From positions 1,984,001 to 2,048,000 of the forward strand of contig NZ_CP058566.2 in assembly GCF_014672715.2 (NCBI RefSeq): a DNA stretch of 64,000 nt, in the 5' to 3' direction. Numbering within the stretch: the first letter of the stretch is position 1; every line of letters begins with the position of its first letter. Origin of the DNA: Dehalogenimonas etheniformans. Lineage in GTDB: Bacteria; Chloroflexota; Dehalococcoidia; Dehalococcoidales; Dehalococcoidaceae. The position numbers and the translations under genes are program-made. Shown one piece after another: positions 1 to 64,000 of the stretch. The notes under the pieces are model-generated. The model had not been told where the DNA came from and made no database searches. It worked only from the letters and a program-made list of their open reading frames with translations.

Positions 1-443
1 AGCTTGCGGGGAGTTGGAGTTTGGGTGGGATCTGTTTTTGTAAAGAGAAACAACGAAAAATAGGCCAACATCAGGAACATGCAGGCCGCAAAGATCAGGT
101 GAAAAGTGCCTACTGTCTTTGCCAGGTCTGATGGTTGCATCTCCGGTGTCGCCGGAAACAAAGCCACTCCGATCGAAAATATGCATGCAAGGATGCCAGC
201 CGGACCGTCGCCCTTGTACCCTCGGTATGAAAAAAGAAAAACGCCGATCGCGCACAGACTTCCGACGAATATGTTTCGCATGCCGGTGTAGTAATAGGAA
301 CTGATGGAATTTTGAATGCCGGGGCTTTCGAATATCCATTTGCCGATCACAAGGACGAAAGGCAGCGAGATGCCGATTATGCCTACCGCCTTGCGTAAGG
401 TCAGGTAGCAGCGGACTAAAACGTCGTTGGACTGCTGGGCCAT
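1..443 (-). CDS. Multi-pass membrane protein, 3' end outside window
   Basis: Reading leftward from an ATG at 443, the frame stays open for 147 codons to the window edge, so the C-terminus is missing. The protein starts MAQQSNDVLVRCYLTLRKA and shows at least four hydrophobic stretches: around residues 20-34, 56-70, 82-96 and 112-134. Between the first two lies a polar loop with SISSYYYTGMRN. This layout resembles a family of uncharacterised bacterial integral membrane proteins. I do not recognise a function. No catalytic motif is visible. The gene is transcribed away from the repeat-rich gap at 444-1249 and has no visible partner. Confidence 0.75.
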   Translation of the reverse strand, partial: MAQQSNDVLVRCYLTLRKAVGIIGISLPFVLVIGKWIFESPGIQNSISSYYYTGMRNIFVGSLCAIGVFLFSYRGYKGDGPAGILACIFSIGVALFPATPEMQPSDLAKTVGTFHLIFAACMFLMLAYFSLFLFTKTDPTQTPTPRK

Positions 444-1249
444 TAGGAAATTATAACACCGGCAAAAAGCGAAGATTCAAATTGCTTTGGGTGGATGGTG
501 GGCGCTATCAGTCAATAGACAGAACTTTTAGCTTAACATTCAGCCTAACCCCGAGATGAATGTGGGTGCGCCTAGATCAAGATAACAATCTAGCTTCTTG
601 TGACGGGAAAAAATTTGAATCGATTGACTAGAGTCTCTATGTCAGAGACTGAACACGGTGGCGCTTCGTGTTTAATACAAAACCCTGTCAGTTTTAATTC
701 CTAGGTCACTGTCATATTTTTGCTTATTTCGGCACTTATCACTTTCCACTATCCTGTTTCTAGTATCTCATTTAGGAAGGCGTAGGGTATTGACTGGAAA
801 GTAAAAATAGCTTTGACAAGATACTAAAGAGGAAAGTAGCAGGATAGTAGATTTAGCTTTGAATGATCCACCGTAGGCTGGTAATTGGAAAGTAGACGAT
901 ACTGGAAAATTAGCTTCGACTGGATAGTGACTGGAAACTAGCACGGGCGAAGTGAATCAGTCGCCCAGCAGAGTGGAATAATCAAAATTAAAAAACAATC
1001 ACCTGAACAAAAGCAGATAAAGTGACCTGGACGGGGAGACGGAGGAGAGTCGTGCGCTCTCCGAAACGCAACCGGATGTTTTTCAATGAATCGATAGGAT
1101 TTCGCCCGAAGGAGTTCAATTGTCCCTCGGGTGTTTTTAGATGTTGTCTCTTTCAAGGAGTCGGACACTGCCTGAAGCACGACTTATCCTGGAGTGGATT
1201 TCCTTTGAGCTATTAAGGGGGGACGACGTAGGATATTCGATGTTCCTAT
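444..1249. other. 806-bp gap without a convincing gene
   Basis: Short ORFs on both strands here have no recognisable domain and no ribosome binding site, and they look like chance. What can be seen is a 7-bp hairpin AGTCTCT-5-AGAGACT at 632-650 and a field of degenerate direct and inverted repeats at 738-942, described separately. The sequence is AT-rich. It lies between a leftward membrane protein gene (start 443) and the 3' end of the leftward MarR gene (stop 1250). Confidence 0.6.
738..942. repeat. Degenerate direct and inverted repeat field
   Basis: Three imperfect copies run on the plus strand at about 791-825, 830-866 and 886-942. They share the elements GGAAAGTAG, GATA(C/G)T and TTAGCTTYGA. 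An inverted copy at 738-767 reads, on the minus strand, AGATACTAGAAACAGGATAG followed by TGGAAAGTGA. The copies are diverged and unevenly spaced, so this is not a CRISPR array. Pieces such as ATAGTAGA and AAGTAGAC resemble the half-site TAGTAGAC of the operator at 1901-1936, so these may be decayed regulator sites or the remains of a small non-autonomous element. Confidence 0.5.
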
Positions 1250-1795
1250 TTACTTTAGATTTATTTTATATTCAACTAGTATTTTAGATTGTTTGTATAC
1301 CTGAGGCAATAAATGATCCCGGAGCTTTAGGAGTATATTTGCCAAAAACTCTTTTTCAATATCAGTTAAACACTCCATCGAATCATGGCCGGCGGCTTCA
1401 ATGTCTTGTCTGGCGTTCTCGAAAAGATCCCTTCCATTTTGAGTTAGTTCTACTCTAACCATGTGTTTCTCTTTGAGGTCTTTATGCTTAGTGACCAGAC
1501 CTTGGTTTTCTAGTCTGCCGATCATTGCCGACACTGCTGCAGGTTCAAAAATCACAGACTTAGCTATCGAGTACGGAGTAGGCAAACCATTGAAGTTATT
1601 GATTTCATGTAATATCGCGAATGCTTCTCCGCTAAGATTAATTTTCTTTTTCTTTAGCCAACGTGACCATAACTTCGTAAGCAAATGGCTACTTTGGAAA
1701 AGCAAAATTCTTAAATACCAGTCAAGATCTATTGTTGGCGATGGAGTGACCGCGGGTTTCTTAGGCACTGCAAGAGCCCATCCTTTCTGCAGCAT
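1250..1795 (-). CDS. MarR-family transcriptional regulator
   Basis: A winged-helix regulator of about 181 residues. A MarR-type core follows an N-terminal region of about 40 residues: INLSGEAFAILHEI, a recognition-helix region PYSIAKSVIFEPAAVSAMIG, then the wing and the NQGLVTKHKDLKEKHMVRV strand, and C-terminal dimerisation helices. The ATG at 1795 is preferred over an in-frame TTG at 1825; neither has a strong Shine-Dalgarno sequence. It is divergent from the response regulator at 1957 across a near-perfect palindrome that is the obvious candidate operator. MarR regulators commonly neighbour reductive dehalogenase genes in Dehalococcoidia, so control of the downstream rdhA region is plausible but not shown. 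The ligand is unknown. Confidence 0.85.
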   Translation of the reverse strand: MLQKGWALAVPKKPAVTPSPTIDLDWYLRILLFQSSHLLTKLWSRWLKKKKINLSGEAFAILHEINNFNGLPTPYSIAKSVIFEPAAVSAMIGRLENQGLVTKHKDLKEKHMVRVELTQNGRDLFENARQDIEAAGHDSMECLTDIEKEFLANILLKLRDHLLPQVYKQSKILVEYKINLK

Positions 1796-1900
1796 TCTAT
1801 CTTTATTCGACAGCTCGAGCAACAATAACTGTTTAATTGGTCGTTTAGAGTCAATCCTAAAAAATTCTTGGTTCTAATACTTTAGGACGATGACACTAAC

Positions 1901-1936
1901 AGATAGTAGACCTATACTAGTAGACGTCTACTATCT
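1901..1936. promoter_or_regulatory. Palindromic operator between marR and response regulator
   Basis: A perfect 16-bp palindrome TAGTAGACGTCTACTA sits at 1918-1933. An extra upstream half-site AGATAGTAGAC (1901-1911) forms an 11-bp inverted pair with GTCTACTATCT (1926-1936). The site lies between the divergent MarR gene and the response-regulator gene, about 20 bp upstream of the latter's ATG. MarR dimers typically bind palindromes of this length, so autoregulation and control of the divergent gene are inferred. Confidence 0.7.
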
Positions 1937-1956
1937 CTCTATTGAGGGTGAGACCA

Positions 1957-2667
1957 ATGCGATTTCTAGTTATCGAACCTGTGCGAGCAGATTTGGAGGC
2001 GATCAACTCCATTTTTAAGATGTGTTGGCATGGGATCTTGATTATAGCGGCTCATACCGGCGCTGAAGCATGGGAAACGATTGAAAAACGTTTGCCTGAC
2101 TTGATAATTCTTGATCTCACAATGCCTGACATTGACAGTTTTGAAATGGTTAAAAGTGTTCGTTTGTTTTCCTCTGTTCCCCTGATCGTCATAGATGCAA
2201 ATCAAAATGAATCGTCGTTGGTTAGATCGTTTGAACTTGGTGCGGACGATTATCTCATCAAACCACTCCGGCCCTTAGAATTATTGGCGCGTACGAAATC
2301 TTTAATGCGACGAATATCGACTAACCGAAACGACCAGATTTTGGTTGCAGGGATGCTTCGATTACATGCCTCTCTCCACATGGCATACCTCGGCGATAAG
2401 GAAGTGGCTCTTACCCGGACGGAACATGTAATTTTACGCCATTTGGTAGAGAACATGGGTAATACCGTCTCCCACCGAAGCATCGCCCAAAAAGTCTGGG
2501 GGGATGATTCTGTTGATTCATCGGCCAGTTTAAGGGTTTATATTGAACACATAAGGAAAAAACTCGGCGACAATTCACGTTGTCCCTCATTAATTCTCAC
2601 TGAGACTGGTTTTGGTTATCGACTCATTCCCCCAGAAACGAGAGTTAATGAACCTGTAATGGTGTAG
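1957..2667 (+). CDS. OmpR-type response regulator with atypical receiver
   Basis: A 236-residue protein with an N-terminal receiver domain (about 1-118) and a C-terminal winged-helix DNA-binding domain (about 135-230, ending TETGFGYRL as in OmpR/PhoB). The phospho-acceptor Asp53 (LIILDLTMPD) and Lys102 are present. The usual acidic pair near the N-terminus is reduced to Glu7 (VIEPVRAD), and the conserved Thr/Ser is Asp80. Phosphorylation may therefore be altered or absent. ATG 1957 is chosen because GAGGGTGA lies just upstream; an in-frame TTG at 1942 is less likely. No histidine kinase is encoded nearby. Regulator-type genes are common next to rdhA, but the target here is unknown. Confidence 0.88.
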   Translation: MRFLVIEPVRADLEAINSIFKMCWHGILIIAAHTGAEAWETIEKRLPDLIILDLTMPDIDSFEMVKSVRLFSSVPLIVIDANQNESSLVRSFELGADDYLIKPLRPLELLARTKSLMRRISTNRNDQILVAGMLRLHASLHMAYLGDKEVALTRTEHVILRHLVENMGNTVSHRSIAQKVWGDDSVDSSASLRVYIEHIRKKLGDNSRCPSLILTETGFGYRLIPPETRVNEPVMV

Positions 2668-2796
2668 CATCTACCTTCTTCCCTTTATATTTCTTTATCT
2701 GAACCTATAACTCTTTACGTTGACTTTATTTAGCTAATTACAACTCGTTACCGTTTTTTACGCCTTTCGATAGATTGATTGTCTATCATTGTGCGC

Positions 2797-3219
2797 ATGA
2801 ATATCCTGATTATCTCCCGTGATCAGGCAACTTCATCTCTGATTTCTAACGTAGTGCAAATGCGATGGCCAGAATCTGGGAAAGTGGTAATTGTGCACAA
2901 GTTAGATAAAACCCAAATGATCGGACAAGACGCTTATGATTTGGCAATTGTTGACGGTGACCTGAAACGTCCAGCGATGGGAATTATCTCGCGCTTGCGA
3001 AAGTATCCTAACTTACCGCTTTTATTCGTTGCTGATCCACATGGCGATCAAATGGAGACAGCTTGGGTGTTAAATCACGGCTGCACAGATTATCTATTCA
3101 AACCTATTAACGTCGATGATCTAATTTCAACGCTTGAGTCTATGGATGGTGTAGCGCGATTGCGTACTAGTCCTTCGGCAAGATTTCCGGTTATTAACCT
3201 AAACGGAAGTAAAAATTAG
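2797..3219 (+). CDS. Stand-alone receiver-like protein
   Basis: About 140 residues, nearly all a CheY-like receiver fold with no output domain, ending in a short polar tail. It keeps Asp53 (LAIVDGD) and Lys102 (YLFKPI). As in the preceding regulator, position 80 is Asp rather than Thr/Ser, and the first acidic cluster is incomplete (SRDQ). The shared pattern suggests the two genes are paralogs, and this copy may be a truncated response regulator or an inactive dimerisation partner. ATG 2797 is preferred over an in-frame TTG at 2779. Just upstream, GATAGA-7-TCTATC (about 2768-2786) is a small inverted repeat that could be a regulator site. Confidence 0.7.
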   Translation: MNILIISRDQATSSLISNVVQMRWPESGKVVIVHKLDKTQMIGQDAYDLAIVDGDLKRPAMGIISRLRKYPNLPLLFVADPHGDQMETAWVLNHGCTDYLFKPINVDDLISTLESMDGVARLRTSPSARFPVINLNGSKN

Positions 3220-3466
3220 ATGGACAACCAACAAATAATTAGCCGAAAAACCTTTATAAAAAATCTTGAACGAAGGACTTTAAGATGTCACCCAAAATCC
3301 TTCTCTAACAATTTGCTACGGAGTCTAGTTCACACGCCAAATCGACTAGATCAAATTCGGGTGATCAAATAATCGACATTTTGAACGGTAAGCATTCGTG
3401 TGCTCGAGATAGCGCCAGTGATAGTTCCTGATTTCTGTACGAAATAGCGATTTGTACGAATTGAAG

Positions 3467-5266
3467 ATGCTTGATTTCATCGAAACCCCAACGTTTTCCG
3501 AAGTAAAACTCTCCGCAAATGGCTTGCGAGTGCTAGAGAAGCGTTACCTCAGGCGCAATAGAATAGGTGAGATGATTGAAACTCCCGAGGATATGTTCCA
3601 CCGGGTAGCCAAAGCTGTTGCCTCAGCTGAATTCAAATACAAGTCTAAAGCTAACGCCGGCTCGGTCGAAAATGAATTTTATCAGGTGATGGCCAATCTC
3701 GACTTTTTGCCCAATTCCCCGACCTTGCTGAATGCTGGTACTGAAGATGGGCAATTAGCCTCGTGCTTCGTCTTGCCTATCCCAGATTCTGTTGAAGAGA
3801 TCTTCGATGCGATCAAACACACCGCTCTAATTCACAAAAGTGGCGGAGGCATCGGATTCGACTTATCGCAAGTCAGGTCTAAAGGCAGTCCTGTCGGGAA
3901 ACACCCGAACGCTGCAGGTGGACCCGTAGCGCTTATAAATGTCTTTGCCAAAGCAGCCGACTACATCAGACAGGGGGGTATTCGCCGTGGCTGCAACTCC
4001 GTAGTCCTGAGCGTAGACCACCCCGACATTTTGGATTTCATCAAGGCCAAGAACGACCCGCTAGCTCTAACCAATTTCTATAATTCTATTTCAGTTACCG
4101 ACGATTTCATATCAAGAGTATTGGCTGGAACAGATTATCCTCTCATTGATCCACACTCAGGCAGCGAAGTTAAACGTCTGAAAGCTCGCGACGTCCTTAA
4201 CCTCATTGTCGACCAGGCATGGCATACCGGTGATCCCGGCTTGGTCTTCATCGACCGTATTAACCTAGACAATCCCACACCCGCCTTTGGCAATATGAAA
4301 ACCCTCACAGGCTGCGGCGAGCAAGCTCTACTTCCATACGAGTCATGTAATCTCGGATCCATCAACCTCGCCCGAATGCTTATGGATAACGGCGATGGGC
4401 TGAAGATCGATTTCGATAAGCTCGAGCGGATTGTGCCGTTAGCAGTTCGTTTCCTGGATAACATAATCGATATCAACCATTTCCCGGTCAAAGAAGTTGA
4501 ACGGGCGACGAAACTTACTCGCAAAATTGGACTTGGTGTCATGGGATTCGCCGACATGCTTATCCGACTGCGGATCCCATATAACTCGACCAAGGCTATT
4601 ACAGTGGCCGAGACAATTATGGAGTTTATCAATGACCTAGCCCATAAAGCCTCCCAACGGCTTGCTAGGGAGAGAGGTGTCTTCCCAGCGTGGCACGGCA
4701 GCACCTACGAAATAATAGGCATTCCAATGCGTAATGCCTGCTGCACCACTATCGCTCCCACGGGAACGCTGTCCATCATTGCTGGGGTCTCGAGCGGAAT
4801 CGAGCCCATCTTTGCGGCGGTCTTTGTCCGCAACATCCTGGATGGTGAGAACCTCTTGGAGATCAACCCCTATTTCGAAGAAGTGGCTCGAGAGCGCGGT
4901 TTTTACTCCAGGGAACTCATCGAGCAATTGGTGACATCAAATCATTTATATCTTAGGAAAGAGGTTCCCGAGGACGTCCGAAAAGTCTTTGTAACAGCCC
5001 ATCGGGTCTCGCCGGATTGGCATGTGAGGATTCAGGCTGCCTTCCAACGGCATACCGATAACGCGGTATCCAAGACAGTCAACTTCCCCAAGAGTGCCAC
5101 TAGGGAGGATATCGCCAGGGTATTCATGATGGCTTATAAGCAGGGTCTCAAGGGAATTACCGTATATCGGGACAACAGCCGGGACTTACAGCCTCTATCT
5201 ACCAGTGAGGAAGGGGTCAAGTTATTGGAGAAAATTGAATATTTATCGTTTCAAAAGAGGAATTAA
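3467..5266 (+). CDS. nrdJ: Adenosylcobalamin-dependent ribonucleotide reductase, copy A
   Basis: A class II ribonucleotide reductase of about 599 residues. It reduces ribonucleotides to deoxyribonucleotides using a radical generated from adenosylcobalamin. Landmarks in order: ASCFVLP (redox Cys), HKSGGGIGFD, GGIRRGCN, TGCGEQALLPYESCNLGSIN (radical and partner cysteines), IGLGVMGFAD, APTGTLSIIAG and KGITVYRD near the end. There is no C-terminal CxxC tail. A second full copy lies at 22112-23917. This copy opens a same-strand series running through a membrane protein, a Cys-cluster protein and a DUF71 ATPase to rdhA, so it may be an accessory form acquired with the rdh region. The start is uncertain: ATG 3467 or TTG 3452, both without a good ribosome site. 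Confidence 0.92.
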   Translation: MLDFIETPTFSEVKLSANGLRVLEKRYLRRNRIGEMIETPEDMFHRVAKAVASAEFKYKSKANAGSVENEFYQVMANLDFLPNSPTLLNAGTEDGQLASCFVLPIPDSVEEIFDAIKHTALIHKSGGGIGFDLSQVRSKGSPVGKHPNAAGGPVALINVFAKAADYIRQGGIRRGCNSVVLSVDHPDILDFIKAKNDPLALTNFYNSISVTDDFISRVLAGTDYPLIDPHSGSEVKRLKARDVLNLIVDQAWHTGDPGLVFIDRINLDNPTPAFGNMKTLTGCGEQALLPYESCNLGSINLARMLMDNGDGLKIDFDKLERIVPLAVRFLDNIIDINHFPVKEVERATKLTRKIGLGVMGFADMLIRLRIPYNSTKAITVAETIMEFINDLAHKASQRLARERGVFPAWHGSTYEIIGIPMRNACCTTIAPTGTLSIIAGVSSGIEPIFAAVFVRNILDGENLLEINPYFEEVARERGFYSRELIEQLVTSNHLYLRKEVPEDVRKVFVTAHRVSPDWHVRIQAAFQRHTDNAVSKTVNFPKSATREDIARVFMMAYKQGLKGITVYRDNSRDLQPLSTSEEGVKLLEKIEYLSFQKRN

Positions 5267-5542
5267 ATGCTATTACTCATAATTGTATTCATTATCGCAG
5301 CGATCGTAATTATTGTGATTGGTGCTCATAACTCATGGATAAAGAATTGTCTCGATGACGCAGGTCCTTTTGGTTCCGCAACAGGCCTTACCGCCAGAAA
5401 AAGACTAGGCATTCTACATTTAACTTACGTTTGGAATGAAAAGAATCGAAGTACTGAAACTGACGTAACTGATTTCAGTCAGAAACAAGAACCAGCGCCT
5501 TTGTCACAGGAATGGTTAAAAAGTGTCTACAGGAAAGCGTAG
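5267..5542 (+). CDS. Small single-span membrane protein
   Basis: A 91-residue protein whose ATG directly follows the nrdJ stop codon, with GAGGAA within the nrdJ end serving as ribosome site, so it should be translationally coupled. Residues 1-20 (MLLLIIVFIIAAIVIIVIGA) form one strong membrane anchor. The rest is soluble and charged, with no cysteines apart from one at NCLDD. RdhB membrane anchors of dehalogenases are of similar size but usually have two or three spans and follow rdhA, so I do not call it RdhB. Function unknown. The position suggests tethering of a neighbouring soluble protein to the membrane. Confidence 0.65.
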   Translation: MLLLIIVFIIAAIVIIVIGAHNSWIKNCLDDAGPFGSATGLTARKRLGILHLTYVWNEKNRSTETDVTDFSQKQEPAPLSQEWLKSVYRKA

Positions 5543-5629
5543 GTTCAACGATCGAAAGGTATTAGATGTCAACATGAACTTGCTGGGTATTAGGGTCGAC
5601 AGGTCGTATTCCACCTACGAAGGATTGAC

Positions 5630-6235
5630 ATGATAGAACAACAAGTCCACAACGTGATGTCGTTGCAGGAACAAGCTTATTGGCGGCATCTCACCGACGA
5701 GTATGAAAGTTATCTCCGTCTAATGTCGCTACGAAATCCTATGGCAGTCAAGTTCGGGGTGAAGTCCTGCCAACGTTGTGGTCAATGCTGCCTCCGCTTC
5801 TGCACCCCTCGCCCCGACGAAATCGAACCGATTGCCAATTACCTCAAAATATCGGTTAGCGAGTTAATCGGAAAATATATGGTCATTGACACTCCTGATT
5901 GCAAGACCTTTTTCCTACGTTGGGCTAAACATGGCGAAGAGGACATCACCGGTGGGCGTATACCCACTCTAAGGACGTACGACCGAGGATATTGCATCAT
6001 GTTCAACGAGAAGACACGGACTTGCCTGATTCATCCGGTGCGCCCCCGTGAAGCTAGATATGTCAAATGTTGGCGACAAGACAATGGCTTGGACAGAAAT
6101 GAATGGGGCATAAGCGCCTGGAAAGAAAACGACATATATAAATTTATCGGCGATTGCGACCCTAGTTTAATGCGACCTCCGAGGGCTGCAGGAATAAATA
6201 AGTCTCCACCGACACAGAGAGGGCTTACAGCTTAA
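5630..6235 (+). CDS. YkgJ-type cysteine-cluster protein
   Basis: A 201-residue protein with the signature of the YkgJ / zinc-or-iron-chelating family. CQRCGQCC lies at about residues 48-55, FCTPRPDEIEPI follows, and further cysteines occur later: CIMFNEKTRTCLIHPVRPREAR, YVKCW and GDCDPS. In this family eight or so cysteines coordinate a metal or Fe-S centre; the biochemical role is mostly unknown. It has a GAAGGA ribosome site. It lies between the nrdJ pair and the DUF71 ATPase and upstream of rdhA, so a role in cofactor handling for corrinoid enzymes is possible but is only an inference from context. Confidence 0.8.
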   Translation: MIEQQVHNVMSLQEQAYWRHLTDEYESYLRLMSLRNPMAVKFGVKSCQRCGQCCLRFCTPRPDEIEPIANYLKISVSELIGKYMVIDTPDCKTFFLRWAKHGEEDITGGRIPTLRTYDRGYCIMFNEKTRTCLIHPVRPREARYVKCWRQDNGLDRNEWGISAWKENDIYKFIGDCDPSLMRPPRAAGINKSPPTQRGLTA

Positions 6236-6318
6236 CATGAGAGAGCTACTGGTCAATCCGTCCAACGACACAGGCACCAAAGACGCCATGACGATAAAAA
6301 TGTCGATGAGGAAGTTAT

Positions 6319-7110
6319 ATGGATCGTTTTAGCCAATATCATCCCGAAGAAGCCCTCGTTTCCTGGAGCGGCGGGAAGGACTCGGCTTACGCCTGCTTCC
6401 TAGCCATGCGCCAGGGGCTAAATGTACGCTACCTGGCCTCAATGATGACCACGAACAACAACCGACTTTTTCCCCACTATCTGACTCCTGAAATCATGCA
6501 AGCCCAGTCTGACGCTATTGGCATACCGCTTGTTCAGCAGTGGGTGACCGTACCCGCGAAGGTGACACGCGATAAGACCAGGGTGACCGATTATGACGCA
6601 AAATTTACCGATATGCTGAAAAAGGCAAGAATTCAGGGTGTCACCTGTGGCGTCTTTGGTGTTGTGAGTGTAGGCAACCCATTTTACCAACAACAACACG
6701 AATGGGTCCATGAAGTGTGCCGTCCTGCAGAAATACGTCCTTACCTGCCCCTTTGGGGAATTGACCGCCAATCAATACTCACAAATATCATCGCTGATGG
6801 TTTTAAAGCCATCATTGTAATGTGCGACAACCATCGCTTGGGTAAGGAATTTCTCGGTCGTGTCCTTGACGAAGATCTTCTAGCCGAGTTTGTCGAACGA
6901 CACCGGTCGACTCCCGATGGGAAAGTTGGCCTATACCACACGTTTGTTCTTGATGGACCAATTTTCAAAAAGAGACTAGAAGTGGATGAGTCCGCCGAGA
7001 TCAAACTTAATGATATGTGGTATCTGGATATCAAGCGCTTCCACCAAGCCGAAAAATCCACCAAGGAGCCATCCATCATATATCAGGAAGAGGAGTTAGC
7101 TCTTGTCTAA
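6319..7110 (+). CDS. DUF71/COG2102 PP-loop ATPase, copy A
   Basis: A 263-residue adenine nucleotide alpha-hydrolase. The PP-loop SWSGGKDSAYA is at about residues 14-24, followed by the family elements GVFGVVSVGNPFYQQQHEWV, DGFKAIIV and a late HTFVLDGPIFKKRL. Archaeal and eukaryotic relatives are diphthine-ammonia ligases (Dph6). For a bacterial subgroup, comparative genomics has predicted a role in B12 salvage. That fits here, because both DUF71 genes of this window sit beside a cobalamin-dependent nrdJ and this one is also just upstream of the corrinoid enzyme RdhA. The start is backed by GAGGAAG. It is longer than copy B (23963-24625) and extends further at the C-terminus. Confidence 0.85.
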   Translation: MDRFSQYHPEEALVSWSGGKDSAYACFLAMRQGLNVRYLASMMTTNNNRLFPHYLTPEIMQAQSDAIGIPLVQQWVTVPAKVTRDKTRVTDYDAKFTDMLKKARIQGVTCGVFGVVSVGNPFYQQQHEWVHEVCRPAEIRPYLPLWGIDRQSILTNIIADGFKAIIVMCDNHRLGKEFLGRVLDEDLLAEFVERHRSTPDGKVGLYHTFVLDGPIFKKRLEVDESAEIKLNDMWYLDIKRFHQAEKSTKEPSIIYQEEELALV

Positions 7111-7298
7111 TGAGCAAAGTCGGAACCGATATTTCTAATTTAACCTCGTTCGGCAATGAGACAGGTTATTGAATTTCGCGTAGCAGCATATGGTACCAGG
7201 TGGGTTTGCGTGGAAAGAAACGTGGAGGATAAGACATGATAAGTTGACACTCAGGAAAGTCTGAGAAAAGCTAACGAAATAGAAAGAAAGGGAAGTAA

Positions 7299-8720
7299 AT
7301 GTCTACTTTTCATAGTGCTATTAGCCGCCGCGAATTCATGAAAGGCTTAGGGTTAGCAGGAGTTGGCGTCGGAGCTTCAGCCCTAGTGGGACCTACCTTC
7401 CACGATATGGATGAAATGGTCGCCGCTCCCACAGCGATTTCCAGAAAACCTTGGTGGGTAAAGGTAGTCGATACGCCACCAATGCCGATGGATCTAAGTG
7501 TACTAAAGCCTGGCCGAACCAAGGCCTTGCCTCCTACAACCCCCGCGCAGGACAATTTGGGACCCTACATCGCGTACTTTCAGAAACAATTCCCTGATTG
7601 GAAACCATCAGGCCATTGGAGTGATTATCGAAACGGCCACACAGCCCAACAATTTGCAGACATCAAGTGGGATGCATTGGTCTCTCATCCCTGGATGATT
7701 CCTCCACCGGCGATGAAACCCCCGTATATTATGGGAATGAGGCCCCAAGGTTTCCGTGAATATGCAAGTTGGAAAGAGAGAGGATATTCATCACGGTGGC
7801 AGGGCACTCCTGAAGAAGCCTTGAAAATTTGTAAGGTGTCTGCACAGTTGGCAGGCGCTGCCGATCTCGGAGTTATTCCAGTCGACGACAATTTCCTTAG
7901 GGTGATGTGGGGGAATAACGGGACAACACAGTATGAATTCGGTGACGTTGAAGACTTTGTGTTCACACCCAATGACATCGCTCCTACGAAGGTGGTGATT
8001 CCAAAAACATGTAAATGGTACCTGCACTGGACGAGCCGTAATCCTTATTGGCAGGCTAATCAATATTGTGCGACGGCTGGATATGAAGGTATTGTCTCAG
8101 AACATCCATACTGGGTTAATACTCTACAATCTATAGAGAATTTCTTATGGGGCCTTGGCTATCTTTCTCTAAGTAATGTACATGGTACATATCAACCATC
8201 GGGTTATGCCGGCGTTATGGCAGGAAGTTCTGAGTTAGGACGAGCTGGGTATGCCATGAGTCCGAAGTACGGACTAGGGATGCGTGCCATGTGGGGCTTC
8301 CTTACCGACCTTCCACTCGCGGAAACTAAACCGATAGATGCCGGTATGTGGAAATTCTGCCACAACTGCGGTATCTGTGCCGAAGAGTGTACTTTCCAAT
8401 CAATTCCGAAAGGGGATCCAACCTGGGAGGCTCCTTCTGATTATCAGTACGCTGACCGCTATAATCCCGGTTACTTGGCCTGGCGTAATGATACAACCAA
8501 ATGCCATCACTGCCCCGTTTGTATGACTGTCTGTCCATTTAGCCGCAACAACCCAAGTGACGCGAGCATCCATGATATAGTTAAAGCCACCACAGCTAAT
8601 ACTTCAGTTTTTAATGGTTTCTTTGCGAAAATGGAGAGGACCATGGGGGGAAATAAGTTTAAACACCCTGATCTTGTCTGGGAAGCGGACTTTGAACCTA
8701 TGGGAGTTTGGAGCGAGTGA
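7299..8720 (+). CDS. rdhA: Reductive dehalogenase catalytic subunit
   Basis: A 473-residue corrinoid/iron-sulfur enzyme that removes halogens from organohalides as terminal reductase of organohalide respiration, on the outer face of the membrane. The N-terminus has the Tat motif SRREFMKGLGLAG (Arg10-Arg11) and a hydrophobic stretch. Two clusters follow: CHNCGICAEEC from residue 354 and CHHCPVCMTVCP from residue 402. The first lacks the proline that usually follows its fourth cysteine. The length is normal for RdhA. AAAGGGAAG precedes the ATG. A strong terminator follows at 8783, and no rdhB anchor gene is adjacent, unlike most functional pairs. The substrate cannot be read from sequence. A MarR and a two-component-type regulator lie upstream. 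Confidence 0.95.
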   Translation: MSTFHSAISRREFMKGLGLAGVGVGASALVGPTFHDMDEMVAAPTAISRKPWWVKVVDTPPMPMDLSVLKPGRTKALPPTTPAQDNLGPYIAYFQKQFPDWKPSGHWSDYRNGHTAQQFADIKWDALVSHPWMIPPPAMKPPYIMGMRPQGFREYASWKERGYSSRWQGTPEEALKICKVSAQLAGAADLGVIPVDDNFLRVMWGNNGTTQYEFGDVEDFVFTPNDIAPTKVVIPKTCKWYLHWTSRNPYWQANQYCATAGYEGIVSEHPYWVNTLQSIENFLWGLGYLSLSNVHGTYQPSGYAGVMAGSSELGRAGYAMSPKYGLGMRAMWGFLTDLPLAETKPIDAGMWKFCHNCGICAEECTFQSIPKGDPTWEAPSDYQYADRYNPGYLAWRNDTTKCHHCPVCMTVCPFSRNNPSDASIHDIVKATTANTSVFNGFFAKMERTMGGNKFKHPDLVWEADFEPMGVWSE

Positions 8721-8782
8721 AATTCTGTCAATTGACCTGAAGTAAAGCCTAAATAAAACAGGTGCCTAATTGGTTGAATCCG

Positions 8783-8826
8783 AAGGAGAGGTGCTGTTCG
8801 TATATTGGCACCTCTCCTTAATTTTT
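8783..8826 (+). terminator. Intrinsic terminator after rdhA
   Basis: A 12-bp perfect stem, AAGGAGAGGTGC (8783-8794) with GCACCTCTCCTT (8808-8819), is followed by ATTTTT. It lies 62 bp after the rdhA stop and only about 20 bp before the next start codon, so the downstream cytochrome-like gene must depend on read-through or on a promoter overlapping this hairpin. Confidence 0.88.
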
Positions 8827-8847
8827 AGACCTTGATAAAGGGGGCAA

Positions 8848-9210
8848 ATGAAGGTACATTGTAAAATTCTCAGTTGTTCGATGAAGGTTGTTGTTATCTC
8901 AATCCTGTTAGTTTCTGTTTGCGGGTGCTCGAATGAATCTCATGGGTCTAACCGTTTTTCGATTAAACCTACCTTTCAACAGGATACATTGGTATCAACA
9001 TCAAGCGATGGCAGGGTAATCTTCGCCGATACTTGTGGAAAATGCCACATGTTGACAGAGATCTCCCTTCGGATTAGTAATTTGAGTGAAGCCGGTCTAA
9101 ATCTCTATCTTACTGCTCATTACCCAAATTTTGCGTTACTCAATGCTGGGCAACAATCGACCTTGCAAGATTTTCTTAAAAGTTCCGTAGCGTCTTCGAC
9201 AAGCAAATAA
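8848..9210 (+). CDS. CxxCH lipoprotein, monoheme cytochrome c-like
   Basis: A 120-residue protein with a hydrophobic signal (VVVISILLVSV) ending in CGC, a plausible lipobox with lipidation at the second cysteine. Its only heme motif is CGKCH, at about residue 69. The C-terminal half has amphipathic helices with a terminal LQDFL pattern typical of small class I cytochromes c. AAAGGGGGC directly precedes ATG 8848, which supports this start over the inner ATG 8881. It follows rdhA across a strong terminator. If hemylated it could pass electrons to RdhA outside the membrane. Known Dehalococcoides strains are described as lacking c-type cytochromes, so heme attachment must be tested. Alternatively it is a cytochrome-derived relic. 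Confidence 0.72.
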   Translation: MKVHCKILSCSMKVVVISILLVSVCGCSNESHGSNRFSIKPTFQQDTLVSTSSDGRVIFADTCGKCHMLTEISLRISNLSEAGLNLYLTAHYPNFALLNAGQQSTLQDFLKSSVASSTSK

Positions 9211-9528
9211 GGCAGAGAACATAGTCAAGTAGAAAATTTCTAACAAATTGACGAAATGTTCACTGTCCTCTTGAATAGACCCATTATCCTAAGTTAAAGA
9301 TCACCTGTTGGTTACGCCCTGGAAACTTGTGTCGTTGGCGTTGTTTGCCGTCCGGGAGGTTGTCTAAGTCAAGCATATGGTTCAGTCTAGTGGATTTATA
9401 CATTGAGATAGCATGGTAATTAAGGATTCAGTCCAGGTAAATAACGCAGTGGGCACACACTTAGTCCAACGATGAAACCAGAAGGGAGTATGTCGGCTCC
9501 CCTCTGGTTGTTCGCGCAACTCGCAGGA
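9211..9528. other. 318-bp gap between convergent genes
   Basis: No ORF with domain or ribosome-site support is seen here. The only structure is the hairpin at 9477-9509 near the end of the giant minus-strand gene. It separates the plus-strand rdh series from the leftward giant protein gene. Confidence 0.55.
9477..9509 (-). terminator. Probable terminator of the giant protein gene
   Basis: An inverted repeat, AACCAGAAGGGAG with CTCCCCTCTGGTT, with one G-T pair and an 8-base loop, lies 20 bp beyond the stop codon at 9529. On the minus strand it is followed by TTTCAT, a weak U-tract, so the call is moderate. Confidence 0.5.
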
Positions 9529-12500
9529 CTACTTCTTGCCGCCGCCCTTCGGTGGATTGGTGGTTGGGGGTGGAGTGGTGCTAGGGTTGGCGGCTTTAAT
9601 ATCTATATTACCACCGCCAATGGATTGAGGGTCGGTGTTCGGTAATCTAACCGGCTCGCCAGAGACAAGAACATGGTTGATGTGAATGCCAAAGGTGTCC
9701 GGTATAGTTACCTTCTTACCATTGCCGGAAGCGCCGGAGCCGTTGTCGACAAAACTGATGGTAAAGGTAACGCCCGTCTCCGACACTACCCAATCGCCGA
9801 GGCCGCCGCGAGCCGTGGCGTCCCAACGATACAGTGTGCCTGTGCCGGAGCAGGCGCCGCTAGACGAAGCGGCAAGGTAGACGTAGCTGGTGAGATCGCC
9901 CTTCAACCGCCATTTCCCGTTGTTGATGAGCAGTATTTGTCCTTTGTAAGTCAAGGGATTAGCTAATGGATCAACGACTTTAACCGTGAAGCCGAAGTTA
10001 ACGCGGCCGATACCTTCAGCAGTGTACCAGCCGCCGCCCGCCGCCGCTGCTCCAGGGTCGGCGATAGTGAGGGTTGCCTCATCACCGGCTGCATCAAGGT
10101 AATTACTACCGGCAAAGTCTGCGTAGAGATCGTAAATGCCAGACATACCCGAGGTATCGTTGATGGTCACTGAAGCCACACCGGAACTATCGGTAATTCC
10201 AGACCGTGTATAGCTGCCAAAGGTGAAGGTAATCGTCTGACCTCCTATGTACCCGGCAGGTCCGGTGAGTTTAGCGGACAACGTAAGACTATTACCGGCG
10301 ACAACCTCCTGGGTGCCGATGTAGAGCAACGAGGTCAAGCCCTTGAAATTGGCCGTGACGGATTTGGCAGCGTCAATGGTGATCGAAAGCGGATTGACTG
10401 TAGCCGTGGCTGAGCCGATGTCTCCCGTCCACTTCCAGAAATGCCATTGGGAGTTAGGATTAGCGGTAAGCTGCTTTGTGGTACCGCTGTCAATCCAATC
10501 GCCGGTCACCGCGCCGAAGATAGACCCGGACACTCCGTGCTCGGTTGGTGATACAACCAGGGTGAGTTGGTACTGCACACCGTATTTGGCGGTGATGCTT
10601 CTGGCTTGGTTCATGGTCACGGAAACCGGGTTACTAGTATTGGGCGATGAAGACACATCGCCAGTCCAGTTCTTGAAAGCCCACCGTTTGCCCGAGCCAT
10701 CAGCCACCGGAGTGGCGGCTGACAAGTTGAGCGCCGTGCCGTTGTCATACCAGGTGCCATCAACGGCGCCGGAAACATTGCTGAGGTTACCAGGGACGCC
10801 TTCGGTGATGGCTAGAGTCAGCTGGTACTGAGTTCCGTAATTGGCGGTGATGCTCCTGGCCTGGGTCATGGTTACAGAAACCGGGTTACTAGTATTGGGC
10901 GATGAAGACACATCGCCAGTCCAGTTCTTGAAAGCCCACCGTTTGCCCGCGCCATCAGCCACCGGAGTGGCGGCTGACAAGTTGAGCGCCGTGCCGCTGT
11001 CGTACCAGGTGCTATCAGCACCGCCGGAGAGGTTAATTAGGCTACCGGGGACACCCTCGGTGATGGACAGAGTTAGCTGGTATTGGGTCTTGTATCTGCC
11101 GGCCGAACCTCCGTAAATACTCACCGTTCCCGACCAGGATCTTCCTCCAACGTTATTCCAGACATACCGCTTTCCGGCACCCTCCACAACCAATGGCGTA
11201 TGGAATTCGAAGCTGTGACTGGTGCCATCAGCCCACCAGAATTCCTTATATAGCCCATGCGTGAAATCCGAGTAGCCGTAGCCTGTCCCATCAGCCGTGA
11301 GGATGGCGCCGGTAAAGTCGTCGTCCACACCTGTCAGGCCGAAATAGATGTGCCATTCGTGCGTCCAAGAGGCGGTCTCGGTAATCGGTCCGTTCACGGT
11401 CACACCATCGGTGGCCGGGTTATCGGTACCAGAATAAGAACCGGTACCGCTGCCCGTCCAGCCATTGAACACGTAACGCTCCTGACCGCTGTAAGTCAAT
11501 GATGGCGGCGTGGCCGATAAGGTGACTTTGGCGCCAGCATCATACCAGTGTTCATCGGTGGTATTTGGCGAGGTCGTACCTAAGTTGGTAGACACGCTGA
11601 GCTGGTACTGCGTCTTGTAGTTTGCGGTAATGGTCACAGGGCCGGTAACCAGAAAGTCGGTGGCCGGTGTTGGTACCGGCGATGTTACAACAAACCGCTT
11701 GCCACTAGTCGTACTTGCGATCTCAGGCTGGAAGTTATAGCTTACCTTCCAGTTGACTCGAACCCAGTATTCAAACACACCGAAGTAACCGTCGCGGTAG
11801 AATGAATCTACTGGCGGTGGAGATGATTGGTATTTACCAGCCTGGAGTACCCAGCCCGAGGCTGTTTCATCCAGTCCAGTCTGGGTAAAAGTTATACGGT
11901 ATTCGTGCCACCACTGAGCGCCAGCCTGGGTCGGCGCGTTGATGGTGAAGATGTAAGGGTTATCCGTGTAGGTATGCACATCCACACCCGGAGTGCCGGG
12001 ATTGGTTCTGAAGTCCCATGAGTTCCACACATATCGTTCGCCATCAACAATCGCGGGAGCCGTCGCCGTGATGGTGACGCTAGTGCCGGCATCAATCCAA
12101 TGCTCGCCCATAGACGGGTCGGTAGTGCCAGTTCCGACCATGGTGAGCCTGTATTGCGTAGTGTAGTTGCCAGTTATAGTTACCGCTGATTCTGGATGGA
12201 AGTTGGATGACGGATCGTCTCCTGAGGTTCGGACAAACCGTTTTCCGGCAGAGGAACTGGCGATAACAGAATGATATTCGTACGAGATTTCATTAAAATC
12301 GTTGACCCAATATGAAGTATCGCTGAAGTTACCGCTGATTGTCTCCTGCCACTCAAGGATTTTGCCATTTACCGAAGGCCTCCAGGCACGGACATCAACT
12401 ACGACGCCCGTCGCGGTGTTATCTAGGCCGGTATGGGCGAAGGTTATCAGGTACTGCATTCCATAGGTGGCTGAGTATGTCCCGGCCGCCGTGATAGGTG

Positions 12501-15500
12501 AAGACCCAGACTGGTTTCTTTTGACGAATCGTTCGCCGGTAGTGCCTTCAACTGGGGATGCCCAGCTGAAAGTGGTGCCGCTATCGAGCCAAGCGGCGCT
12601 GGGTAAGTGAAGATAATCATAGTCGGTCGTCCCTACCGTTAGAACGGTGTTGGTGCCGGCGTCGCTGCTGATTCCGGCCTGGGTGAAAGTCACCAGATAT
12701 TGGGTGCCATAGTTGGCAACGACAGTGCCAGGCCCGGATACTGTAAAAGCGCTGTTGTTTTGTGCCGTAGACAACCCGGAGGTTGAACCCCAGACATATT
12801 GTTTTCCGGTTGCACCAGCTACGGTGGCGCTGTAGGCGAAATCGATAGTGGAGCGGTAATCGTACCAATCCGAATATTGAAGCTGGTGTATCGTTTTGTT
12901 AACGCCGTTAATAGTTAGCACAGTGCTGGTATCGGCGTCAGTACCGACACCGCCCTGGGCGAAGGTTACCTGATACTGGAGGACCCAATTCCAGGTGACA
13001 CTGGATGACGCTGTGAGATTAAAAGTTGTCGAGTTGCTGTTGCCGCTTGCCGGGACGGAACCAGTGCCTGTCCAACCAGTGCAGCGGTACCTGCTGGATC
13101 CTGAGGTTTCAACTGGGGTCGTTACAGATGAAGTGATTGAGGCTCCGGCATCATACCAGCCCGCTCCGGTAGGCGTACCCTGGGCGGAGATAACGGTCAC
13201 CTGGTATTGTTCCACGTAGTAAGCAGTAGCATTGACCGGCGCTCTCATCGGCACGATAATCTCTTGCTGCGACGTGTCGACTGGTGTTCCATCGATGACA
13301 ACGGTCCAATGGTCGAAGCGCCATCGATGGCCAGTGCCGTCACCAACCGTGAGTGCCGCCGAGAGGGAAACATTTGTATCGGGGGCATACCAACCGCCCG
13401 TGCCTGTGATGTTGGCCGTTCCGCCGGGTACCCCACCGGTTACAGCTACGTTTAACTGGTACTGAGTATGATATGTGGCGAGGACAGTGCCCGCCGAAGG
13501 AGACAGATTCCCACTTTGCGAAGTGCTCAAGCCGGAGGTGCTGGCCCAGATATACTGTTTACCGGTCCCGGCTGCGACTGTCGAATTGTAGGCGAAGGTT
13601 ATAGTTGAGTTGTGATCATACCAATCTGTAAACTGCAATTGTGTGACTATCTTATTATTGCCGTTTACCGTTAGGACTATCGCGCTGCCAGCGTCAGCCG
13701 TGATACCCCCTTGGGCAAACGTGATTTGATATTGGAGAACCCAATTCCAGGTGATGCTGGAAGGTCCGTTGATGTCAAAGGTGACCGAGTTTCCGGAGCC
13801 GGTGGCCAGGACGGAACCAGTGCCTGTCCAGCCGGTGCAGCGATATCTGGTCACACCGGAGGTGTCCGCAGGAGTGGTTACCGATACGGTGACAGAAGCG
13901 CCGCTGTCGTGCCAGCCGGCACCGGTTGGAGAGTCATGGGCTGATGCGATTGTCAGCAGATACTGTGTTTTATAAGTACCGGTGACGGTGGTTAAACCAG
14001 TTGTGATGGTGGCCGGCCGATCATCGCCTTGGAAAACGCATCGGGTATTATTAGCCTCGTTATGGACCGAGGCGGGGAAGACTCCCGTGGGCGCATGGCC
14101 GCCGGGCACCCACTCGATATAGTATCCGCCGGTTTCAATACCAGGCGGTGTGACCGGCAAGGTACTGCCGGCGGTCATGTAGATTACCAAGAATTGCGTC
14201 TCGAAAGTGACGTTTATAGTGGTATTCTCGGTTATGTTCGGGCTTCCGCTTTCCGGCGTCGGTACGTAACGAGTGAAACCAGACTCGATAATGCCGGTGA
14301 GCCAGTTATTGACCCCCGGGGTCACCCCGGTGATCACGATATCAGCGCCGGTACCCGTGTGGACCTCGCCGTCGAGACTGACCCCCCAAAGGGTATCGGC
14401 GGGCAAGCCTGACTGGTGAAAGGTGACTTGGCATTGAGTGGTCCAATTAGCCGTAGCCGTCTTTGGAGCATTCATTGTGATGTCATTCGAGATTGCACCG
14501 GTACCCGAGGCGTCACCTGACCAGCCGGCGAAGATATAAGGAATAGTTCCATCGATTACCGTCAGCGGGCTAATCGTGGCCTGAGCTTTGGCACCAGCTT
14601 CGTACCAGCCTTGGCCACCGGCGGTACCGTGGCCGCCGTTATTCACGGTGAGGTAGTACTGAGTAGTATAGGTCCCAGCGATGGTTCTCGGCCCAGTGAT
14701 GGCGTCAGGCCGGTTATCTGTGATAAAGACATATTTGATTGTCTCATCGCTATTGTACTGGGGGCTGGCAAAAACGCCGGTAGCCGCCTCACCGGACTTG
14801 ACCCACTCGTCCGTGGGCACTGTTAGGCCTGCCGGGCTGGAAGCATAGGTCACTTTATATTCCGTGCCATACGTTGCGGTAACCGATGAGGGACCAGTCA
14901 GACTAAAACTACCGGTCTGCTCAACCTGGCCATTGGCGCTCCCGGTTCCCGAAGTACCAGTCCAGGGATTACGATAGCCAGGGATGATATTGGCAACGGG
15001 TGAAGTACAAATAAAAGATATGCTGGTGCCGTAAGGAATATCACTGAAGATACCCGATGCAAGCCCATTTGTACCACAAGTCACTGAGACGGGATCACCA
15101 TCGCCAATGGTCACTCTGAATATCTCGGCACCGTCTTCGGCAGAGGGAGGCAAACCGGCGAAAAATTGCAGACCGAAGGTATTGATGGCGAAGTTGGCGG
15201 TATAGGTCACCGACTCAGTCACGTTGCTCGGGAAGCTCGGCGTCCAGTCGACGAAGTGGAAGTGGGCAGCAGGCACCGGAGTTGGCACGGTAAATGTGGA
15301 AGCCCAGGAAGTGTTGTATGGAACATTTGAGAAGGTGGCGGTGCCGCTGAGCGAGCCGTTGCTGCCGGCCTCAAAGGTCACGGTATACATGGCAACCGCA
15401 TCATTGTCGATGATTGTGCCGATGCCATCCTGTTTGGTGATGTTAGCCCCGCTGGCAGTGGACAACCTGATGATAAAGTTTTCATCTTCTTCGTGAACAG

Positions 15501-17931
15501 AATCGTCAATGGTAGGTTCTGTTATCGTACGGGTCAATGGGCTACCCGGGTTAAAATTCAAGATACCGAGGGTATTATTACAATCGCTGCCGATAACGGC
15601 GGTGCCGCTAATCGTATCGTAATGGACGGAAACGGTATTACCGCTGGGAGCGCTAAGAGTCACGGTAAAAACCGCGTTGCCACCCTCGGTAACGGTGACA
15701 TCGTTGATCGAAAGCAATGGCGCAGCATCGTCATCGTTGATGGTGTAGGTGTGAGTGGTCGGGGCTCCCAACACCGCATTGACCGGGGAACTGAGACTGA
15801 CAACAATCGTTTCGTTCGGTTCGTCCAGGCTGTCGTGAGCAACGGTGATGGGGATGTTCTGGCTGGTGACCCCGGGAGCAAAAGTGAGCGTACCGCTGGC
15901 CGGAGTGTAGTCAACCCCACTTCCGCCGGCGGTGCCGCCAGTGACGGAATATTGCACTGTCACCGTCGTGGCAACAGATGGCGTCAGGTTGACGGTGAGA
16001 TTGGCATTCGCAGCCTCGAAGCCGTTCGAGGTCGCTATGGTAAATTGCACGGTTGGCGGGCCGGAACAGCGGGCATTGACCGCCCCCGGCGTGTTCAGAG
16101 CTTCCGCCGCTGTCTGCGTTCCGGCAAATCCGGGCAGGCCGGCGCCATCGAAGTCGTTTTTGACCCATGCCCCGGTGCCGTTTGGCAGGCGGGAGCCGCC
16201 GCCGGCATCGAAGAGGGTCGGCCAGGGGTAGAAAAATTCTTCTGTGGGCATGGGATTATATACCGCTATCGCATCGTACTGTAACAGGGTGTTCCAGGGC
16301 TTGATTTCCGAGTCGCGGTCGTTGTTGGCGTCCAGGTCCTGGCCTAGCGTCCCGGTGAAACCACTGACCAGGAACATGTTAAAACTGCCGTTCTCGAGTT
16401 CATTGTGAAGGAAAGGCGTCCGCCAGAAACCCTGGGCATCGGTGGTGCCGACGTTATAGATCCGGTCGATGACCCCTGGATTTTCACCAGGGTCGTTTTC
16501 GACAATCAGGATTTTGAAGTCGGAATAGTCGGTCGCTGGTGCCCCATATATCTCGATATATTCATACGTATCATCGCCTGCATGGTCGGCGACAAACTCG
16601 TTAATAACGGGCGGCGTATCATCGTTGCGGAGCATAACCCCACCCGGGTTGAAGTAGTTCAGGGACGCCCCGACAAAGTTGGAAAGGTTGAGCCAGAAAT
16701 ATTCGTCGGATTCATACCGTTTATCGCCCGAAACGGTGATGTTGATCGTTTTGCTGGTCTGGCCCGGCATAAAAGTCAGAGTACCCGAGACAGGCGCGTA
16801 ATCGGCCATCGTCCCCGATCCCATCGCGGTGCCGTCGGCCGTGGCATAGTTGACGCTCACCGTGCTGGCGCCCGCCGCCGCCCCCCAGATGTTGATAGTC
16901 ACCGGAACGGTATGCGGCCCGGAGTTACCTTCAATTGCATTTACGGGGATAACCTCCAGGTAAATCTCAGGATCGTCGTCATCTATCGTCCACGTGGCGG
17001 TGGTGATCGCCCCCAATAAAGCATTAACGGGGTTAGACAATGTATATATTATGGTTTCAGGTCCCTCATACATCTGGTCATTCAGGTGGTAAATACCTCT
17101 GACCGATTTCCGGGTCTCACCGGGAAGAAAGGTGACGCTACCCGACGATGCGTTGTAATCGACTCCGGGCGTGGCTGTACCCGGGGTGACCGAGTAGTTC
17201 ACGGTTATCGTGTTGGTCGAAGCATTGCTGAGGACTATGCCGAAACCCATCTCGCCGGGAGCTGCTTCGGACTGGTGGGGATTGGCATATTCAAATTTGA
17301 CATAGGGATTTACGTAGGTAAAGTTGATGACCATCCATACCGCCGAAACGCGGACGTCGGGTTGGGCATCATTAGTATAGACTCCGAACCCTTGGATCTG
17401 CGTTATCTCCCCCCCTACCCATTCTTGGCCTGTAGCAGGATTGACGTCCCAGGTATAGCTAAATGTGGTAAAATCACCCTCCCCCCAAATGTTGGTTCCT
17501 GGGGGATTGTGAGACCCCGCATGGTAACGCAAGCCTCCTATCTGTAACGATGATTGGATGTTATTGCCATCGAAAACTGCGTAGTCATTGTCTCTGGCCC
17601 TGTAGAAAATTGTCACGTTTGCATCGGTGTAGTTGGGGACCCCAAATGACGCGTAGCGAAACAGCATGTAACTGTTCTCATCGTTGGTCTCGCCAGCTTT
17701 AACATAATCGTCATCGTCCGGGGGGTATTCATCGACGCAGTCCCAACCGTGCTCCCCGCCGTTCCTAGTCCAGCTGCCGGTGAAATCCAAAAATCCTGTC
17801 GGATGACGTTCAATAGGTTCGCCGGGCAGATCAGCCGCCGCCACCGGTACAGGTGTGGTCGGCAACAGGAGGATGAATGCCATAATTAATGGGGTCAAGA
17901 ATCCGAGCTTCATCAAAATCCGCGCTTTCAT
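9529..17931 (-). CDS. Giant secreted Calx-beta / lamin-tail / repeat protein
   Basis: A 2800-residue protein with a signal peptide (residues 1-33, ending PVAAA) and a good AAGGAGGAC ribosome site. Order of parts: an N-terminal domain to about 205; Calx-beta domains at about 210-320 and 322-440 (each ending in IDDDDP or RNDDTP); a lamin-tail-like domain at about 441-620 (VINEFVADHAG...YEYIEIYG); two more Calx-beta domains at about 626-736 and 738-846; an InlB B-type repeat from about 848; then roughly 1600 residues of related beta modules, each introduced by QYQLT or a variant; an Ig-like module (TITFTFGSYTRSGITDSSG); and a C-terminal domain ending in a PPPTT-rich tail. No sortase signal or transmembrane anchor is visible. 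Probably a cell-surface or matrix adhesin. It is preceded by a structured leader RNA. Confidence 0.9.
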   Translation of the reverse strand: MKARILMKLGFLTPLIMAFILLLPTTPVPVAAADLPGEPIERHPTGFLDFTGSWTRNGGEHGWDCVDEYPPDDDDYVKAGETNDENSYMLFRYASFGVPNYTDANVTIFYRARDNDYAVFDGNNIQSSLQIGGLRYHAGSHNPPGTNIWGEGDFTTFSYTWDVNPATGQEWVGGEITQIQGFGVYTNDAQPDVRVSAVWMVINFTYVNPYVKFEYANPHQSEAAPGEMGFGIVLSNASTNTITVNYSVTPGTATPGVDYNASSGSVTFLPGETRKSVRGIYHLNDQMYEGPETIIYTLSNPVNALLGAITTATWTIDDDDPEIYLEVIPVNAIEGNSGPHTVPVTINIWGAAAGASTVSVNYATADGTAMGSGTMADYAPVSGTLTFMPGQTSKTINITVSGDKRYESDEYFWLNLSNFVGASLNYFNPGGVMLRNDDTPPVINEFVADHAGDDTYEYIEIYGAPATDYSDFKILIVENDPGENPGVIDRIYNVGTTDAQGFWRTPFLHNELENGSFNMFLVSGFTGTLGQDLDANNDRDSEIKPWNTLLQYDAIAVYNPMPTEEFFYPWPTLFDAGGGSRLPNGTGAWVKNDFDGAGLPGFAGTQTAAEALNTPGAVNARCSGPPTVQFTIATSNGFEAANANLTVNLTPSVATTVTVQYSVTGGTAGGSGVDYTPASGTLTFAPGVTSQNIPITVAHDSLDEPNETIVVSLSSPVNAVLGAPTTHTYTINDDDAAPLLSINDVTVTEGGNAVFTVTLSAPSGNTVSVHYDTISGTAVIGSDCNNTLGILNFNPGSPLTRTITEPTIDDSVHEEDENFIIRLSTASGANITKQDGIGTIIDNDAVAMYTVTFEAGSNGSLSGTATFSNVPYNTSWASTFTVPTPVPAAHFHFVDWTPSFPSNVTESVTYTANFAINTFGLQFFAGLPPSAEDGAEIFRVTIGDGDPVSVTCGTNGLASGIFSDIPYGTSISFICTSPVANIIPGYRNPWTGTSGTGSANGQVEQTGSFSLTGPSSVTATYGTEYKVTYASSPAGLTVPTDEWVKSGEAATGVFASPQYNSDETIKYVFITDNRPDAITGPRTIAGTYTTQYYLTVNNGGHGTAGGQGWYEAGAKAQATISPLTVIDGTIPYIFAGWSGDASGTGAISNDITMNAPKTATANWTTQCQVTFHQSGLPADTLWGVSLDGEVHTGTGADIVITGVTPGVNNWLTGIIESGFTRYVPTPESGSPNITENTTINVTFETQFLVIYMTAGSTLPVTPPGIETGGYYIEWVPGGHAPTGVFPASVHNEANNTRCVFQGDDRPATITTGLTTVTGTYKTQYLLTIASAHDSPTGAGWHDSGASVTVSVTTPADTSGVTRYRCTGWTGTGSVLATGSGNSVTFDINGPSSITWNWVLQYQITFAQGGITADAGSAIVLTVNGNNKIVTQLQFTDWYDHNSTITFAYNSTVAAGTGKQYIWASTSGLSTSQSGNLSPSAGTVLATYHTQYQLNVAVTGGVPGGTANITGTGGWYAPDTNVSLSAALTVGDGTGHRWRFDHWTVVIDGTPVDTSQQEIIVPMRAPVNATAYYVEQYQVTVISAQGTPTGAGWYDAGASITSSVTTPVETSGSSRYRCTGWTGTGSVPASGNSNSTTFNLTASSSVTWNWVLQYQVTFAQGGVGTDADTSTVLTINGVNKTIHQLQYSDWYDYRSTIDFAYSATVAGATGKQYVWGSTSGLSTAQNNSAFTVSGPGTVVANYGTQYLVTFTQAGISSDAGTNTVLTVGTTDYDYLHLPSAAWLDSGTTFSWASPVEGTTGERFVKRNQSGSSPITAAGTYSATYGMQYLITFAHTGLDNTATGVVVDVRAWRPSVNGKILEWQETISGNFSDTSYWVNDFNEISYEYHSVIASSSAGKRFVRTSGDDPSSNFHPESAVTITGNYTTQYRLTMVGTGTTDPSMGEHWIDAGTSVTITATAPAIVDGERYVWNSWDFRTNPGTPGVDVHTYTDNPYIFTINAPTQAGAQWWHEYRITFTQTGLDETASGWVLQAGKYQSSPPPVDSFYRDGYFGVFEYWVRVNWKVSYNFQPEIASTTSGKRFVVTSPVPTPATDFLVTGPVTITANYKTQYQLSVSTNLGTTSPNTTDEHWYDAGAKVTLSATPPSLTYSGQERYVFNGWTGSGTGSYSGTDNPATDGVTVNGPITETASWTHEWHIYFGLTGVDDDFTGAILTADGTGYGYSDFTHGLYKEFWWADGTSHSFEFHTPLVVEGAGKRYVWNNVGGRSWSGTVSIYGGSAGRYKTQYQLTLSITEGVPGSLINLSGGADSTWYDSGTALNLSAATPVADGAGKRWAFKNWTGDVSSSPNTSNPVSVTMTQARSITANYGTQYQLTLAITEGVPGNLSNVSGAVDGTWYDNGTALNLSAATPVADGSGKRWAFKNWTGDVSSSPNTSNPVSVTMNQARSITAKYGVQYQLTLVVSPTEHGVSGSIFGAVTGDWIDSGTTKQLTANPNSQWHFWKWTGDIGSATATVNPLSITIDAAKSVTANFKGLTSLLYIGTQEVVAGNSLTLSAKLTGPAGYIGGQTITFTFGSYTRSGITDSSGVASVTINDTSGMSGIYDLYADFAGSNYLDAAGDEATLTIADPGAAAAGGGWYTAEGIGRVNFGFTVKVVDPLANPLTYKGQILLINNGKWRLKGDLTSYVYLAASSSGACSGTGTLYRWDATARGGLGDWVVSETGVTFTISFVDNGSGASGNGKKVTIPDTFGIHINHVLVSGEPVRLPNTDPQSIGGGNIDIKAANPSTTPPPTTNPPKGGGKK
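10571..11080 (-). repeat. Two tandem 255-bp repeats inside the giant gene
   Basis: Two neighbouring modules of 85 residues are nearly identical at the DNA level. For example, TTACTAGTATTGGGCGATGA occurs at 10631 and again at 10886, an offset of exactly 255 bp. Both encode GTALNLSAATPVADG followed by a KRWAFKNWTGDVSS strand. The lack of drift between them implies a recent duplication or gene conversion within an otherwise diverged array. A looser pair of modules lies at about 12690-12985 and 13480-13770. Confidence 0.85.
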
Positions 17932-18176
17932 TTTGTCCTCCTTATGGGCTCTTTAATTTTCAAGATCGTCAAATCCCTTTGACTGCCGGCGCACTCTCAA
18001 GCTGTTCGTTGATTACATTGATAGGAATATCGATGAAAGCCAACAGCAGGACTTTCATTGATCTTTCGTTTCTTCTCCACTCCCTGTTTTAGTTCGTTCG
18101 TGAAGCGAAACCAATTGGGACGGCCGGTCCTATAGTTCGGAAAGTTGTTGCCTGAGACAATTGTGAAGAGTTCGTT

Positions 18177-18210
18177 AAAAATAAAAACCGACCTGTTCAC
18201 AGGTCGGTTT
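18177..18210 (-). terminator. Intrinsic terminator of the leader RNA
   Basis: A near-perfect palindrome with a 2-base loop spans 18185-18210. On the minus strand it continues directly into TTTTTATTTTT. No protein gene lies upstream on this strand within the leader, so the hairpin most likely ends or attenuates transcription ahead of the giant gene. Confidence 0.8.
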
Positions 18211-18290
18211 CACTGTTGGCTCCCCGCTACCCAAGTGACCATTTACAGATGGCGGTTCACAGCCTCCTGGAGAACGAGTTCACTAGAGCG
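18177..18290 (-). ncRNA. Structured leader RNA with intrinsic terminator, possible riboswitch
   Basis: A transcript predicted to start near 18290, from the promoter at 18297-18325, would be about 112 nt and end at a 12-bp terminator hairpin (18185-18210; ACCGACCTGT/ACAGGTCGGT) followed by TTTTTATTTTT. Inside are a CCAT-6-ATGG hairpin and a TTGG/CCAA hairpin flanked by CACT/AGTG. CCGCCATCTGTAAATGG loosely resembles the CCCGCnACUGUAA core of cobalamin riboswitches, and GGTAGCGGGG is also found in c-di-GMP-I aptamers, but neither full consensus is present. The giant protein gene starts 246 bp downstream on the same strand, so this may be an attenuating leader or an independent small RNA. Confidence 0.55.
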
Positions 18291-18296
18291 AAGTTT

Positions 18297-18325
18297 ATTC
18301 TATTCTTGAGATTAATAGACGTCAA
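18297..18325 (-). promoter_or_regulatory. Sigma70-type promoter of the leader RNA
   Basis: On the minus strand, TTGACG (18325-18320) and TAGAAT (18302-18297) are separated by exactly 17 bp. This gives a predicted start at about 18290, immediately before the structured region. Confidence 0.65.
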
Positions 18326-18434
18326 TATGATGTTTCCTCACCCTACCTCACTATAAATCACAATTTGAAATCTGGAGGACTAAACCGAATTAAAATCTGA
18401 AATTATTACTACATCATTTAATCTACAAAACCTA

Positions 18435-18464
18435 TTGACTTCAGTCAGTTAACCTGTCTATTAT
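18435..18464 (+). promoter_or_regulatory. Sigma70-type promoter of the broken hydrolase gene
   Basis: TTGACT (18435-18440) and TATTAT (18459-18464) are 18 bp apart, 35 bp upstream of the ATG at 18499. The promoter appears intact although the gene behind it is broken. Confidence 0.6.
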
Positions 18465-18498
18465 CACCTTGCCCTCATTCCTTCCGAGTGAGCCGTAA

Positions 18499-19655
18499 AT
18501 GAAAAATAGGCTTTGCTTTTCGATAAGCTTATTTCTTCTAATCTCTCTAAACTTCTTTTCGGGTTGCACCGGAGATAATCAGCCTGCGTCTTCACAGAAT
18601 GTCAGCCTTCGACAACTATCATTCCGACAACCCAGACGAAAACCCTTCCCCCAGTCGATGCTTTCATGAAAGGCATGTGGTTCAACGATTGGGGTTAGGC
18701 ATTCGACCAACCAAGACCACCCGTCTATGGCCCGTTATATTCACCCGCCCAAGCCGACACGTCACTTAATGATTTGGCAAATACAGGGGCGAATTGGATT
18801 TCTGTTGTCGTTGGTCTTTTTCAGGAAACGGTTTCTTCAACAAGTATTACAAAGAATCAATATAAGACAGCATCGGACCAAGCACTTCGACACATCGTAG
18901 AGCTGAGCCACAGTTTCGGGATAAGGGTCATTCTGGTGCCATTTTTAACCTTGTCTAATGATCCCGAACACTCCTGGGTACAGATTGGTTCGGCTTTCAT
19001 CAATGAAACCCAATGGCAGCAGTGGTTCAGTTCATATCGAGATCAGGTTAACCACTATGCGTCGATTACCCAAGAGTTTGGGGCAGACATGTTTTATATC
19101 GGAAGCGAATTACCTGGTACCACACTTCGAGAACAAGATTGGCGGCAGGTGGTCAAAGCGGTCGGCGAGCGTTTTAAGGGGCCAATTAGCTATGACAGCG
19201 TCTTCTGGGGAAATCCAATCCCCGAGTATAAACGCATAAAGTGGTGGGATGTTTTGGATTATGTTTGTACCGATTTTTGGATGCCGTTAACGAACAAAAA
19301 CAATCCAATGATAGAAGAATTGAAGCGAGGTTGGCTGCGGACTGGCTTCTTAATTTCTCGAGAAGATATCGCCAAACAGTTCAACAAGCCTGCGATTATC
19401 TCTGAAATTGGTTACTCAAACTTAGACGGGGTCAATACAGATCCTTCAGGCGCTCGTTTAATAGGAGCCGCCGAGGATCTTCAAGAGCAGGCTGATTGCT
19501 ACCAAGTTGCACTCGAAATGGTATGGGATAAGCCTTGGTTAAATGAATTTTCTGGTGGCAATGGAATGCCATTTCATTACCTATACTATGGCCCGGCGAT
19601 CCCCCATGGAAAGCCTGCCGAGAACGTATTGAAGATTTTTTACCTGCTTAAATAG
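18499..19655 (+). pseudogene. Broken lipoprotein, TIM-barrel hydrolase-like
   Basis: An ATG at 18499 begins a lipoprotein signal (MKNRLCFSISLFLLISLN, then FFSGC) in one frame, which stops at 18667-18669. The matching mature sequence continues in another frame from about 18606 (TIIPTTQTKTLPPVDAFMKG, then MWFNDWG). That frame hits TAG at 18696-18698 and then runs open to 19655 (AFDQPRPPVYGPLYSPAQAD, LNDLANTGANWISVVVGLFQ, later EFGADMFYIGSEL and ISEIGYSNLDG). So at least one frameshift around 18585-18615 and one nonsense change disrupt a gene of about 385 codons. The FYIGSEL and ISEIGYS segments resemble the two acid-bearing strands of glycoside hydrolase TIM barrels (GH113-like). A remnant starting at TTG 18774 could still be made but would lack export. 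Confidence 0.8.
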
Positions 19656-19769
19656 TTCAATAGCCCGCTTCAGGTCACAATTTAACAAATTGTTGAGCGT
19701 TTAATTAAAATGTCCACGCGGGATCAAAGCTACTCCCAAAGCTAAAGAGCTACCCCAATAAAGGAAGAT

Positions 19770-20567
19770 TTATAGTAATACCTGTATTTCACAGTATTGG
19801 GTATTGGTCGTAAACACATCGTTCAACAAATTAACCTGCAATATAAGCCTGGGTTGTATTTTGTTCTGTGTCATGTATTCATTTAATTTATTAGTTTGCA
19901 GATGGGCATTCTGCAAGTTAAAACTAACGCATAAATACTCTCCAGTCGGAATGGTTGATAACAACGCCTTATTTGAGCGCTTATTGGCAGTAACCGCATT
20001 GTATACCATTGATGGACGAATTTCGCCTTTTTTATCAGGAATACAATAATAACCGGTTTCATATGTATCCAGAAGATTATTTTCCTCAATAATCATAAGA
20101 AATTTTGAAAATAACACCATTGCGTCCTTTTCTCCAATATCGTTGCTTACTTTTTGCGTAAGGATATACCGCTTAGGTATTAATCTAGTAGCAACCTCCC
20201 GGTTGGCAATCACCGAGATGGAGTGATCAATAGTATTGCGGGCCTGTTCTATCGTCTGAATTGAATTTTGCAACAGAGCTATTTTATTCAGCATGCTTAC
20301 TTTTTGTTCAGCAAGATATTCCATTAACTGACCGGTATCCCTTTTTTCAAGAATTCCCACCATGTCTTTGGGGCTTACTTCAATAGACCTTAAAGCTCTT
20401 ATTACATCTAGTTGGATTAATTGTTCAAAGGAATAATAGCGATATCTCGTCACCGGATCAGTGTAAAACGGATTTATAAGACCAATCCTTTCGTAAAAAC
20501 GTAGTGCTTTTATTGTAATGCCTTTTATTTTAGACGTCTGCCCGATTGTAAAAAGATTATTATTCAT
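19770..20567 (-). CDS. MerR-family regulator, BmrR-like
   Basis: A 265-residue activator. Residues 5-70 are a MerR winged helix (FTIGQTSKIKGITIKALRFY, then ERIGLINP and RYRYYSFEQL), followed by a long coiled-coil dimerisation helix (about 80-120). The C-terminal half of about 145 residues looks like a GyrI/BmrR-type drug-binding domain. Such proteins bind between -35 and -10 elements spaced 19 bp apart and untwist the DNA when ligand is bound. Exactly such a promoter lies in the intergenic region facing the MFS exporter at 20684, so the pair probably forms a drug-inducible efflux unit. Low GC compared with the core genes suggests transfer. Confidence 0.88.
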   Translation of the reverse strand: MNNNLFTIGQTSKIKGITIKALRFYERIGLINPFYTDPVTRYRYYSFEQLIQLDVIRALRSIEVSPKDMVGILEKRDTGQLMEYLAEQKVSMLNKIALLQNSIQTIEQARNTIDHSISVIANREVATRLIPKRYILTQKVSNDIGEKDAMVLFSKFLMIIEENNLLDTYETGYYCIPDKKGEIRPSMVYNAVTANKRSNKALLSTIPTGEYLCVSFNLQNAHLQTNKLNEYMTQNKIQPRLILQVNLLNDVFTTNTQYCEIQVLL

Positions 20568-20571
20568 GCTA

Positions 20572-20602
20572 TTGACTCTCCCCTAAGGGGATAGTTTACA
20601 TT
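20572..20602 (+). promoter_or_regulatory. MerR-type promoter with 19-bp spacer
   Basis: TTGACT (20572-20577) and TACATT (20597-20602) are separated by 19 bp. The spacer carries the near-palindrome CTCCCCTAAGGGGAT, a hallmark of MerR-family operators. It points toward the MFS gene at 20684 and overlaps the upstream edge of the regulator's own gene, so it likely serves both. Confidence 0.78.
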
Positions 20603-20683
20603 AGACATTAGTTAAAAGATAGCGACGCAACATTCTGATAATGGCAAAAACGACATGACAAATATCAGCAGAGGGGAATTTAT

Positions 20684-21916
20684 ATGAAAAAGTTTATGGT
20701 AATCTGGACGAGCCAGGCGATTTCGCTCTTTGGCAGCGCCGTTGTGGAATTCGCCTTGGCCTGGTATCTAACAATCAAGACCGGCTCAGCTACTATTCTG
20801 GCTACCTCAATGCTGGTGGCAATCCTACCTCAGGTAGTTCTGGGGCCGTTCATCGGGCCATATATCGACCGCTGGGACCGCAAACGCATTATGATCGTAG
20901 CGGATATCGCTATATCCACGTTGACGATAGGATTGGCGGTGTTATTCTGGCTGGACGCCATCCAAATCTGGCATATCTATATAGCAATGGCAGGACGCGC
21001 CGTTGGGCAGGCCTTCCACTTTCCCGCCAGTATGGCAGCGGTGACCATGATTGTCCCGAAAAAAGACCTCACCCGGGCAGCCGGGCTGAATCAAATGATA
21101 CAGGGCGTTATTACCATCGCTGGACCGCCTGCGGGGGCTTTTCTGTTCGGCATCCTGCCAATTCAGGGCGTTCTTATGGTGGACATTATGACGGCGGTGA
21201 TTGCTGTTTTATGTCTGATTCCGATTGTGATACCGCATCCCAAACAGGCCACTGATAAGCCCAGCACTTCGATTATTTTCGAGATGATAGAAGGCTTCCG
21301 CTATATATGGAAATGGAAGGGTCTGACGTGGTTGATAGGTCTTTCAGCAATTATCAGCGTATTTATTGCTCCGGCCATCGCGCTGCTTCCCATAATGGTA
21401 AACCAGGCCTTGGCTGGAGATGTGCTAAAGCTGGGCTGGATTGAAGCGGCATTTGGAGTAGGTATAATCTTGGGAGGGCTGTTGTTAGGGGTTTGGCCGG
21501 GTTTTAAGAACAGGATAATAACCTGTTTAACTGGAGTAATTCTTTGCGGTCTGGCTGCCACCACGATGGGCTTAACATCCCAGGGCTGGTTCCAGGTGGG
21601 TCTGGCCTCAAGTTTCATCGTTGGATTCGGCATGTCGTTTGCTAATGGACCGATAATGGCTGTGTTGCAGGCTACAATTGAGAAAAACATGCAAGGACGG
21701 ATATTTTCTCTTATGGGTTCAGTAAGTTCAGCAATGGTACCTATTGGACTGATAATTGCTGGCTCTACCTCAGATGCTATCGGTATCGGGCCTTTGTTCT
21801 ATATTTGTGGAATTGCCGTCATGATGACAGGAATTATCCTTTTCTTTGTTCCAGCTCTGATGAATTTTGAAAATCAGATGAAACCTCATCTTACCGAATT
21901 AGTGCAAGGCGAGTAG
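20684..21916 (+). CDS. MFS efflux transporter, macrolide-efflux type
   Basis: A 410-residue major facilitator with about 12 hydrophobic segments. It has the features of the MFS_3/Mef-type group: N-terminal SQAISLFGSAVVEFALAWYL, the loop 2-3 motif GPYIDRWDRKRIMI and a second-half GWIEAAFGVGIILGG. It should export a hydrophobic compound with the proton gradient. AGAGGGG precedes the ATG. Divergence from the MerR-type regulator and the 19-bp-spacer promoter indicate induction by the pumped compound or a mimic. The substrate is unknown. It ends 72 bp before the tRNA-Val gene. Confidence 0.88.
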   Translation: MKKFMVIWTSQAISLFGSAVVEFALAWYLTIKTGSATILATSMLVAILPQVVLGPFIGPYIDRWDRKRIMIVADIAISTLTIGLAVLFWLDAIQIWHIYIAMAGRAVGQAFHFPASMAAVTMIVPKKDLTRAAGLNQMIQGVITIAGPPAGAFLFGILPIQGVLMVDIMTAVIAVLCLIPIVIPHPKQATDKPSTSIIFEMIEGFRYIWKWKGLTWLIGLSAIISVFIAPAIALLPIMVNQALAGDVLKLGWIEAAFGVGIILGGLLLGVWPGFKNRIITCLTGVILCGLAATTMGLTSQGWFQVGLASSFIVGFGMSFANGPIMAVLQATIEKNMQGRIFSLMGSVSSAMVPIGLIIAGSTSDAIGIGPLFYICGIAVMMTGIILFFVPALMNFENQMKPHLTELVQGE

Positions 21917-21988
21917 AAATGCCTCGTTATCGTAAAGATATCATTCTTCAGAACAAGCAATAACAAACTGGTCTGTTTATTCTTTAAA

Positions 21989-22065
21989 TGGTGGGCAGTA
22001 CAGGATTCGAACCTGTGACACCCTGCGTGTAAAGCAGGTGCTCTAACCAGCTGAGCTAACCGCCC
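21989..22065 (-). tRNA. tRNA-Val (anticodon TAC)
   Basis: A 77-nt cloverleaf with encoded CCA. The acceptor GGGCGGT pairs with ACTGCCC (one G-U), the anticodon arm is CCTGC-TTTACAC-GCAGG, and the T-loop is TTCGAAT. The anticodon TAC reads GUA and related valine codons. It points leftward, so its 3' end borders the accessory region to the left, the usual side for integrated islands. Confidence 0.97.
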
Positions 22066-22111
22066 GCGTAGAATGTAATTGTAGACTAAAGCGCCGTTTG
22101 ATGTAAACGGG

Positions 22112-23917
22112 TTACGGGTTGGCTTTGATATACTCCGTGACCAGCTTGTGTGCCTTTTCGTCGGCGCAGAGGGATTCCAATTCGCGGCTGGCATCGCGGT
22201 ACAATGTGATTCCCTTGACCCCTTCGCGATAACCGAACAGGAAGATATCGGCCTGTTTCTGCGGCGTGGTGGTGTTTGGCACGTTGGTCATCTTGGACAC
22301 CGCGCCGTCGGTGTGGCGCTGGAAGGCTGCCTGGATGCGGACATGTGCCTCGGGGCTGATGCGGTTGGAGGTGGCGAAGACCCTTTTGACGGTCTCCGGT
22401 ACCGATTCAACCCCTTGCAAGTCAGCGCAGGTGACCAATTCCTGTAGCAGGTCGCCGGAATAGAAACCCTGGTGCCGCGCTGCGGCTTCGAAATAGGGGT
22501 TGATCTCCAGCAGGTTCTCGCCGTCGAGGACGTTCCTGACGAATACTGTGGCATAGAACGGCTCGATTCCGACGTTGCAGCCAGCGATGAGGCTTATCGT
22601 GCCGGTCGGGGCCACCGTGGTGCAGGAGGCATGTCTCTGCGGGCGTCCGCCGGGGGCGTCCCATTTGCTGCCCTTCCAGGCTGGGAAAACGCCGCGCTTT
22701 TTGGCCAGTTCCTCTGATGCGTCGTGGGCGGTATCGGTGATGAACGCCATTACGTATTCGGCCATCTTGACCGCCTCGCCGGAATCGTAGGGGATGCCCA
22801 GGAGCACCAGCATGTCGGCGAAACCCATGACCCCCAGGCCGATCTTGCGGGTTTTCTTGGTGACTTCTTCGATTTGCGGCAGCGGATAATGGTTGACATC
22901 GATGACGTTGTCGAGGAGGTTTATCGCGGTCTTGATCACGGTGCCGAGCTTATCGTAATCAACGACCGATTTACTGCCGTCCGGCTTGACCATTTTTGCC
23001 AAGTTGATCGAGCCCAGGTTGCACGATTCGTAGGGGAGGAGGGCCTGTTCAGCGCAACCGGTGACCGTCTCGATGGGGCCGAGGTTTGGCGTCGGGTTGC
23101 CACGGTTCACCCGGTCGATGAACACCAAGCCCGGATCGCCTGTCTTCCAAGACTGTGCAACGATTTCCTTAAAAACCTCGACGGCATTTAAATGACCGGT
23201 GACCTTGCCTGTTCGGGGGTTGATCAGGTCATAATCGGTCCCTTTGCTGAGCGCTTCCATGAAAGCGTCGGTTATGGCTACGGAGATGCAGAAATTGGTC
23301 AATGCCATTGGGTTGTCTTTGGCGGCGATGAACTTGAGGATGTCGGGGTGATGGACCGAGAGCAGGCCAATGCTGCAGCCGCGGCGGACTCCACCCTGGC
23401 GGATGACGTCGGAAGCAATGGAGAGGGCGTTAAGGAAGTTGACTGGGCCGCCGGCGATGCCGGTTTCGCCGCCTACCTTATCTCCGGCGGGTCGCAAACG
23501 TGAAAAGGAGAAACCTGTTCCGCCGCCGCTCTTGTGGATGATGGCGGTGTATTTCATGGCATCGAAAATGCCTTCGATCGAATCTTCCAGCGGCAGGGCG
23601 AAACACGCGGCGAGCTGGCCGTTCTTCTTGCCGGCGTTCAGCAGGGTTGGGGAATTGGGGAGGAATTCGAGGTGAGACATGACGCCGAAGAATTCTTGTT
23701 CTTTGGCGTTAATGTCGGCCGTGGGATCGTAATTGAGTTCGGCCGCGGCCAGAGCTTTGGCTACCCGCTGGAAAAGGCCTTCGGGGGTTTCAATCACCCG
23801 ACCGCCGGAATCCTTTCGCAGGTACCGCTTTTCCAGTACTCGCCGGGCATTGGGTGTCAGTTCGATCCGGTCGCAAGCTTGAGGGGAGGGGTTTTTTGAG
23901 TTTTGGACTTTGGTCAT
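22112..23917 (-). CDS. nrdJ: Adenosylcobalamin-dependent ribonucleotide reductase, copy B
   Basis: A 601-residue class II ribonucleotide reductase, parallel to copy A along its whole length. Landmarks are AACFALP, HKSGGGTGFSFSRLRPAG, GGVRRGCS, TGCAEQALLPYESCNLGSIN, IGLGVMGFAD, APTGTISLIAG and KGITLYRD. It should supply deoxyribonucleotides under anaerobic conditions using cobalamin. It follows a DUF71 ATPase gene by 45 bp on the same strand. Higher GC than copy A and a position next to core genes suggest this is the resident copy. It also lacks the C-terminal Cys pair of longer NrdJ proteins. There is no clear ribosome site at the ATG, and the upstream gap is filled by an AATCC-type repeat. 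Confidence 0.93.
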   Translation of the reverse strand: MTKVQNSKNPSPQACDRIELTPNARRVLEKRYLRKDSGGRVIETPEGLFQRVAKALAAAELNYDPTADINAKEQEFFGVMSHLEFLPNSPTLLNAGKKNGQLAACFALPLEDSIEGIFDAMKYTAIIHKSGGGTGFSFSRLRPAGDKVGGETGIAGGPVNFLNALSIASDVIRQGGVRRGCSIGLLSVHHPDILKFIAAKDNPMALTNFCISVAITDAFMEALSKGTDYDLINPRTGKVTGHLNAVEVFKEIVAQSWKTGDPGLVFIDRVNRGNPTPNLGPIETVTGCAEQALLPYESCNLGSINLAKMVKPDGSKSVVDYDKLGTVIKTAINLLDNVIDVNHYPLPQIEEVTKKTRKIGLGVMGFADMLVLLGIPYDSGEAVKMAEYVMAFITDTAHDASEELAKKRGVFPAWKGSKWDAPGGRPQRHASCTTVAPTGTISLIAGCNVGIEPFYATVFVRNVLDGENLLEINPYFEAAARHQGFYSGDLLQELVTCADLQGVESVPETVKRVFATSNRISPEAHVRIQAAFQRHTDGAVSKMTNVPNTTTPQKQADIFLFGYREGVKGITLYRDASRELESLCADEKAHKLVTEYIKANP

Positions 23918-23957
23918 TTGGATTTATTTAGGATTTAGATATTGGAATTTGGAATTT
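23918..23957. repeat. Intergenic GGATTT-type repeat
   Basis: The short gap between the DUF71 and nrdJ genes is made of TTGGATTTATTTAGGATTTA and similar units. It belongs to a dispersed family also seen at 33925-34073, 40508-40632 and 54690-54735. Confidence 0.55.
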
Positions 23958-23962
23958 TTCTC

Positions 23963-24625
23963 CTACTCCACTTTGAGAATGTTTAAATACCAGAAGCCGT
24001 CCTCCAGTACTTTTCGCGACTCGACAATCTGGAGCGGTTTCTTAAAAAGGGGACCGCCCAAAACAGTCGTGTGATAGGCCCCGGCCTCGGCGGGGCGCGA
24101 GATATGCTTTTCACGCCTTACATCGTCCCAGGCTTTCAAAAAATCGGCGTCTAGTTTCTTGCCCAGCCACTCCTCGCCCATTACATCGGCCCTGGTAGTG
24201 ACCACGATCGCCTCAAAGCCTCGATTGATGAATTCTTTGAGGATACGGTCCTTGGACATGCCGTCGAGGGGAAGATGTGCTTCGATACCGGCTTCACGAC
24301 AGACGCAATCGATCCACTGTCTCTCGACATCGCCGTTGCCGAAAACGCCGCCGTCGACACCTTGTTTCTTGAGTTCCTTAAGGCATTTCTTGAAGTCCGC
24401 CTCGTAGCGGAATCCATTGGTAACCAATTGGATGAGCGGGATGCCCATGGCCTCAGCCTGGGCTTTCATCAGGTCCGAGGATAGGCCGTGGGTGCAGGAG
24501 GTACGGCCGTCTTCGTTCAGGATATTCAAAAGGTGGGTCACCTTCATTCCCGAATCCTGGGCAAGGGCCAGCGACAGGCAACTGTCTTTGCCGCCGCTCC
24601 ATGAAGCTACAACCTGTTGACGCAA
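23963..24625 (-). CDS. DUF71/COG2102 PP-loop ATPase, copy B
   Basis: A 220-residue adenine nucleotide alpha-hydrolase with PP-loop ASWSGGKDSCLSLALA at residues 7-22, then HGLSSDLMKAQAEAMGIPL, GVFGNGDVERQWIDCVC, AIVVTTRADVMGEEWLG and HTTVLGGPLFKKPL. The start is a TTG preceded by GGAGGT. It lies directly upstream of nrdJ copy B on the same strand. Relatives include diphthamide synthase Dph6 and a bacterial group predicted to act in B12 salvage; bacteria make no diphthamide, so the latter is the more likely role. It has an extra HG(L/I)-containing loop compared with copy A and is about 40 residues shorter. Confidence 0.87.
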   Translation of the reverse strand: MRQQVVASWSGGKDSCLSLALAQDSGMKVTHLLNILNEDGRTSCTHGLSSDLMKAQAEAMGIPLIQLVTNGFRYEADFKKCLKELKKQGVDGGVFGNGDVERQWIDCVCREAGIEAHLPLDGMSKDRILKEFINRGFEAIVVTTRADVMGEEWLGKKLDADFLKAWDDVRREKHISRPAEAGAYHTTVLGGPLFKKPLQIVESRKVLEDGFWYLNILKVE

Positions 24626-24720
24626 GGCTACCTCCGTGAAGAAGTTATCGCGAAAAAATACGCCGGTTAATTATGTTCACCGGCGAACAGTCAATATTAG
24701 CAAGACTGCTCATTTTTGGC

Positions 24721-24746
24721 GGTAATTATCCCTTGACAACAAGTAC
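24721..24746 (+). repeat. Left terminal inverted repeat
   Basis: It begins GGTAATTATCCCTTGACAAC and matches the right end in inverse orientation at 21 of 26 positions, including the first five bases and the terminal CAAGTAC block. The transposase ATG lies 43 bp inside. A -35-like TTGACA within the repeat and TATAGT at 24756-24761 could form the transposase promoter with an unusually short 16-17 bp spacing. Confidence 0.68.
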
Positions 24747-24789
24747 TTAGTATGTTATAGTGTAGCTAATCGAACCAGGGAGCAAGGAA

Positions 24790-25671
24790 ATGGAACGCTA
24801 CACTATCAAGGACTTCAACAAGGACTTCCCGGATGATGCCGCTTGTCTCGAATGGCTAAGGTCTTATCTTTACGCCGATGGAATCACTTGTAAGACTTGC
24901 GGCAAGGTCACTAAGCATCATCGCGTGACTAACCGCGCTTGTTTTGCCTGCGACAATTGCGGAACGCAGGTCTATCCAATGACTAATACAATCTTTGAGA
25001 AATCCAGCACTTCCCTAAAACATTGGTTTTATGCCATCTTCCTAATGAGCCAAACGCGTTGTGGTATTTCAGCCAAGCAGATTCAGCGTGAAACAGGCGT
25101 TACCTATAAGACAGCCTGGCGGATGTTCAAGCAGATTCGGAGCCTATTAGGTGAGGATTGTGCCCCGCTGAAAGGTAAAGTTGAGGCTGACGAAACTTAC
25201 ATCGGTGGCGCAAGAAAAGGTAAACGGGGACGTGGCGCAGACGGTAAGACTCCCGTTGTTGGTGTTGTTGAGCGCAAGGGCAAGGTTGCAGCTAAGGTGA
25301 CTGGTGATCTCAAATCCAAATCCGTCAAGCCGTTTGTCATAAAGAAAGTCGAGCCGAGTTGTACGCTCTATACGGATGAATTTCAGGGTTATCGCGGGCT
25401 AGGCTTCTACGTCAATGGGCATGAAACTGTCAATCACAATAACGACGAATGGGTAAGGGGGGACGCACATACAAATACGATTGAAGGTTTTTGGTCTTTA
25501 ATGAAGCGGGGAATTAGCGGGGTTTATCATGCGGTTAGCCCCAAATACCTTCAGGACTATGTGAATGAATACGCTTTCCGGTATAACCATAGAGACGATG
25601 AAAAACCGATGTTTAGGTCTTTTCTGAATCAGATTGCTCCACCTTGCGGCAAGCCTGTTTCAGGTCCTTAA
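24790..25671 (+). CDS. IS1595/ISXO2-like DDE transposase
   Basis: A 293-residue transposase. An N-terminal zinc ribbon (CKTCGK at about 37-42 and CFACDNCG at about 56-63) is followed by a helix-turn-helix-like stretch (GISAKQIQRETGVTYKTAWR). The ISXO2-type catalytic domain shows EADETYIGGARKGKRGRG with the first Asp, LYTDEFQGYRG with the second, and HTNTIEGFWSLMKRG carrying the Asn/Glu end of the DDE/N triad. The frame looks intact and full-length. Its 3' end overlaps the passenger ORF of the opposite strand by 59 bp. It should cut and paste the element bounded by 24721-26550. Confidence 0.94.
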   Translation: MERYTIKDFNKDFPDDAACLEWLRSYLYADGITCKTCGKVTKHHRVTNRACFACDNCGTQVYPMTNTIFEKSSTSLKHWFYAIFLMSQTRCGISAKQIQRETGVTYKTAWRMFKQIRSLLGEDCAPLKGKVEADETYIGGARKGKRGRGADGKTPVVGVVERKGKVAAKVTGDLKSKSVKPFVIKKVEPSCTLYTDEFQGYRGLGFYVNGHETVNHNNDEWVRGDAHTNTIEGFWSLMKRGISGVYHAVSPKYLQDYVNEYAFRYNHRDDEKPMFRSFLNQIAPPCGKPVSGP

Positions 25672-25792
25672 AAAAATCATCGCGAGTAGGATGGTTGTTT
25701 GAATCGGGGTCTTCTTTTTCCCATCCCATGCTATCGTATTCGGCCTGAGCCCACTTTTGTCTGTATTCTTCCTTGCTATACACTCCGTTCAT
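25613..25792 (-). CDS. 59-residue passenger ORF
   Basis: ATG 25792 has GGTAGTGA upstream and starts 18 bp after the stop of the Ntn-hydrolase gene on the same strand, so the two look like an operon. The product (MNGVYSKEEYRQKWAQAEYD...) is acidic and helical, with one cysteine, and it ends inside the 3' end of the transposase gene on the opposite strand. I do not recognise a family. It could be a regulator or partner of the hydrolase, or a spurious ORF within the element. Confidence 0.55.
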   Translation of the reverse strand: MNGVYSKEEYRQKWAQAEYDSMGWEKEDPDSNNHPTRDDFFKDLKQACRKVEQSDSEKT

Positions 25793-25809
25793 CTTTCATC
25801 ACTACCTTT

Positions 25810-26490
25810 CTAATCAACCGTTACCGTGGTCGTCTCGTTTCCAACTCCAGGGGCTACTTGGCTCCGAGCTTTCGCCTCTGTTAGCAATTTCAAAACATCT
25901 TCTTTGGGTAAGTCCTTTTTATAACCATGTTCAATCAGATAGTAAACAGCATGGGGCGCACCAGAACCAATGGCAATATATCCTACACTGTCATGGCAGT
26001 TCAAATCACCCGGATTCGTGATTGAGAACAACTGGCAGCCCCCATCTCCCTTTCCAGCTACTATCAATTGTACCCCAACATCATTATTGCGCAAAGCGCC
26101 GTCAATCATCTGGATAATAGCGGGGGCTAATTTAGTTTGGTTATTATAGTAAGTGTCGAGGGTGAGTCCGCGTGGTTCGATTTCTGCCCTTAGGATTTTA
26201 AGTTTGCGTACATTGGAAAAATGTGCCCTAGCGATTTCGGCAATAGCGTCAACTGTGTTTGTGCCCTTGTTTTTAACATCCTTTTTAGTCGCACCGAGCA
26301 TTTCGTTGGCGGTTATCACATTGCCCGATATTAAAGCATAACAAGTTGGTGGATCATTTAGAGGCATGATTTTGGTGATATCATCGCGTTCAAACTCATA
26401 ACCCATCGGGAAATGAGACGTTACCATTTGGTCAGAGATCAAGACCAACCCCTGCCCGTTGCTGTATGATGCCGCGATACATATAGTCAT
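25810..26490 (-). CDS. Proteasome-like Ntn-hydrolase (passenger gene)
   Basis: A 226-residue protein with the N-terminal nucleophile hydrolase look of 20S proteasome beta/HslV/Anbu proteins. Thr2 would become N-terminal after Met removal (MTICIAASYSNGQGLVLISD), Asp20 sits where the proteasome Asp17 lies, and Lys in ITKIMPL corresponds to Lys33. A glycine-rich GKGDGG turn and IGSGAPHAVYYL follow; the latter is equivalent to the helix with GSG in proteasome subunits. A self-compartmented or stand-alone peptidase/amidase is possible. No ATPase partner is encoded here. It sits within the inverted repeats of the transposon, so it is probably cargo. Confidence 0.78.
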   Translation of the reverse strand: MTICIAASYSNGQGLVLISDQMVTSHFPMGYEFERDDITKIMPLNDPPTCYALISGNVITANEMLGATKKDVKNKGTNTVDAIAEIARAHFSNVRKLKILRAEIEPRGLTLDTYYNNQTKLAPAIIQMIDGALRNNDVGVQLIVAGKGDGGCQLFSITNPGDLNCHDSVGYIAIGSGAPHAVYYLIEHGYKKDLPKEDVLKLLTEAKARSQVAPGVGNETTTVTVD

Positions 26491-26524
26491 GGCGGGGATT
26501 ATAGAACACTATTAAATAAGAATT

Positions 26525-26550
26525 GTACTTGCCGCTAAGGGATACTTACC
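26525..26550 (-). repeat. Right terminal inverted repeat
   Basis: Read on the minus strand it begins GGTAAGTATCCCTTAGCGGC and ends AAGTAC. It differs from the left repeat at five of 26 positions. The Ntn-hydrolase start codon lies 34 bp inside. Confidence 0.68.
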
Positions 26551-26668
26551 AAATATATTTTGACATTTACGTGTAAACCAACAAGAGATTGCTTCGCTCT
26601 CCTTCGGAATCGCTCGCAAAACGAGGAAGGTGGCGTCTGCGCCACCAAAAGTGGTATAAGTTCCAGCC

Positions 26669-27397
26669 ATGAGCGACGATACCAAGAGCCAGGTCGAGGG
26701 GCATCGCGGGCGGCTTCGTGAGCGTTTCAAAAAGGGCGGCCTTCCAGCCCTGGCCGACTATGAGGTCGTCGAACTGCTGTTGACCCTCGGCCAGCCGAGG
26801 AGCGATTGCAAGCCCGCCGCCAAGGAAGCCATCAAGCGTTTCAAGACCCTCCGCGGCGTGCTGGAAGCCTCACCCGAGGAACTGTTGGAAGTCGCTGGCA
26901 TCGGGCCCAACAACTGCATCGCCATCCGGCTCATCGCCGATGCGGCGCGGGAACTGCTCAAGGAAAAGATCGTAGACGGGAAGACTGTCACGACCCCGGA
27001 GCAAGTGAAGGATTACCTGAACGCATCGATGGGTGGGTTGAAGAAAGAGGTCTTCAAGGTGATCTACCTGGACAACCAGAACCGGGTAATTGAAACCATC
27101 GATATGTTCCACGGCACGATAAATGCCTCGGCGGTGTGGGTGCGTGAGGTCATCGAGGGCGCGTTAAAGCGGCATGCGGCAGCAATGATCTTCGTCCACA
27201 ACCACCCCTCAGGTTCTATCACCCCCAGCCAACAGGACCGAAACATCACCAGGGACCTGGTACTAGCCTCCGAAGCGGTGGGCATTCGCGCGCTCGACCA
27301 TATTATCGTCGGTGGGGACAAGCATTTCAGCCTGGCATCAGAAGGATTGATGGACAAATATGTGGCTGAGTTTCAGGGGCTGCGGGGGAAGCGGTAA
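26669..27397 (+). CDS. radC: RadC-family JAB-domain protein
   Basis: A 242-residue member of the RadC/YicR family. Residues 1-95 hold a helix-hairpin-helix region (LLEVAGIGPNNCIAIRL). Residues 115-235 form the JAB/MPN metalloprotease-like domain with the zinc ligands in FVHNHPSGSITPSQQD and the Glu of YLDNQN...ETIDMF upstream. Historically linked to DNA repair, its biochemical role remains uncertain. It is a stand-alone gene that begins 118 bp outside the transposon and is convergent with ogt. Confidence 0.93.
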   Translation: MSDDTKSQVEGHRGRLRERFKKGGLPALADYEVVELLLTLGQPRSDCKPAAKEAIKRFKTLRGVLEASPEELLEVAGIGPNNCIAIRLIADAARELLKEKIVDGKTVTTPEQVKDYLNASMGGLKKEVFKVIYLDNQNRVIETIDMFHGTINASAVWVREVIEGALKRHAAAMIFVHNHPSGSITPSQQDRNITRDLVLASEAVGIRALDHIIVGGDKHFSLASEGLMDKYVAEFQGLRGKR

Positions 27398-27398
27398 T

Positions 27399-27917
27399 CT
27401 AGGTTTTCCCCTTCTTTTCCATCGCCAGCAGTTTTTGCTTGGTCTTGATCCCACCGGAAAAACCACCCAAACCCCCGTCGGCCGCGACAACCCGATGGCA
27501 GGGGATAAGAATAGGAACGGGATTGGCGCCAAGTGCCTGCCCGACAGCCCGCGCAGCACCCGGTTTGCCGATTTCTTCAGCCAGTTGGCCGTAGCTTTTG
27601 GTCTCGCCGTAGGGAATGCGACAAGCGGCTTCATAAACTTGCTTCTGGAATTCGGTGGTCCCGGTAAGATCTATGCCGTCGTTGAAAACGACCGGCTGCC
27701 CCACAAAATAATGTCTCAATCTGTCACCCAGGCCGCTGCCGGGAGAAAGATCCTGTTCTTCTATCCCCAAGTCTGTCAACACGGATTTCCGGTTCCTGGC
27801 CGGAAGAGTAAGGCGCCTTACCCCGTTTTCTGAGGCTTCGATACCCACCCATCCCTGGGCAGTTTCGACCATTTCATATTTTGATCCCGGTTTGGGCTGC
27901 AATCGTTTTTGGGCCAT
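27399..27917 (-). CDS. ogt: Methylated-DNA-protein cysteine methyltransferase
   Basis: A 172-residue suicide enzyme that moves the alkyl group from O6-alkylguanine to its own cysteine. The active-site motif IPCHRVVAADGGLGGFSGG is present near residue 138 with the DNA-binding helix before it (AARAVGQALGANP). The N-terminal domain is short. Its stop codon is one base from the radC stop on the other strand, so the two genes converge without a terminator between them. Confidence 0.95.
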   Translation of the reverse strand: MAQKRLQPKPGSKYEMVETAQGWVGIEASENGVRRLTLPARNRKSVLTDLGIEEQDLSPGSGLGDRLRHYFVGQPVVFNDGIDLTGTTEFQKQVYEAACRIPYGETKSYGQLAEEIGKPGAARAVGQALGANPVPILIPCHRVVAADGGLGGFSGGIKTKQKLLAMEKKGKT

Positions 27918-27957
27918 TATCGCGTCACCAAGTTTTCGTTCAAGCTTTGCGGCCGGT

Positions 27958-28515
27958 TCAAGCGACGTCGATCTCCATCAGCTTAAATCCGCCGATCTCC
28001 TGGCGGTACAACAGGCTCACCTTGCCCTTGGCGTTGCGGAAAAGCAAGAAGTCATCTTTAGAATCGTTGATCCGGTCGACAGCCTGCGCCAGGGTCATAG
28101 GTTCCGCTGTAACCCGCTCGATGTCTATAGCCACATCGCTTTCAGTGGATAAGAGGGGCGGAGTCGGTTTGGTCTCCGTGTAAGTCACCGATCCAAAACG
28201 CTGGCTTTCACGATCAAAATCATTGCCCTTATTCTTGAAGTCCAGGGCTTGACGCTCCATCACCCCGGCCAGGTTATCGACCGCGGTGATTAGAGAGGCA
28301 GCGCGGCATTCGGAGGTGCGCACCGGACCCAGGATATCCAGGAAGCCGCGCGCGACGAAACGATCTTTGGCGGCCCTGGTGTTTTCCTCTAAGAGTTCCA
28401 AGCGTAATTCCCGGGCCTGGGGTACGTGACGCCCAATCTTATTGAGACTGCGCTCTACCTGTTTTCGGGTAATGTCATCCAGAGTCAGATTCTTGGCGGT
28501 GATGATGAGTTCCAC
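27958..28515 (-). CDS. hpf: Ribosome hibernation promoting factor, long form
   Basis: A 185-residue HPF. Residues 1-100 form the ribosome-binding S30AE fold (starting MELIITAKNLTLDDITRKQV), a linker with KPTPPLLSTES follows, and residues 128-185 are the long-form C-terminal dimerisation domain (EPMTLAQAVDRINDSKDDFL, NAKGKVSLLYRQEIGGFKL). Such proteins pair 70S ribosomes into inactive 100S particles during starvation. GGAGGC precedes the ATG. It sits just downstream of comF on the same strand. Confidence 0.93.
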   Translation of the reverse strand: MELIITAKNLTLDDITRKQVERSLNKIGRHVPQARELRLELLEENTRAAKDRFVARGFLDILGPVRTSECRAASLITAVDNLAGVMERQALDFKNKGNDFDRESQRFGSVTYTETKPTPPLLSTESDVAIDIERVTAEPMTLAQAVDRINDSKDDFLLFRNAKGKVSLLYRQEIGGFKLMEIDVA

Positions 28516-28536
28516 GGGATGCCTCCTTGAACCTCT

Positions 28537-29226
28537 TCATATTTCCCTGGCCAGGGTCAATGCCCTCACCTCTTGCGCTCCCGCCGACGCCAGCGCCTTC
28601 GCGCAGGCAGAGAGGGTAGCGCCCGAAGTGGCCACGTCATCGATCAGGATGACCCGGCGGCCCATGAAATTATTATAACACCCGAAAGCGCCAACTACTG
28701 CAAGGCGCCGCTCTTCAACCGAACCGCTGTCTGCCTGGGGAGGTGTCGCCTTAAGCTTTCTGAGGGCCTCGAGGAAGACCGGCAACCCGGTCAATTTATG
28801 GATCGAGATCGCCAGGAGTTGAGACTGATTATAGCCTCGCTCGCGGAGACGGGATTTGTGCAGCGGCACAGGAACGAGGGCATCCCCCACAAAGTCGTTG
28901 GTCTTCAGGAAATCAGCCATGAAACCGCCAAGAGTCGGGGCGATATCTCTAAGGTTGTTATATTTGAGTTGGTGGACCGCTTTTTTGATGACCCCCTCAA
29001 AGCGGAACACCGAACTCAGTTGCCTGAGTTCAGGCGAAAGGCTGTCGCAGTCGGGGTGATGGTCAAGGCTCTTGCCGCAAGCGGGGCAGAAGGGAGGTTC
29101 CTGGAATGGCAAACTGGGGCGGCATCTTGGACATAAATAATCGCCCTCCCGGCCGCAACCCAGGCAGTACTTGGGGAAAAACACATCCAGCAGCTTCTCA
29201 CTGCTGCCAAGGAGCCGCCCGAACAT
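28537..29226 (-). CDS. comF: ComF-family phosphoribosyltransferase-like protein
   Basis: A 229-residue ComF homolog. An N-terminal zinc finger (CLGCGREGDYLCPRC and CPACGK) precedes a PRTase fold with VPVPLHKSRLRERGYNQSQLL and the PRPP-loop-like VILIDDVATSGATLSACAKAL. In naturally competent bacteria ComF helps single-stranded DNA uptake. Elsewhere its substrate is unknown. It is second in a short same-strand series: zinc-ribbon protein, comF, hpf. Confidence 0.93.
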   Translation of the reverse strand: MFGRLLGSSEKLLDVFFPKYCLGCGREGDYLCPRCRPSLPFQEPPFCPACGKSLDHHPDCDSLSPELRQLSSVFRFEGVIKKAVHQLKYNNLRDIAPTLGGFMADFLKTNDFVGDALVPVPLHKSRLRERGYNQSQLLAISIHKLTGLPVFLEALRKLKATPPQADSGSVEERRLAVVGAFGCYNNFMGRRVILIDDVATSGATLSACAKALASAGAQEVRALTLAREI

Positions 29227-29236
29227 GGAGACTAAA

Positions 29237-29458
29237 CTAAAAGTTTACCGGATTGCGCTGACGGCCGTTGACGCCGTTGCCGATAGGCTCGTTGATATAA
29301 ACGTCCCCGTTGCGGATCTTCAGGTTATAGCCGCATTCGGGATTGGTGCAAACCCAAGCCTTATAATGGATCGGCGCGCCCTGGTTGCCGAAGTCCGACA
29401 AAGGCACCAGGTCGCCGGTCTGGCATTTCTGGCATTTGGGAAAACTTGATACTTCCAC
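29237..29458 (-). CDS. Small zinc-ribbon protein
   Basis: A 73-residue protein starting at a GTG preceded by GGGAGGTAG. Two pairs, CQKC and CTNPEC, separated by about 28 residues, form a zinc ribbon (GDLVPLSDFGNQGAPIHYKA and WVCTNPECGYNLKIRNGDVY). It lies 10 bp upstream of comF. The function is unknown; this size and layout are typical of small conserved zinc-ribbon proteins. Confidence 0.75.
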   Translation of the reverse strand: MEVSSFPKCQKCQTGDLVPLSDFGNQGAPIHYKAWVCTNPECGYNLKIRNGDVYINEPIGNGVNGRQRNPVNF

Positions 29459-29563
29459 AGAAACTACCTCCCAACCAAATTGCTTTGATTGGGAAAGAAG
29501 TATATATCATGTCATATGGCTTATCAAGGTTTTTTATCAAATAATTGTTAAGGTTGGCGTATA

Positions 29564-29593
29564 CAAAAAGAGCCCCGGAATAACCGGGGCTCA
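29564..29593 (-). terminator. Intrinsic terminator
   Basis: AGCCCCGG-5-CCGGGGCT at 29571-29592 is followed on the minus strand by CTTTTTG. It ends the transcript of the 100-residue gene at 29619-29921. Confidence 0.88.
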
Positions 29594-29618
29594 CGTAAGC
29601 ACCTTTTTTAATTCTGGG

Positions 29619-29921
29619 TTAAGCAAAATTCTTCAGGGTATTGATTATTATGTCCGCACTTTCGACAAAATCGATCATTGGCCGTACCGACCACTGAGTT
29701 AACGGGGATAATGGAAACGTAAGCAGCAATTTCATCAATTCCTCGTGACTGGAGACGTTCATGATGAAGACGCCACCGCCGTCTGTGAAGCTATACACCG
29801 CTTCAAGCTGACCAGCCTCTTTGTGGCGCTTGACCCAGGCCTTAGCCGCGCGAAGATAGTTTACCTGGTCAGTGTGGCCGGCTCCGGGAATGACCTGATG
29901 ACCGGTGACCAAATATTTCAT
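29619..29921 (-). CDS. Muconolactone isomerase-like small protein
   Basis: A 100-residue protein, MKYLVTGHQVIPGAGHTDQV at its start, with the beta-alpha-beta layout of dimeric ferredoxin-like barrels (AVYSFTDGGGVFIMNVSSHE, then LMKLLLTFPLSPLTQWSVRP). This resembles muconolactone isomerase and DUF3303-type proteins. The catalytic role is unknown. It has its own terminator and no obvious operon partner, and AGGAGAT lies upstream of the start. Confidence 0.7.
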   Translation of the reverse strand: MKYLVTGHQVIPGAGHTDQVNYLRAAKAWVKRHKEAGQLEAVYSFTDGGGVFIMNVSSHEELMKLLLTFPLSPLTQWSVRPMIDFVESADIIINTLKNFA

Positions 29922-30005
29922 ATCACAATCTCCTGATCGCGCCCGGCGGTAAATTTTGGAACGTTTTTACTTTAACATCTGGAAGGCCCGGGCACAAGAC
30001 CGATG

Positions 30006-30428
30006 TCAGGATTTTTTGGTTATGGTCATGTTCAGCCGGTAATCGGACGTCGAGATGGTCTGGTTCATCTTCGGATAGGGCGTGACATTGAAGGCAATCT
30101 TATAGCGATCATATTCCTGGGTCGTCGGGTCCGTGGAACCTAACTGAGTAAGGGTTATCTGCGCCTTTTTGCCGTTTAAATCCAGCGTCACCAGACATTG
30201 GACCTGACCTGCCCAGATACAAGTCGCCCCATCCGGGCACCGGCTGTCGTTGAGTACTTTGTCAAATGTTACTTTCAAGCTTTCGGCTGAAATATCGGCA
30301 GATTGTCCAACCTTCAGCGTAAACTTATCTCCGAGACTTGCAGAAATCGAATTGGATCCCGATCCACAACCAGCCAGGGCAGACCCGAGGATCAGCATTC
30401 CCAGAAAAACCACTGCCAGCTTTTTCAT
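30006..30428 (-). CDS. Secreted lipoprotein of unknown function
   Basis: About 140 residues from ATG 30428, chosen because GGAGGTGCT directly precedes it; the frame runs 63 bases further upstream but without support. MKKLAVVFLGMLILGSALAGC is a clean lipobox signal. The mature part (KFTLKVGQSADISAESLKVT, ...RCPDGATCIWAGQVQCLVTL) contains four cysteines and looks like a beta-sandwich. It is found 69 bp downstream of the copper ATPase stop on the same strand, so a link with metal handling is possible but not proven. Confidence 0.78.
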   Translation of the reverse strand: MKKLAVVFLGMLILGSALAGCGSGSNSISASLGDKFTLKVGQSADISAESLKVTFDKVLNDSRCPDGATCIWAGQVQCLVTLDLNGKKAQITLTQLGSTDPTTQEYDRYKIAFNVTPYPKMNQTISTSDYRLNMTITKKS

Positions 30429-30496
30429 AGCACCTCCAATGAATTTATTTAAATGACTCCCCCAGCACTCTCTATAACGCCTGAGCCGCATTTCAG

Positions 30497-32575
30497 TTAG
30501 CCTTTCCGCAAACGGAGCAGCCTTGCATTGACCGCCACGATGACCGTCGAGAGCGACATTAAAACGGCTCCGGCCGCCGGGCTGAGTAAAACGCCCAGAC
30601 CGTAAAAAGCGCCGGCGGCTGCCGGAATGGCCAATGCGTTATAACCGGTCGCCCAGGCAAGGTTTTGCGTCATCTTGCGGTAGGTGTCCTGCGATAATTC
30701 GAAGATGGATAGGACATCCGCGGGATTGGAACGGACCAGGATGACATCGGCCGTTGCCTGGGCGATCTCGGTACCGGCGCCAACAGCGATGCCGAGATCG
30801 GCCTGAGCCAGTGCCGGCGCATCGTTAACCCCGTCGCCGGTCATAGCAACCGAGAGTCCACGAGACTGGAGTTCTTTTACCCTAGAGGCTTTTTGTTCCG
30901 GCAGCACCCCCGCCAGATACTCGTCCAGCCCGAGTTCCGAGGCCACCCATGCCGCAACCTCTTCCCGGTCTCCGGTCATCATGATCACTCTTTTACCCAG
31001 GCTCTTTAGCCGAGCCACCGCACCCCTCGATTCCGGACGAATAACATCAGCCAAAGCTATAGCGCCGGAAACCTTCCCGTTGACGACGACGAACACCACC
31101 GTCTTGCCCTGTTTAAAGAGTCCCTCGAGTTTAGAGCGGTCATAAGAAAGCTTCAACTCTTCTAGGTAACCGGGGCTAGCCACCAGAACGTCGTTCCCGC
31201 GAACCTTACCCTGGGCACCGCGGCCTGAGAGCGATTTAAATTCGGATAACTCGTAGTTACCGGCAGCCTCATCCACAATACCGCGGGCAAGGGGATGGGA
31301 TGAATGCTGCTCCACCGAGGCGGCAAGTTTCAGGAGTTCAACTCGATCCAGGTCGGCCAGTACGACTATATCGCTCACCCCGAACTCCCCAGTGGTCAGG
31401 GTACCGGTCTTATCGAAGACGATGGCATCGATAGCACGAGCGCGTTCAAAGGCATTTCGGTCACGGATCAGCAGCCCTCGGCGCGCCGACAAGCTCGTCG
31501 AAACGGCGATCACCAGAGGCACCGCCAGACCGAGAGCGTGTGGGCAGGCGATGACCATAACCGTGACCATCCGCTCCACCGCAAATCCCGCAGGGCGGCC
31601 GGAAACGGACAGCCAGGCCGCCAGGGTGATCAGGCCTGCACCGACAGCAATGACGGTCAGCCAGCGGGCAGCCCGGTCTGCTATGTCCTGGGCGCGGCTC
31701 TTTGATTCCTGGGCTTCGGCTACGAGGCGCGCCACCTGGGAAAGGTAGGATTCCTCCCCGGTGAGGCTCACAGCGATTATGAGCGAACCCTCTCCATTGA
31801 CCGAGCCGCCGATGACCTTAGCTCCCGAGGACTTATCGACCGGTGCCGATTCACCGGTAAGCAAAGATTCGTCGACAGAACTCTGGCCACTTTCGACTTC
31901 GGCATCGGCCGGGATTTTTTCACCCGGCTTGACTAGGACCCGATCGCCCTTCAGCAATTGATCGGCTGGGACATCCTCGATCATGCCGGTTCCAGAAAAG
32001 CGGTGGGCAACCGCGGGAAGCAGCTTGGCTAGCTCCTCGACCGCGCGTGACGCCCCGGCGACGGAACGCATCTCGATCCAGTGTCCCAGGAGCATGATGT
32101 CCACCAGGGTCGCCAGTTCCCAGTAGAAGATCTCTCCCGTTAGGCCCAGACTCACCGCCGATGAATAAAAAAAGGCGACGGAGATGGCCAGCGTCACCAG
32201 GGTCATCATGCCGGGGTTGCGTTCGGACAGTTCCCTCTTAAAGCCGACAAGGAAAGGCCAGCCGCCGTAGAGGTAGACAAAAGCCGCCAGAGCCCACAGC
32301 AACGCACTGGCACCGGTAAAGTCGAAGTTGAAATTGAAGGTGTCCTGGATAAATGGGGATAAAACCAGGATCGGTATGGTAACCGCCAGGCAGATCCGAA
32401 ACCGCCGCGCGAAATCCGCCGTCATGTGTCCGGCGTGACGCCCGCCGCTCATTTTCGAGTGGTCCATCCCGGGCATAGCGGACATATTCACGCCTGTGCG
32501 GGCATCATGAGCCATATGAGACACCCCGTGCCGACCCATCTGATTATGAGAGTAAGCCATTCCACCCATTTCCAT
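30497..32575 (-). CDS. copB: CopB-type heavy-metal P1B-ATPase
   Basis: A 692-residue P-type ATPase. The first about 50 residues are rich in Met and His ([36 protein letters not shown]). Transmembrane helices and the actuator domain ([12 protein letters not shown]) follow, then the sixth-helix motif [13 protein letters not shown], phosphorylation site DKTGTLTTG, and nucleotide region [22 protein letters not shown] rather than CPC motif marks the CopB subgroup, described as exporting copper or silver ions. No MerR or CopY-type regulator is adjacent. Confidence 0.93.
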
Positions 32576-32634
32576 AAATCCATTCTATGGTAGGAGGAAC
32601 TCAAGTCGGTAATCGGCTGTACCCGAAGGAAATG

Positions 32635-32661
32635 AAAAAGGCGACCTCGATGAGGTCGCCT
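32635..32661 (-). terminator. Intrinsic terminator after fmdB-like gene
   Basis: GGCGACCTC-3-GAGGTCGCC at about 32640-32660 is followed on the minus strand by TTTTTCATTT. It separates the FmdB-type gene from the copper ATPase. Confidence 0.88.
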
Positions 32662-32685
32662 CAAGTGAAAAACGCGGATAATGCT

Positions 32686-32904
32686 CTAATGGCATGAACC
32701 GCAGGATGATGACGAGCAGCTGGAGCAGCCGCCTCCGCCCCCCATGCTCTCGCCCCCTGAACCCTTGGCCATAAACGTGGAAGCAATCCGTTTTGCCTGC
32801 CCTTTGCAGACCGGACATTCTGCTGGATCAGATGATTGGCTCATCGGGCGCAGCAGGTCGAATTTCTTGCGGCAATCCATGCAACGGTATTCATAAATCG
32901 GCAT
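32686..32904 (-). CDS. FmdB-family zinc-ribbon protein
   Basis: A 72-residue protein with the FmdB-type start MPIYEYRCMDCRKKFDLLRP and a zinc ribbon (CMDC and CPVC). It ends in a glycine/serine/cysteine-rich tail (GGGGGCSSCSSSSCGSCH) with five extra cysteines and a terminal histidine. The family is often assigned as a putative regulator on weak evidence. The tail may bind metal. It has its own terminator and a GGAGACTG ribosome site. Confidence 0.9.
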   Translation of the reverse strand: MPIYEYRCMDCRKKFDLLRPMSQSSDPAECPVCKGQAKRIASTFMAKGSGGESMGGGGGCSSCSSSSCGSCH

Positions 32905-33026
32905 TGTTTTCAGTCTCCTATCGTTACTTATTTTAATCCCGCGAAGCCCACGGCGTCAATTCCCCCTAACATAAAATTGCTACGCCGACATCCAATCTGT
33001 TATATTTACGCGGATTTTCCCCTGGC

Positions 33027-33920
33027 GTGACTGGATTGAACTGGCCTCAGATTCTACTTAACTCGGCAGTAACCGGAAGCCTGTACCTCATCTCAGCCAT
33101 TTCGCTGACGCTGGTGTATGGGTTAGCCAAGTTTCCAAACTTTGCACACGCCGAGATCATGTCTCTCGGCGGTTTCATGGGCTTCTGGATCAGCGAACAG
33201 CTTGGCGCTCCGTTGCCGGTCGCCTTCCTTGTTGCCTTTATCTCCGCCGGCATCGCCGGATTCCTGAGTTACCGGTTGATTTTCAAGCCGTTGTCGGACA
33301 AGGGAGCCAGCCTTATCCACCTCATGGTCGCCTCCATGGCTCTCGGCTTCATTCTGCGCCACACCGAAGGGCAGATCTGGGGTTTCGCCCCGCTAACTTT
33401 CCAAAAGATAGTTTGGCCTAGCTGGGAAGTGGGCTCAGTCCACATAACACTGGACTGGATCATCCTCATCGCCACCGCGATTTTAATCGGCATCGCCCTT
33501 CATTTCATGATGACCCGGACCAAGATCGGTAAAGCCATAAGAGCGACAGCTTCCAATCCCAAACTCGCTTTGTCATCCGGGATCAATACGACAAGAGTGC
33601 TGGTCATCACCTGGTTCGTTTCTGCCGGTCTGGCCGGTATAGCCGGGCTTTTTCGCGGCGTTGAAACCCGCGTCTCACCCTACCTGGGGTGGGATATTCT
33701 GCTACCGACCTTTGCCGTCGCCATGCTGGGCGGCATCGGCAGCTTTTACGGGGCCATGGTAGCGGCGATCATCATTGGGCTGGCAGAGAATATCGGCGTA
33801 GTGTTGCTTGCCCAGGCAGGACTCTCCACCGATTACAGGATGGCGATCCCATTTATTATCCTCATCGCAGTATTGATCTTCAGGCCGCAGGGTCTGGCCA
33901 AGGCTTTCAAGGGAAATTGA
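33027..33920 (+). CDS. livH: Branched-chain amino acid ABC permease LivH-like
   Basis: A 297-residue permease with about eight membrane segments, starting at GTG (MTGLNWPQILLNSAVTGSLY). The family signature SLTLVYGLAKFPNFAHAEIM is present near residue 25. It is the first gene of a run livH-livM-livG-livF and a binding protein at 36655, typical of uptake systems for leucine/isoleucine/valine or for other small ligands such as amides and urea. The substrate cannot be told from sequence. Confidence 0.93.
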   Translation: MTGLNWPQILLNSAVTGSLYLISAISLTLVYGLAKFPNFAHAEIMSLGGFMGFWISEQLGAPLPVAFLVAFISAGIAGFLSYRLIFKPLSDKGASLIHLMVASMALGFILRHTEGQIWGFAPLTFQKIVWPSWEVGSVHITLDWIILIATAILIGIALHFMMTRTKIGKAIRATASNPKLALSSGINTTRVLVITWFVSAGLAGIAGLFRGVETRVSPYLGWDILLPTFAVAMLGGIGSFYGAMVAAIIIGLAENIGVVLLAQAGLSTDYRMAIPFIILIAVLIFRPQGLAKAFKGN

Positions 33921-33924
33921 TGCG

Positions 33925-34073
33925 ATGAACAGGAGAAAATCCGAAATCCGAATATCGAAATTCGAACCAAATTCGAATAATCAAAACTCGAAATACCAAA
34001 CTGTTTCGGGTTCGGGATATTCGCGCTTTGGATTTGTTTCGTGCTCCGGATTTCGTGCTTCGAGTTTGAAATA
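33925..34073. repeat. AT-rich intergenic repeat between livH and livM
   Basis: The 149-bp gap inside the operon consists of AATCCGAAATCCGAATATCG-type units and their inverse (TTTCGTGCTTCGAGTTTG). This gives a long potential hairpin. Similar A/T words in direct and inverted orientation occur at three other intergenic gaps in the window. Confidence 0.65.
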
Positions 34074-34075
34074 AA

Positions 34076-35008
34076 ATGGATCCGATACTTGTATACATAT
34101 TAAACGCACTGGTGTACGTGGGGATCTTCTCCATCGTCGCCCTGTCGCTGAATGCCGAGTACGGCTATACCGGCCTCGCTAGCTTCGGCAAAGTCGCCTA
34201 TTTCATGATCGGAGCCTACGGCTTCGCGATTCTGGTTGAAGCCGGGATTCCCTGGCCTGTGGCTATCATTCTTGCCGCGATCATCGCCTCTTTTTTCGGC
34301 TTACTTGTGGCGTTGCCGGCGATACGTCTCAGAGAAGACTACTTGGCGATCGTCACTCTGACCTTCGGTGAAATTCTGCGCATATTCATCAAAGCTGAAG
34401 ATTGGCTGGCCAACGGAGTGTGGGGCATCTCAGTGCCGCCGTCATTTGCGACAGGCAACTTCTCCAATCAGCTGATCATCAACATCATCCTGGTGGGCGC
34501 CGTTCTGATTATCTGCTACTTCTTCATGCGGCTGCTGGCGAATTCGCCTTTCGGGCGGATCATGAGAGCCTTGCGGGACGATGAAACCGCAGCCGATGCC
34601 ATCGGCAAGAACAGGGTGAAATACAAGGCGCAGGTATTCATGATCGGTTCGGCCATGGCCGGAGTTGGCGGGGCACTGTTCGCCAATTTCATCGGCTATA
34701 TCACACCCGACTCTTTCCTGCCGATAATCACATTTACCATCTGGATGATGGTCATCCTGGGCGGACCGGGCTCCAATATAGGCGTGATTATCGGCGCCGC
34801 GGCGGTCCAATTGTTCGAACGCGGGACGATAATCCTCAAGGACTATATTCACCTGCCCATCGACCCGACCAACGTCCAGAACATTCTGTTCGGCTTGATC
34901 ATCATCGTCATACTGATGTACCGCCCGAGCGGGCTTTTCGAGGAAAGCAAGGTGAACACACTCGGAACGAGGAGGGCCATGCGATGGTTGAACCCCTCCT
35001 CAAAGTAG
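34076..35008 (+). CDS. livM: Branched-chain amino acid ABC permease LivM-like
   Basis: A 310-residue permease with about nine membrane segments. It has the LivM pattern SLNAEYGYTGLASFGKVAYF and the cytoplasmic loop NSPFGRIMRALRDDETAADA that contacts the ATPases. It is separated from livH by a repeat and overlaps livG by 25 bp, which implies coupled translation with the ATPase gene. It forms the second half of the translocation pore. Confidence 0.94.
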   Translation: MDPILVYILNALVYVGIFSIVALSLNAEYGYTGLASFGKVAYFMIGAYGFAILVEAGIPWPVAIILAAIIASFFGLLVALPAIRLREDYLAIVTLTFGEILRIFIKAEDWLANGVWGISVPPSFATGNFSNQLIINIILVGAVLIICYFFMRLLANSPFGRIMRALRDDETAADAIGKNRVKYKAQVFMIGSAMAGVGGALFANFIGYITPDSFLPIITFTIWMMVILGGPGSNIGVIIGAAAVQLFERGTIILKDYIHLPIDPTNVQNILFGLIIIVILMYRPSGLFEESKVNTLGTRRAMRWLNPSSK

Positions 35009-35763
35009 AAAACCTGATAAAAAACTACGGCGGCCTGTGCGCCGTGGATGGCGTCAGCCTGGAGGTCGGGCGGGGCCAGTTCGTGGCGCTGGTCGGTCCC
35101 AACGGCTGCGGCAAGACGACGCTTCTATCTTCGATATACGGGCTCCGGCCTTCTGACGGGGGTCAGGTCACTTTTGCCGGGAGGCACATAGAAAAACTAT
35201 CGCCTCACCAGATATTCGACCTGGGTATGGGCAATGCATTCCAATTCCCCCGGCTGTTCCCGAGCATGACGGTACTGGACAATATGATCATCGCCGCACG
35301 CAACCAACGAGGCGACCACCTCTGGAACTCACTCTTCCGCCGCGGCGCTTGGCACCGCGACGAGGAGCGGCTGGCTATCCGGGCGATGCAGCTTTTGGAG
35401 CTGCTGAACCTGTCCCACCTGACCTTTGCCAAGGCGGGAGAAATGTCCGGCGGCCAGCAGAAACTCCTGGAAATCGGCCGGACGCTCATGGCCGAACCTG
35501 AAATGATGCTGCTGGACGAGCCGGCGGCCGGAGTTAACCCGGTGCTTGGAAGGCAGATCTTTGCCGAACTCGACAAGCTAAAGCGCGAAAAAGGCATGAG
35601 TTTCCTGATCATCGAACACCGCCTGGAACTTATCATGGCATTCACCGACTGGGTGTACGTGATGGACCGGGGCAAGATCGCTCTCCAGGGCGAACCGGAA
35701 AAAGTGATCAACGACCCGGTCTTCTTTGAAGTTTATATCGGCGCTACCAAGGAGAAATCCTAG
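34984..35763 (+). CDS. livG: Branched-chain amino acid ABC ATPase LivG-like
   Basis: A 259-residue ABC ATPase. Walker A is GPNGCGKTTL (about residue 38), the signature is MSGGQQKLLEIGR, Walker B is MMLLDEPAAG, and the switch His lies in LIIEHRL. It overlaps the livM end and precedes livF with no gap. It powers uptake by the LivHM pore. The signature lacks the second Ser of the usual LSGG, having MSGG, which is common in LivG. Confidence 0.95.
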   Translation: MVEPLLKVENLIKNYGGLCAVDGVSLEVGRGQFVALVGPNGCGKTTLLSSIYGLRPSDGGQVTFAGRHIEKLSPHQIFDLGMGNAFQFPRLFPSMTVLDNMIIAARNQRGDHLWNSLFRRGAWHRDEERLAIRAMQLLELLNLSHLTFAKAGEMSGGQQKLLEIGRTLMAEPEMMLLDEPAAGVNPVLGRQIFAELDKLKREKGMSFLIIEHRLELIMAFTDWVYVMDRGKIALQGEPEKVINDPVFFEVYIGATKEKS

Positions 35764-36483
35764 ATGACCGATATTTTCACCGCCTCAAAAATCGTTGCCG
35801 GTTATGGCGACGTCCACATAGTGAACGGCGTCTCTTTGCGGCTTGAGGAAGCCGGAAGTGTGGCCATCGTCGGTCCAAACGGCAGCGGCAAATCCACCCT
35901 GGTCAAGAGTTTCTTGGGGTTCGCCCACCTGTTCAGCGGCAAAATCACTTTCGAAGGCAATGACATCACCGGACTTTCGTCGGATAGAACTGTGGCGCTG
36001 GGCTTGGGTTACGTTCCGCAAACCGACAACGTCTTCAGGAACCTGTCCATCCAGGAAAACCTGGAAATGGGCGCCTTCATCCGCACCGACCGTTCCCAGG
36101 TCAAGGCCGATATCGAGAGCATGTACCAGATATTCCCTGAACTTGAGCGGCGCAAGAAGTTTTATGCCGGAAGCCTTTCGGGAGGCGAACGTCAGATGCT
36201 GGCGATCGCCCGGGCGATGATGGCTAAGCCGCGGGTGCTTCTACTGGACGAACCCCTCGCCTCCCTTTCCCACAAAGCTGCTGAGGGTATCCTGGATAAG
36301 CTGAGACTGATCAACAGCCACGGTACGGGACTCATCGTCATCGAGCAGGATACCCGGCGCATCCTGGCTTTTGCCAAGCGGGCTTACATCCTGGTAGGAG
36401 GACAACTTGCCCTGGAGGGTGAAGCCTCAACTATCCTGGAAAACGAGGACGCCAGGAAAAAATACCTTGGACTCGCCGGTTAA
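35764..36483 (+). CDS. livF: Branched-chain amino acid ABC ATPase LivF-like
   Basis: A 239-residue ABC ATPase that begins directly after the livG stop. Walker A is GPNGSGKSTL, the signature is LSGGERQMLAIAR, Walker B is VLLLDEPLASLS, and the switch His is replaced by Gln in IVIEQDTRR, as often in LivF. It makes a heterodimer with LivG. It is followed by a 170-bp gap and then the binding-protein gene. Confidence 0.95.
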   Translation: MTDIFTASKIVAGYGDVHIVNGVSLRLEEAGSVAIVGPNGSGKSTLVKSFLGFAHLFSGKITFEGNDITGLSSDRTVALGLGYVPQTDNVFRNLSIQENLEMGAFIRTDRSQVKADIESMYQIFPELERRKKFYAGSLSGGERQMLAIARAMMAKPRVLLLDEPLASLSHKAAEGILDKLRLINSHGTGLIVIEQDTRRILAFAKRAYILVGGQLALEGEASTILENEDARKKYLGLAG

Positions 36484-36654
36484 CCTTCCGGCACGAAATT
36501 TAATTTTCTGCTGATAATTTTAACCCACAAAAGTCCTAACACTAACTTTACAAACGTGATGGCACTAGGGCTTTGGTACTATCAGTGTTGACAGGTAATC
36601 GTTAAGCGTTGTAATATCAGCCAAATTTCTCATTTTATGGAAAGGGGGACCCAG

Positions 36655-37845
36655 GTGTTTAAAAAGGCAGTTATTCTTCTCCTGACACTTGTCATGGCAG
36701 TCACCTTTGCCGCCTGCGGCAGCGGCAACAACAACACTACAGGCCCAACCACCTCCGCTCCGCCCGCCGACGTTAACCTCGGCGTGGTTATGGATCAAAC
36801 CGGCGCCCTGTCAGGCATCGGCGGAAGCTTAGTCAAAAGCATCCAGCTTGCCGTCGAACAGGCAAATGCCACCGGCGGCATCAACGGCGCCAATATCAAA
36901 CTGTGGATTGAAGACGGCAAGACCGACCCAGCTGCGGGCTTTGAAGCCATCAAGAAATTAGCCCAAATTAACGGTTGCAAGGTCATAATCGGCCCCATGA
37001 TCTCCGGTGCGGCCATGTCATCAGGTCAGTGGGCTCTTGATAATAAGGTCCTGCTGATTTCACCCTCGGCGACTTCACCTGATATCGCACAGCAGGCTTG
37101 GCGCCAATTCTTCATCAGAACCGCCACCACCGACGATGTCCAAGGCAAGGCTATGGCCAAGATCATCACCGACGCCGGAACAAACAAGAAAGTCGCCTTC
37201 ATGGTACAGAACAACCAGTACGGCGTCGGCATTGCTAATGCTGTTACCGCTGCTCTGGCTGGTAAGGCTACTATTGTCTCCACCATCAAGTACGACCCGG
37301 TTAAGCTCGACTACCTGTCTGAATTACAGCAGATCAAGGCCGCTGCGCCGGACTTCATCGTCCATGCCGGATACGAGGATGATGCCATCATTGTCTTCAA
37401 ACAGGCCGCTCAACTCGGACTCGGCAAGCCGATCCAGTGGATCACCTCCGAAGGCGTCAAGGCTGCCAAGACCCTTACCGACGCCCAGGCTGCTGCCTTC
37501 ATGGCTCAGTCTGTTGTCGGTACCAACCCGGTTTCTCAAGGCACCCAGTTCGACACTTTCAAGGCTGCCTACAAAGCCAAATTCAACGAAGAACCGGGGA
37601 CTTATAACGACACCGTTTACGATGCCACGAGGCTGGCGATCGCCGCAATGAAGACCGCCGGTACCACCGATTCCGCCAAGATCGCCGCCGCCGTACTGGC
37701 CGCCGGTCAAAACTATGCTGGCGCCTCCGGCCCGATCACCTTCAACCAGTACGGTGACCGGACCTCCGCCACCTTCGAGGAATGGGGTGTCGTCCAGAGT
37801 GGCAGCACCTATACCTATACCCAGATCAAGCTGATCACATCCTAG
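36655..37845 (+). CDS. livK: ABC substrate-binding lipoprotein LivK-like
   Basis: About 396 residues from GTG 36655, chosen because AAAGGGGGAC lies at the right distance; the frame also contains an ATG at 36637 that overlaps this ribosome site. The signal KKAVILLLTLVMAVTFAACG has a lipobox ending at Cys. The mature protein is a type I periplasmic-binding fold (VNLGVVMDQTGALSGIGGSL, then VIIGPMISGAAMSSGQWALD). It captures the ligand for LivHMGF. A gap after livF and a strong terminator behind suggest extra expression of the binding protein. Confidence 0.94.
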   Translation: MFKKAVILLLTLVMAVTFAACGSGNNNTTGPTTSAPPADVNLGVVMDQTGALSGIGGSLVKSIQLAVEQANATGGINGANIKLWIEDGKTDPAAGFEAIKKLAQINGCKVIIGPMISGAAMSSGQWALDNKVLLISPSATSPDIAQQAWRQFFIRTATTDDVQGKAMAKIITDAGTNKKVAFMVQNNQYGVGIANAVTAALAGKATIVSTIKYDPVKLDYLSELQQIKAAAPDFIVHAGYEDDAIIVFKQAAQLGLGKPIQWITSEGVKAAKTLTDAQAAAFMAQSVVGTNPVSQGTQFDTFKAAYKAKFNEEPGTYNDTVYDATRLAIAAMKTAGTTDSAKIAAAVLAAGQNYAGASGPITFNQYGDRTSATFEEWGVVQSGSTYTYTQIKLITS

Positions 37846-37865
37846 AAAAACTCGTTGACTACTAA

Positions 37866-37897
37866 AGAGAGGCGCTCATCGGAGCGCCTCTCTTTTT
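37866..37897 (+). terminator. Intrinsic terminator after livK
   Basis: A perfect 12-bp stem AGAGAGGCGCTC-4-GAGCGCCTCTCT is followed by TTTTTATT. It separates the liv operon from tRNA-Sec. Confidence 0.93.
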
Positions 37898-37925
37898 ATT
37901 GCTAGCCTGAACGTTATGTTATAAT
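37896..37925 (+). promoter_or_regulatory. Promoter of tRNA-Sec
   Basis: TTATTG (37896-37901) and TATAAT (37920-37925) are spaced 18 bp, 11 bp before the tRNA 5' end. The -35 overlaps the U-tract of the upstream terminator. Confidence 0.6.
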
Positions 37926-37936
37926 TTGCGCCTAGT

Positions 37937-38031
37937 GGAGGCGGATAGGCTCTGGTGGGCCTCGCGGTCTTCAAAACCGTAGGCGGCGGCGCAAACCGTC
38001 GCGGGGGGTTCGATTCCCTTCCCCTCCGCCA
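37937..38031 (+). tRNA. selC: tRNA-Sec (anticodon TCA)
   Basis: A 95-nt tRNA with the anticodon arm ACGGT-CTTCAAA-ACCGT type loop (TCA), a long variable arm (GGCGGCGGCGC...GTCGCGG), T-loop TTCGATT and discriminator G before the encoded CCA. It decodes UGA as selenocysteine. The extended acceptor stem GGAGGCGG against CCCCTCC appears to contain one C-C mismatch at position 6. It is followed on the same strand by selD, selA and selB, so the whole insertion machinery is in one block. Confidence 0.92.
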
Positions 38032-38068
38032 CTTACCCCAAATTCCGTTCCGAAAGGGGGTGGGGCAG

Positions 38069-39109
38069 ATGGCTAAACGCCTGACCGAATATTCAGCGTA
38101 CTCCGGTTGAGCGGCTAAGATAGGTCCGGGTGACCTAGCTAAAGCCCTGTGCGGCTTGCCTCTTAAATCCTACCCCGAAGTCCTGGTCGGCCTGGATAAA
38201 GCCGACGATGCCGGAGTTTACCAGCTCACGCCCGAAATCGCCCTGGTGCAAACGATCGATGTTATCACTCCCATCGTCGACGACCCCTTTGCTTTCGGGC
38301 AGGTAGCCGCCGCCAACTCTCTTTCCGATGTCTATGCTATGGGCGGTCGCCCGGTGACGGCGATGAGCTTCGTCGGTTTCCCAAGCGGTAAAATGGAAAT
38401 AGAAATTCTCCGGCTCATCCTGGAGGGCGCCATCTCCAAGCTCGACGAGGCAGGCTGCGCGTTAGTGGGCGGCCATTCCGTGAAAGACGATGAGATCAAA
38501 TTTGGGCTATCGGTGACCGGCGTTATCGACCCGAAGAATGTGCTCACCAAGGGCGGGGAGAGGCCGGGGGATAAGCTGATCTTGACCAAACCGCTAGGCA
38601 CGGGCATCCTGAACACCGCACTCAAAGGCGGCCAGCTTAATGAAACTGAGACGGACGCAGTCATTTCGCAGATGGCATCCTTGAATAAGTCCGCCGCCGA
38701 AGTGATGACCGCATTGGGAGCCCACGCCTCCACCGACATCACCGGTTTCGGGCTTGTCGGCCATGCTGCTGAAATGGTCACTCTCGGCGAGGTTTGTTTC
38801 AGATTGAATTGGAATAAGATACCATTGATGGAAGGTGCGGAGCGCTGGGCCAAAGCGGGGCTGATCCCGGGGGGGGCATACTCCAATCGGGAATATCGAG
38901 AGGACTTACTCGATATTGAAATGGACCTCAAAGAGTGGATGCTGGATATCCTCTTCGATCCGCAGACATCAGGTGGTCTTCTGATCGCCGCCCCGGGATC
39001 AGTCGCGGACGAAATGCTCAGACGGATTCGCGCCGCTGGTTGCCAGACCGCCGCCATTATCGGCGAAGTGGTCGCCGAACCTAAAGGCAGGATAATCATC
39101 ACTGAATAG
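38069..39109 (+). CDS. selD: Selenophosphate synthase, itself a selenoprotein
   Basis: 346 codons from ATG 38069 (GGGGGTGGGG upstream), including an in-frame TGA at codon 14 (38108-38110) in the context YSAYSG-U-AAKIGPGDL, the position of the catalytic Cys/Sec in SelD. Downstream are DDPFAFGQVAAANSLSDVYA and GFGLVGHAAEM, typical of the AIRS-like ATP-binding and catalytic domains. The enzyme makes selenophosphate from selenide and ATP for SelA. A SECIS-like hairpin follows the TGA, and the Sec tRNA, selA and selB are adjacent, so read-through is expected. Ordinary ORF calling would start wrongly at TTG 38156. Confidence 0.94.
38108..38146 (+). promoter_or_regulatory. UGA-Sec codon and bacterial SECIS-like hairpin
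   Basis: TGA at 38108-38110 is followed by a hairpin with upper stem TAGGTC/GACCTA (38121-38137) around loop CGGGT and a lower stem GGCT/AGCC (38113-38116 with 38143-38146). The loop begins 16 nt after the TGA and carries a G in its first two positions, matching the known layout of bacterial SECIS elements bound by SelB. Confidence 0.75.
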
Positions 39110-39119
39110 AGGCAGAAAA

Positions 39120-40505
39120 ATGCCTAACGAAAACCAGAGCGAACTGCGCAAGTTGCCTTCAGTTGAAAAGGTGCTGTCCAGTCCTGAACTTGCAGCTGAC
39201 ATCGAACGTTATTCTCACCCTGTAGTCACCGCTACCGTTCGCGAAATCGTCGATAAAATCAGGGATAACGTTTCAAAGGGCGGCCAAACCCCACCCCTGG
39301 ACGCGATCCTCGAAATGGTCAAATATCACCTTATTATTGAGTGGCCCGGCTTGTTGGAACCTGTGATCAACGCTACAGGAATCATTCTGCACACTAATCT
39401 CGGCCGGGCTCCTTTGTCCGCTGCAGCCGTCGAGGTACTTTCAAAACTATTAGGCGGCTATTATGCCCTGGAACTCGACCTTGCCACAGGCGAGCGCGGA
39501 GTGCGCGCCCAATCCATGGAAAAGCTGTTGCAGATAGCCAATGGGGCTGAATCAGCCCTGGTGGTCAATAATAACGCCGCGGCTGTGTTGCTTGTTCTGT
39601 CTACCCTTGCCAAGGGCAGAGAGGTTATCGTCTCCCGCGGCGAATTGGTACAGATCGGAGGCGGTTTCCGGGTTCCTGAGGTAATGGCTGCCTCCGGGGC
39701 GATACTCCGCGAGGTAGGCACCACCAACCAGACTTTCATTCGCGACTTCGAGACTGCGGTTTCAGACCAAACAGCGATGCTACTTGCAGTTCACCGCTCC
39801 AATTTCGCTATCCGCGGCTTTACCCACGACGCCTCGCTACCGGAACTCAAGGAACTGGCCAAGCAGTTCGACCTGCCGCTGATCTATGACCTCGGTTCGG
39901 GCGCTATTATCGACACCGCTACGTTCGGTATGACCCATGAGCCGACGATTGGGGAAGCGCTGGCTTCCGGCGCCGACATCGTCTGCATCTCCGGCGACAA
40001 ACTCTTCGGGGGGCCGCAGTGCGGCATCATCCTGGGCAAGAAGTTCTATGTCGACAGACTCCGCAGGAATCCCCTGCTGAGAGCCCTCAGAATCGATAAA
40101 TACGCCGCCATCGCCCTCACTGCCACCGTTTTACAATACCTCAAGGGACAGGCCGCAGAACTGCCCGTCTACCGCATGATGGGCGAGACGCTGGATAATC
40201 TGACCCGCCGCGCCGATGTTTTGGTTGAGAACCTGGCGACGGCCGATTTCTCTGCAGAGGTGACCGATGGCGAGAGCCTGGCAGGCGGCGGTTCTCTGCC
40301 GGATGAAACCCTGCCGACCCGTCTGGTTGTTGTTGCCGTAAAAGGCTCGATGGATGAATTCTGCCGTAAGTTACGGCTTGGTACACCCCCGGTGATGGGA
40401 TGCGTTCGCGAGGGCAAATTCGTCATCGATCTGCGGACGGTCTTTCCCGACCAAGATACCATATTGGTCAATGCCATCGCGGATGCCGGAAAATCCAAGC
40501 ATTAA
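39120..40505 (+). CDS. selA: L-seryl-tRNA(Sec) selenium transferase
   Basis: A 461-residue PLP enzyme that converts Ser-tRNA(Sec) to Sec-tRNA(Sec) using selenophosphate. The N-terminal tRNA-binding helices (LRKLPSVEKVLSSPEL) precede the aminotransferase-like fold with NATGIILHTNLGRAPLS, ESALVVNNNAAAVLL and the PLP lysine in SGDKLFGGPQCGIILGK. It starts 10 bp after selD, so the two form an operon. Length is normal. The gap to selB carries an AATCCAAA-type repeat. Confidence 0.96.
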   Translation: MPNENQSELRKLPSVEKVLSSPELAADIERYSHPVVTATVREIVDKIRDNVSKGGQTPPLDAILEMVKYHLIIEWPGLLEPVINATGIILHTNLGRAPLSAAAVEVLSKLLGGYYALELDLATGERGVRAQSMEKLLQIANGAESALVVNNNAAAVLLVLSTLAKGREVIVSRGELVQIGGGFRVPEVMAASGAILREVGTTNQTFIRDFETAVSDQTAMLLAVHRSNFAIRGFTHDASLPELKELAKQFDLPLIYDLGSGAIIDTATFGMTHEPTIGEALASGADIVCISGDKLFGGPQCGIILGKKFYVDRLRRNPLLRALRIDKYAAIALTATVLQYLKGQAAELPVYRMMGETLDNLTRRADVLVENLATADFSAEVTDGESLAGGGSLPDETLPTRLVVVAVKGSMDEFCRKLRLGTPPVMGCVREGKFVIDLRTVFPDQDTILVNAIADAGKSKH

Positions 40506-40507
40506 TG

Positions 40508-40632
40508 TCTGAATTCTAAATAAATCCAAATATCTAAATACAAAATCCAAACCCTGGGGATTTTGAATTTGAAGTATTGGATTTTAACATTGTTTAGTGC
40601 TTAGCTATTGGGATTTAGGATTTGAGCTGCAA
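40508..40632. repeat. AATCCAAA-type repeat between selA and selB
   Basis: Nearly the whole gap is built of AAATCCAAA/TTTGGATTT words in both orientations (AATCCAAATATCTAAATACA; later TTTGAAGTATTGGATTTT and GGGATTTAGGATTTGAG). It can fold into a long imperfect hairpin that includes ATCC...GGAT pairs. It belongs to the same dispersed family as 23918-23957, 33925-34073 and 54690-54735. Confidence 0.68.
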
Positions 40633-40656
40633 CATCTTGAAATTGGGGACTGATTC

Positions 40657-42537
40657 TTGATCACATTAGGAACGGCCGGTCACATCGACCACGGTAAGTC
40701 GAGCATAGTGAAGGCGCTCACCTCCATCGATCCTGATCGCCTACCGGAGGAAAAAGAGCGCGGCATGACGATCGACCTGGGTTTCGCTTGGTTCGCCTTG
40801 CCTTCTGGTGAAAAAGTCGGCCTTGTCGACGTCCCTGGCCACCAGCACTTCGTCCGTAACGTCATTCCGGGCCTCACCGGCATCGACGCCGCAATGCTCA
40901 TCGTCGCCGCAGATGACGGATGGATGCCGCAGACTGAAGAGCACCTGCAGATCATCGACCTTCTAGGTATAGATCGAGGTCTTGTCGTCCTCAACAAAGT
41001 CGACCTTGCCGAAGCCGACTGGCGGGAAATGGTCAAAAACGATATCGTAGCTCACCTTGCCTGCACCAGCCTCGAGGGAACCCCGCTAATCGAGGTATCA
41101 GCCAAAACCGGCCAGGGCATCGACGGATTAAAGACCGCTATCGAGGAATTGGCTGTCGATGTCCGTCAACAGGACATCAAGAAGCCTCGCCTTCCGATCG
41201 ACCGGGTCTTCAACATCAAGGGCACCGGCACGGTAATCACCGGCACTCTGCATCACGGCTCGTTATCCCTCGGGGATGAAATCGTCATACTTCCGAAAGG
41301 CATTTCAGCCCATATCCGCGCTATCGAAAGCTACAAAGAGCACTTGGCTAAAGCGGTTCCCGGCTCCCGCGTCGCCCTGAACCTGTCCGGCGTCAAGAAA
41401 GATGAACTCGAACGCGGCGATATCATCGTAAAACAAGGGCAGGAGACGCCTTTATCAAGATTTTTGGACGCGGAATTGCGACTATTGCCCGGGGTCAAAC
41501 AACCTCTTGAAACCGGGACCGAAGTCTCGGTTTTCTTTGAAACAACCGAACTCCCGGCCAGAGTCATCGGGCTGGAAGGCAAAGAGGTTGCCCCAGGCAC
41601 TCCGGCCATGGTGCAGCTCAGGCTCGATCGCGAGGTTTCAACCTTAATCGGCGAGCGTTTCATCCTTAGAAAAAGTTCCCCGGCCGAAACCATTGGCGGC
41701 GGGCGGATCCTCGACCCATTGGCTGAACGATACCAATTAAAAACCGCCGCTCAAGAACTGGACCGGCTCATTGCTCGCCGCAAACTAGACCTGGATTCAC
41801 TGGTAACGACCGAGTTGTTAAAATTCCATTTCGCAGTCAGGCGCCGCTTCCTGAGCGACAGTCCTTTCAGTGAAGCGGCAATTTCGAAGTCAATCGAGGG
41901 ATTGACTCAAAAAGGGAAGTTGAACGCTCGCGGTGACTGGCTCGTCGGTGGCGATTTCTGGATCGACCAAACGCGCAAATTGTTCGATGTGCTGGCTGGA
42001 GAACACAAGGCTGAACCGCTCAAGAAAGGATTGTCTCAGGCGGAGGCAGCAGCGAAGCTGGCTCTGCCGCCTGAGCTGTTTGCCGCCCTCGTCGATGAAC
42101 TCGTCAGCACCAATAAAATCATCCGCTCCGAAGACATCCTGGCTCTTTCAAGCCATAAGCCGATGCTCTCAGGCGGACAGTCGGATATGGAGAACCGCAT
42201 CATTGCGGCGATAGGAAAAAACCCGACAGCACCGCCTACCAGGACCGAACTGCTCCAATCCCTGACCGGGGCATCGAACGTCCTTCGCTACTTGTTGGAG
42301 CAGGGGAAGGTCATCGAACTGCCGGACGGCATATTGCTGTCAGCCGCCCAGTACCGTTCAACAAGGCAAAAGGTTATCGATGTTTTGAAATCGAAGGGCC
42401 AAATTGCCATCCAGGACATGGCAGCCATCACGGGATTCTCCCGAAAATATTCGATCCCGTTTCTGACCCGATTGGACCAGGAAGGCATTACCAAGCGCCA
42501 GGAAAACGTCCGGATTCCAGCCCGCAAGCTGGAATAA
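40657..42537 (+). CDS. selB: Selenocysteine-specific elongation factor
   Basis: A 626-residue GTPase that carries Sec-tRNA to UGA codons marked by SECIS elements. It starts with TTG (MITLGTAGHIDHGKSS). The G domain has the P-loop GHIDHGKSS, switch region MTIDLGFAW, DVPGHQHFV and NKVDLAEADW. Two beta-barrel domains (FNIKGTGTVITGTLHHG) and four winged-helix repeats (about residues 380-626) for SECIS RNA binding follow. The size is normal. It is the third sel gene in the block and probably co-transcribed. Confidence 0.96.
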   Translation: MITLGTAGHIDHGKSSIVKALTSIDPDRLPEEKERGMTIDLGFAWFALPSGEKVGLVDVPGHQHFVRNVIPGLTGIDAAMLIVAADDGWMPQTEEHLQIIDLLGIDRGLVVLNKVDLAEADWREMVKNDIVAHLACTSLEGTPLIEVSAKTGQGIDGLKTAIEELAVDVRQQDIKKPRLPIDRVFNIKGTGTVITGTLHHGSLSLGDEIVILPKGISAHIRAIESYKEHLAKAVPGSRVALNLSGVKKDELERGDIIVKQGQETPLSRFLDAELRLLPGVKQPLETGTEVSVFFETTELPARVIGLEGKEVAPGTPAMVQLRLDREVSTLIGERFILRKSSPAETIGGGRILDPLAERYQLKTAAQELDRLIARRKLDLDSLVTTELLKFHFAVRRRFLSDSPFSEAAISKSIEGLTQKGKLNARGDWLVGGDFWIDQTRKLFDVLAGEHKAEPLKKGLSQAEAAAKLALPPELFAALVDELVSTNKIIRSEDILALSSHKPMLSGGQSDMENRIIAAIGKNPTAPPTRTELLQSLTGASNVLRYLLEQGKVIELPDGILLSAAQYRSTRQKVIDVLKSKGQIAIQDMAAITGFSRKYSIPFLTRLDQEGITKRQENVRIPARKLE

Positions 42538-42551
42538 CATTCTCGGTCTTT

Positions 42552-42764
42552 TTAGCGCGTCGTGGTCGGTGGTACCGACGTTGTGGGGGCGGTAGTCACC
42601 GTTGCGGAAGTTGTCGGAGGGCGGGTCGTCGTGGTGACAGGTGTGAATGTCTGGGTCGGCTCAGGATTTATGGCCTCATTGACCCCGAAAACCAGGCTGA
42701 TGACTGCTGCGGCAATCACCGGGGCTGTAACCACAATGCTTTTGGTCAGTGACGCATCAGCCAT
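42552..42764 (-). CDS. Small Thr/Pro-rich membrane-anchored protein
   Basis: A 70-residue protein from ATG 42764 (GGAGGTTGAAA upstream). It has one hydrophobic helix (SIVVTAPVIAAAVISLVFGV, about residues 8-27) and then a 40-residue tail of Thr and Pro (TTTTRPPTTSATVTTAPTTS). Such tails usually lie outside the membrane and resemble cell-surface linkers. The function is unknown. It sits 36 bp downstream of apbE, so it may be co-expressed with the flavinylation cluster. Confidence 0.6.
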   Translation of the reverse strand: MADASLTKSIVVTAPVIAAAVISLVFGVNEAINPEPTQTFTPVTTTTRPPTTSATVTTAPTTSVPPTTTR

Positions 42765-42799
42765 TTTCAACCTCCAAAAGAACCCTTAAGAATATCTGA

Positions 42800-43837
42800 C
42801 TATTCCGGCAGGACCTGCACCGCACCCTCGAAACCGCTGGTGGTGTACTTGTTCATGTTCTTGTCGATGAGGAGCGCCTCAACTCCCGGCAGGCTTTCCA
42901 GAAGCGACAGGGCGTCGGTTTTGCCCAGAACCATCGCCGAAGTAGACAGTGCATCGGCGTAGGTCGTATCGGAGGCTAGAACCGTCGCCGAAGCCAGTTC
43001 CCTCGGCGAATGACCTATCCTCGGATCGATGATGTGATTCCAGCTGAAATCGGGGGTAAAGGTGTTTTCATAGTCCCCGGAGGTGGCGATAGAATCGTTG
43101 GTCGTCTGGAAGACCTCATAGTAACCCGCCAGGGCCCTCGGGTGAGTCAAGCCGATCTTCCACGGCTGTCCGTCGTCCCTGGCGCCCCGGAGTGACATAT
43201 CGCCGGAGCCAGCGACGAGAACTCTCGAATAACCGCGGCCGCGGAGCAATGACGCGGTCTGGTCAACCACAAACCCCTTGGCGATGCTGTCAAGGGTTAG
43301 GCACATGCCCGGCGCCGCCAGTGAAATCCTCTTATCTTTGACCTCGATGCCTGAATAATTCACGAGGTCTTTGGCCGCATCGATCTGCTTTTCGGACGGA
43401 GGCGCGCCGCCGTCGGCAAAACTATCGACATAGAGGTTGAGGAGCGGCAGAACGCTTACGTCATAGGCGCCGCCGGTGATGTCGGATATATGTTTGGCTT
43501 TTTGCATGATGCCTAGAAGTTCGGGGGCGGCATTATCGACATAACCGTCACGGTTCAACATCGCCAGATCGCTGCCCGGGTCGAAACGCGACAGGATCGA
43601 TGACAACCGCTCGACCTCGGCAAAGCCTCCCTGAATCGCCTTGGCGGCCAGTTCCGGTTCGGTGTCAACGAGTTTGATAGTGATGAACGTCCCCAGGAGT
43701 TGGCGCGTCTCGCTGACCTCTTTAACTCCGCCGGTAGCCAGCAGTTCTCTGATCCCCAATCCGCCAAGTGCCAGGACGCCTGCCCCGACGGCACTGATAC
43801 GGACGAAATCGCGCCGGGTGAGTTTTTTGTTCAACAT
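42800..43837 (-). CDS. apbE: FAD:protein FMN transferase
   Basis: A 345-residue ApbE. A Tat-type signal (KLTRRDFVRISAVGAGVLAL) suggests export. The family motifs include LGTFITIKL, LDSIAKGFVVDQTASLL, VAGSGDMSLRG, HIIDPRIGHSP and SDTTYADALSTSAMVLG. The enzyme transfers FMN from FAD to a Thr or Ser of a target protein. Its probable target is the NosR/RdhC-like protein at 45684, which has the acceptor motif STGATRSS. The three genes lie in one same-strand cluster. Confidence 0.94.
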   Translation of the reverse strand: MLNKKLTRRDFVRISAVGAGVLALGGLGIRELLATGGVKEVSETRQLLGTFITIKLVDTEPELAAKAIQGGFAEVERLSSILSRFDPGSDLAMLNRDGYVDNAAPELLGIMQKAKHISDITGGAYDVSVLPLLNLYVDSFADGGAPPSEKQIDAAKDLVNYSGIEVKDKRISLAAPGMCLTLDSIAKGFVVDQTASLLRGRGYSRVLVAGSGDMSLRGARDDGQPWKIGLTHPRALAGYYEVFQTTNDSIATSGDYENTFTPDFSWNHIIDPRIGHSPRELASATVLASDTTYADALSTSAMVLGKTDALSLLESLPGVEALLIDKNMNKYTTSGFEGAVQVLPE

Positions 43838-43857
43838 AATTCCTGCCTCACTGGAGG

Positions 43858-45666
43858 TTAAGCATTGATCTTAGAAAGCAGCACCGCCGCGATGAGCAGC
43901 ACCCCGGCCGCCACCAGGATTCTCAGTGCGTACAAATATACTTTACGCTTGCCGGCCTGCTCGGCGGACTCGGCCTTTTCAGCCGCTCTCCTAGCCTCCA
44001 CCACGGTGGTATAGCCGACGCCGGGCGTGATGGCGTTCCACATGCAGGCCTCCACGCAGCGGCCGCAGAAAACACAGGCGCTGGTGTCAAGTGAATAGTC
44101 TTTAAGGTCGTAGCACAGGTCGCACTTGAGACAGCGCTCGGCGTCGAGTTTGGCCGCTTTTTCTTCAAGTGTCTGCTCCGAAGCGGCCATGCTGCCGTCA
44201 GCCGCCCGTACCTGTTTCACCGGAACCGGTGAGGGCATTCTTCTTAAGAGGCTCCGGATTGGCGTTACCGCTTTGGAGGACTCCGGGGGAGCCAACTGCT
44301 GGTCGAGGTTGCCGCTGCCGCCTAAGTATCTGTCAACCATCGAGGCGGTCCAGCGTCCGGCGGCGATCGATTCGACTACCGAACGCTGTTCGTTCACGGC
44401 GTCGCCGGCGGCAAAAACGCCTCTTCTGCTGACCTCGAGATTTCCCTGTGGCGTGTCGCCGGCCCTGCCAAGCGCCGAAATCACTATGTCGGCCGGGTAT
44501 CTTTCCTCGGTGTTAGGCAGCGGATCATAGCCTAACTCGCCTGCCCGATCGTAACCGAAGGCACGGATTTTCTGCCCCAGAATACCGGCAGCTTTGCTAT
44601 TTTCCGAATACACACGGTAAAAGAGTGACGAGGAATGGACGATAACACCCTCGGCCACGGCTTCATCGACCTCGAACGAGTCGGCTTCACGATCACCGGT
44701 GTGTTCCTGGCCGAAGATGTGGACTTCCTTGGCGCCGGAGCGCGCCGCGGCCACCGCCAGGCGGAAGGCCAGGCTGCCGCCGCCCAGGATGATCACTTTC
44801 TGGCCAAATTCCACCGGCTTACCGGCGTCGACGTCAGCCATGACGGTCTCACCATCGGAAACCCCGGCATCCCGGGAGCCGGGAATGGGCAATTTCAAGG
44901 ACTTTCCCCAGCCGAGGATGCCGATAGCCAGTACCGACGAGTCAAAACCCTGGGCAAACAGGGAATCGATTGATTCGACCCTGGAGTTAGTTTTGATGTC
45001 TACCCCGATGCTCTCGATGGTGCCTATCTCGAGGTTCATCACGTTCTTGGGCAGTTGGTACTCAGGAATACTTGAGAGCATCTTGCCGCCCTTGTCCGGC
45101 AGCGCCTCGAACACAGTTACCTTGTGCCCCAGGAGAGCCAGGAAGTAGGCGGTCGACAAACCGGCCGGACCCGACCCGATCACCGCCACTTTTTTACCGG
45201 TGGCGGGGGCGATCTTCAGATTCTTGCGCCATGAGCCATCGTCTTTTTCGGCGGCGAAGCGCTTGAGCGCTCTGATGAGGAGCGACCCTTCGTACTCGTT
45301 GCGCTGGCACTCTGCCTCGCAGGGGTGCTTGCAGATGTAGCCGAGCACCAGCGGGAACGGCACCCGCTCGCGCATGACCGCCACTGCTTCGGCATACTTG
45401 CCCTCGGCGATAAAGCGGATGTACCGGGAGGCGTCCAACCCCGCCGGACACGCCTGGGAGCAAGGGGCGGTACGCATGCGTTTCTTGACCTGCCGGGTAC
45501 GATTAAGGGTGATGGCGTCAACCGGACAGGCGCGGTCGCAGCGGTCGCAGGCGGTGCATTTGGCTTCAGACCACTTGAATTCCTGGTGTGCGCCAAACGT
45601 CTGCCTGCCCCTTGAAACGGCTTGTTCCGGGACGATGACGATATTCTTATTGTCGATTTTAGCCAA
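43858..45666 (-). CDS. FeS/FAD oxidoreductase, glutamate synthase beta-like
   Basis: About 602 residues from TTG 45666 (GGAGGAAAC upstream; a 45723 start would overlap the previous gene). A ferredoxin motif, CTACDRCDRACPVDAITL, comes first, then the GltD-type region CSQACPAGLDASRYIRFI and CKHPCEAECQ, a Rossmann FAD site (VAVIGSGPAGLSTAYFLALL) and a second dinucleotide site (VIILGGGSLAFRLAVAAARS). A late 4Fe-4S motif follows, CLKCDLCYDL and CVFCGRCVEACMW, and a C-terminal membrane helix (VYLYALRILVAAGVLLIAAV). It could pass electrons between ferredoxin or NAD(P)H and the adjacent NosR-like flavoprotein. The electron direction is unknown. Confidence 0.85.
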   Translation of the reverse strand: MAKIDNKNIVIVPEQAVSRGRQTFGAHQEFKWSEAKCTACDRCDRACPVDAITLNRTRQVKKRMRTAPCSQACPAGLDASRYIRFIAEGKYAEAVAVMRERVPFPLVLGYICKHPCEAECQRNEYEGSLLIRALKRFAAEKDDGSWRKNLKIAPATGKKVAVIGSGPAGLSTAYFLALLGHKVTVFEALPDKGGKMLSSIPEYQLPKNVMNLEIGTIESIGVDIKTNSRVESIDSLFAQGFDSSVLAIGILGWGKSLKLPIPGSRDAGVSDGETVMADVDAGKPVEFGQKVIILGGGSLAFRLAVAAARSGAKEVHIFGQEHTGDREADSFEVDEAVAEGVIVHSSSLFYRVYSENSKAAGILGQKIRAFGYDRAGELGYDPLPNTEERYPADIVISALGRAGDTPQGNLEVSRRGVFAAGDAVNEQRSVVESIAAGRWTASMVDRYLGGSGNLDQQLAPPESSKAVTPIRSLLRRMPSPVPVKQVRAADGSMAASEQTLEEKAAKLDAERCLKCDLCYDLKDYSLDTSACVFCGRCVEACMWNAITPGVGYTTVVEARRAAEKAESAEQAGKRKVYLYALRILVAAGVLLIAAVLLSKINA

Positions 45667-45683
45667 TTCAGTTTCCTCCGGCG

Positions 45684-46889
45684 CTAGCGGGCGGTGAGCC
45701 GTCCGTAGGTACTTACCGCCCATGTCCGAATCTTAAGCACGATATCCATGGTGGCGCCCACCGGACACAGGTAATGGCACCAGAAGTTGTAGATAAAGAG
45801 GCCGACCCCGAGGACCGACACTACAAGTATCCAGTTGGACAGGTTGCCCTGCAGGCTGAAAACGGTATTCCACGGCTCGAATACGGCAAGTTGTGGCGAC
45901 CTGAAGATGAACACCAGCATGACTACTGCCCACAGGATGAAGTACCGGCTGTTCCTGAGGGTTATTTGGAGCCGGCTGACAGGCCTCACCTGGCTTCCGC
46001 CCAGGAAATGGATGCCTTCCTGGAGCGCCGAGAAAGGACAGATCCAGAAACACCAGAAGTTCTTACCCACTGTAAGCGCAAGTATCAGGACGCCAAATAC
46101 CATGATGTAAAGAAGGGGATTGGTGAATATCGAAGGCGCGTAGCCGATCGGGAAGACGATGAAGTTGATGAGCGATAGCATCGCCGATGCCCAAACTCCG
46201 AATACCGCCAGGCCGAAAATAAGCATGACATAGCGCGGCCAACGCTTCTGTTTAAGTGCGGGGATTGTCCTGAATGCAACAACGAGGGCGAGGGCAATAA
46301 TGAGGAGGATCTCCTCCGGACCGATTTTGAGTTGCTGGGCGGGTCCGACGAACGGCTTGCCGAGTTGTTCGGCCAGGAGCAGGCGCCCGCCGTAAACACC
46401 CTGGGCTACGCCGGTGGACGAACGCGTGGCGCCGGTTGATGCATCAATGTCGGTCCCGATAGTGAACGGGTCAGAGAAAGTCCGCCCTATATACTGGCTG
46501 AAATAGTTGGGGAAATCTCCGAGGGCTTTGTTTAGCCTGGCGTACCATACCGGCGTCTCTTTGAGTTCCGGCACCTGGACGTTGGTGATGGTGCCGTCCA
46601 TGGTCCAGGCCACCATCACTACCATCGGGCCGGCATAGCCCTGTCCCTTGCCAGCGGTGACCCAGCCGGTCTGGGTACCGTTGGCCGATGCTGAATAAAG
46701 GTACTGTCCGTCGGAGGGTTTGCTTGAAACAAGCTCGAAAGTAGCGTTGGGGACCACATCCGGGAGGTATTTGGCGACGTCAGTGTTGAGATTGAGTTGT
46801 CCGAAGATCCAGGCGCCGGCGAGGGAAACTACGGCCGCGATGACAAGCACCGACCTGCCGTGATTACGCCAGAAACTGCTTTGCGTCAA
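45684..46889 (-). CDS. NosR/RdhC-like FMN-binding membrane ferredoxin
   Basis: About 401 residues from TTG 46889 (GGAAGCGAGG upstream; the open frame reaches 46946). One membrane helix is followed by an outward FMN-binding domain with TDIDASTGATRSSTGVA, where the Thr of TGAT is the usual covalent FMN site. A set of membrane helices carries two CxxxCP motifs (CFWICPFSALQE and CHYLCPVGATMD) that mark polyferredoxins such as NosR, NapH and RdhC/PceC. It probably shuttles electrons across the membrane. The next two genes on the same strand are an FeS/FAD oxidoreductase and ApbE. A link to dehalogenation is possible but not shown, because the rdhA gene is 37 kb away. Confidence 0.86.
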   Translation of the reverse strand: MTQSSFWRNHGRSVLVIAAVVSLAGAWIFGQLNLNTDVAKYLPDVVPNATFELVSSKPSDGQYLYSASANGTQTGWVTAGKGQGYAGPMVVMVAWTMDGTITNVQVPELKETPVWYARLNKALGDFPNYFSQYIGRTFSDPFTIGTDIDASTGATRSSTGVAQGVYGGRLLLAEQLGKPFVGPAQQLKIGPEEILLIIALALVVAFRTIPALKQKRWPRYVMLIFGLAVFGVWASAMLSLINFIVFPIGYAPSIFTNPLLYIMVFGVLILALTVGKNFWCFWICPFSALQEGIHFLGGSQVRPVSRLQITLRNSRYFILWAVVMLVFIFRSPQLAVFEPWNTVFSLQGNLSNWILVVSVLGVGLFIYNFWCHYLCPVGATMDIVLKIRTWAVSTYGRLTAR

Positions 46890-47158
46890 ATCATGCCTCG
46901 CTTCCTGTACCCCCGTCACCCCACGCGGGTAAACCGCCCTTAACAAAAGAAGTATCGGCAGATTATAGTTCTGGATTTTTGGAGTGTCAATACGCCAATA
47001 AACGCAGATAGCGAATATTTTGGTGATAAAATTAGAAAGTATAACGTTTAATCAGTTTAGGTCCGTAGAAAAAGGGATAAAAAAGGAAAAATGACACCAG
47101 GGGGAGAACAAATATTTTTAAGAGAATTCCCCGGTAAGGGTAAAACACCCGGTGGGTA

Positions 47159-47896
47159 TCAGGCTATCGCGGGGACTCTTGGTTTACGCTTTTTGACAAT
47201 CTTGGTCAGCCAGATACTCAGCTCGTAAAGGATAATGAGCGGAGCCGCCACAATCGACTGGTTGATCGGATCGAACGTCGGTGTGATGAAAGCTGAGATA
47301 ATGAAGGCCAGCACAAACCATATCTTCCGTTTCGACGCCAGCCATTTTGAGGTGACCAGGCCCACGGCAGACAGCGCCATCAAAATGATAGGCAGCTCGA
47401 AAACTAAGCCAATTATCACCAGCATGCGCAGGACGATATCAACGTAATTCGAGATACGGGGCATGACGGTGACGTCGCCGATGGTGAAAGTGAACAGGAA
47501 GTGAATTGCCGGCGGCAAGGCGACGAAATAGGCAAACGCTACGCCGGCCAGGAACATGAGGACGATGAAGGGGAAGAATAAAAACAGGAAACGCTTCTCT
47601 TTTGCGGTGAGGGCTGGGGTTAAGAAAGCAAACATCTGGTAGATTATCCAGGGCATGGCGATGATAAAGCCGGCGGTCATGGCGACCTTGAAGTAGGTGC
47701 TGAAGGTCTCCAGCATCTCGGTGGCGATGATGTTCCCGGCAAGGTCCCCGGCAGGACGCTCGAGGAGCAGTACAAGCTTATCGGCAACAAACATGCCGAT
47801 GACGACGCCGACGACAAGACCGAAAATAGACCTGATAAAGCGCTGCCGCATCTCGGTGAAATGTTCGGTGATGGGCAAACGTTTTTCGTCAATCAT
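47159..47896 (-). CDS. tatC: Twin-arginine translocase subunit TatC
   Basis: A 245-residue membrane protein with six helices. It has the TatC-typical N-terminus (LPITEHFTEMRQRFIRSIFG), the loop AGVAFAYFVALPPAIHFLFT and the region FELPIILMALSAVGLVTS. It recognises twin-arginine signals such as those on RdhA and ApbE. Three TatA-like genes lie upstream on the same strand (47926, 48167, 48405), so this looks like a complete Tat operon. Confidence 0.95.
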   Translation of the reverse strand: MIDEKRLPITEHFTEMRQRFIRSIFGLVVGVVIGMFVADKLVLLLERPAGDLAGNIIATEMLETFSTYFKVAMTAGFIIAMPWIIYQMFAFLTPALTAKEKRFLFLFFPFIVLMFLAGVAFAYFVALPPAIHFLFTFTIGDVTVMPRISNYVDIVLRMLVIIGLVFELPIILMALSAVGLVTSKWLASKRKIWFVLAFIISAFITPTFDPINQSIVAAPLIILYELSIWLTKIVKKRKPRVPAIA

Positions 47897-47925
47897 GTAT
47901 CAGAGTGGTTCTTTCAAATATCCGA

Positions 47926-48129
47926 CTATTTTTTATCGGAAGGCTTTGTGGGAGAACTGTCGATAGCTTTAGTAAATTCTTTTGTCATGTCGGTGGTAAC
48001 CCTGCGGAAACTGCGCAGGAATTCACCGGCTTTCCTGGCAAATTCGGGAATCTTGTTGGGACCGAAAACAAGCGTGGCAACCACGAGAATCGTTAGGATC
48101 TCGAAGGTGCCCATGCCAAATAAATTCAT
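47926..48129 (-). CDS. TatA/TatB-like subunit 1
   Basis: A 67-residue protein with the TatA/B plan: a short N-terminal helix (MNLFGMGTFEILTILVVATL), then the hinge and amphipathic helix with FGPNKIPEFARKAGEFLRSF. The FGPNK hinge matches the FGxxKLP or FGPxxLP type. It lies 29 bp upstream of tatC. With three paralogs in a row it is unclear which acts as TatB. Confidence 0.9.
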   Translation of the reverse strand: MNLFGMGTFEILTILVVATLVFGPNKIPEFARKAGEFLRSFRRVTTDMTKEFTKAIDSSPTKPSDKK

Positions 48130-48166
48130 CTAACCAACCTTGCTCACAGTCATGAAGATTAACCCT

Positions 48167-48403
48167 TCAACCAGCCTTGGGGCTTCTTTTCTGTTCTAAC
48201 ACGCGGCGGTTGATCGCTTTAGCCGCGGCACCGTCGTTGAGGCTGGTGACGACTTTGGTCTTGTTTTTGTCTCCACCGACAGCTTGCCGCAGTTGTCGCA
48301 CGCCTTTACCCAGATTTTTCCCCAGGGAGGGAGCAAAACTGGCGCCGGTGATAACCAGGATAATTGTAAGTATGAGAATTATTTCGAGAGGACCAAATTT
48401 CAT
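48167..48403 (-). CDS. TatA/TatB-like subunit 2
   Basis: A 78-residue protein with start MKFGPLEIILILTIILVITG and an amphipathic helix SFAPSLGKNLGKGVRQLRQA. It deviates from the FGxxKLP hinge (GASFAPSLGK) and has a basic C-terminus. It ends 37 bp upstream of the TatA gene at 48129 and begins one base after the 48405 gene stop. It may be a specialised TatA isoform. Confidence 0.85.
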   Translation of the reverse strand: MKFGPLEIILILTIILVITGASFAPSLGKNLGKGVRQLRQAVGGDKNKTKVVTSLNDGAAAKAINRRVLEQKRSPKAG

Positions 48404-48404
48404 A

Positions 48405-48689
48405 TTAGCCTTTCTTGGCCTGGTCAGCCTGCCATTTCTTGAAAGCGGTTAGATCTTCTTCGCTCACCTTGGCGGGAGCGTCCATCTCAGCGACCTCAGC
48501 TTTGGGTTGTTCGGCAACGGTTTCGGTGGCTTCAGTGTTCTTGGCTTCTTCGCCTTCGCCAGCTACGCCCTGTTTGAAGGACTTCAGCCCTTCACCCAGT
48601 GACTTGCCGATCTGGGGCAATTTACCGACACCAAAAATCAAAATCACAACAACTAAAATCAGAATAATCTCGGGCGGTCCTAACCTCAT
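48405..48689 (-). CDS. tatA: TatA-type subunit 3
   Basis: 94 residues from ATG 48689 (GAGGAGGTTGAA upstream; the open frame extends to 48749 without support). [20 protein letters not shown] is the membrane helix, then [20 protein letters not shown] is the classic TatA hinge and amphipathic helix. The tail is acidic. As the first gene of the operon with the best TatA features, it likely forms the translocation pore. Confidence 0.93.
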
Positions 48690-48868
48690 TTCAACCTCCT
48701 CAGTTGAAGTAAACCTAATTTGCGAATTACGGTTAATGATACCGCTCATTCATTTATTTTGTCAATCGTCACTAGACATAATGTTAGAGAAATTAGCAAA
48801 CTCTTACAAGGACTGCTAAATGGCAATCCAAAAGCCCTTGTCACTCAACTTGTCCAACGCTATCATAA

Positions 48869-50230
48869 ATGCTAATGAGCATTAAAGACCGGACACCCGC
48901 CCTCACCCGCATTAGCAATAGCGATTTCCAATGGGGAAACCGCACCTTCATCATTGGCATACTTAACGTCACCCCCGATTCCTTTTCCGGGGATGGCGTG
49001 GGGGCAGATATCGACGCTGCCATTGCCAGGGCAAAGCAACTGGTTATGGAAGGCGCGGATATTATCGATGTCGGGGGCGAATCAACACGCCCCGGTGCCC
49101 CTGAAGTCACCTCGGGGGAAGAAATCACTCGGGTTGTCCCTGTCATCCGGAAGCTAGCCTCCGAGATCGAAGTCCCCATCAGTGTCGACACCTATAAATC
49201 AGAGGTAGCGGATGCCGCCGTCAGAGCGGGGGCTTCGATGATAAATTCGGTGTATGGTTTGAAACGCGACCCGAAGTTGGCTGAAGTCGCCTCCCGTTTG
49301 AATGTTCCGATCATCTTGACCTCATCCCAGCGGGATAACCCGGCTACAGATATCATCAAGGCCATTCTTGCTGACCTAGGTAGTGCTGTTTCAGAGGCTG
49401 AATCCGCCGGAATCAAACGAGAAAACATTATCGTAGACCCGGGATTCGGTTTCGGAAAAACGGTGGTGCAGAACCTTGAACTGCTCAAAAGGTTGGATGA
49501 ATTCAGGTGCTTGGGCAAACCCATTCTTCTCGGTACTTCCCGCAAATCAACCATCGGAAAAATCCTGGGAGACGTGCCCCTGGACCAGCGTCTTTTTGGA
49601 ACTGTGGCCACTACGGTCATCAGCATCATGAACGGCGCCGATATCGTCCGCGTTCATGACGTTAAAGAAAACGTCCAGGCCGCGAGGATGACCGATGCCG
49701 TAATCCGGTGTTCCTTGATGGGTGAAAATCAGTTTCACAAGGTTTATCTAAGCTTGGGTTCAAACTTGGGCGACAGGTTGTCGAACCTGGAATCAGCAGT
49801 AAAACTTCTCCGGGAAAGAATATCAATCGCGCGAATCTCGCCGGTCTACCAAACCGAACCCGTCGGGGTGACTGAACAGCCCAAATTCCTGAACATGGTG
49901 GTCGAAGTGTGCACTGTTCTAGCCCCGGGGGAATTACTACTTTTCTTGAAGGACATTGAGCAACAGTTAGGACGCGGCTCAGCCGGATCGGAAGCTCCGA
50001 GGCCGATAGACATCGACATCCTTTTTTACGATACCCTAGTAATGACCAATGAATCGCTGGTTATTCCCCACCCCCGGTTGTCCCAGAGGGCTTTTGTGCT
50101 TGTTCCATTGCATAACCTTGTGCCCGACCTCGTTCATCCGGTTTTGAAAAAGACTGTTCGCGAGATGCTGTCAGCCCTGAATAATCCTCTAGGAGTCGAA
50201 TTTTATCGTTGCAATCTACCCAATCTTTAA
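48869..50230 (+). CDS. folP: Dihydropteroate synthase - HPPK fusion
   Basis: A 453-residue bifunctional enzyme of folate synthesis. Residues 25-275 are DHPS, with GILNVTPDSFSGDG, GADIIDVGGESTRPGA, and VDPGFGFGKT and GTSRKSTIG. Residues 290-445 are HPPK (FolK) with YLSLGSNLGDRLSNL and PRPIDIDILFYD. It thus makes the pterin pyrophosphate and joins it to p-aminobenzoate. FolB is missing here; a PTPS-family gene follows and overlaps slightly in sequence context. The start could be ATG 48869 or 48875. Confidence 0.95.
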   Translation: MLMSIKDRTPALTRISNSDFQWGNRTFIIGILNVTPDSFSGDGVGADIDAAIARAKQLVMEGADIIDVGGESTRPGAPEVTSGEEITRVVPVIRKLASEIEVPISVDTYKSEVADAAVRAGASMINSVYGLKRDPKLAEVASRLNVPIILTSSQRDNPATDIIKAILADLGSAVSEAESAGIKRENIIVDPGFGFGKTVVQNLELLKRLDEFRCLGKPILLGTSRKSTIGKILGDVPLDQRLFGTVATTVISIMNGADIVRVHDVKENVQAARMTDAVIRCSLMGENQFHKVYLSLGSNLGDRLSNLESAVKLLRERISIARISPVYQTEPVGVTEQPKFLNMVVEVCTVLAPGELLLFLKDIEQQLGRGSAGSEAPRPIDIDILFYDTLVMTNESLVIPHPRLSQRAFVLVPLHNLVPDLVHPVLKKTVREMLSALNNPLGVEFYRCNLPNL

Positions 50231-50247
50231 TATGCAGAGGTCAAGCT

Positions 50248-50613
50248 ATGTACTACATAACCGTCGAAAACCATTTTGACGCCGCTCATTTTCTACGCGG
50301 TTACGTTGGAAAATGTGAAAACCTTCACGGTCACCGCTATAAAGTGGCGGTAAAGCTTTCATCAGCTACGCTCGATGAGGTTGGCTTGGCTTTTGACTTT
50401 AGAGACTTGAAGAACGTCTTGAAACCCATCCTCAATCGCTTGGATCACACCCTCCTGAACGATGTATCGCCTTTCGACAAAATAAATCCCTCGGCAGAAA
50501 ACATCGCGCGGAGCATTTTCAAGGAAGTCAAGGCGGGCATCGAGGGAGCAACCCTCGAATCAGTTACGGTATGGGAATCCCCCGAATCCTCAGCGGAGTA
50601 CCGCGAGGACTAA
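50248..50613 (+). CDS. queD: 6-pyruvoyl-tetrahydropterin synthase family protein
   Basis: About 121 residues from ATG 50248 (GCAGAGGTCAAGCT upstream; the open frame begins at 50209 inside folP). The zinc ligands are His in FDAAHFL and HGH in NLHGHRY, and the active-site Cys is in GKCENLHGH. Family members make 6-carboxy-tetrahydropterin for queuosine (QueD) or, in the PTPS-III group, replace dihydroneopterin aldolase (FolB) in folate synthesis. Its place right behind folP-folK, and a Glu beside the Cys, support the PTPS-III or dual role. It converges with the DUF35 gene, overlapping by 4 bp. Confidence 0.9.
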   Translation: MYYITVENHFDAAHFLRGYVGKCENLHGHRYKVAVKLSSATLDEVGLAFDFRDLKNVLKPILNRLDHTLLNDVSPFDKINPSAENIARSIFKEVKAGIEGATLESVTVWESPESSAEYRED

Positions 50614-51017
50614 TCTTCGATCCTGAACAAAGGGTAAGCTGCCTCGCCGGCTGAATATTTATCGCCCCCAAATACTCCGTGTCCGGTCGTTACCGACTTG
50701 CCGATGACACTGAGATCCAGCTTGTCGGGGCAGTTCGTGTCGATGCGTCCGATCAGGTACGGTCCTTCATCTAAAGCAACGAGCGCCATCGCATAGGGAA
50801 GCTCCTTTTCCCGCCCCTCCGCCGCTACAAACAAGGTGGTATAGCTGGCTATTTTTCCCTTGCCGGAAAGCTGAATAATCTCAAGTTCTGCATTGCCGCA
50901 CCGGGGGCAAACCGCCCGCGGCGGGCAAAGAATGTCTCCGCAGCCACACCTCAGACCAAGCAGGCGCCCTTCCCGTAAGGCGATGTCGTATTCTTTGAAA
51001 GAGAGCTTTATCGCCAT
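50610..51017 (-). CDS. DUF35 OB-fold/zinc-ribbon protein
   Basis: A 135-residue partner protein of thiolase-type enzymes. The zinc ribbon has CGCG and CPRCG pairs (GLRCGCGDILCPPRAVCPRC) and an OB-fold follows (GKIASYTTLFVAAEGREKEL). Members of this family form complexes with thiolase or HMG-CoA synthase and channel acyl-CoA. It overlaps the thiolase stop codon in TGATG, so the two are translationally coupled. Confidence 0.88.
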   Translation of the reverse strand: MAIKLSFKEYDIALREGRLLGLRCGCGDILCPPRAVCPRCGNAELEIIQLSGKGKIASYTTLFVAAEGREKELPYAMALVALDEGPYLIGRIDTNCPDKLDLSVIGKSVTTGHGVFGGDKYSAGEAAYPLFRIED

Positions 51018-52195
51018 CACCAGCCTCGCTCGAAGACCATGCTGACCATGGTGCCGCCATCGCCGCCCAGGGTGTCGGTCAAGCCGATTCGGGCATCCGG
51101 CACCTGGCGTTCCGGTTCTACCTCTCCGCGCAACTGCCGCACGATCTCAAAGACCTGCGCTGCGCCGGTGGCCCCGATGGGATGCCCCTTGCTCTTCAGG
51201 CCGCCGGATGGATTGATCGCCACTTTGCCGCCGATGTCCGCTTCACCCTTCATCCACGCCTCCCCGGCTTTTCCGTAATCGAAGAATCCCAGGCCCTCAG
51301 CGGCGATGAGACTGGCGATAGAGAAACAATCGTGTAGTTCACACACATCTATATCTGCCGGGGTGACCCCAGCCATGGCATAAGCCTGCTTCGAGGCTAG
51401 TTCTCGAGCCCTTAACCTGGGCAAATACTCGCCCTGCGATGCCAGCGGTCCTGATGAAGCCTGTCCCGCCCCGGCGATGAACACCGGCTTCGGCGACAGC
51501 ACCCTTGCCTTGTCCTCAGCGGCGATGATCAAAGCCGCTGCCCCGTCGGAGAACGGGCAGCAGTCGTGGAGCTGGATAGGAGTGGCGACAGTGAAACTCT
51601 TGAGCACGTCGGGAATAGTGACTGATTTTCGGAGGTGGGCTTTGGGGTTGAACATACCGTGTTTATAGGATTGGACCGACACTTGGGCCATCTGCTCTTT
51701 CAGCTTTTCGATCGGCAGACCATACATGGCAGCATACCTATGTGCCAGCAGTGCAAACACACCCGGGAAAGTCATTCCGGCCGGGAATTCATATCTAGAA
51801 TCGGAGAACATGGCGAAAGTGCGGGTGGCAAGGGGTGTGCCCAACGAAGCGGCACGTTCGACGCCGCCGGCAATCACAATGTCATAAATCCCCGAAGCGA
51901 CGAGCAAGAAAGCGTCGCGCACCGCCATCGACGCGGAGGCGCAAGCGCCGTCGTAACGGTTGGCCGGCACGTTCCAGGTGCCGATGTAATCGGCGATAAA
52001 CGCTGGAGTCATACCTTGGCCTTCGGCGAAATCCCCGAGCGCGTTTCCGACAAAAAGCGCTTGGACGTCCCGTGGCTGCAAATGGGCATCAGCCAGGGCG
52101 TCGAAGGCCGCTTCCGCGAATAGTTCTGAAAGGCTTTTATCTTGGGCACCCGAAAATTTCGTCTGCCCGATCCCGATTACCGCAACTTTACGCAT
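51017..52195 (-). CDS. SCP2-type thiolase / acetyl-CoA C-acetyltransferase
   Basis: A 392-residue thiolase of the archaeal/SCP2 type. The nucleophilic Cys is in RYDGACASASMAVRDAFLLV (about residue 85), and GGLKSKGHPIGATGAAQVFE holds the His motif. It forms a pair with the DUF35 protein, as in the mevalonate gene sets of archaea, but no HMG-CoA synthase gene is beside them. The substrate is therefore open: acetoacetyl-CoA for isoprenoids, or fatty acid breakdown. Confidence 0.9.
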   Translation of the reverse strand: MRKVAVIGIGQTKFSGAQDKSLSELFAEAAFDALADAHLQPRDVQALFVGNALGDFAEGQGMTPAFIADYIGTWNVPANRYDGACASASMAVRDAFLLVASGIYDIVIAGGVERAASLGTPLATRTFAMFSDSRYEFPAGMTFPGVFALLAHRYAAMYGLPIEKLKEQMAQVSVQSYKHGMFNPKAHLRKSVTIPDVLKSFTVATPIQLHDCCPFSDGAAALIIAAEDKARVLSPKPVFIAGAGQASSGPLASQGEYLPRLRARELASKQAYAMAGVTPADIDVCELHDCFSIASLIAAEGLGFFDYGKAGEAWMKGEADIGGKVAINPSGGLKSKGHPIGATGAAQVFEIVRQLRGEVEPERQVPDARIGLTDTLGGDGGTMVSMVFERGW

Positions 52196-52225
52196 ACAAC
52201 TCCGCGGTTAACTCTTTTGGATTTC

Positions 52226-52912
52226 CTAACTGAACGCCTTACCTGAATTTTCGGACCGTGAAAGCCACAACCTTCGGTCACGTATATCCCGATCGAACAC
52301 CAGCCGGTTAATCAGGAGTTCTCCGGTCGAAAGATCGGTTGCGAGGTCGCTCCGGCCGCCGGCCAGCAGCCTCCTGGCGTAGGCGACAGCGGTGATCGCA
52401 ACCATACCTGCAGTCACCGTAGTCTTATGGTCGATGCCGAAGAATTCCGCGAAATAATAGGCCAGGATCGGCAGGAGCAGCAGGCCGATGAAGACACCTA
52501 GCGATAACTGTTTAAAGGGAGCCAACGAGAACGCAATCAGCAGAACAGTGAGCCCCAAGAGTGGCGAGAATGCCAGGATAACGCCAAGGCTGGTCAGGAT
52601 GCCCCGGCCGCCGCGGAAATTCAAATAGATCGGCCAGTTGTGCCCGGCAATTCCGGCGATGCCGACCACAAATTGCAGCCCGGTGTCCAACCCGGCCCAC
52701 CGCGCCGCCAGCACAGCCAAAATGCCTTTTCCCAGGTCAAAAACGGCTACAGGTAACGCCCAGCGTTTTGAAGTCGCTGCCAGAACGTTAGAGGACCCTA
52801 CGTTCCCGGAACCATATTTTCTGAGGTCTATGCCGCGAGTCCATTTGGCAACCAGGTAAGCCACCGGAATGCTACAGATCAGATATGCGGCTACGGCCAG
52901 GATTAAAACCAT
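52226..52912 (-). CDS. plsY: Glycerol-3-phosphate acyltransferase PlsY
   Basis: A 228-residue membrane acyltransferase with about five helices. The family motifs are DLRKYGSGNVGSSNVLAATS, GHNWPIYLNFRGGRGILTSL and, further on, a pair of helices ending near RRLLAG. It acylates glycerol-3-phosphate with acyl-phosphate in phospholipid synthesis. A hydrophilic tail of about 40 residues is longer than in typical PlsY (about 200 residues). Confidence 0.93.
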   Translation of the reverse strand: MVLILAVAAYLICSIPVAYLVAKWTRGIDLRKYGSGNVGSSNVLAATSKRWALPVAVFDLGKGILAVLAARWAGLDTGLQFVVGIAGIAGHNWPIYLNFRGGRGILTSLGVILAFSPLLGLTVLLIAFSLAPFKQLSLGVFIGLLLLPILAYYFAEFFGIDHKTTVTAGMVAITAVAYARRLLAGGRSDLATDLSTGELLINRLVFDRDIRDRRLWLSRSENSGKAFS

Positions 52913-52949
52913 AATTTCTCCGAAATCCTAAATTCAGGCAGAAGGAACC

Positions 52950-53798
52950 CTAAATCTCTCCGTGCCTGGGATTTTCTCGTCGTTGAAGTAGTCCCTCGAC
53001 GGCGGACATCGGCACCGGTTGACCCCCGATCATTGTCTCTGTCGAAGGGTCGAGCCCATGGTAGTCGGTGCCCCCTGTCGCAACCAGTCCCAGCCTCTCT
53101 GCCAACCGCTTCAATCTTTCGATCTCCCAATCCTTGAAGCTGGCATAATGGACCTCGATGCCGGCCAATCCGGCCGGGATGAGTTCTTCGATAAGCTTTT
53201 CATATCCGGGCAGGGTCAGCGGGTGGGCCATAACCGGCACGCCTCCAACTGATTTTATGAGCGCCACAGCTTCGGCAGGGGCCATCTTGATGCGTTCGAC
53301 ATAGCCCGGGCCGCCGCGGCTGATATATTTATCAAAGGCTTCGCCGAGGTAATTGATATATCCTTTTTCCAGCATCGCTTGAGCGATGTGCGGCCGGCCG
53401 ATCACGGCGTCCCCGGCAATTTCTTTGACACGCTCCCATTCGAGGGGCACCCCAAGCTCTCGCAGACGTTCGACGATAGCCAGACCCCGGTCCTCGCGGG
53501 AAATTCGCATGATCTTGAGCCGGCGGATCAACTCCGGGTCCTGCCAGTCGATGAAGTAACCCAGGATGTGGACGTCGCCGGAGGCAACGTCGGTGGACAT
53601 CTCCACGCCGGGGATGACGGTCATGTTAGGGAAATTCTTAGCCTCGGTCAGAGCCTCGGCGATGCCGTCCACCGAGTCGTGGTCGGTAAGCGCCATATAC
53701 TTGAGTTTGAGGTAGCCTGCCTTGCGCACAACTTCGGAGGGTGAGAATACGCCATCGGAGGCGGTCGAGTGCAGGTGCAGGTCGACGCGGCTGACCAT
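52950..53798 (-). CDS. PHP-domain phosphoesterase
   Basis: A 282-residue protein of the polymerase and histidinol phosphatase (PHP) family. The metal-binding motif VDLHLHSTASDGVFSPSEVV comes first, then the second motif ALTDHDSVDGIAEAL, a PGVEMSTDV segment, and late GTDYHG. Close relatives hydrolyse 3'-phosphoadenosine 5'-phosphate or trim RNA 5' ends (RNase AM). The gene overlaps the ymdB stop by one base and lies in the same run with plsY. Confidence 0.9.
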   Translation of the reverse strand: MVSRVDLHLHSTASDGVFSPSEVVRKAGYLKLKYMALTDHDSVDGIAEALTEAKNFPNMTVIPGVEMSTDVASGDVHILGYFIDWQDPELIRRLKIMRISREDRGLAIVERLRELGVPLEWERVKEIAGDAVIGRPHIAQAMLEKGYINYLGEAFDKYISRGGPGYVERIKMAPAEAVALIKSVGGVPVMAHPLTLPGYEKLIEELIPAGLAGIEVHYASFKDWEIERLKRLAERLGLVATGGTDYHGLDPSTETMIGGQPVPMSAVEGLLQRRENPRHGEI

Positions 53799-54568
53799 CA
53801 GATAGCCGCCTCCCGGTCGACTCGTTCTATGGCGATTGCTTTACCCTCTGAATTTGTTGTTATCAGCACCGAGTTAAAGGTAATTCGCGAGCCTTTGGCT
53901 ACCGATAAGCGTTCGTGCATACCGGTGAGAAATCGCTTGAGTACATCGTCTTTATCATCGCCGATGATAGAGTGCCACGGACCCACCATCCCGATGTCCG
54001 AGACGCACGCGGTCCCGCCGGGCAGTATCCTTGCGTCTACAGTGCCAACATGGGTGTGAGTACCGACCACCGCCGAGACCCTGCCGTCAAGATACCAGCC
54101 TATCCCCTGTTTTTCGGAGGTTGCTTCGGCATGGAAATCGACGATGGTGTTACTCGGTTTCTTTTCTAAACTGTCCAGCAGAGCGTCCATAGCGCGGAAG
54201 GGATCATCGATTGTATTCATGAAGGTGCGCCCCATTAGGCTGACCACCAGGACCCCTTTGACGACAACGAACCCCTTGCCCGGGACGCCCGGCGGATAGT
54301 TCAGCGGCCGCAGCACCGGGGATGGTCCTTCGAGCATCGGGATGATCTCGGATTGCGCGAAGATGTGGTTGCCGGAGGTAATGACGTCGACGCCGTAGGA
54401 GAAAAGTTCGTCGGAGGTTTCGGGGGTCAAGCCTTTGCCGCCGGCGGCGTTTTCACCGTTGGCAATGACAAAATCGATGCCCAAACCCAACTTCAGCGCC
54501 GGCAGAATTTCCTTGACCGCCCGCCGCCCCGGTTTGCCGATGACGTCGCCGATGGCAAGTATTTTCAT
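53798..54568 (-). CDS. ymdB: YmdB-family metallophosphoesterase
   Basis: A 256-residue 2',3'-cyclic nucleotide phosphodiesterase of the TIGR00282 type. It has AIGDVIGKPGRRAVKE at the start, ANGENAAGGKGLTPE, the TSGNHIFAQ motif, and GTHTHVGTVDARILPGGTAC with the metal-binding His. In Firmicutes ymdB follows rny, as it does here. The rny gene ends 167 bp upstream, with a terminator between. Confidence 0.92.
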   Translation of the reverse strand: MKILAIGDVIGKPGRRAVKEILPALKLGLGIDFVIANGENAAGGKGLTPETSDELFSYGVDVITSGNHIFAQSEIIPMLEGPSPVLRPLNYPPGVPGKGFVVVKGVLVVSLMGRTFMNTIDDPFRAMDALLDSLEKKPSNTIVDFHAEATSEKQGIGWYLDGRVSAVVGTHTHVGTVDARILPGGTACVSDIGMVGPWHSIIGDDKDDVLKRFLTGMHERLSVAKGSRITFNSVLITTNSEGKAIAIERVDREAAI

Positions 54569-54654
54569 GAATCCCCAATTCTAGATTAAGGGTAGCGTAC
54601 AACGCCCTATTATGCCACTCATTGGGCAGTCGTTCAATAACTTACGAAACCGCG

Positions 54655-54684
54655 AGAGAAAAGGAGGGGCTTTCGCCCCTCCTC
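54655..54684 (-). terminator. Intrinsic terminator after rny
   Basis: AGGAGGGGC-4-GCCCCTCCT (54662-54683) is followed on the minus strand by TTTTCTCTC. It lies between rny (stop 54735) and the ymdB start (54568), so rny is transcribed apart from ymdB or reads through in part. Confidence 0.88.
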
Positions 54685-54689
54685 GATAG

Positions 54690-54735
54690 TCACCGAATTT
54701 GATTGGGATTTCGATATTCGTGTTTCGGATTTATT
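54690..54735. repeat. GATTT-type intergenic repeat copy
   Basis: TTGATTGGGATTTCGATATT and TTTCGGATTT words match the dispersed family at 23918, 33925 and 40508. It overlaps the end of rny. Confidence 0.5.
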
Positions 54736-56273
54736 TACCTTGCGTAATCGGTGGCGCGCGTTTCCCGAAGAACCGTTACCTTGATCTGGCCGGGATAATC
54801 CAGCCCCTCTTCGATCTTCTTGACGATATCGCGGGCCAGTCTCATCGAACCTAGATCGTCGATCTCTTCGGGCTTAACCAGGATGCGGATCTCGCGGCCG
54901 GCCTGGATGGCATAAGACCGATCCACGCCTTTGAAGCTGTTGGCGATCTCCTCCAGGGCTTTAAGGCGCTTGATGTAATTCTCGAGCGATTCGCGCCTGG
55001 CGCCGGGACGGGCGCTTGAAATGGCGTCGGCGGCAGAAACCAGGAAACCCCAGATGGAGGTCTCGGTCTGGTCGAAATGATGTTCAGCGACGCCCCGCAC
55101 CACGTCCGGGTTCTTGTCCCACTGCTTGACCAGGTCGGCGCCGATGGCAGCGTGGGTGCCCTCGATATCGCGGTCGACAGCCTTGCCGATGTCATGCAGG
55201 AAGCCGGCCCGCTTGGCGACGTTGACATTGATGCCCAGGTCGGCGGCCATCATACCCGCCAGTTGCGCCACTTCGACCGAATGCTGCAACACGTTCTGGC
55301 CGTAGCTGGTGCGGTATTTGAGGCGGCCCATGATTTTGATCAGTTCGGGCCGCAGTCCGTGGACGCCGGCGGAATAGGCAGCCTGCTCGCCGGCAGCCTG
55401 CATCGCGGCTTCGACCTCTTCCTTAGCCTTAGCCACCACCTCTTCGATGCGGGCGGGGTGAATGCGGCCGTCGATGACCAGTTTGGATAATACCTGGCGG
55501 GCGATCTCTCGCCTGACGGGGTCGAAGCTGGAGATAGTCACCGCCTCCGGAGTATCGTCGATGATGAGGTCGACGCCTGTGGCCTGTTCCAGGGCGCGGA
55601 TGTTGCGGCCTTCGCGGCCGATCAAGCGCCCTTTCATCTCGTCGGACGGGATCGGCACGACAGATACCGTCGTTTCAGTCACGATGTCCGATGCGGTGCG
55701 CTGGATGGCATGGATAATAATGTTACGCGCCTTCTCGTCGGCCTCTTCCTTGATGCGCTGTTCCCACTGTCGTATCCGCCGCGAGGACTCAACCTGCATC
55801 TCGGCTTCGACCATCTCCAGGAGGTGGTCTTTGGCTTCCTGGGTGGTCAAACCGGCGACTTCTTCTAATTTGCGCTGCTCCTGGCCGCGAAGCTCTTCCA
55901 CTCTGGCCAATTCTTCGTCAATGGATTTTTCGCGGGCCATCAGGGCGTGCTCGCGCTGGTCAAGGGTTTCCAGCTTATGCTCCAGCGTCTCGACCTTCTG
56001 GGTCACCCGTGTTTCCTGTTTAGCCAATTCGGTACGGCGTTCGCGCAGTTCATTTTCATTGGCGAAACGCATTTTTTCGGCTTCGTCGCGGGCGCTCTGG
56101 GCAATTGTTTTAGCCTCGGCGTTGGCCTCGGCAATGGTGTGGGCGGCTTTGCGCTGCGCCACCCTGAGTTTGCGGCTGTAAATCAACTGTTTTGAAATAG
56201 AAATGAAGAAACCCCCAGCCACGCACCCGATTATGAAGGCGGCTAACACTGTTAAAGGATTCGTAAAGTCCAT
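54735..56273 (-). CDS. rny: Ribonuclease Y
   Basis: A 512-residue membrane-bound endoribonuclease. An N-terminal helix ([20 protein letters not shown]) is followed by a long charged coiled coil (about 30-190), a KH domain ([20 protein letters not shown]), and an HD domain with [12 protein letters not shown] and HHFDQ. It starts mRNA turnover. The C-terminus ends normally with [14 protein letters not shown]. It lies 82 bp downstream of recX on the same strand. Confidence 0.96.
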
Positions 56274-56355
56274 ATTTTTAACCCCCGATTATTTTAAGTT
56301 TGTTGCCGTTTTGCCTGGGGGATAACGGCCTATCCTTGTTCTCTGTTCAAAAACT

Positions 56356-56940
56356 TTATTTGCCGTGATCAACCCCATCCGCATTGAGTCGAACGAGCGT
56401 CCGCTCGATGGTATTCCAATTGAAACCTCTGCGCCTCAAGAAGTCTGTCACCTTGTGCCGCGCTTCTTCCGCCGGCAATGTTTGAAACCGCTTGAGCCGC
56501 GGCAGAGCCGCCTGGTAGGCTGCCTCTCCGTCATCGATCGTTGAAACAGCATCGTTGGCGGTGGCGGCGTCGATGCCCTTGGTTTTAAGTTCCCGTTTGA
56601 TGATGTAGGCCGACCTCGGGCTACCGGCAGCCCGGTTTTCGCTCCAGGATCTGGCGAAAGCGGCGTCGTCAATGAGGCCGGATGATTTCAACCGTTCGAC
56701 CGTCGACTCGATCTCAGTCTCGCCATAACCCTTGCGGGCCAGCCGCTGCCGCATCTCGGATTCAGTGCGCGCCCGGTAACCCAGCAGTTTCAAAGCTGCC
56801 TGGTAGCAGGCATCGGCCAGTTCTTTAGGCGACCGTTCGAGGTCTTCGTTATCGATAAGCCTGGCCTTAACCATTTTCCCGGGTTGTCTCGCCAGAGGCA
56901 ACTTTTCCCCCAAAAACAGTATCGGGCGGAGGGATGCCAT
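56356..56940 (-). CDS. recX: Recombination regulator RecX
   Basis: About 194 residues from ATG 56940; an open frame reaches further upstream into recA (57147) but that part is a shadow. Three-helix repeats of the RecX type are visible: LLGYRARTESEMRQRLARKG, SSGLIDDAAFARSWSENRAA and RKVTDFLRRRGFNW. RecX controls RecA filament growth. It follows recA by 55 bp, the usual arrangement. The first 20 or so residues (MASLRPILFLGEKLPLARQP) look atypical, so the start may instead be ATG 56874. Confidence 0.9.
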   Translation of the reverse strand: MASLRPILFLGEKLPLARQPGKMVKARLIDNEDLERSPKELADACYQAALKLLGYRARTESEMRQRLARKGYGETEIESTVERLKSSGLIDDAAFARSWSENRAAGSPRSAYIIKRELKTKGIDAATANDAVSTIDDGEAAYQAALPRLKRFQTLPAEEARHKVTDFLRRRGFNWNTIERTLVRLNADGVDHGK

Positions 56941-56995
56941 GCCTCGCGCCCGACACCAAAGGGTTTTACCTAAACTAAGAGCCTTATTTTGGAGG

Positions 56996-58018
56996 CTATT
57001 CGGTCTCGATAAAGCTTGCGTTGGTGGCCGCCGTGGCACGGATATCCTTTTCGACGGCATCCGCCGTCTCCGGGTGCTGGACGAGGAAATTCCTCGCCGA
57101 CTCCCGTCCCTGCCCCAGGCGAACATCACCATAAGAGAAGAAAGCACCGGACTTCTTGATCACGTTTGATTCGACGCCGAGGTCGATCAGGTTGCCCTCT
57201 CGGGAGATGCCCGAATCGAACAAGATGTCGAATTCGGCGCTCCTGAACGGAGGCGCCACCTTGTTTTTGACCACCCTCACCTTGACGTGGGTGCCGATGG
57301 CGGAGTTGCCGGATTTCAGCGTCTCTACCCGCCGCACGTCCAGCCGGACCGAGGCATAGAATTTAAGCGCCCGGCCACCGGGGGTGATCTCCGGGTTGCC
57401 GAAGACGATGCCCACTTTTTCGCGAAGCTGGTTGATGAAGATGACGGCGGTGCCGGTCGAACCGATGGCCGCGGTCAGTTTCCTTAAGGCCTGGCTCATC
57501 AGCCGTGCCTGCAGGCCGACGTGGGAGTCACCCATATCGCCTTCAAGCTCGGCCTTGGGCACCAGTGCGGCCACCGAGTCGATGACCACCAGGTCGGCGC
57601 CGCCGGACCTTACCAGTTTTTCGCAGATATCGAGGGCCTCTTCTCCGGTGTCAGGCTGGGCGATGTAAAGCTCATCGAGGTTGATGCCGCAGGTCTTGGC
57701 GTATTTCGGGTCGAAGGCGTGCTCTACGTCTATGTAGAAAGCCTTCCCGCCCTGCTTCTGACACTGGGCGATGATGTGCTGCGCCAGCGTGGTCTTGCCT
57801 GAACCTTCCGGACCGAAGATCTCGGTCACCCGGCCGCGGGGGATGCCCCCGACGCCCAGGGCCAGGTCCAGTGAGATGGAGCCTGTCGGGATGACGTCCA
57901 CCGCGACGGTGGAGGCCGCGTCCGACAGCTTCATGATGGCGCCCTTGCCGAATTGCTTCTCGATCAGCCCGACGGCTGCTTCCAGTGCTCTTTGCTTCTC
58001 TAAGTCAATATTCGCCAT
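56996..58018 (-). CDS. recA: Recombinase RecA
   Basis: A 340-residue recombinase with Walker [34 protein letters not shown], the L2 region [20 protein letters not shown], and [16 protein letters not shown]. It drives homologous recombination and the SOS response. It is a full-length, standard RecA and a good marker for placing the organism. recX follows. Confidence 0.98.
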
Positions 58019-58224
58019 GTTCTTCCTTCCATCATACCATAGGCTTCAAATGCTTGTCATAACGAGGTTATGAGTCGTCGATTACCGCGTTCCCGATCCA
58101 GGATAACGGTATTTGTTTGCCTCATTTTTACCGATATCGACGGAAACAACTCCTATTTTCATATTGAAAAAGAGCCAGAAAGCGACGGCGCCGGTTTGAA
58201 ACAATTCCTTGATGTCACAAAACC

Positions 58225-58275
58225 AATGGGGAGGTTGAGATTCTTCACTTCGTTCAGAATGACAATAGGGTGGGA
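58225..58275. repeat. Dispersed 'ATTCTGAACGAAGTGAAGAATCT' type repeat
   Basis: On the minus strand the sequence reads CATTCTGAACGAAGTGAAGA followed by ATCTC. The same palindrome-like word (CATTCTGA.CGAAGYGAAGAATCTC) is a recurrent intergenic repeat in many bacterial genomes, but this window has a single copy. It lies in the gap upstream of recA, with no gene near. Confidence 0.5.
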
Positions 58276-58445
58276 CACACTGGCTATCATAGCACACGCG
58301 TACTAGAACACGCAAGCGATTTTTGTCGTTTTTAAAGGTTAGCTAAAAAATATTCCAGCGCCGGGGAGACTGTCGCAAGAATTGTCGGCCCCCACAAAGA
58401 GGACCCGGTTTTGGTAACGGAGTGGGTAAAATTCGGAGAGGCGGC

Positions 58446-58700
58446 TCAGGCTATTATAAACACCCTATCGCCAGGGCGAACCCGTTCCAAGACTTTAATG
58501 CCTACCGATTGTCCGGCGCCGGCTGCTGCGACTTCTTCTCGATCGATTTGCATCGATTCGACGGTCTGCGCTAGATCTGTGGTGTGTCCTTCAATGTGGA
58601 TCCGATCGCCCTTCTTCAGGGAGTCGATCAGATCGATGCCAGCCACCCCAAGGTGCGAAAAGTAATCACTTACTGTGCCAACCATCGTTTCATCAGCCAT
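58446..58700 (-). CDS. EF-Tu domain 2-like small protein
   Basis: An 84-residue protein (MADETMVGTVSDYFSHLGVA, then GIDLIDSLKKGDRIHIEGHT and the end RVRPGDRVFIIA) resembling the barrel domain of translation factors or the small tail of U32 peptidases. Proteins of this size are annotated as translation elongation factor-like in Dehalococcoidia. The partner is unknown. The start has AGGGCAAAG upstream. Confidence 0.75.
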   Translation of the reverse strand: MADETMVGTVSDYFSHLGVAGIDLIDSLKKGDRIHIEGHTTDLAQTVESMQIDREEVAAAGAGQSVGIKVLERVRPGDRVFIIA

Positions 58701-58776
58701 CTTTGCCCTCCGTATTCAAAACCATATTTATCTCGATCAGAATCCGAAAACAGAGGATCTTCAACAACATCTTTCT

Positions 58777-58947
58777 TCAAGTTCCTTTTTTCGAGGGGAA
58801 CCAGGAGTAACCGTCATAGTTCCATAAAACGCGTTTACACTGCGGACAGAGGAGAGTTATCCGGTTTCCATCCTGTTCCTTGACGCCTTTGACCAGGGAT
58901 TTGCAGAGTGGGCAGTAGGTTTTTTGCGTTGTAAGTTTCATCGCCAT
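58777..58947 (-). CDS. Small zinc-ribbon protein, 56 residues
   Basis: ATG 58947 is preceded by AAAGGGGTAA. The product MAMKLTTQKTYCPLCKSLVK has CPLC and a second pair CPQC (TLLCPQCKRVLW) about 21 residues later, a zinc ribbon. It ends with NYDGYSWFPSKKGT. It is too short for standard ORF lists but has the codon use and ribosome site of a real gene. Function unknown. Confidence 0.7.
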   Translation of the reverse strand: MAMKLTTQKTYCPLCKSLVKGVKEQDGNRITLLCPQCKRVLWNYDGYSWFPSKKGT

Positions 58948-59167
58948 TTACCCCTTTATAATTCTAACCCATCCATCAATAGCGGATTGGCCTGAAAAAT
59001 CCTGATTTCATACGTCCGCAAGTTGTTCCTAATCAATTTTCTGGTCGCAAATACGTAATCAACCTGGCAATATTAAGCGAACAAGTTGATGAATTTTGGT
59101 ACTCCTACGGATTTTATATTGGTTTGTCATCCTTTATTATGACTTCAAAATTGCGAGGAGGGGTTGA

Positions 59168-60109
59168 ATGAAACGGGCACTTTTGGTCATGATGGCAGCG
59201 GCAATAATATGCATCGGAGGGGCTGTGCCTGTCTCAGCCCACGACGGATGGATACAGAGCAATGTATCCAGGGTAACCACCGGGGACATGGTCTACATCG
59301 ACATGCCGTTCGGTAATCACCAGAATATGCATCGCGACTACCTGATCTACGGATCGAAGTGGGATCTTACGGCATCAACGTTCGTACTCCACACTCCTGA
59401 CAAAAGGACTACGGATTTGGGCGACAGGGTTATCGATGTCGGGAAAGACGAAACAAAAATAATCGGCGGGGTCCAGTACACGGATAAAAACGGGTATCTG
59501 GTGACTTCGTTCCAAACGGACAAAAAAGGAATATATATCGTAGACGCCAGACAAGATACTGTCGTAAGTTATGCTCCCGAACGGTCCATAAAATGTGCCA
59601 AATCAATAGTCGGATCTGTCGAAGGATCCACAAAAAGCAATCCTGCCTTGAATGGTTTTGATCAGACCCTTGGCCAGGTGCTCGAAATTATTCCCTTGAA
59701 GGACACCACCAATCTCAGAGTGGGAGATACGTTGCCATTCCAGGTATTGTATAAAGGCGAACCTCTTACGGATGGTCATGTCAGCGTAATTCCCCGGGGG
59801 ACTGTTCTCCCGGAAATGGGAACTCCAAATCCCTTTGACCTGATGACGGACTCCGAGGGTAAAGCCAGTTTCACTTTTACTGAAGCGAACTACCATCTCA
59901 TTGTGGTCCATGTCGAAACCGATGAGAGCGGCGTTTTAAACGGAAAATCGTACTCGTTCACGAAATATACCGGCGATTTAACGGTAATCGTGAGCCCCGC
60001 ACCATTACAGGATTCGGGCAACCGGAATTGGTTCACCAGGGCAATCGACAATGTTCGAGGGTTTTTTCAAACCATAAGCCTGTCCATCGGCAATTTTTTC
60101 AGCAGATAG
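59168..60109 (+). CDS. DUF4198-type secreted protein
   Basis: A 313-residue exported protein with a signal peptide (LLVMMAAAIICIGGAVPVSA) whose likely cleavage leaves HDGWIQS as mature N-terminus. In DUF4198/NikM-related proteins the first His coordinates a metal. Two beta-sandwich domains follow (about 30-150 and 165-280), the second with TDGHVSVIPRGTVLPEMGTP and TDSEGKASFTF. The C-terminus has an amphipathic stretch. It may bind or help import metal ions. AGGAGGGG precedes the ATG. Confidence 0.8.
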   Translation: MKRALLVMMAAAIICIGGAVPVSAHDGWIQSNVSRVTTGDMVYIDMPFGNHQNMHRDYLIYGSKWDLTASTFVLHTPDKRTTDLGDRVIDVGKDETKIIGGVQYTDKNGYLVTSFQTDKKGIYIVDARQDTVVSYAPERSIKCAKSIVGSVEGSTKSNPALNGFDQTLGQVLEIIPLKDTTNLRVGDTLPFQVLYKGEPLTDGHVSVIPRGTVLPEMGTPNPFDLMTDSEGKASFTFTEANYHLIVVHVETDESGVLNGKSYSFTKYTGDLTVIVSPAPLQDSGNRNWFTRAIDNVRGFFQTISLSIGNFFSR

Positions 60110-60148
60110 AATCATAAACTAGAATTGATGTGGCGTTTGAAGTCAACA

Positions 60149-60174
60149 AGCCGAGGGTAATTACCCTCGGCTTG
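60149..60174. terminator. Bidirectional terminator-like palindrome
   Basis: The perfect palindrome AAGCCGAGGGTAATTACCCTCGGCTT lies between convergent genes (59168-60109 + and 60206-60556 -). Neither side has a long U-tract, so it may work in both directions weakly. Confidence 0.65.
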
Positions 60175-60205
60175 TCAGCTTTCAATTAGAAAACGTAAAC
60201 CGCGG

Positions 60206-60556
60206 TTACACCACCACGTCCTGGATCAGACCGATGACGTTGTTGTCCGCGTCGCGCACTCTGGCGACGAGTTTGCCCCGCCCCACATCGATAACTTCCT
60301 GTTCAATTCGAGCACCAGAAGCAACCAGAGACTTCAAGCTCTTCTTGATATCGCTGACCTGCCAGTAGATAGTTGCCCCGGTCATTCCCTTGGCGTGTCC
60401 GGCCGGGTCCAGGCCGATCTCCTGGTCGCCGTCGCGAAAACCGACATAGTACGACTGGTCCGTATACGGAGGTACCCCCAGCAGGCTGGTATAGAGCGAC
60501 TTGGCTTTTGCGATGTCTCTGACAGGGAAGATTATCGTCTTTATGCCAAAGTTCAT
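60206..60556 (-). CDS. Glyoxalase/VOC superfamily protein
   Basis: A 116-residue vicinal oxygen chelate fold protein with two beta-alpha-beta-beta-beta modules: KTIIFPVRDIAKAKSLYTSL and, in the second half, ATIYWQVSDIKKSLKSLVAS, ending DADNNVIGLIQD. It is in the group annotated as a glyoxalase or bleomycin-resistance protein. Substrate unknown. It converges with the DUF4198 gene and has AGGAGTT upstream. Confidence 0.85.
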   Translation of the reverse strand: MNFGIKTIIFPVRDIAKAKSLYTSLLGVPPYTDQSYYVGFRDGDQEIGLDPAGHAKGMTGATIYWQVSDIKKSLKSLVASGARIEQEVIDVGRGKLVARVRDADNNVIGLIQDVVV

Positions 60557-60777
60557 AACTCCTCCTAACCGAGCGGCGTCAGGTTCCAGAAGGCCGGCTG
60601 CCTAAATAATAACATTTACTAAATTGTTTTTGTCATCTTTTCTCAGAAGATTGGCAGACCACGATACTCTTCAAAAATAGGGGCTTCTCTCCGCCCGAAC
60701 GAGTAGTTCTACGGATACAAAAAGTTCAGGTAACGGGATATTGTCTTAATCGGAAAAAACAAACTAGGAGGAATAGC

Positions 60778-61365
60778 ATGTCCAAAGGTCGAGTCCTGAA
60801 ATGGTCAGGATTGATATCGTTAATGGTGGTTTTAGGCACCCTGCTCACCGCTACGCCGGTACTAGCCGGTAACGGGAAGATGTGGGGTGGAGGTGGTGGA
60901 GGTGGAAGCGGCGGCGGTGGCGCTGTGCTCACCCAGGTTGAAAAAGACTGGCTAGTACACATGAGGGAAGAAGAGAAGCTTGCCAGGGATGTTTACCTGA
61001 CCCTTTACGCCAAATGGGGAGCAGCCACATTCAGCAATATCTCGTCCAGCGAACAGAGGCATACGGACGCCGTTGAAAGCCTCCTGGATAAATATGGCAT
61101 AGCTGATCCTGTAACCAATGAAAACATTTTAGGCCAGTTCACGGCATCCTCGGGCTTCAATGAATTGTACGCCGCGCTGGTTGATCGCGGTATGTCGTCA
61201 TTGAACGAGGCATTTAAAGTAGGAGTGGATATCGAGGTTCTTGATATTGGGGATCTTCAGGAAGCGATATCTCTCACTACCCACACTGACATACAAAATG
61301 TATATGGCAACCTGCTCAATGGCTCGTATAATCACCTCGCGGCGTTCACATCCAAGGTAAGATAG
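60778..61365 (+). CDS. DUF2202 secreted ferritin-like protein
   Basis: A 195-residue protein with a signal peptide (ISLMVVLGTLLTATPVLAG) followed by a glycine-rich stretch (WGGGGGGGSGGGGAVL). Then the DUF2202 domain shows HMREEEKLARDVYLTLYAKW and SSSEQRHTDAVESLLDKYGI, and ends with NHLAAFTSKVR. The EEEKLARD and EQRHTD pieces are placed as in ferritin-like four-helix bundles that bind a dimetal site. It may detoxify oxygen or store metal. TAGGAGGAAT precedes the ATG. Confidence 0.87.
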   Translation: MSKGRVLKWSGLISLMVVLGTLLTATPVLAGNGKMWGGGGGGGSGGGGAVLTQVEKDWLVHMREEEKLARDVYLTLYAKWGAATFSNISSSEQRHTDAVESLLDKYGIADPVTNENILGQFTASSGFNELYAALVDRGMSSLNEAFKVGVDIEVLDIGDLQEAISLTTHTDIQNVYGNLLNGSYNHLAAFTSKVR

Positions 61366-61388
61366 TCGAAAATACAGGCACAAGGGAG

Positions 61389-61425
61389 AGAGGGACACGT
61401 TTGAAAACGTGCCCCTCTGATTTTT
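61389..61425 (+). terminator. Intrinsic terminator after DUF2202 gene
   Basis: A stem AGAGGG.ACACGTT with AACGTG.CCCTCT encloses a short A-rich loop, followed by TGATTTTTCT. Twenty-three bases separate it from the stop. Confidence 0.8.
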
Positions 61426-61626
61426 CTCGACCTGTCGCCATACTCCTACATAATCGCAGCTTAAAACCTCGCCGAACATAGAAGCCGTCGGCACCGTCGG
61501 CGTTTACGAAGTCATTCCGATGTAACCGTTAGAAAATCTGGGTTTCTCCCGCAACTCTCATGACAACCATGAAGCAACTAGCGGTCTGAATCATCCCGGC
61601 CGTTTACAGATCCCGGTAGTATCCGT

Positions 61627-61818
61627 CTATTTAGCTTCTGTCTGATCCTCGATCGGTGCGGTTGGTGCGTTGGTTCTGACAGAATCAATTCCGTTGAGAA
61701 GACTCCCCTTCGTGGTATACCCTTCTCCAGAGTCAGCTATAATATTCCCGTTCTGGTGGCGGAGCCTCCACCGGAATTCGCCCTTTTTATCTTGAAACAG
61801 TTCAAAGGTAGCCGCCAT
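61627..61818 (-). CDS. YegP-like DUF1508 protein, short paralog
   Basis: 63 residues from ATG 61818 (TTAGGAG at the right distance). MAATFELFQDKKGEFRWRLR and HQNGNIIADSGEGYTTKGSL is one DUF1508 module. It is a sister of the N-terminal part of the gene at 61876-62664, from which it is 58 bp away, and it has a short acidic tail. The function is unknown; relatives are common small cytoplasmic proteins. Confidence 0.88.
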   Translation of the reverse strand: MAATFELFQDKKGEFRWRLRHQNGNIIADSGEGYTTKGSLLNGIDSVRTNAPTAPIEDQTEAK

Positions 61819-61875
61819 TCTCACATACTCCTAATGTCTATTTTGCATCTCGATAAAAATCCGCCTGATAATGGG

Positions 61876-62664
61876 TTATCCGTTTAATAATATGATCCCG
61901 GCAGCCAACACAAAAAAAGCGGCCGCTACTATTATGGCGACCAAGGTAACCAGATCATTTTCGAGTAATTCCTGTTTTCGCGGGGCAGTCCGAACAGCCG
62001 CCTTCGGCGCACTTTGTGAAGCATTTGGAACCGCAGCCCTGGAGTCCGCACCCGAAGCCGGTCTGTCAGCAGGCTTGGAGGGTTGAGGTTCATTAGCCGG
62101 GCGCACATAGGCCTCTGATGCTTGACCCGAGGCAGTGTCAAAAGGTGCTTCATTAGTCTGCGACGATTGGGCCGGTGCTATATTTTTTACGGATTCCGAC
62201 ATTTGATCGCTAACTACTTTTTCGCCTGCAACATCTGAGGTTAATTGTGCAGCCTCGACCCTGGGGCTTTCGGTTGACAGTTGAGGTTCATTAGCCGGGC
62301 GCACATAGGCCTCTGATGCTTGACCCGAAGTAGTGCCAATTGGCACTTCACTAGTCTGCGACGATTGAGCCGGTGCTATATTTTTTACGGATTCCGACAT
62401 TTGATCGCTAACTACTTTTTCGCCTGCAACATCTGAAGTTAATTGTGCAGCAACGACCCTGGGGCTTTCGGTTGACCGGGAGATATTCTTGTCGGATACG
62501 TTGGCTAATGAAACATTTTTCTTTACCGATTCGATTCCATTGATAGCGGCAGCTTTCGTCGAATAACCTTCTGCAGAATCGGCGATGATATTTCCATTCT
62601 GGTGCCGGAGTCTCCATCGGAATTCGCCGGCTCTGTCTTTAAACAATTCAAATTTAGCCGTCAT
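61876..62664 (-). CDS. DUF1508 protein with tandem repeats and a C-terminal membrane helix
   Basis: A 262-residue protein. Residues 1-50 are a DUF1508 module (TAKFELFKDRAGEFRWRLRH). Two tandem 66-residue repeats follow (about 63-194), each with a STESPRVxAAQLTSDVAGEK-type start and SGQASEAYVRPANEPQ end. A Pro/Ala-rich linker comes next, then a single C-terminal membrane helix (LVTLVAIIVAAAFFVLAAGI). The repeats are nearly identical in DNA. It looks like a fusion of a YegP-type module to a membrane-anchored low-complexity stalk. Confidence 0.85.
   Translation of the reverse strand: MTAKFELFKDRAGEFRWRLRHQNGNIIADSAEGYSTKAAAINGIESVKKNVSLANVSDKNISRSTESPRVVAAQLTSDVAGEKVVSDQMSESVKNIAPAQSSQTSEVPIGTTSGQASEAYVRPANEPQLSTESPRVEAAQLTSDVAGEKVVSDQMSESVKNIAPAQSSQTNEAPFDTASGQASEAYVRPANEPQPSKPADRPASGADSRAAVPNASQSAPKAAVRTAPRKQELLENDLVTLVAIIVAAAFFVLAAGIILLNG
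62083..62478 (-). repeat. Two tandem 198-bp repeats in a DUF1508 gene
   Basis: TGAGGTTCATTAGCCGGGCG occurs at 62084 and 62282, offset 198 bp, and the similarity continues through both units (62083-62280 and 62281-62478). Within the stop-proximal unit the ends have diverged by a few substitutions. Unit length is a multiple of three, so the reading frame is kept. Confidence 0.88.
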
Positions 62665-62827
62665 GATATTCCTCCTCGATCTCTTTCTTGCTCGGCAGTA
62701 ATGATGTTGGAAGTGACATCGTTATGAGTGACCGATCATGGGTATCGATTCTCAGTGTCAGGTATGCACTGGGCGCCCGGGATTTTGATTTCCCGGGCAT
62801 CCAACAGCAGAAGTGTGAAAAAATGAC

Positions 62828-63232
62828 CTAGTAGGTAACTATCCGGGGCAACTCTTTGGCTTGCTTCACCCAATCAGTCACGGCTGAGAGAACAGGCATA
62901 CGACGGACAAGCTTTTTTTCCATATTGACTTCAGTCAACTTGGCGAGGAGATTGTCAGGCTTGCGTTGGGCTAATTCCTTGACGGTGTCGACCCCCGCAG
63001 CCTCCAACAAGTCGCTGAACTCCTCACCAACTCCCTTGATGCGGAAGAGATCTGCCCGGTTGACCCACTCCAATATAGATACTTCACCGATGCCTGTCTT
63101 TTCCGCAATTTCCTTCCGTCCTTTTGGTGAGGCTCCCATTTCCAGTAATTTCTCGACAGTCTTGATGCCGACCGTATTCAGTTTTTCTGCGTTCTTCGGC
63201 CCAATTCCCTCGATCTCAGAGATACTTGCCAT
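62828..63232 (-). CDS. DUF4332 helix-hairpin-helix protein
   Basis: A 134-residue protein made of two pseudo-repeats with helix-hairpin-helix loops, SISEIEGIGPKNAEKLNTVG and FRIKGVGEEFSDLLEAAGVD. This is the DUF4332 pattern, often found fused to other domains and thought to bind nucleic acid or act as a structural module. AAGGAGGAAA precedes ATG 63232 (another ATG is at 63235). It is 31 bp downstream of mscL on the same strand. Confidence 0.88.
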   Translation of the reverse strand: MASISEIEGIGPKNAEKLNTVGIKTVEKLLEMGASPKGRKEIAEKTGIGEVSILEWVNRADLFRIKGVGEEFSDLLEAAGVDTVKELAQRKPDNLLAKLTEVNMEKKLVRRMPVLSAVTDWVKQAKELPRIVTY

Positions 63233-63266
63233 CATTTTCCTCCTTTTTATTGCACAGCCAGTTTAC

Positions 63267-63737
63267 CTAGCGTAGCTCTGAAGTACAGTTGGGGCAGCGC
63301 GTAGCCTTGATCGGGATGGATGTCGTGCAGTAGGGGCAGTCCTTGGTAGTCGGAACGGCCGGAGCGGCGGCGGCAGCCTTCTTGGCGGCTTCGCGGGCGG
63401 CGATCATATTGAGAGGCTTGACCACCACGAAGAAGATGGCGGCAGCGACGATCAAAAAGCTGATGATGACATTAATAAAAACACCGAAGTTCATAGTGAC
63501 AGCCCCCGCGGCCTGAGCGGCGGCCAAGGAATCATAAGGTCCGGCGGTGGCACCTTCCTTAAGAACGGCATACATGTTGGTGAAATCGACACCTCCAAGG
63601 AGCATGCCGATAGGCGGCATCAGGATGTCCTTGACGAAAGAGTTGATAACGGCACCGAACGCCGCACCGATGACGATACCAACAGCCAGGTCGACGACGT
63701 TGCCGCGCATGATGAAGGTCCGGAATTCTTTGAGCAT
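63267..63737 (-). CDS. mscL: Large-conductance mechanosensitive channel with zinc-ribbon tail
   Basis: A 156-residue Msc[21 protein letters not shown] and [20 protein letters not shown] form the first membrane helix and its N-terminal region, and [20 protein letters not shown] the second. The C-terminus, after an Ala-rich linker, ends in [20 protein letters not shown], a zinc ribbon not found in most MscL proteins. The channel releases solutes during osmotic downshock. AGGAGGTT is upstream. Confidence 0.94.
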
Positions 63738-63918
63738 TTAACCTCCTTCTATATATTTCCCAATAAATCATATGCCTGGCTAACAGCGCTAACAAGATAT
63801 CTAATCATCACTAAACTTAACTAAACATTACCATTTTCCCTAGAAACACTTTTATCAATATGAAGAATCTGTTTACCGTCACCCAAGCACCCTGTGAACG
63901 GATGAGTATTTCCCAAAA

Positions 63919-63950
63919 CAAAACGGGAGGCTTTTTGAGCCTCCCGTTTC
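63919..63950. terminator. Terminator hairpin near window end
   Basis: AAACGGGAGGCT-5-AGCCTCCCGTTT is preceded by AAAACA and followed by CTCTTG. On the minus strand the U-tract TTTTGTTTT is good, so it probably ends a leftward transcript that starts beyond the right edge of the window. Confidence 0.65.
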
Positions 63951-64000
63951 TCTTGTCTTTAAAAGATTCAGTCAATCCATGGTCGCGGAAAAGAATGCAG

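Follow-up and report, generated by a model that had tools for sequence, protein, structure and literature searches.

A proteasome-like hydrolase as passenger of an IS1595-family transposon in Dehalogenimonas etheniformans

A 1830-bp segment of the closed 2.07-Mb genome of Dehalogenimonas etheniformans is a discrete insertion relative to genus relatives, and it carries a proteasome-like hydrolase gene beside an IS1595-family transposase gene. The segment occupies positions 24721-26550 of the window, the 64,000-nucleotide stretch that was analysed (G000:C1:1984001-2048000). We consider it very likely that it is a single-copy, structurally complete member of the passenger-carrying IS1595 elements known as tIS, in which a cassette of a hydrolase and a small partner has been captured in an exchangeable cargo slot, and we include in this reading an inversion driven by the element. 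Elements of the tIS kind are already known (PMC11891212 and PMC3129680, citing Siguier 2009); in ISNha5, for example, a transcription regulator is the passenger (Siguier 2009, cited in PMC11891212). The cargo found here, and a short tail module that it has in common with related elements, appear to be previously undescribed.

Results

The element is bounded by imperfect 26-bp terminal inverted repeats that match at 21 of 26 positions; when the 150-bp end regions were shuffled 150 times, the best 26-mer match was at most 19. Both ends start with GGTAA, and the end type GGTAA.TATCCCTTGACA also bounds many other IS1595 elements. The repeats enclose an intact transposase gene and, convergent to it on the opposite strand, the hydrolase gene and a 59-residue ORF (Table 1). 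The original prediction had described this arrangement, and the repeat match, the shuffles and the Pfam and NCBIfam models bear it out. A promoter-like sequence reads into the transposase gene, and its -35 box lies at the same position of the repeat in most related elements. The transposase has a DDE_Tnp_IS1595 domain with an N-terminal zinc ribbon, and the repeats begin with 5'-GG, a feature of the Merlin elements, which are related (PMC8101967), that the related IS1595 elements examined here also show. The target-site duplication (TSD) of IS1595 elements is usually 8 bp (PMC8101967); here the expected duplication is absent, as the flanks, TTTTTGGC and AAATATAT, differ. Since this duplication is usual and not obligatory, membership in the IS1595 family stands. 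The passenger gene, which is unrelated to transposition, lies inside the ends, as in a tIS.

Table 1 Features of the element and its surroundings in the window, and passengers of related elements.
Feature	Position	Strand	Remarks
Dph6-like gene (Diphthami_syn_2), left flank	23963..24625	-	Different neighbour in three genus relatives
8-mer TTTTTGGC beside IRL	24713..24720	+	Inverted copy at the opposite breakpoint of the inversion (L074 2082-2089)
Left terminal inverted repeat (IRL)	24721..24746	+	GGTAATTATCCCTTGACAACAAGTAC; 21/26 against IRR; same terminus as in TSD-flanked relatives
Promoter-like TTGACA-17-TATAGT	24733..24761	+	11/12 consensus; -35 inside IRL
Transposase P0001, 293 aa, intact	24790..25671	+	NF033547 2.4e-64; Pfam DDE_Tnp_IS1595 1.2e-43; Zn_ribbon_IS1595 1e-6
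59-aa ORF P0003	25613..25792	-	Starts just after hydrolase stop; overlaps transposase 3' end
Tail core PTRDDFFKDLKQACRKV in P0003	25640..25690	-	Found likewise in about 15 IS1595 elements, by itself or joined to passengers
Partner-like segment SKEEYRQKWAQAEYD in P0003	25733..25777	-	Resembles YRxxWLxAER of the small ORF 3' of the L094, L112, L113 and L010 hydrolases
Proteasome-like Ntn-hydrolase P0002, 226 aa, passenger	25810..26490	-	Pfam Proteasome 4.3e-7
Right terminal inverted repeat (IRR)	26525..26550	-	Reverse-complemented GGTAAGTATCCCTTAGCGGCAAGTAC; 34 bp upstream of hydrolase start
radC, right flank	26669..27397	+	Different neighbour in three genus relatives
Dam-type methylase and PDDEXK_11 nuclease	L009 1402-3802 (G000:C1 ~1706487-1708887, same genome)		Perfect 8-bp duplication TTAAATTA
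HicB-like gene, HicA-like ORF, DUF6941	L032		HicA-like ORF without Pfam match
N6_Mtase/HSDR_N protein	L095
Trypsin-like proteases	L035, L057, L098
DUF4145	L060
NYN	L057
Membrane proteins	L031, L033 (two further copies), L046		Membrane character read by eye

Homology to the genus relative G256 ends at 24703 on the left and restarts at 26552 on the right, and it is on this break that the insertion is recognised. The hydrolase is absent from all seven other genomes of the genus. No second copy of the element was found and the duplication is missing, so that mobility of this exact element is only presumed.

The hydrolase passes the cut-off of the Pfam Proteasome model (30.2 bits, cut-off 22.4), and a 12-sequence profile (A4) matches PDB proteasome subunits at 2e-10. 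The gene had been predicted to be proteasome/HslV-like; no HslV model was among the NCBIfam matches. There is also no unfoldase gene inside the element, and no PADLOC model matched P0002 or P0003. Residues Thr2, Asp20, Lys40 and Gly56, which do not vary among 12 homologs, match Thr1, Asp17, Lys33 and Gly47, the active-site set listed for proteasome-like proteins in PMC8665760. Thr2 and Asp20 had been named in the original prediction. The prediction that the enzyme is self-processing is not supported: it lacks a propeptide, and Thr2 would already be exposed once Met1 is removed. A model of the hydrolase made by AlphaFold from only 3 sequences had a mean pLDDT of 37. As far as can be judged from the sequence, the protein would be an active Thr-nucleophile amidohydrolase without propeptide, probably forming a ring or split-ring assembly, and it may serve protein quality control or the response to stress. 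Two distant relatives lie in chaperone clusters. The gene order in L119 (2781-6971) is dnaK-hydrolase-dnaJ, and L064 (5797-9224) comprises an Hsp20-like gene, a CDC48-type AAA+ ATPase gene and a truncated hydrolase gene. These neighbours hint at protein quality control; in PMC8665760, no suggestive genomic contexts are reported for such proteasome homologs.

Apart from the window element and two further loci, L120 and L118, the hydrolase loci found, about 14 and some of them partial, have no IS1595 transposase; the four closest hydrolases (L010, L094, L112 and L113) are not part of any IS1595 element. L120, in genome G556, is an intact element with a transposase of 59% identity and repeats that match at 22 of 26 positions, and its hydrolase, of 320 aa, has the same location and orientation as that of the window. 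L118, in G415, is a relic in which a hydrolase, the tail and a repeat-like right end are left, along with the final ~23 codons of a transposase gene. The prediction of a transposon with a hydrolase as passenger is supported, and IS1595 elements with such cargo occur again at these two loci. However, the hydrolase and short ORF do not always lie inside such an element, given L010, L094, L112, L113 and most of the others, and the hydrolase and this transposase are not a fixed unit, because the nearest transposase, that of L050 (79-81% identity), carries different cargo. The original prediction had named homologs that are common outside such elements as evidence against it. They are indeed common, which tells against the gene belonging to the transposon and not against the transposon carrying the gene.

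In the tree of the hydrolases, the window hydrolase groups with those of L010, L094, L112 and L113 with support of 100/99, and that of L120 is placed elsewhere. By their sequences, the L120 and L118 hydrolases represent another branch of the tree than the window hydrolase, with the proviso that the placement of long branches is unsure. The hydrolase was probably recruited into IS1595 elements at least twice. The phage and plasmid collections searched for hydrolase homologs contained none. In IMG/VR there was one homolog (L094), located at a contig end, which is not proof of viral origin. The surroundings of L010 and L112 showed no IS1595 transposase and no convincing ends. In L112 (3397-5709), a close relative of the hydrolase and its partner lie just downstream of a SWIM/DDE_Tnp_1 transposase, which is of another family; this locus, for which no ends were found, may be another mobile context.

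Relatives of the transposase were sought in 400 genomes of the phylum (17 genomes at E <= 1e-60) and in IMG/VR, and about 20 related IS1595 elements with passenger genes were examined. Nearly all of those in which the right end was found have the right repeat 0.5-2.5 kb past the transposase, with other genes in between. These passengers are usually on the opposite strand, and the elements have similar ends and different cargo (Table 1). The cargo of L009 is a candidate type II restriction-modification system, one of two restriction-modification candidates among the cargo of related elements, and that of L032 includes a HicAB-like pair of the toxin-antitoxin type. The protease of L035 matches the PADLOC model PDC-S45 and no Pfam model. 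Exact 8-bp duplications flank L009, L031, L033, L047, L049 and L095, as well as L098 after a 1-bp shift, and they are absent at L046 and L120. Three near-identical elements of 1925 bp in G337 (L033, L047 and L049), each with a perfect 8-bp duplication, carry a 324-aa membrane protein that ends in the tail motif; they speak for the mobility of such elements with a tail.

The 59-aa ORF looks, from its sequence, like a chimera composed of an N-terminal partner-like half and a C-terminal tail module. The tail motif, TxxxFxxxLxKA, occurs in related elements in a short opposite-strand ORF near the 3' end of the transposase gene. The passenger proteins of L033, L057, L095 and L098 have this motif at their extreme C-terminus, the HicB-like protein of L032 ends in a divergent form of it, and in other elements it is found in a small ORF of its own. 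An HMM of the tail trained without P0003 gave P0003 an E-value of 3e-5, above all 2000 shuffles, followed by the tail of L118 at 1e-3. In a search of the 400 phylum genomes, all matches below 1e-3 fell on IS1595 elements or remnants of a transposase, a restriction that is partly by construction since this search was trained on these elements. The N-terminal half, EYRQKWAQAEYD, resembles a small ORF that immediately follows the genes of the closest free hydrolases and reads DYKTAWLEAERD in L094, KYREEWLKAERE in L113, PYKMKWLDAERK in L112 and EWVKAERD in L010. Against the partner HMM this half ranked 3rd of about 2000, a weak match in which two of 2000 shuffles scored higher, and which is strengthened by the identical position of the gene, just 3' of the hydrolase.

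The element lies at a breakpoint of an inversion. In G256, G039 and G186, a block X with a tRNA at its end lies next to the dph6-like gene, and a block Y lies next to radC. These three genomes retain both junctions free of the element. In the present genome, block X adjoins inverted Y at C1 ~1867.5-1867.9 kb; this junction implies that the ~140 kb in between have been inverted, with the element on one breakpoint. Among the four genomes compared, the inversion is found only in this one. The other breakpoint was searched for a second copy of the element, and none was found. The 8-mer beside IRL recurs there in inverted orientation, where homology to block Y ends, and its length equals the usual duplication length of the IS1595 family, which is consistent with intramolecular transposition as the cause of the inversion. 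An intergenic motif that resembles a promoter (around GTCAAGCGTTTCGTGTCGTTTTT) is present at both ancestral sites and, judging from numerous short matches, recurs widely in the genome.

Discussion

The element and its relatives, whose passengers differ, have a common backbone that consists of a left end with a promoter, the transposase gene, and a short convergent tail ORF over the 3' end of the latter. Passengers would occupy a slot between this tail and the right end, where they may be exchanged while the tail is retained; the tail would persist as a small ORF by itself or supply the last passenger gene with a new C-terminus. In the present element, the slot would have taken a two-gene cassette of hydrolase and small partner, such as other Chloroflexota have outside transposons, with the partner becoming fused to the tail. 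As for the site, the element may have moved into the intergenic region between Y and radC, after which intramolecular transposition into the region upstream of dph6 could have driven the ~140-kb inversion, a second copy at the other breakpoint having presumably been lost or never made. This scenario needs either the later loss of a copy of the element or a one-ended event, and it would account for the missing target-site duplication.

It could be argued that the hydrolase is a resident chromosomal gene beside which a plain IS1595 element inserted, with a right repeat that is fortuitous or a solo end. The many hydrolase relatives outside IS1595 elements would suit such a view. However, the gene is missing from the seven other genomes of the genus, relatives with exact 8-bp duplications have transposase, passenger and right repeat spaced alike, and the arrangement is repeated in L120. 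Above all, homology to the relatives restarts right after the right repeat; the position of this break largely refutes the resident gene, which we regard as highly improbable. A second objection concerns the tail, which might be no functional protein module and simply a frame kept open by the antisense of the conserved C-terminus of the transposase. The ORF does overlap the transposase gene in part in the window, L031, L033 and L050, and the tail could have been partly shaped by this overlap. The codon-position entropy of the tail is 1.21/0.89/1.68, so that third positions vary most, and seven tail cores (L057, L058, L059, L095, L096, L097 and L098) lie wholly outside the transposase ORF, that of L057 being about 0.9 kb away and fused to the protease. 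Variable third positions and cores outside the transposase gene indicate that the tail is not merely an antisense echo, and we judge the antisense explanation unlikely.

A closer competitor holds that the inversion and the missing duplication are unrelated to transposition, and reflect a chance break beside the element or a later adjacent deletion. Inversions are common in genomes, the other breakpoint has no copy of the element, and L046 and L120 also lack duplications. Against this, the breakpoint is within about 20 bp of the element, and the 8-mer beside IRL recurs inverted at the other breakpoint; with 3 occurrences per 64 kb, ~0.02 would be expected by chance in this junction of 374 bp. 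We would give this competitor a little less than an even chance; an inversion driven by the element remains our preferred account.

With other tIS elements, the element has in common the IS1595 transposase with its zinc ribbon, the 5'-GG inverted repeats, the passenger inside the ends, and relatives with 8-bp duplications. It differs from the known ones by a proteasome-like hydrolase pair as cargo, by a tail common to passengers and, in this copy, by the lack of a target duplication. The hydrolase resembles the homologs described by Fuchs, Alva and Lupas 2021 (PMC8665760) in belonging to the proteasome-like family, in the Thr-Asp-Lys-Gly set and in having no propeptide. The PMI and PHI types of that study have an insertion after helices H1/H2; compared with yeast beta-2, the window hydrolase has about 40 extra residues before its C-terminal half, like types with a long pore-loop insertion, and at a position compatible with the PMI and PHI types. 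It shares the catalytic residues with HslV and the 20S proteasome beta subunit, as well as the C-terminal half by profile. In contrast to these proteins, it has no adjacent HslU or proteasome partner and no propeptide, and the matches are weak and of partial length.

Phage carriage of some types of proteasome homologs (PPH, AAH) is reported in the available text of PMC8665760, which makes no mention of transposon carriage, and none of the papers searched links proteasome homologs to transposons. To the carriage of some types by phages, the element adds another mobile route by which proteasome-like enzymes can spread, and the data suggest that carriage by such elements arose at least twice. For these uncharacterised hydrolases, it also offers a genomic clue, namely a small conserved partner, together with the chaperone-cluster neighbours of distant relatives. 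The joining of different cargo to the same short tail across related elements suggests a reusable cargo slot. As this tail is common to unrelated passengers (restriction-modification, antitoxin-like, protease, membrane protein and hydrolase partner), it raises a testable question on how cargo is captured, retained and expressed in minimal transposons. It is conceivable, although we lean against it, that the portable tail (TxxxFxxxLxKAsxP) has a shared function, such as docking passengers to the transposase, a host protein or a degradation pathway, with the hydrolase and its partner as one of several repeatedly recruited cargoes of the stress or defence type.

IS1595 elements that are built alike were also seen outside Chloroflexota, in a Geminicoccaceae plasmid (L122, CP122394.1) and in a Sulfitobacter plasmid (L123). 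In both, the passengers are encoded opposite to the transposase, at whose end there is a short antisense ORF, and one of these passengers weakly matches Cas2-like, possibly VapD-like, proteins.
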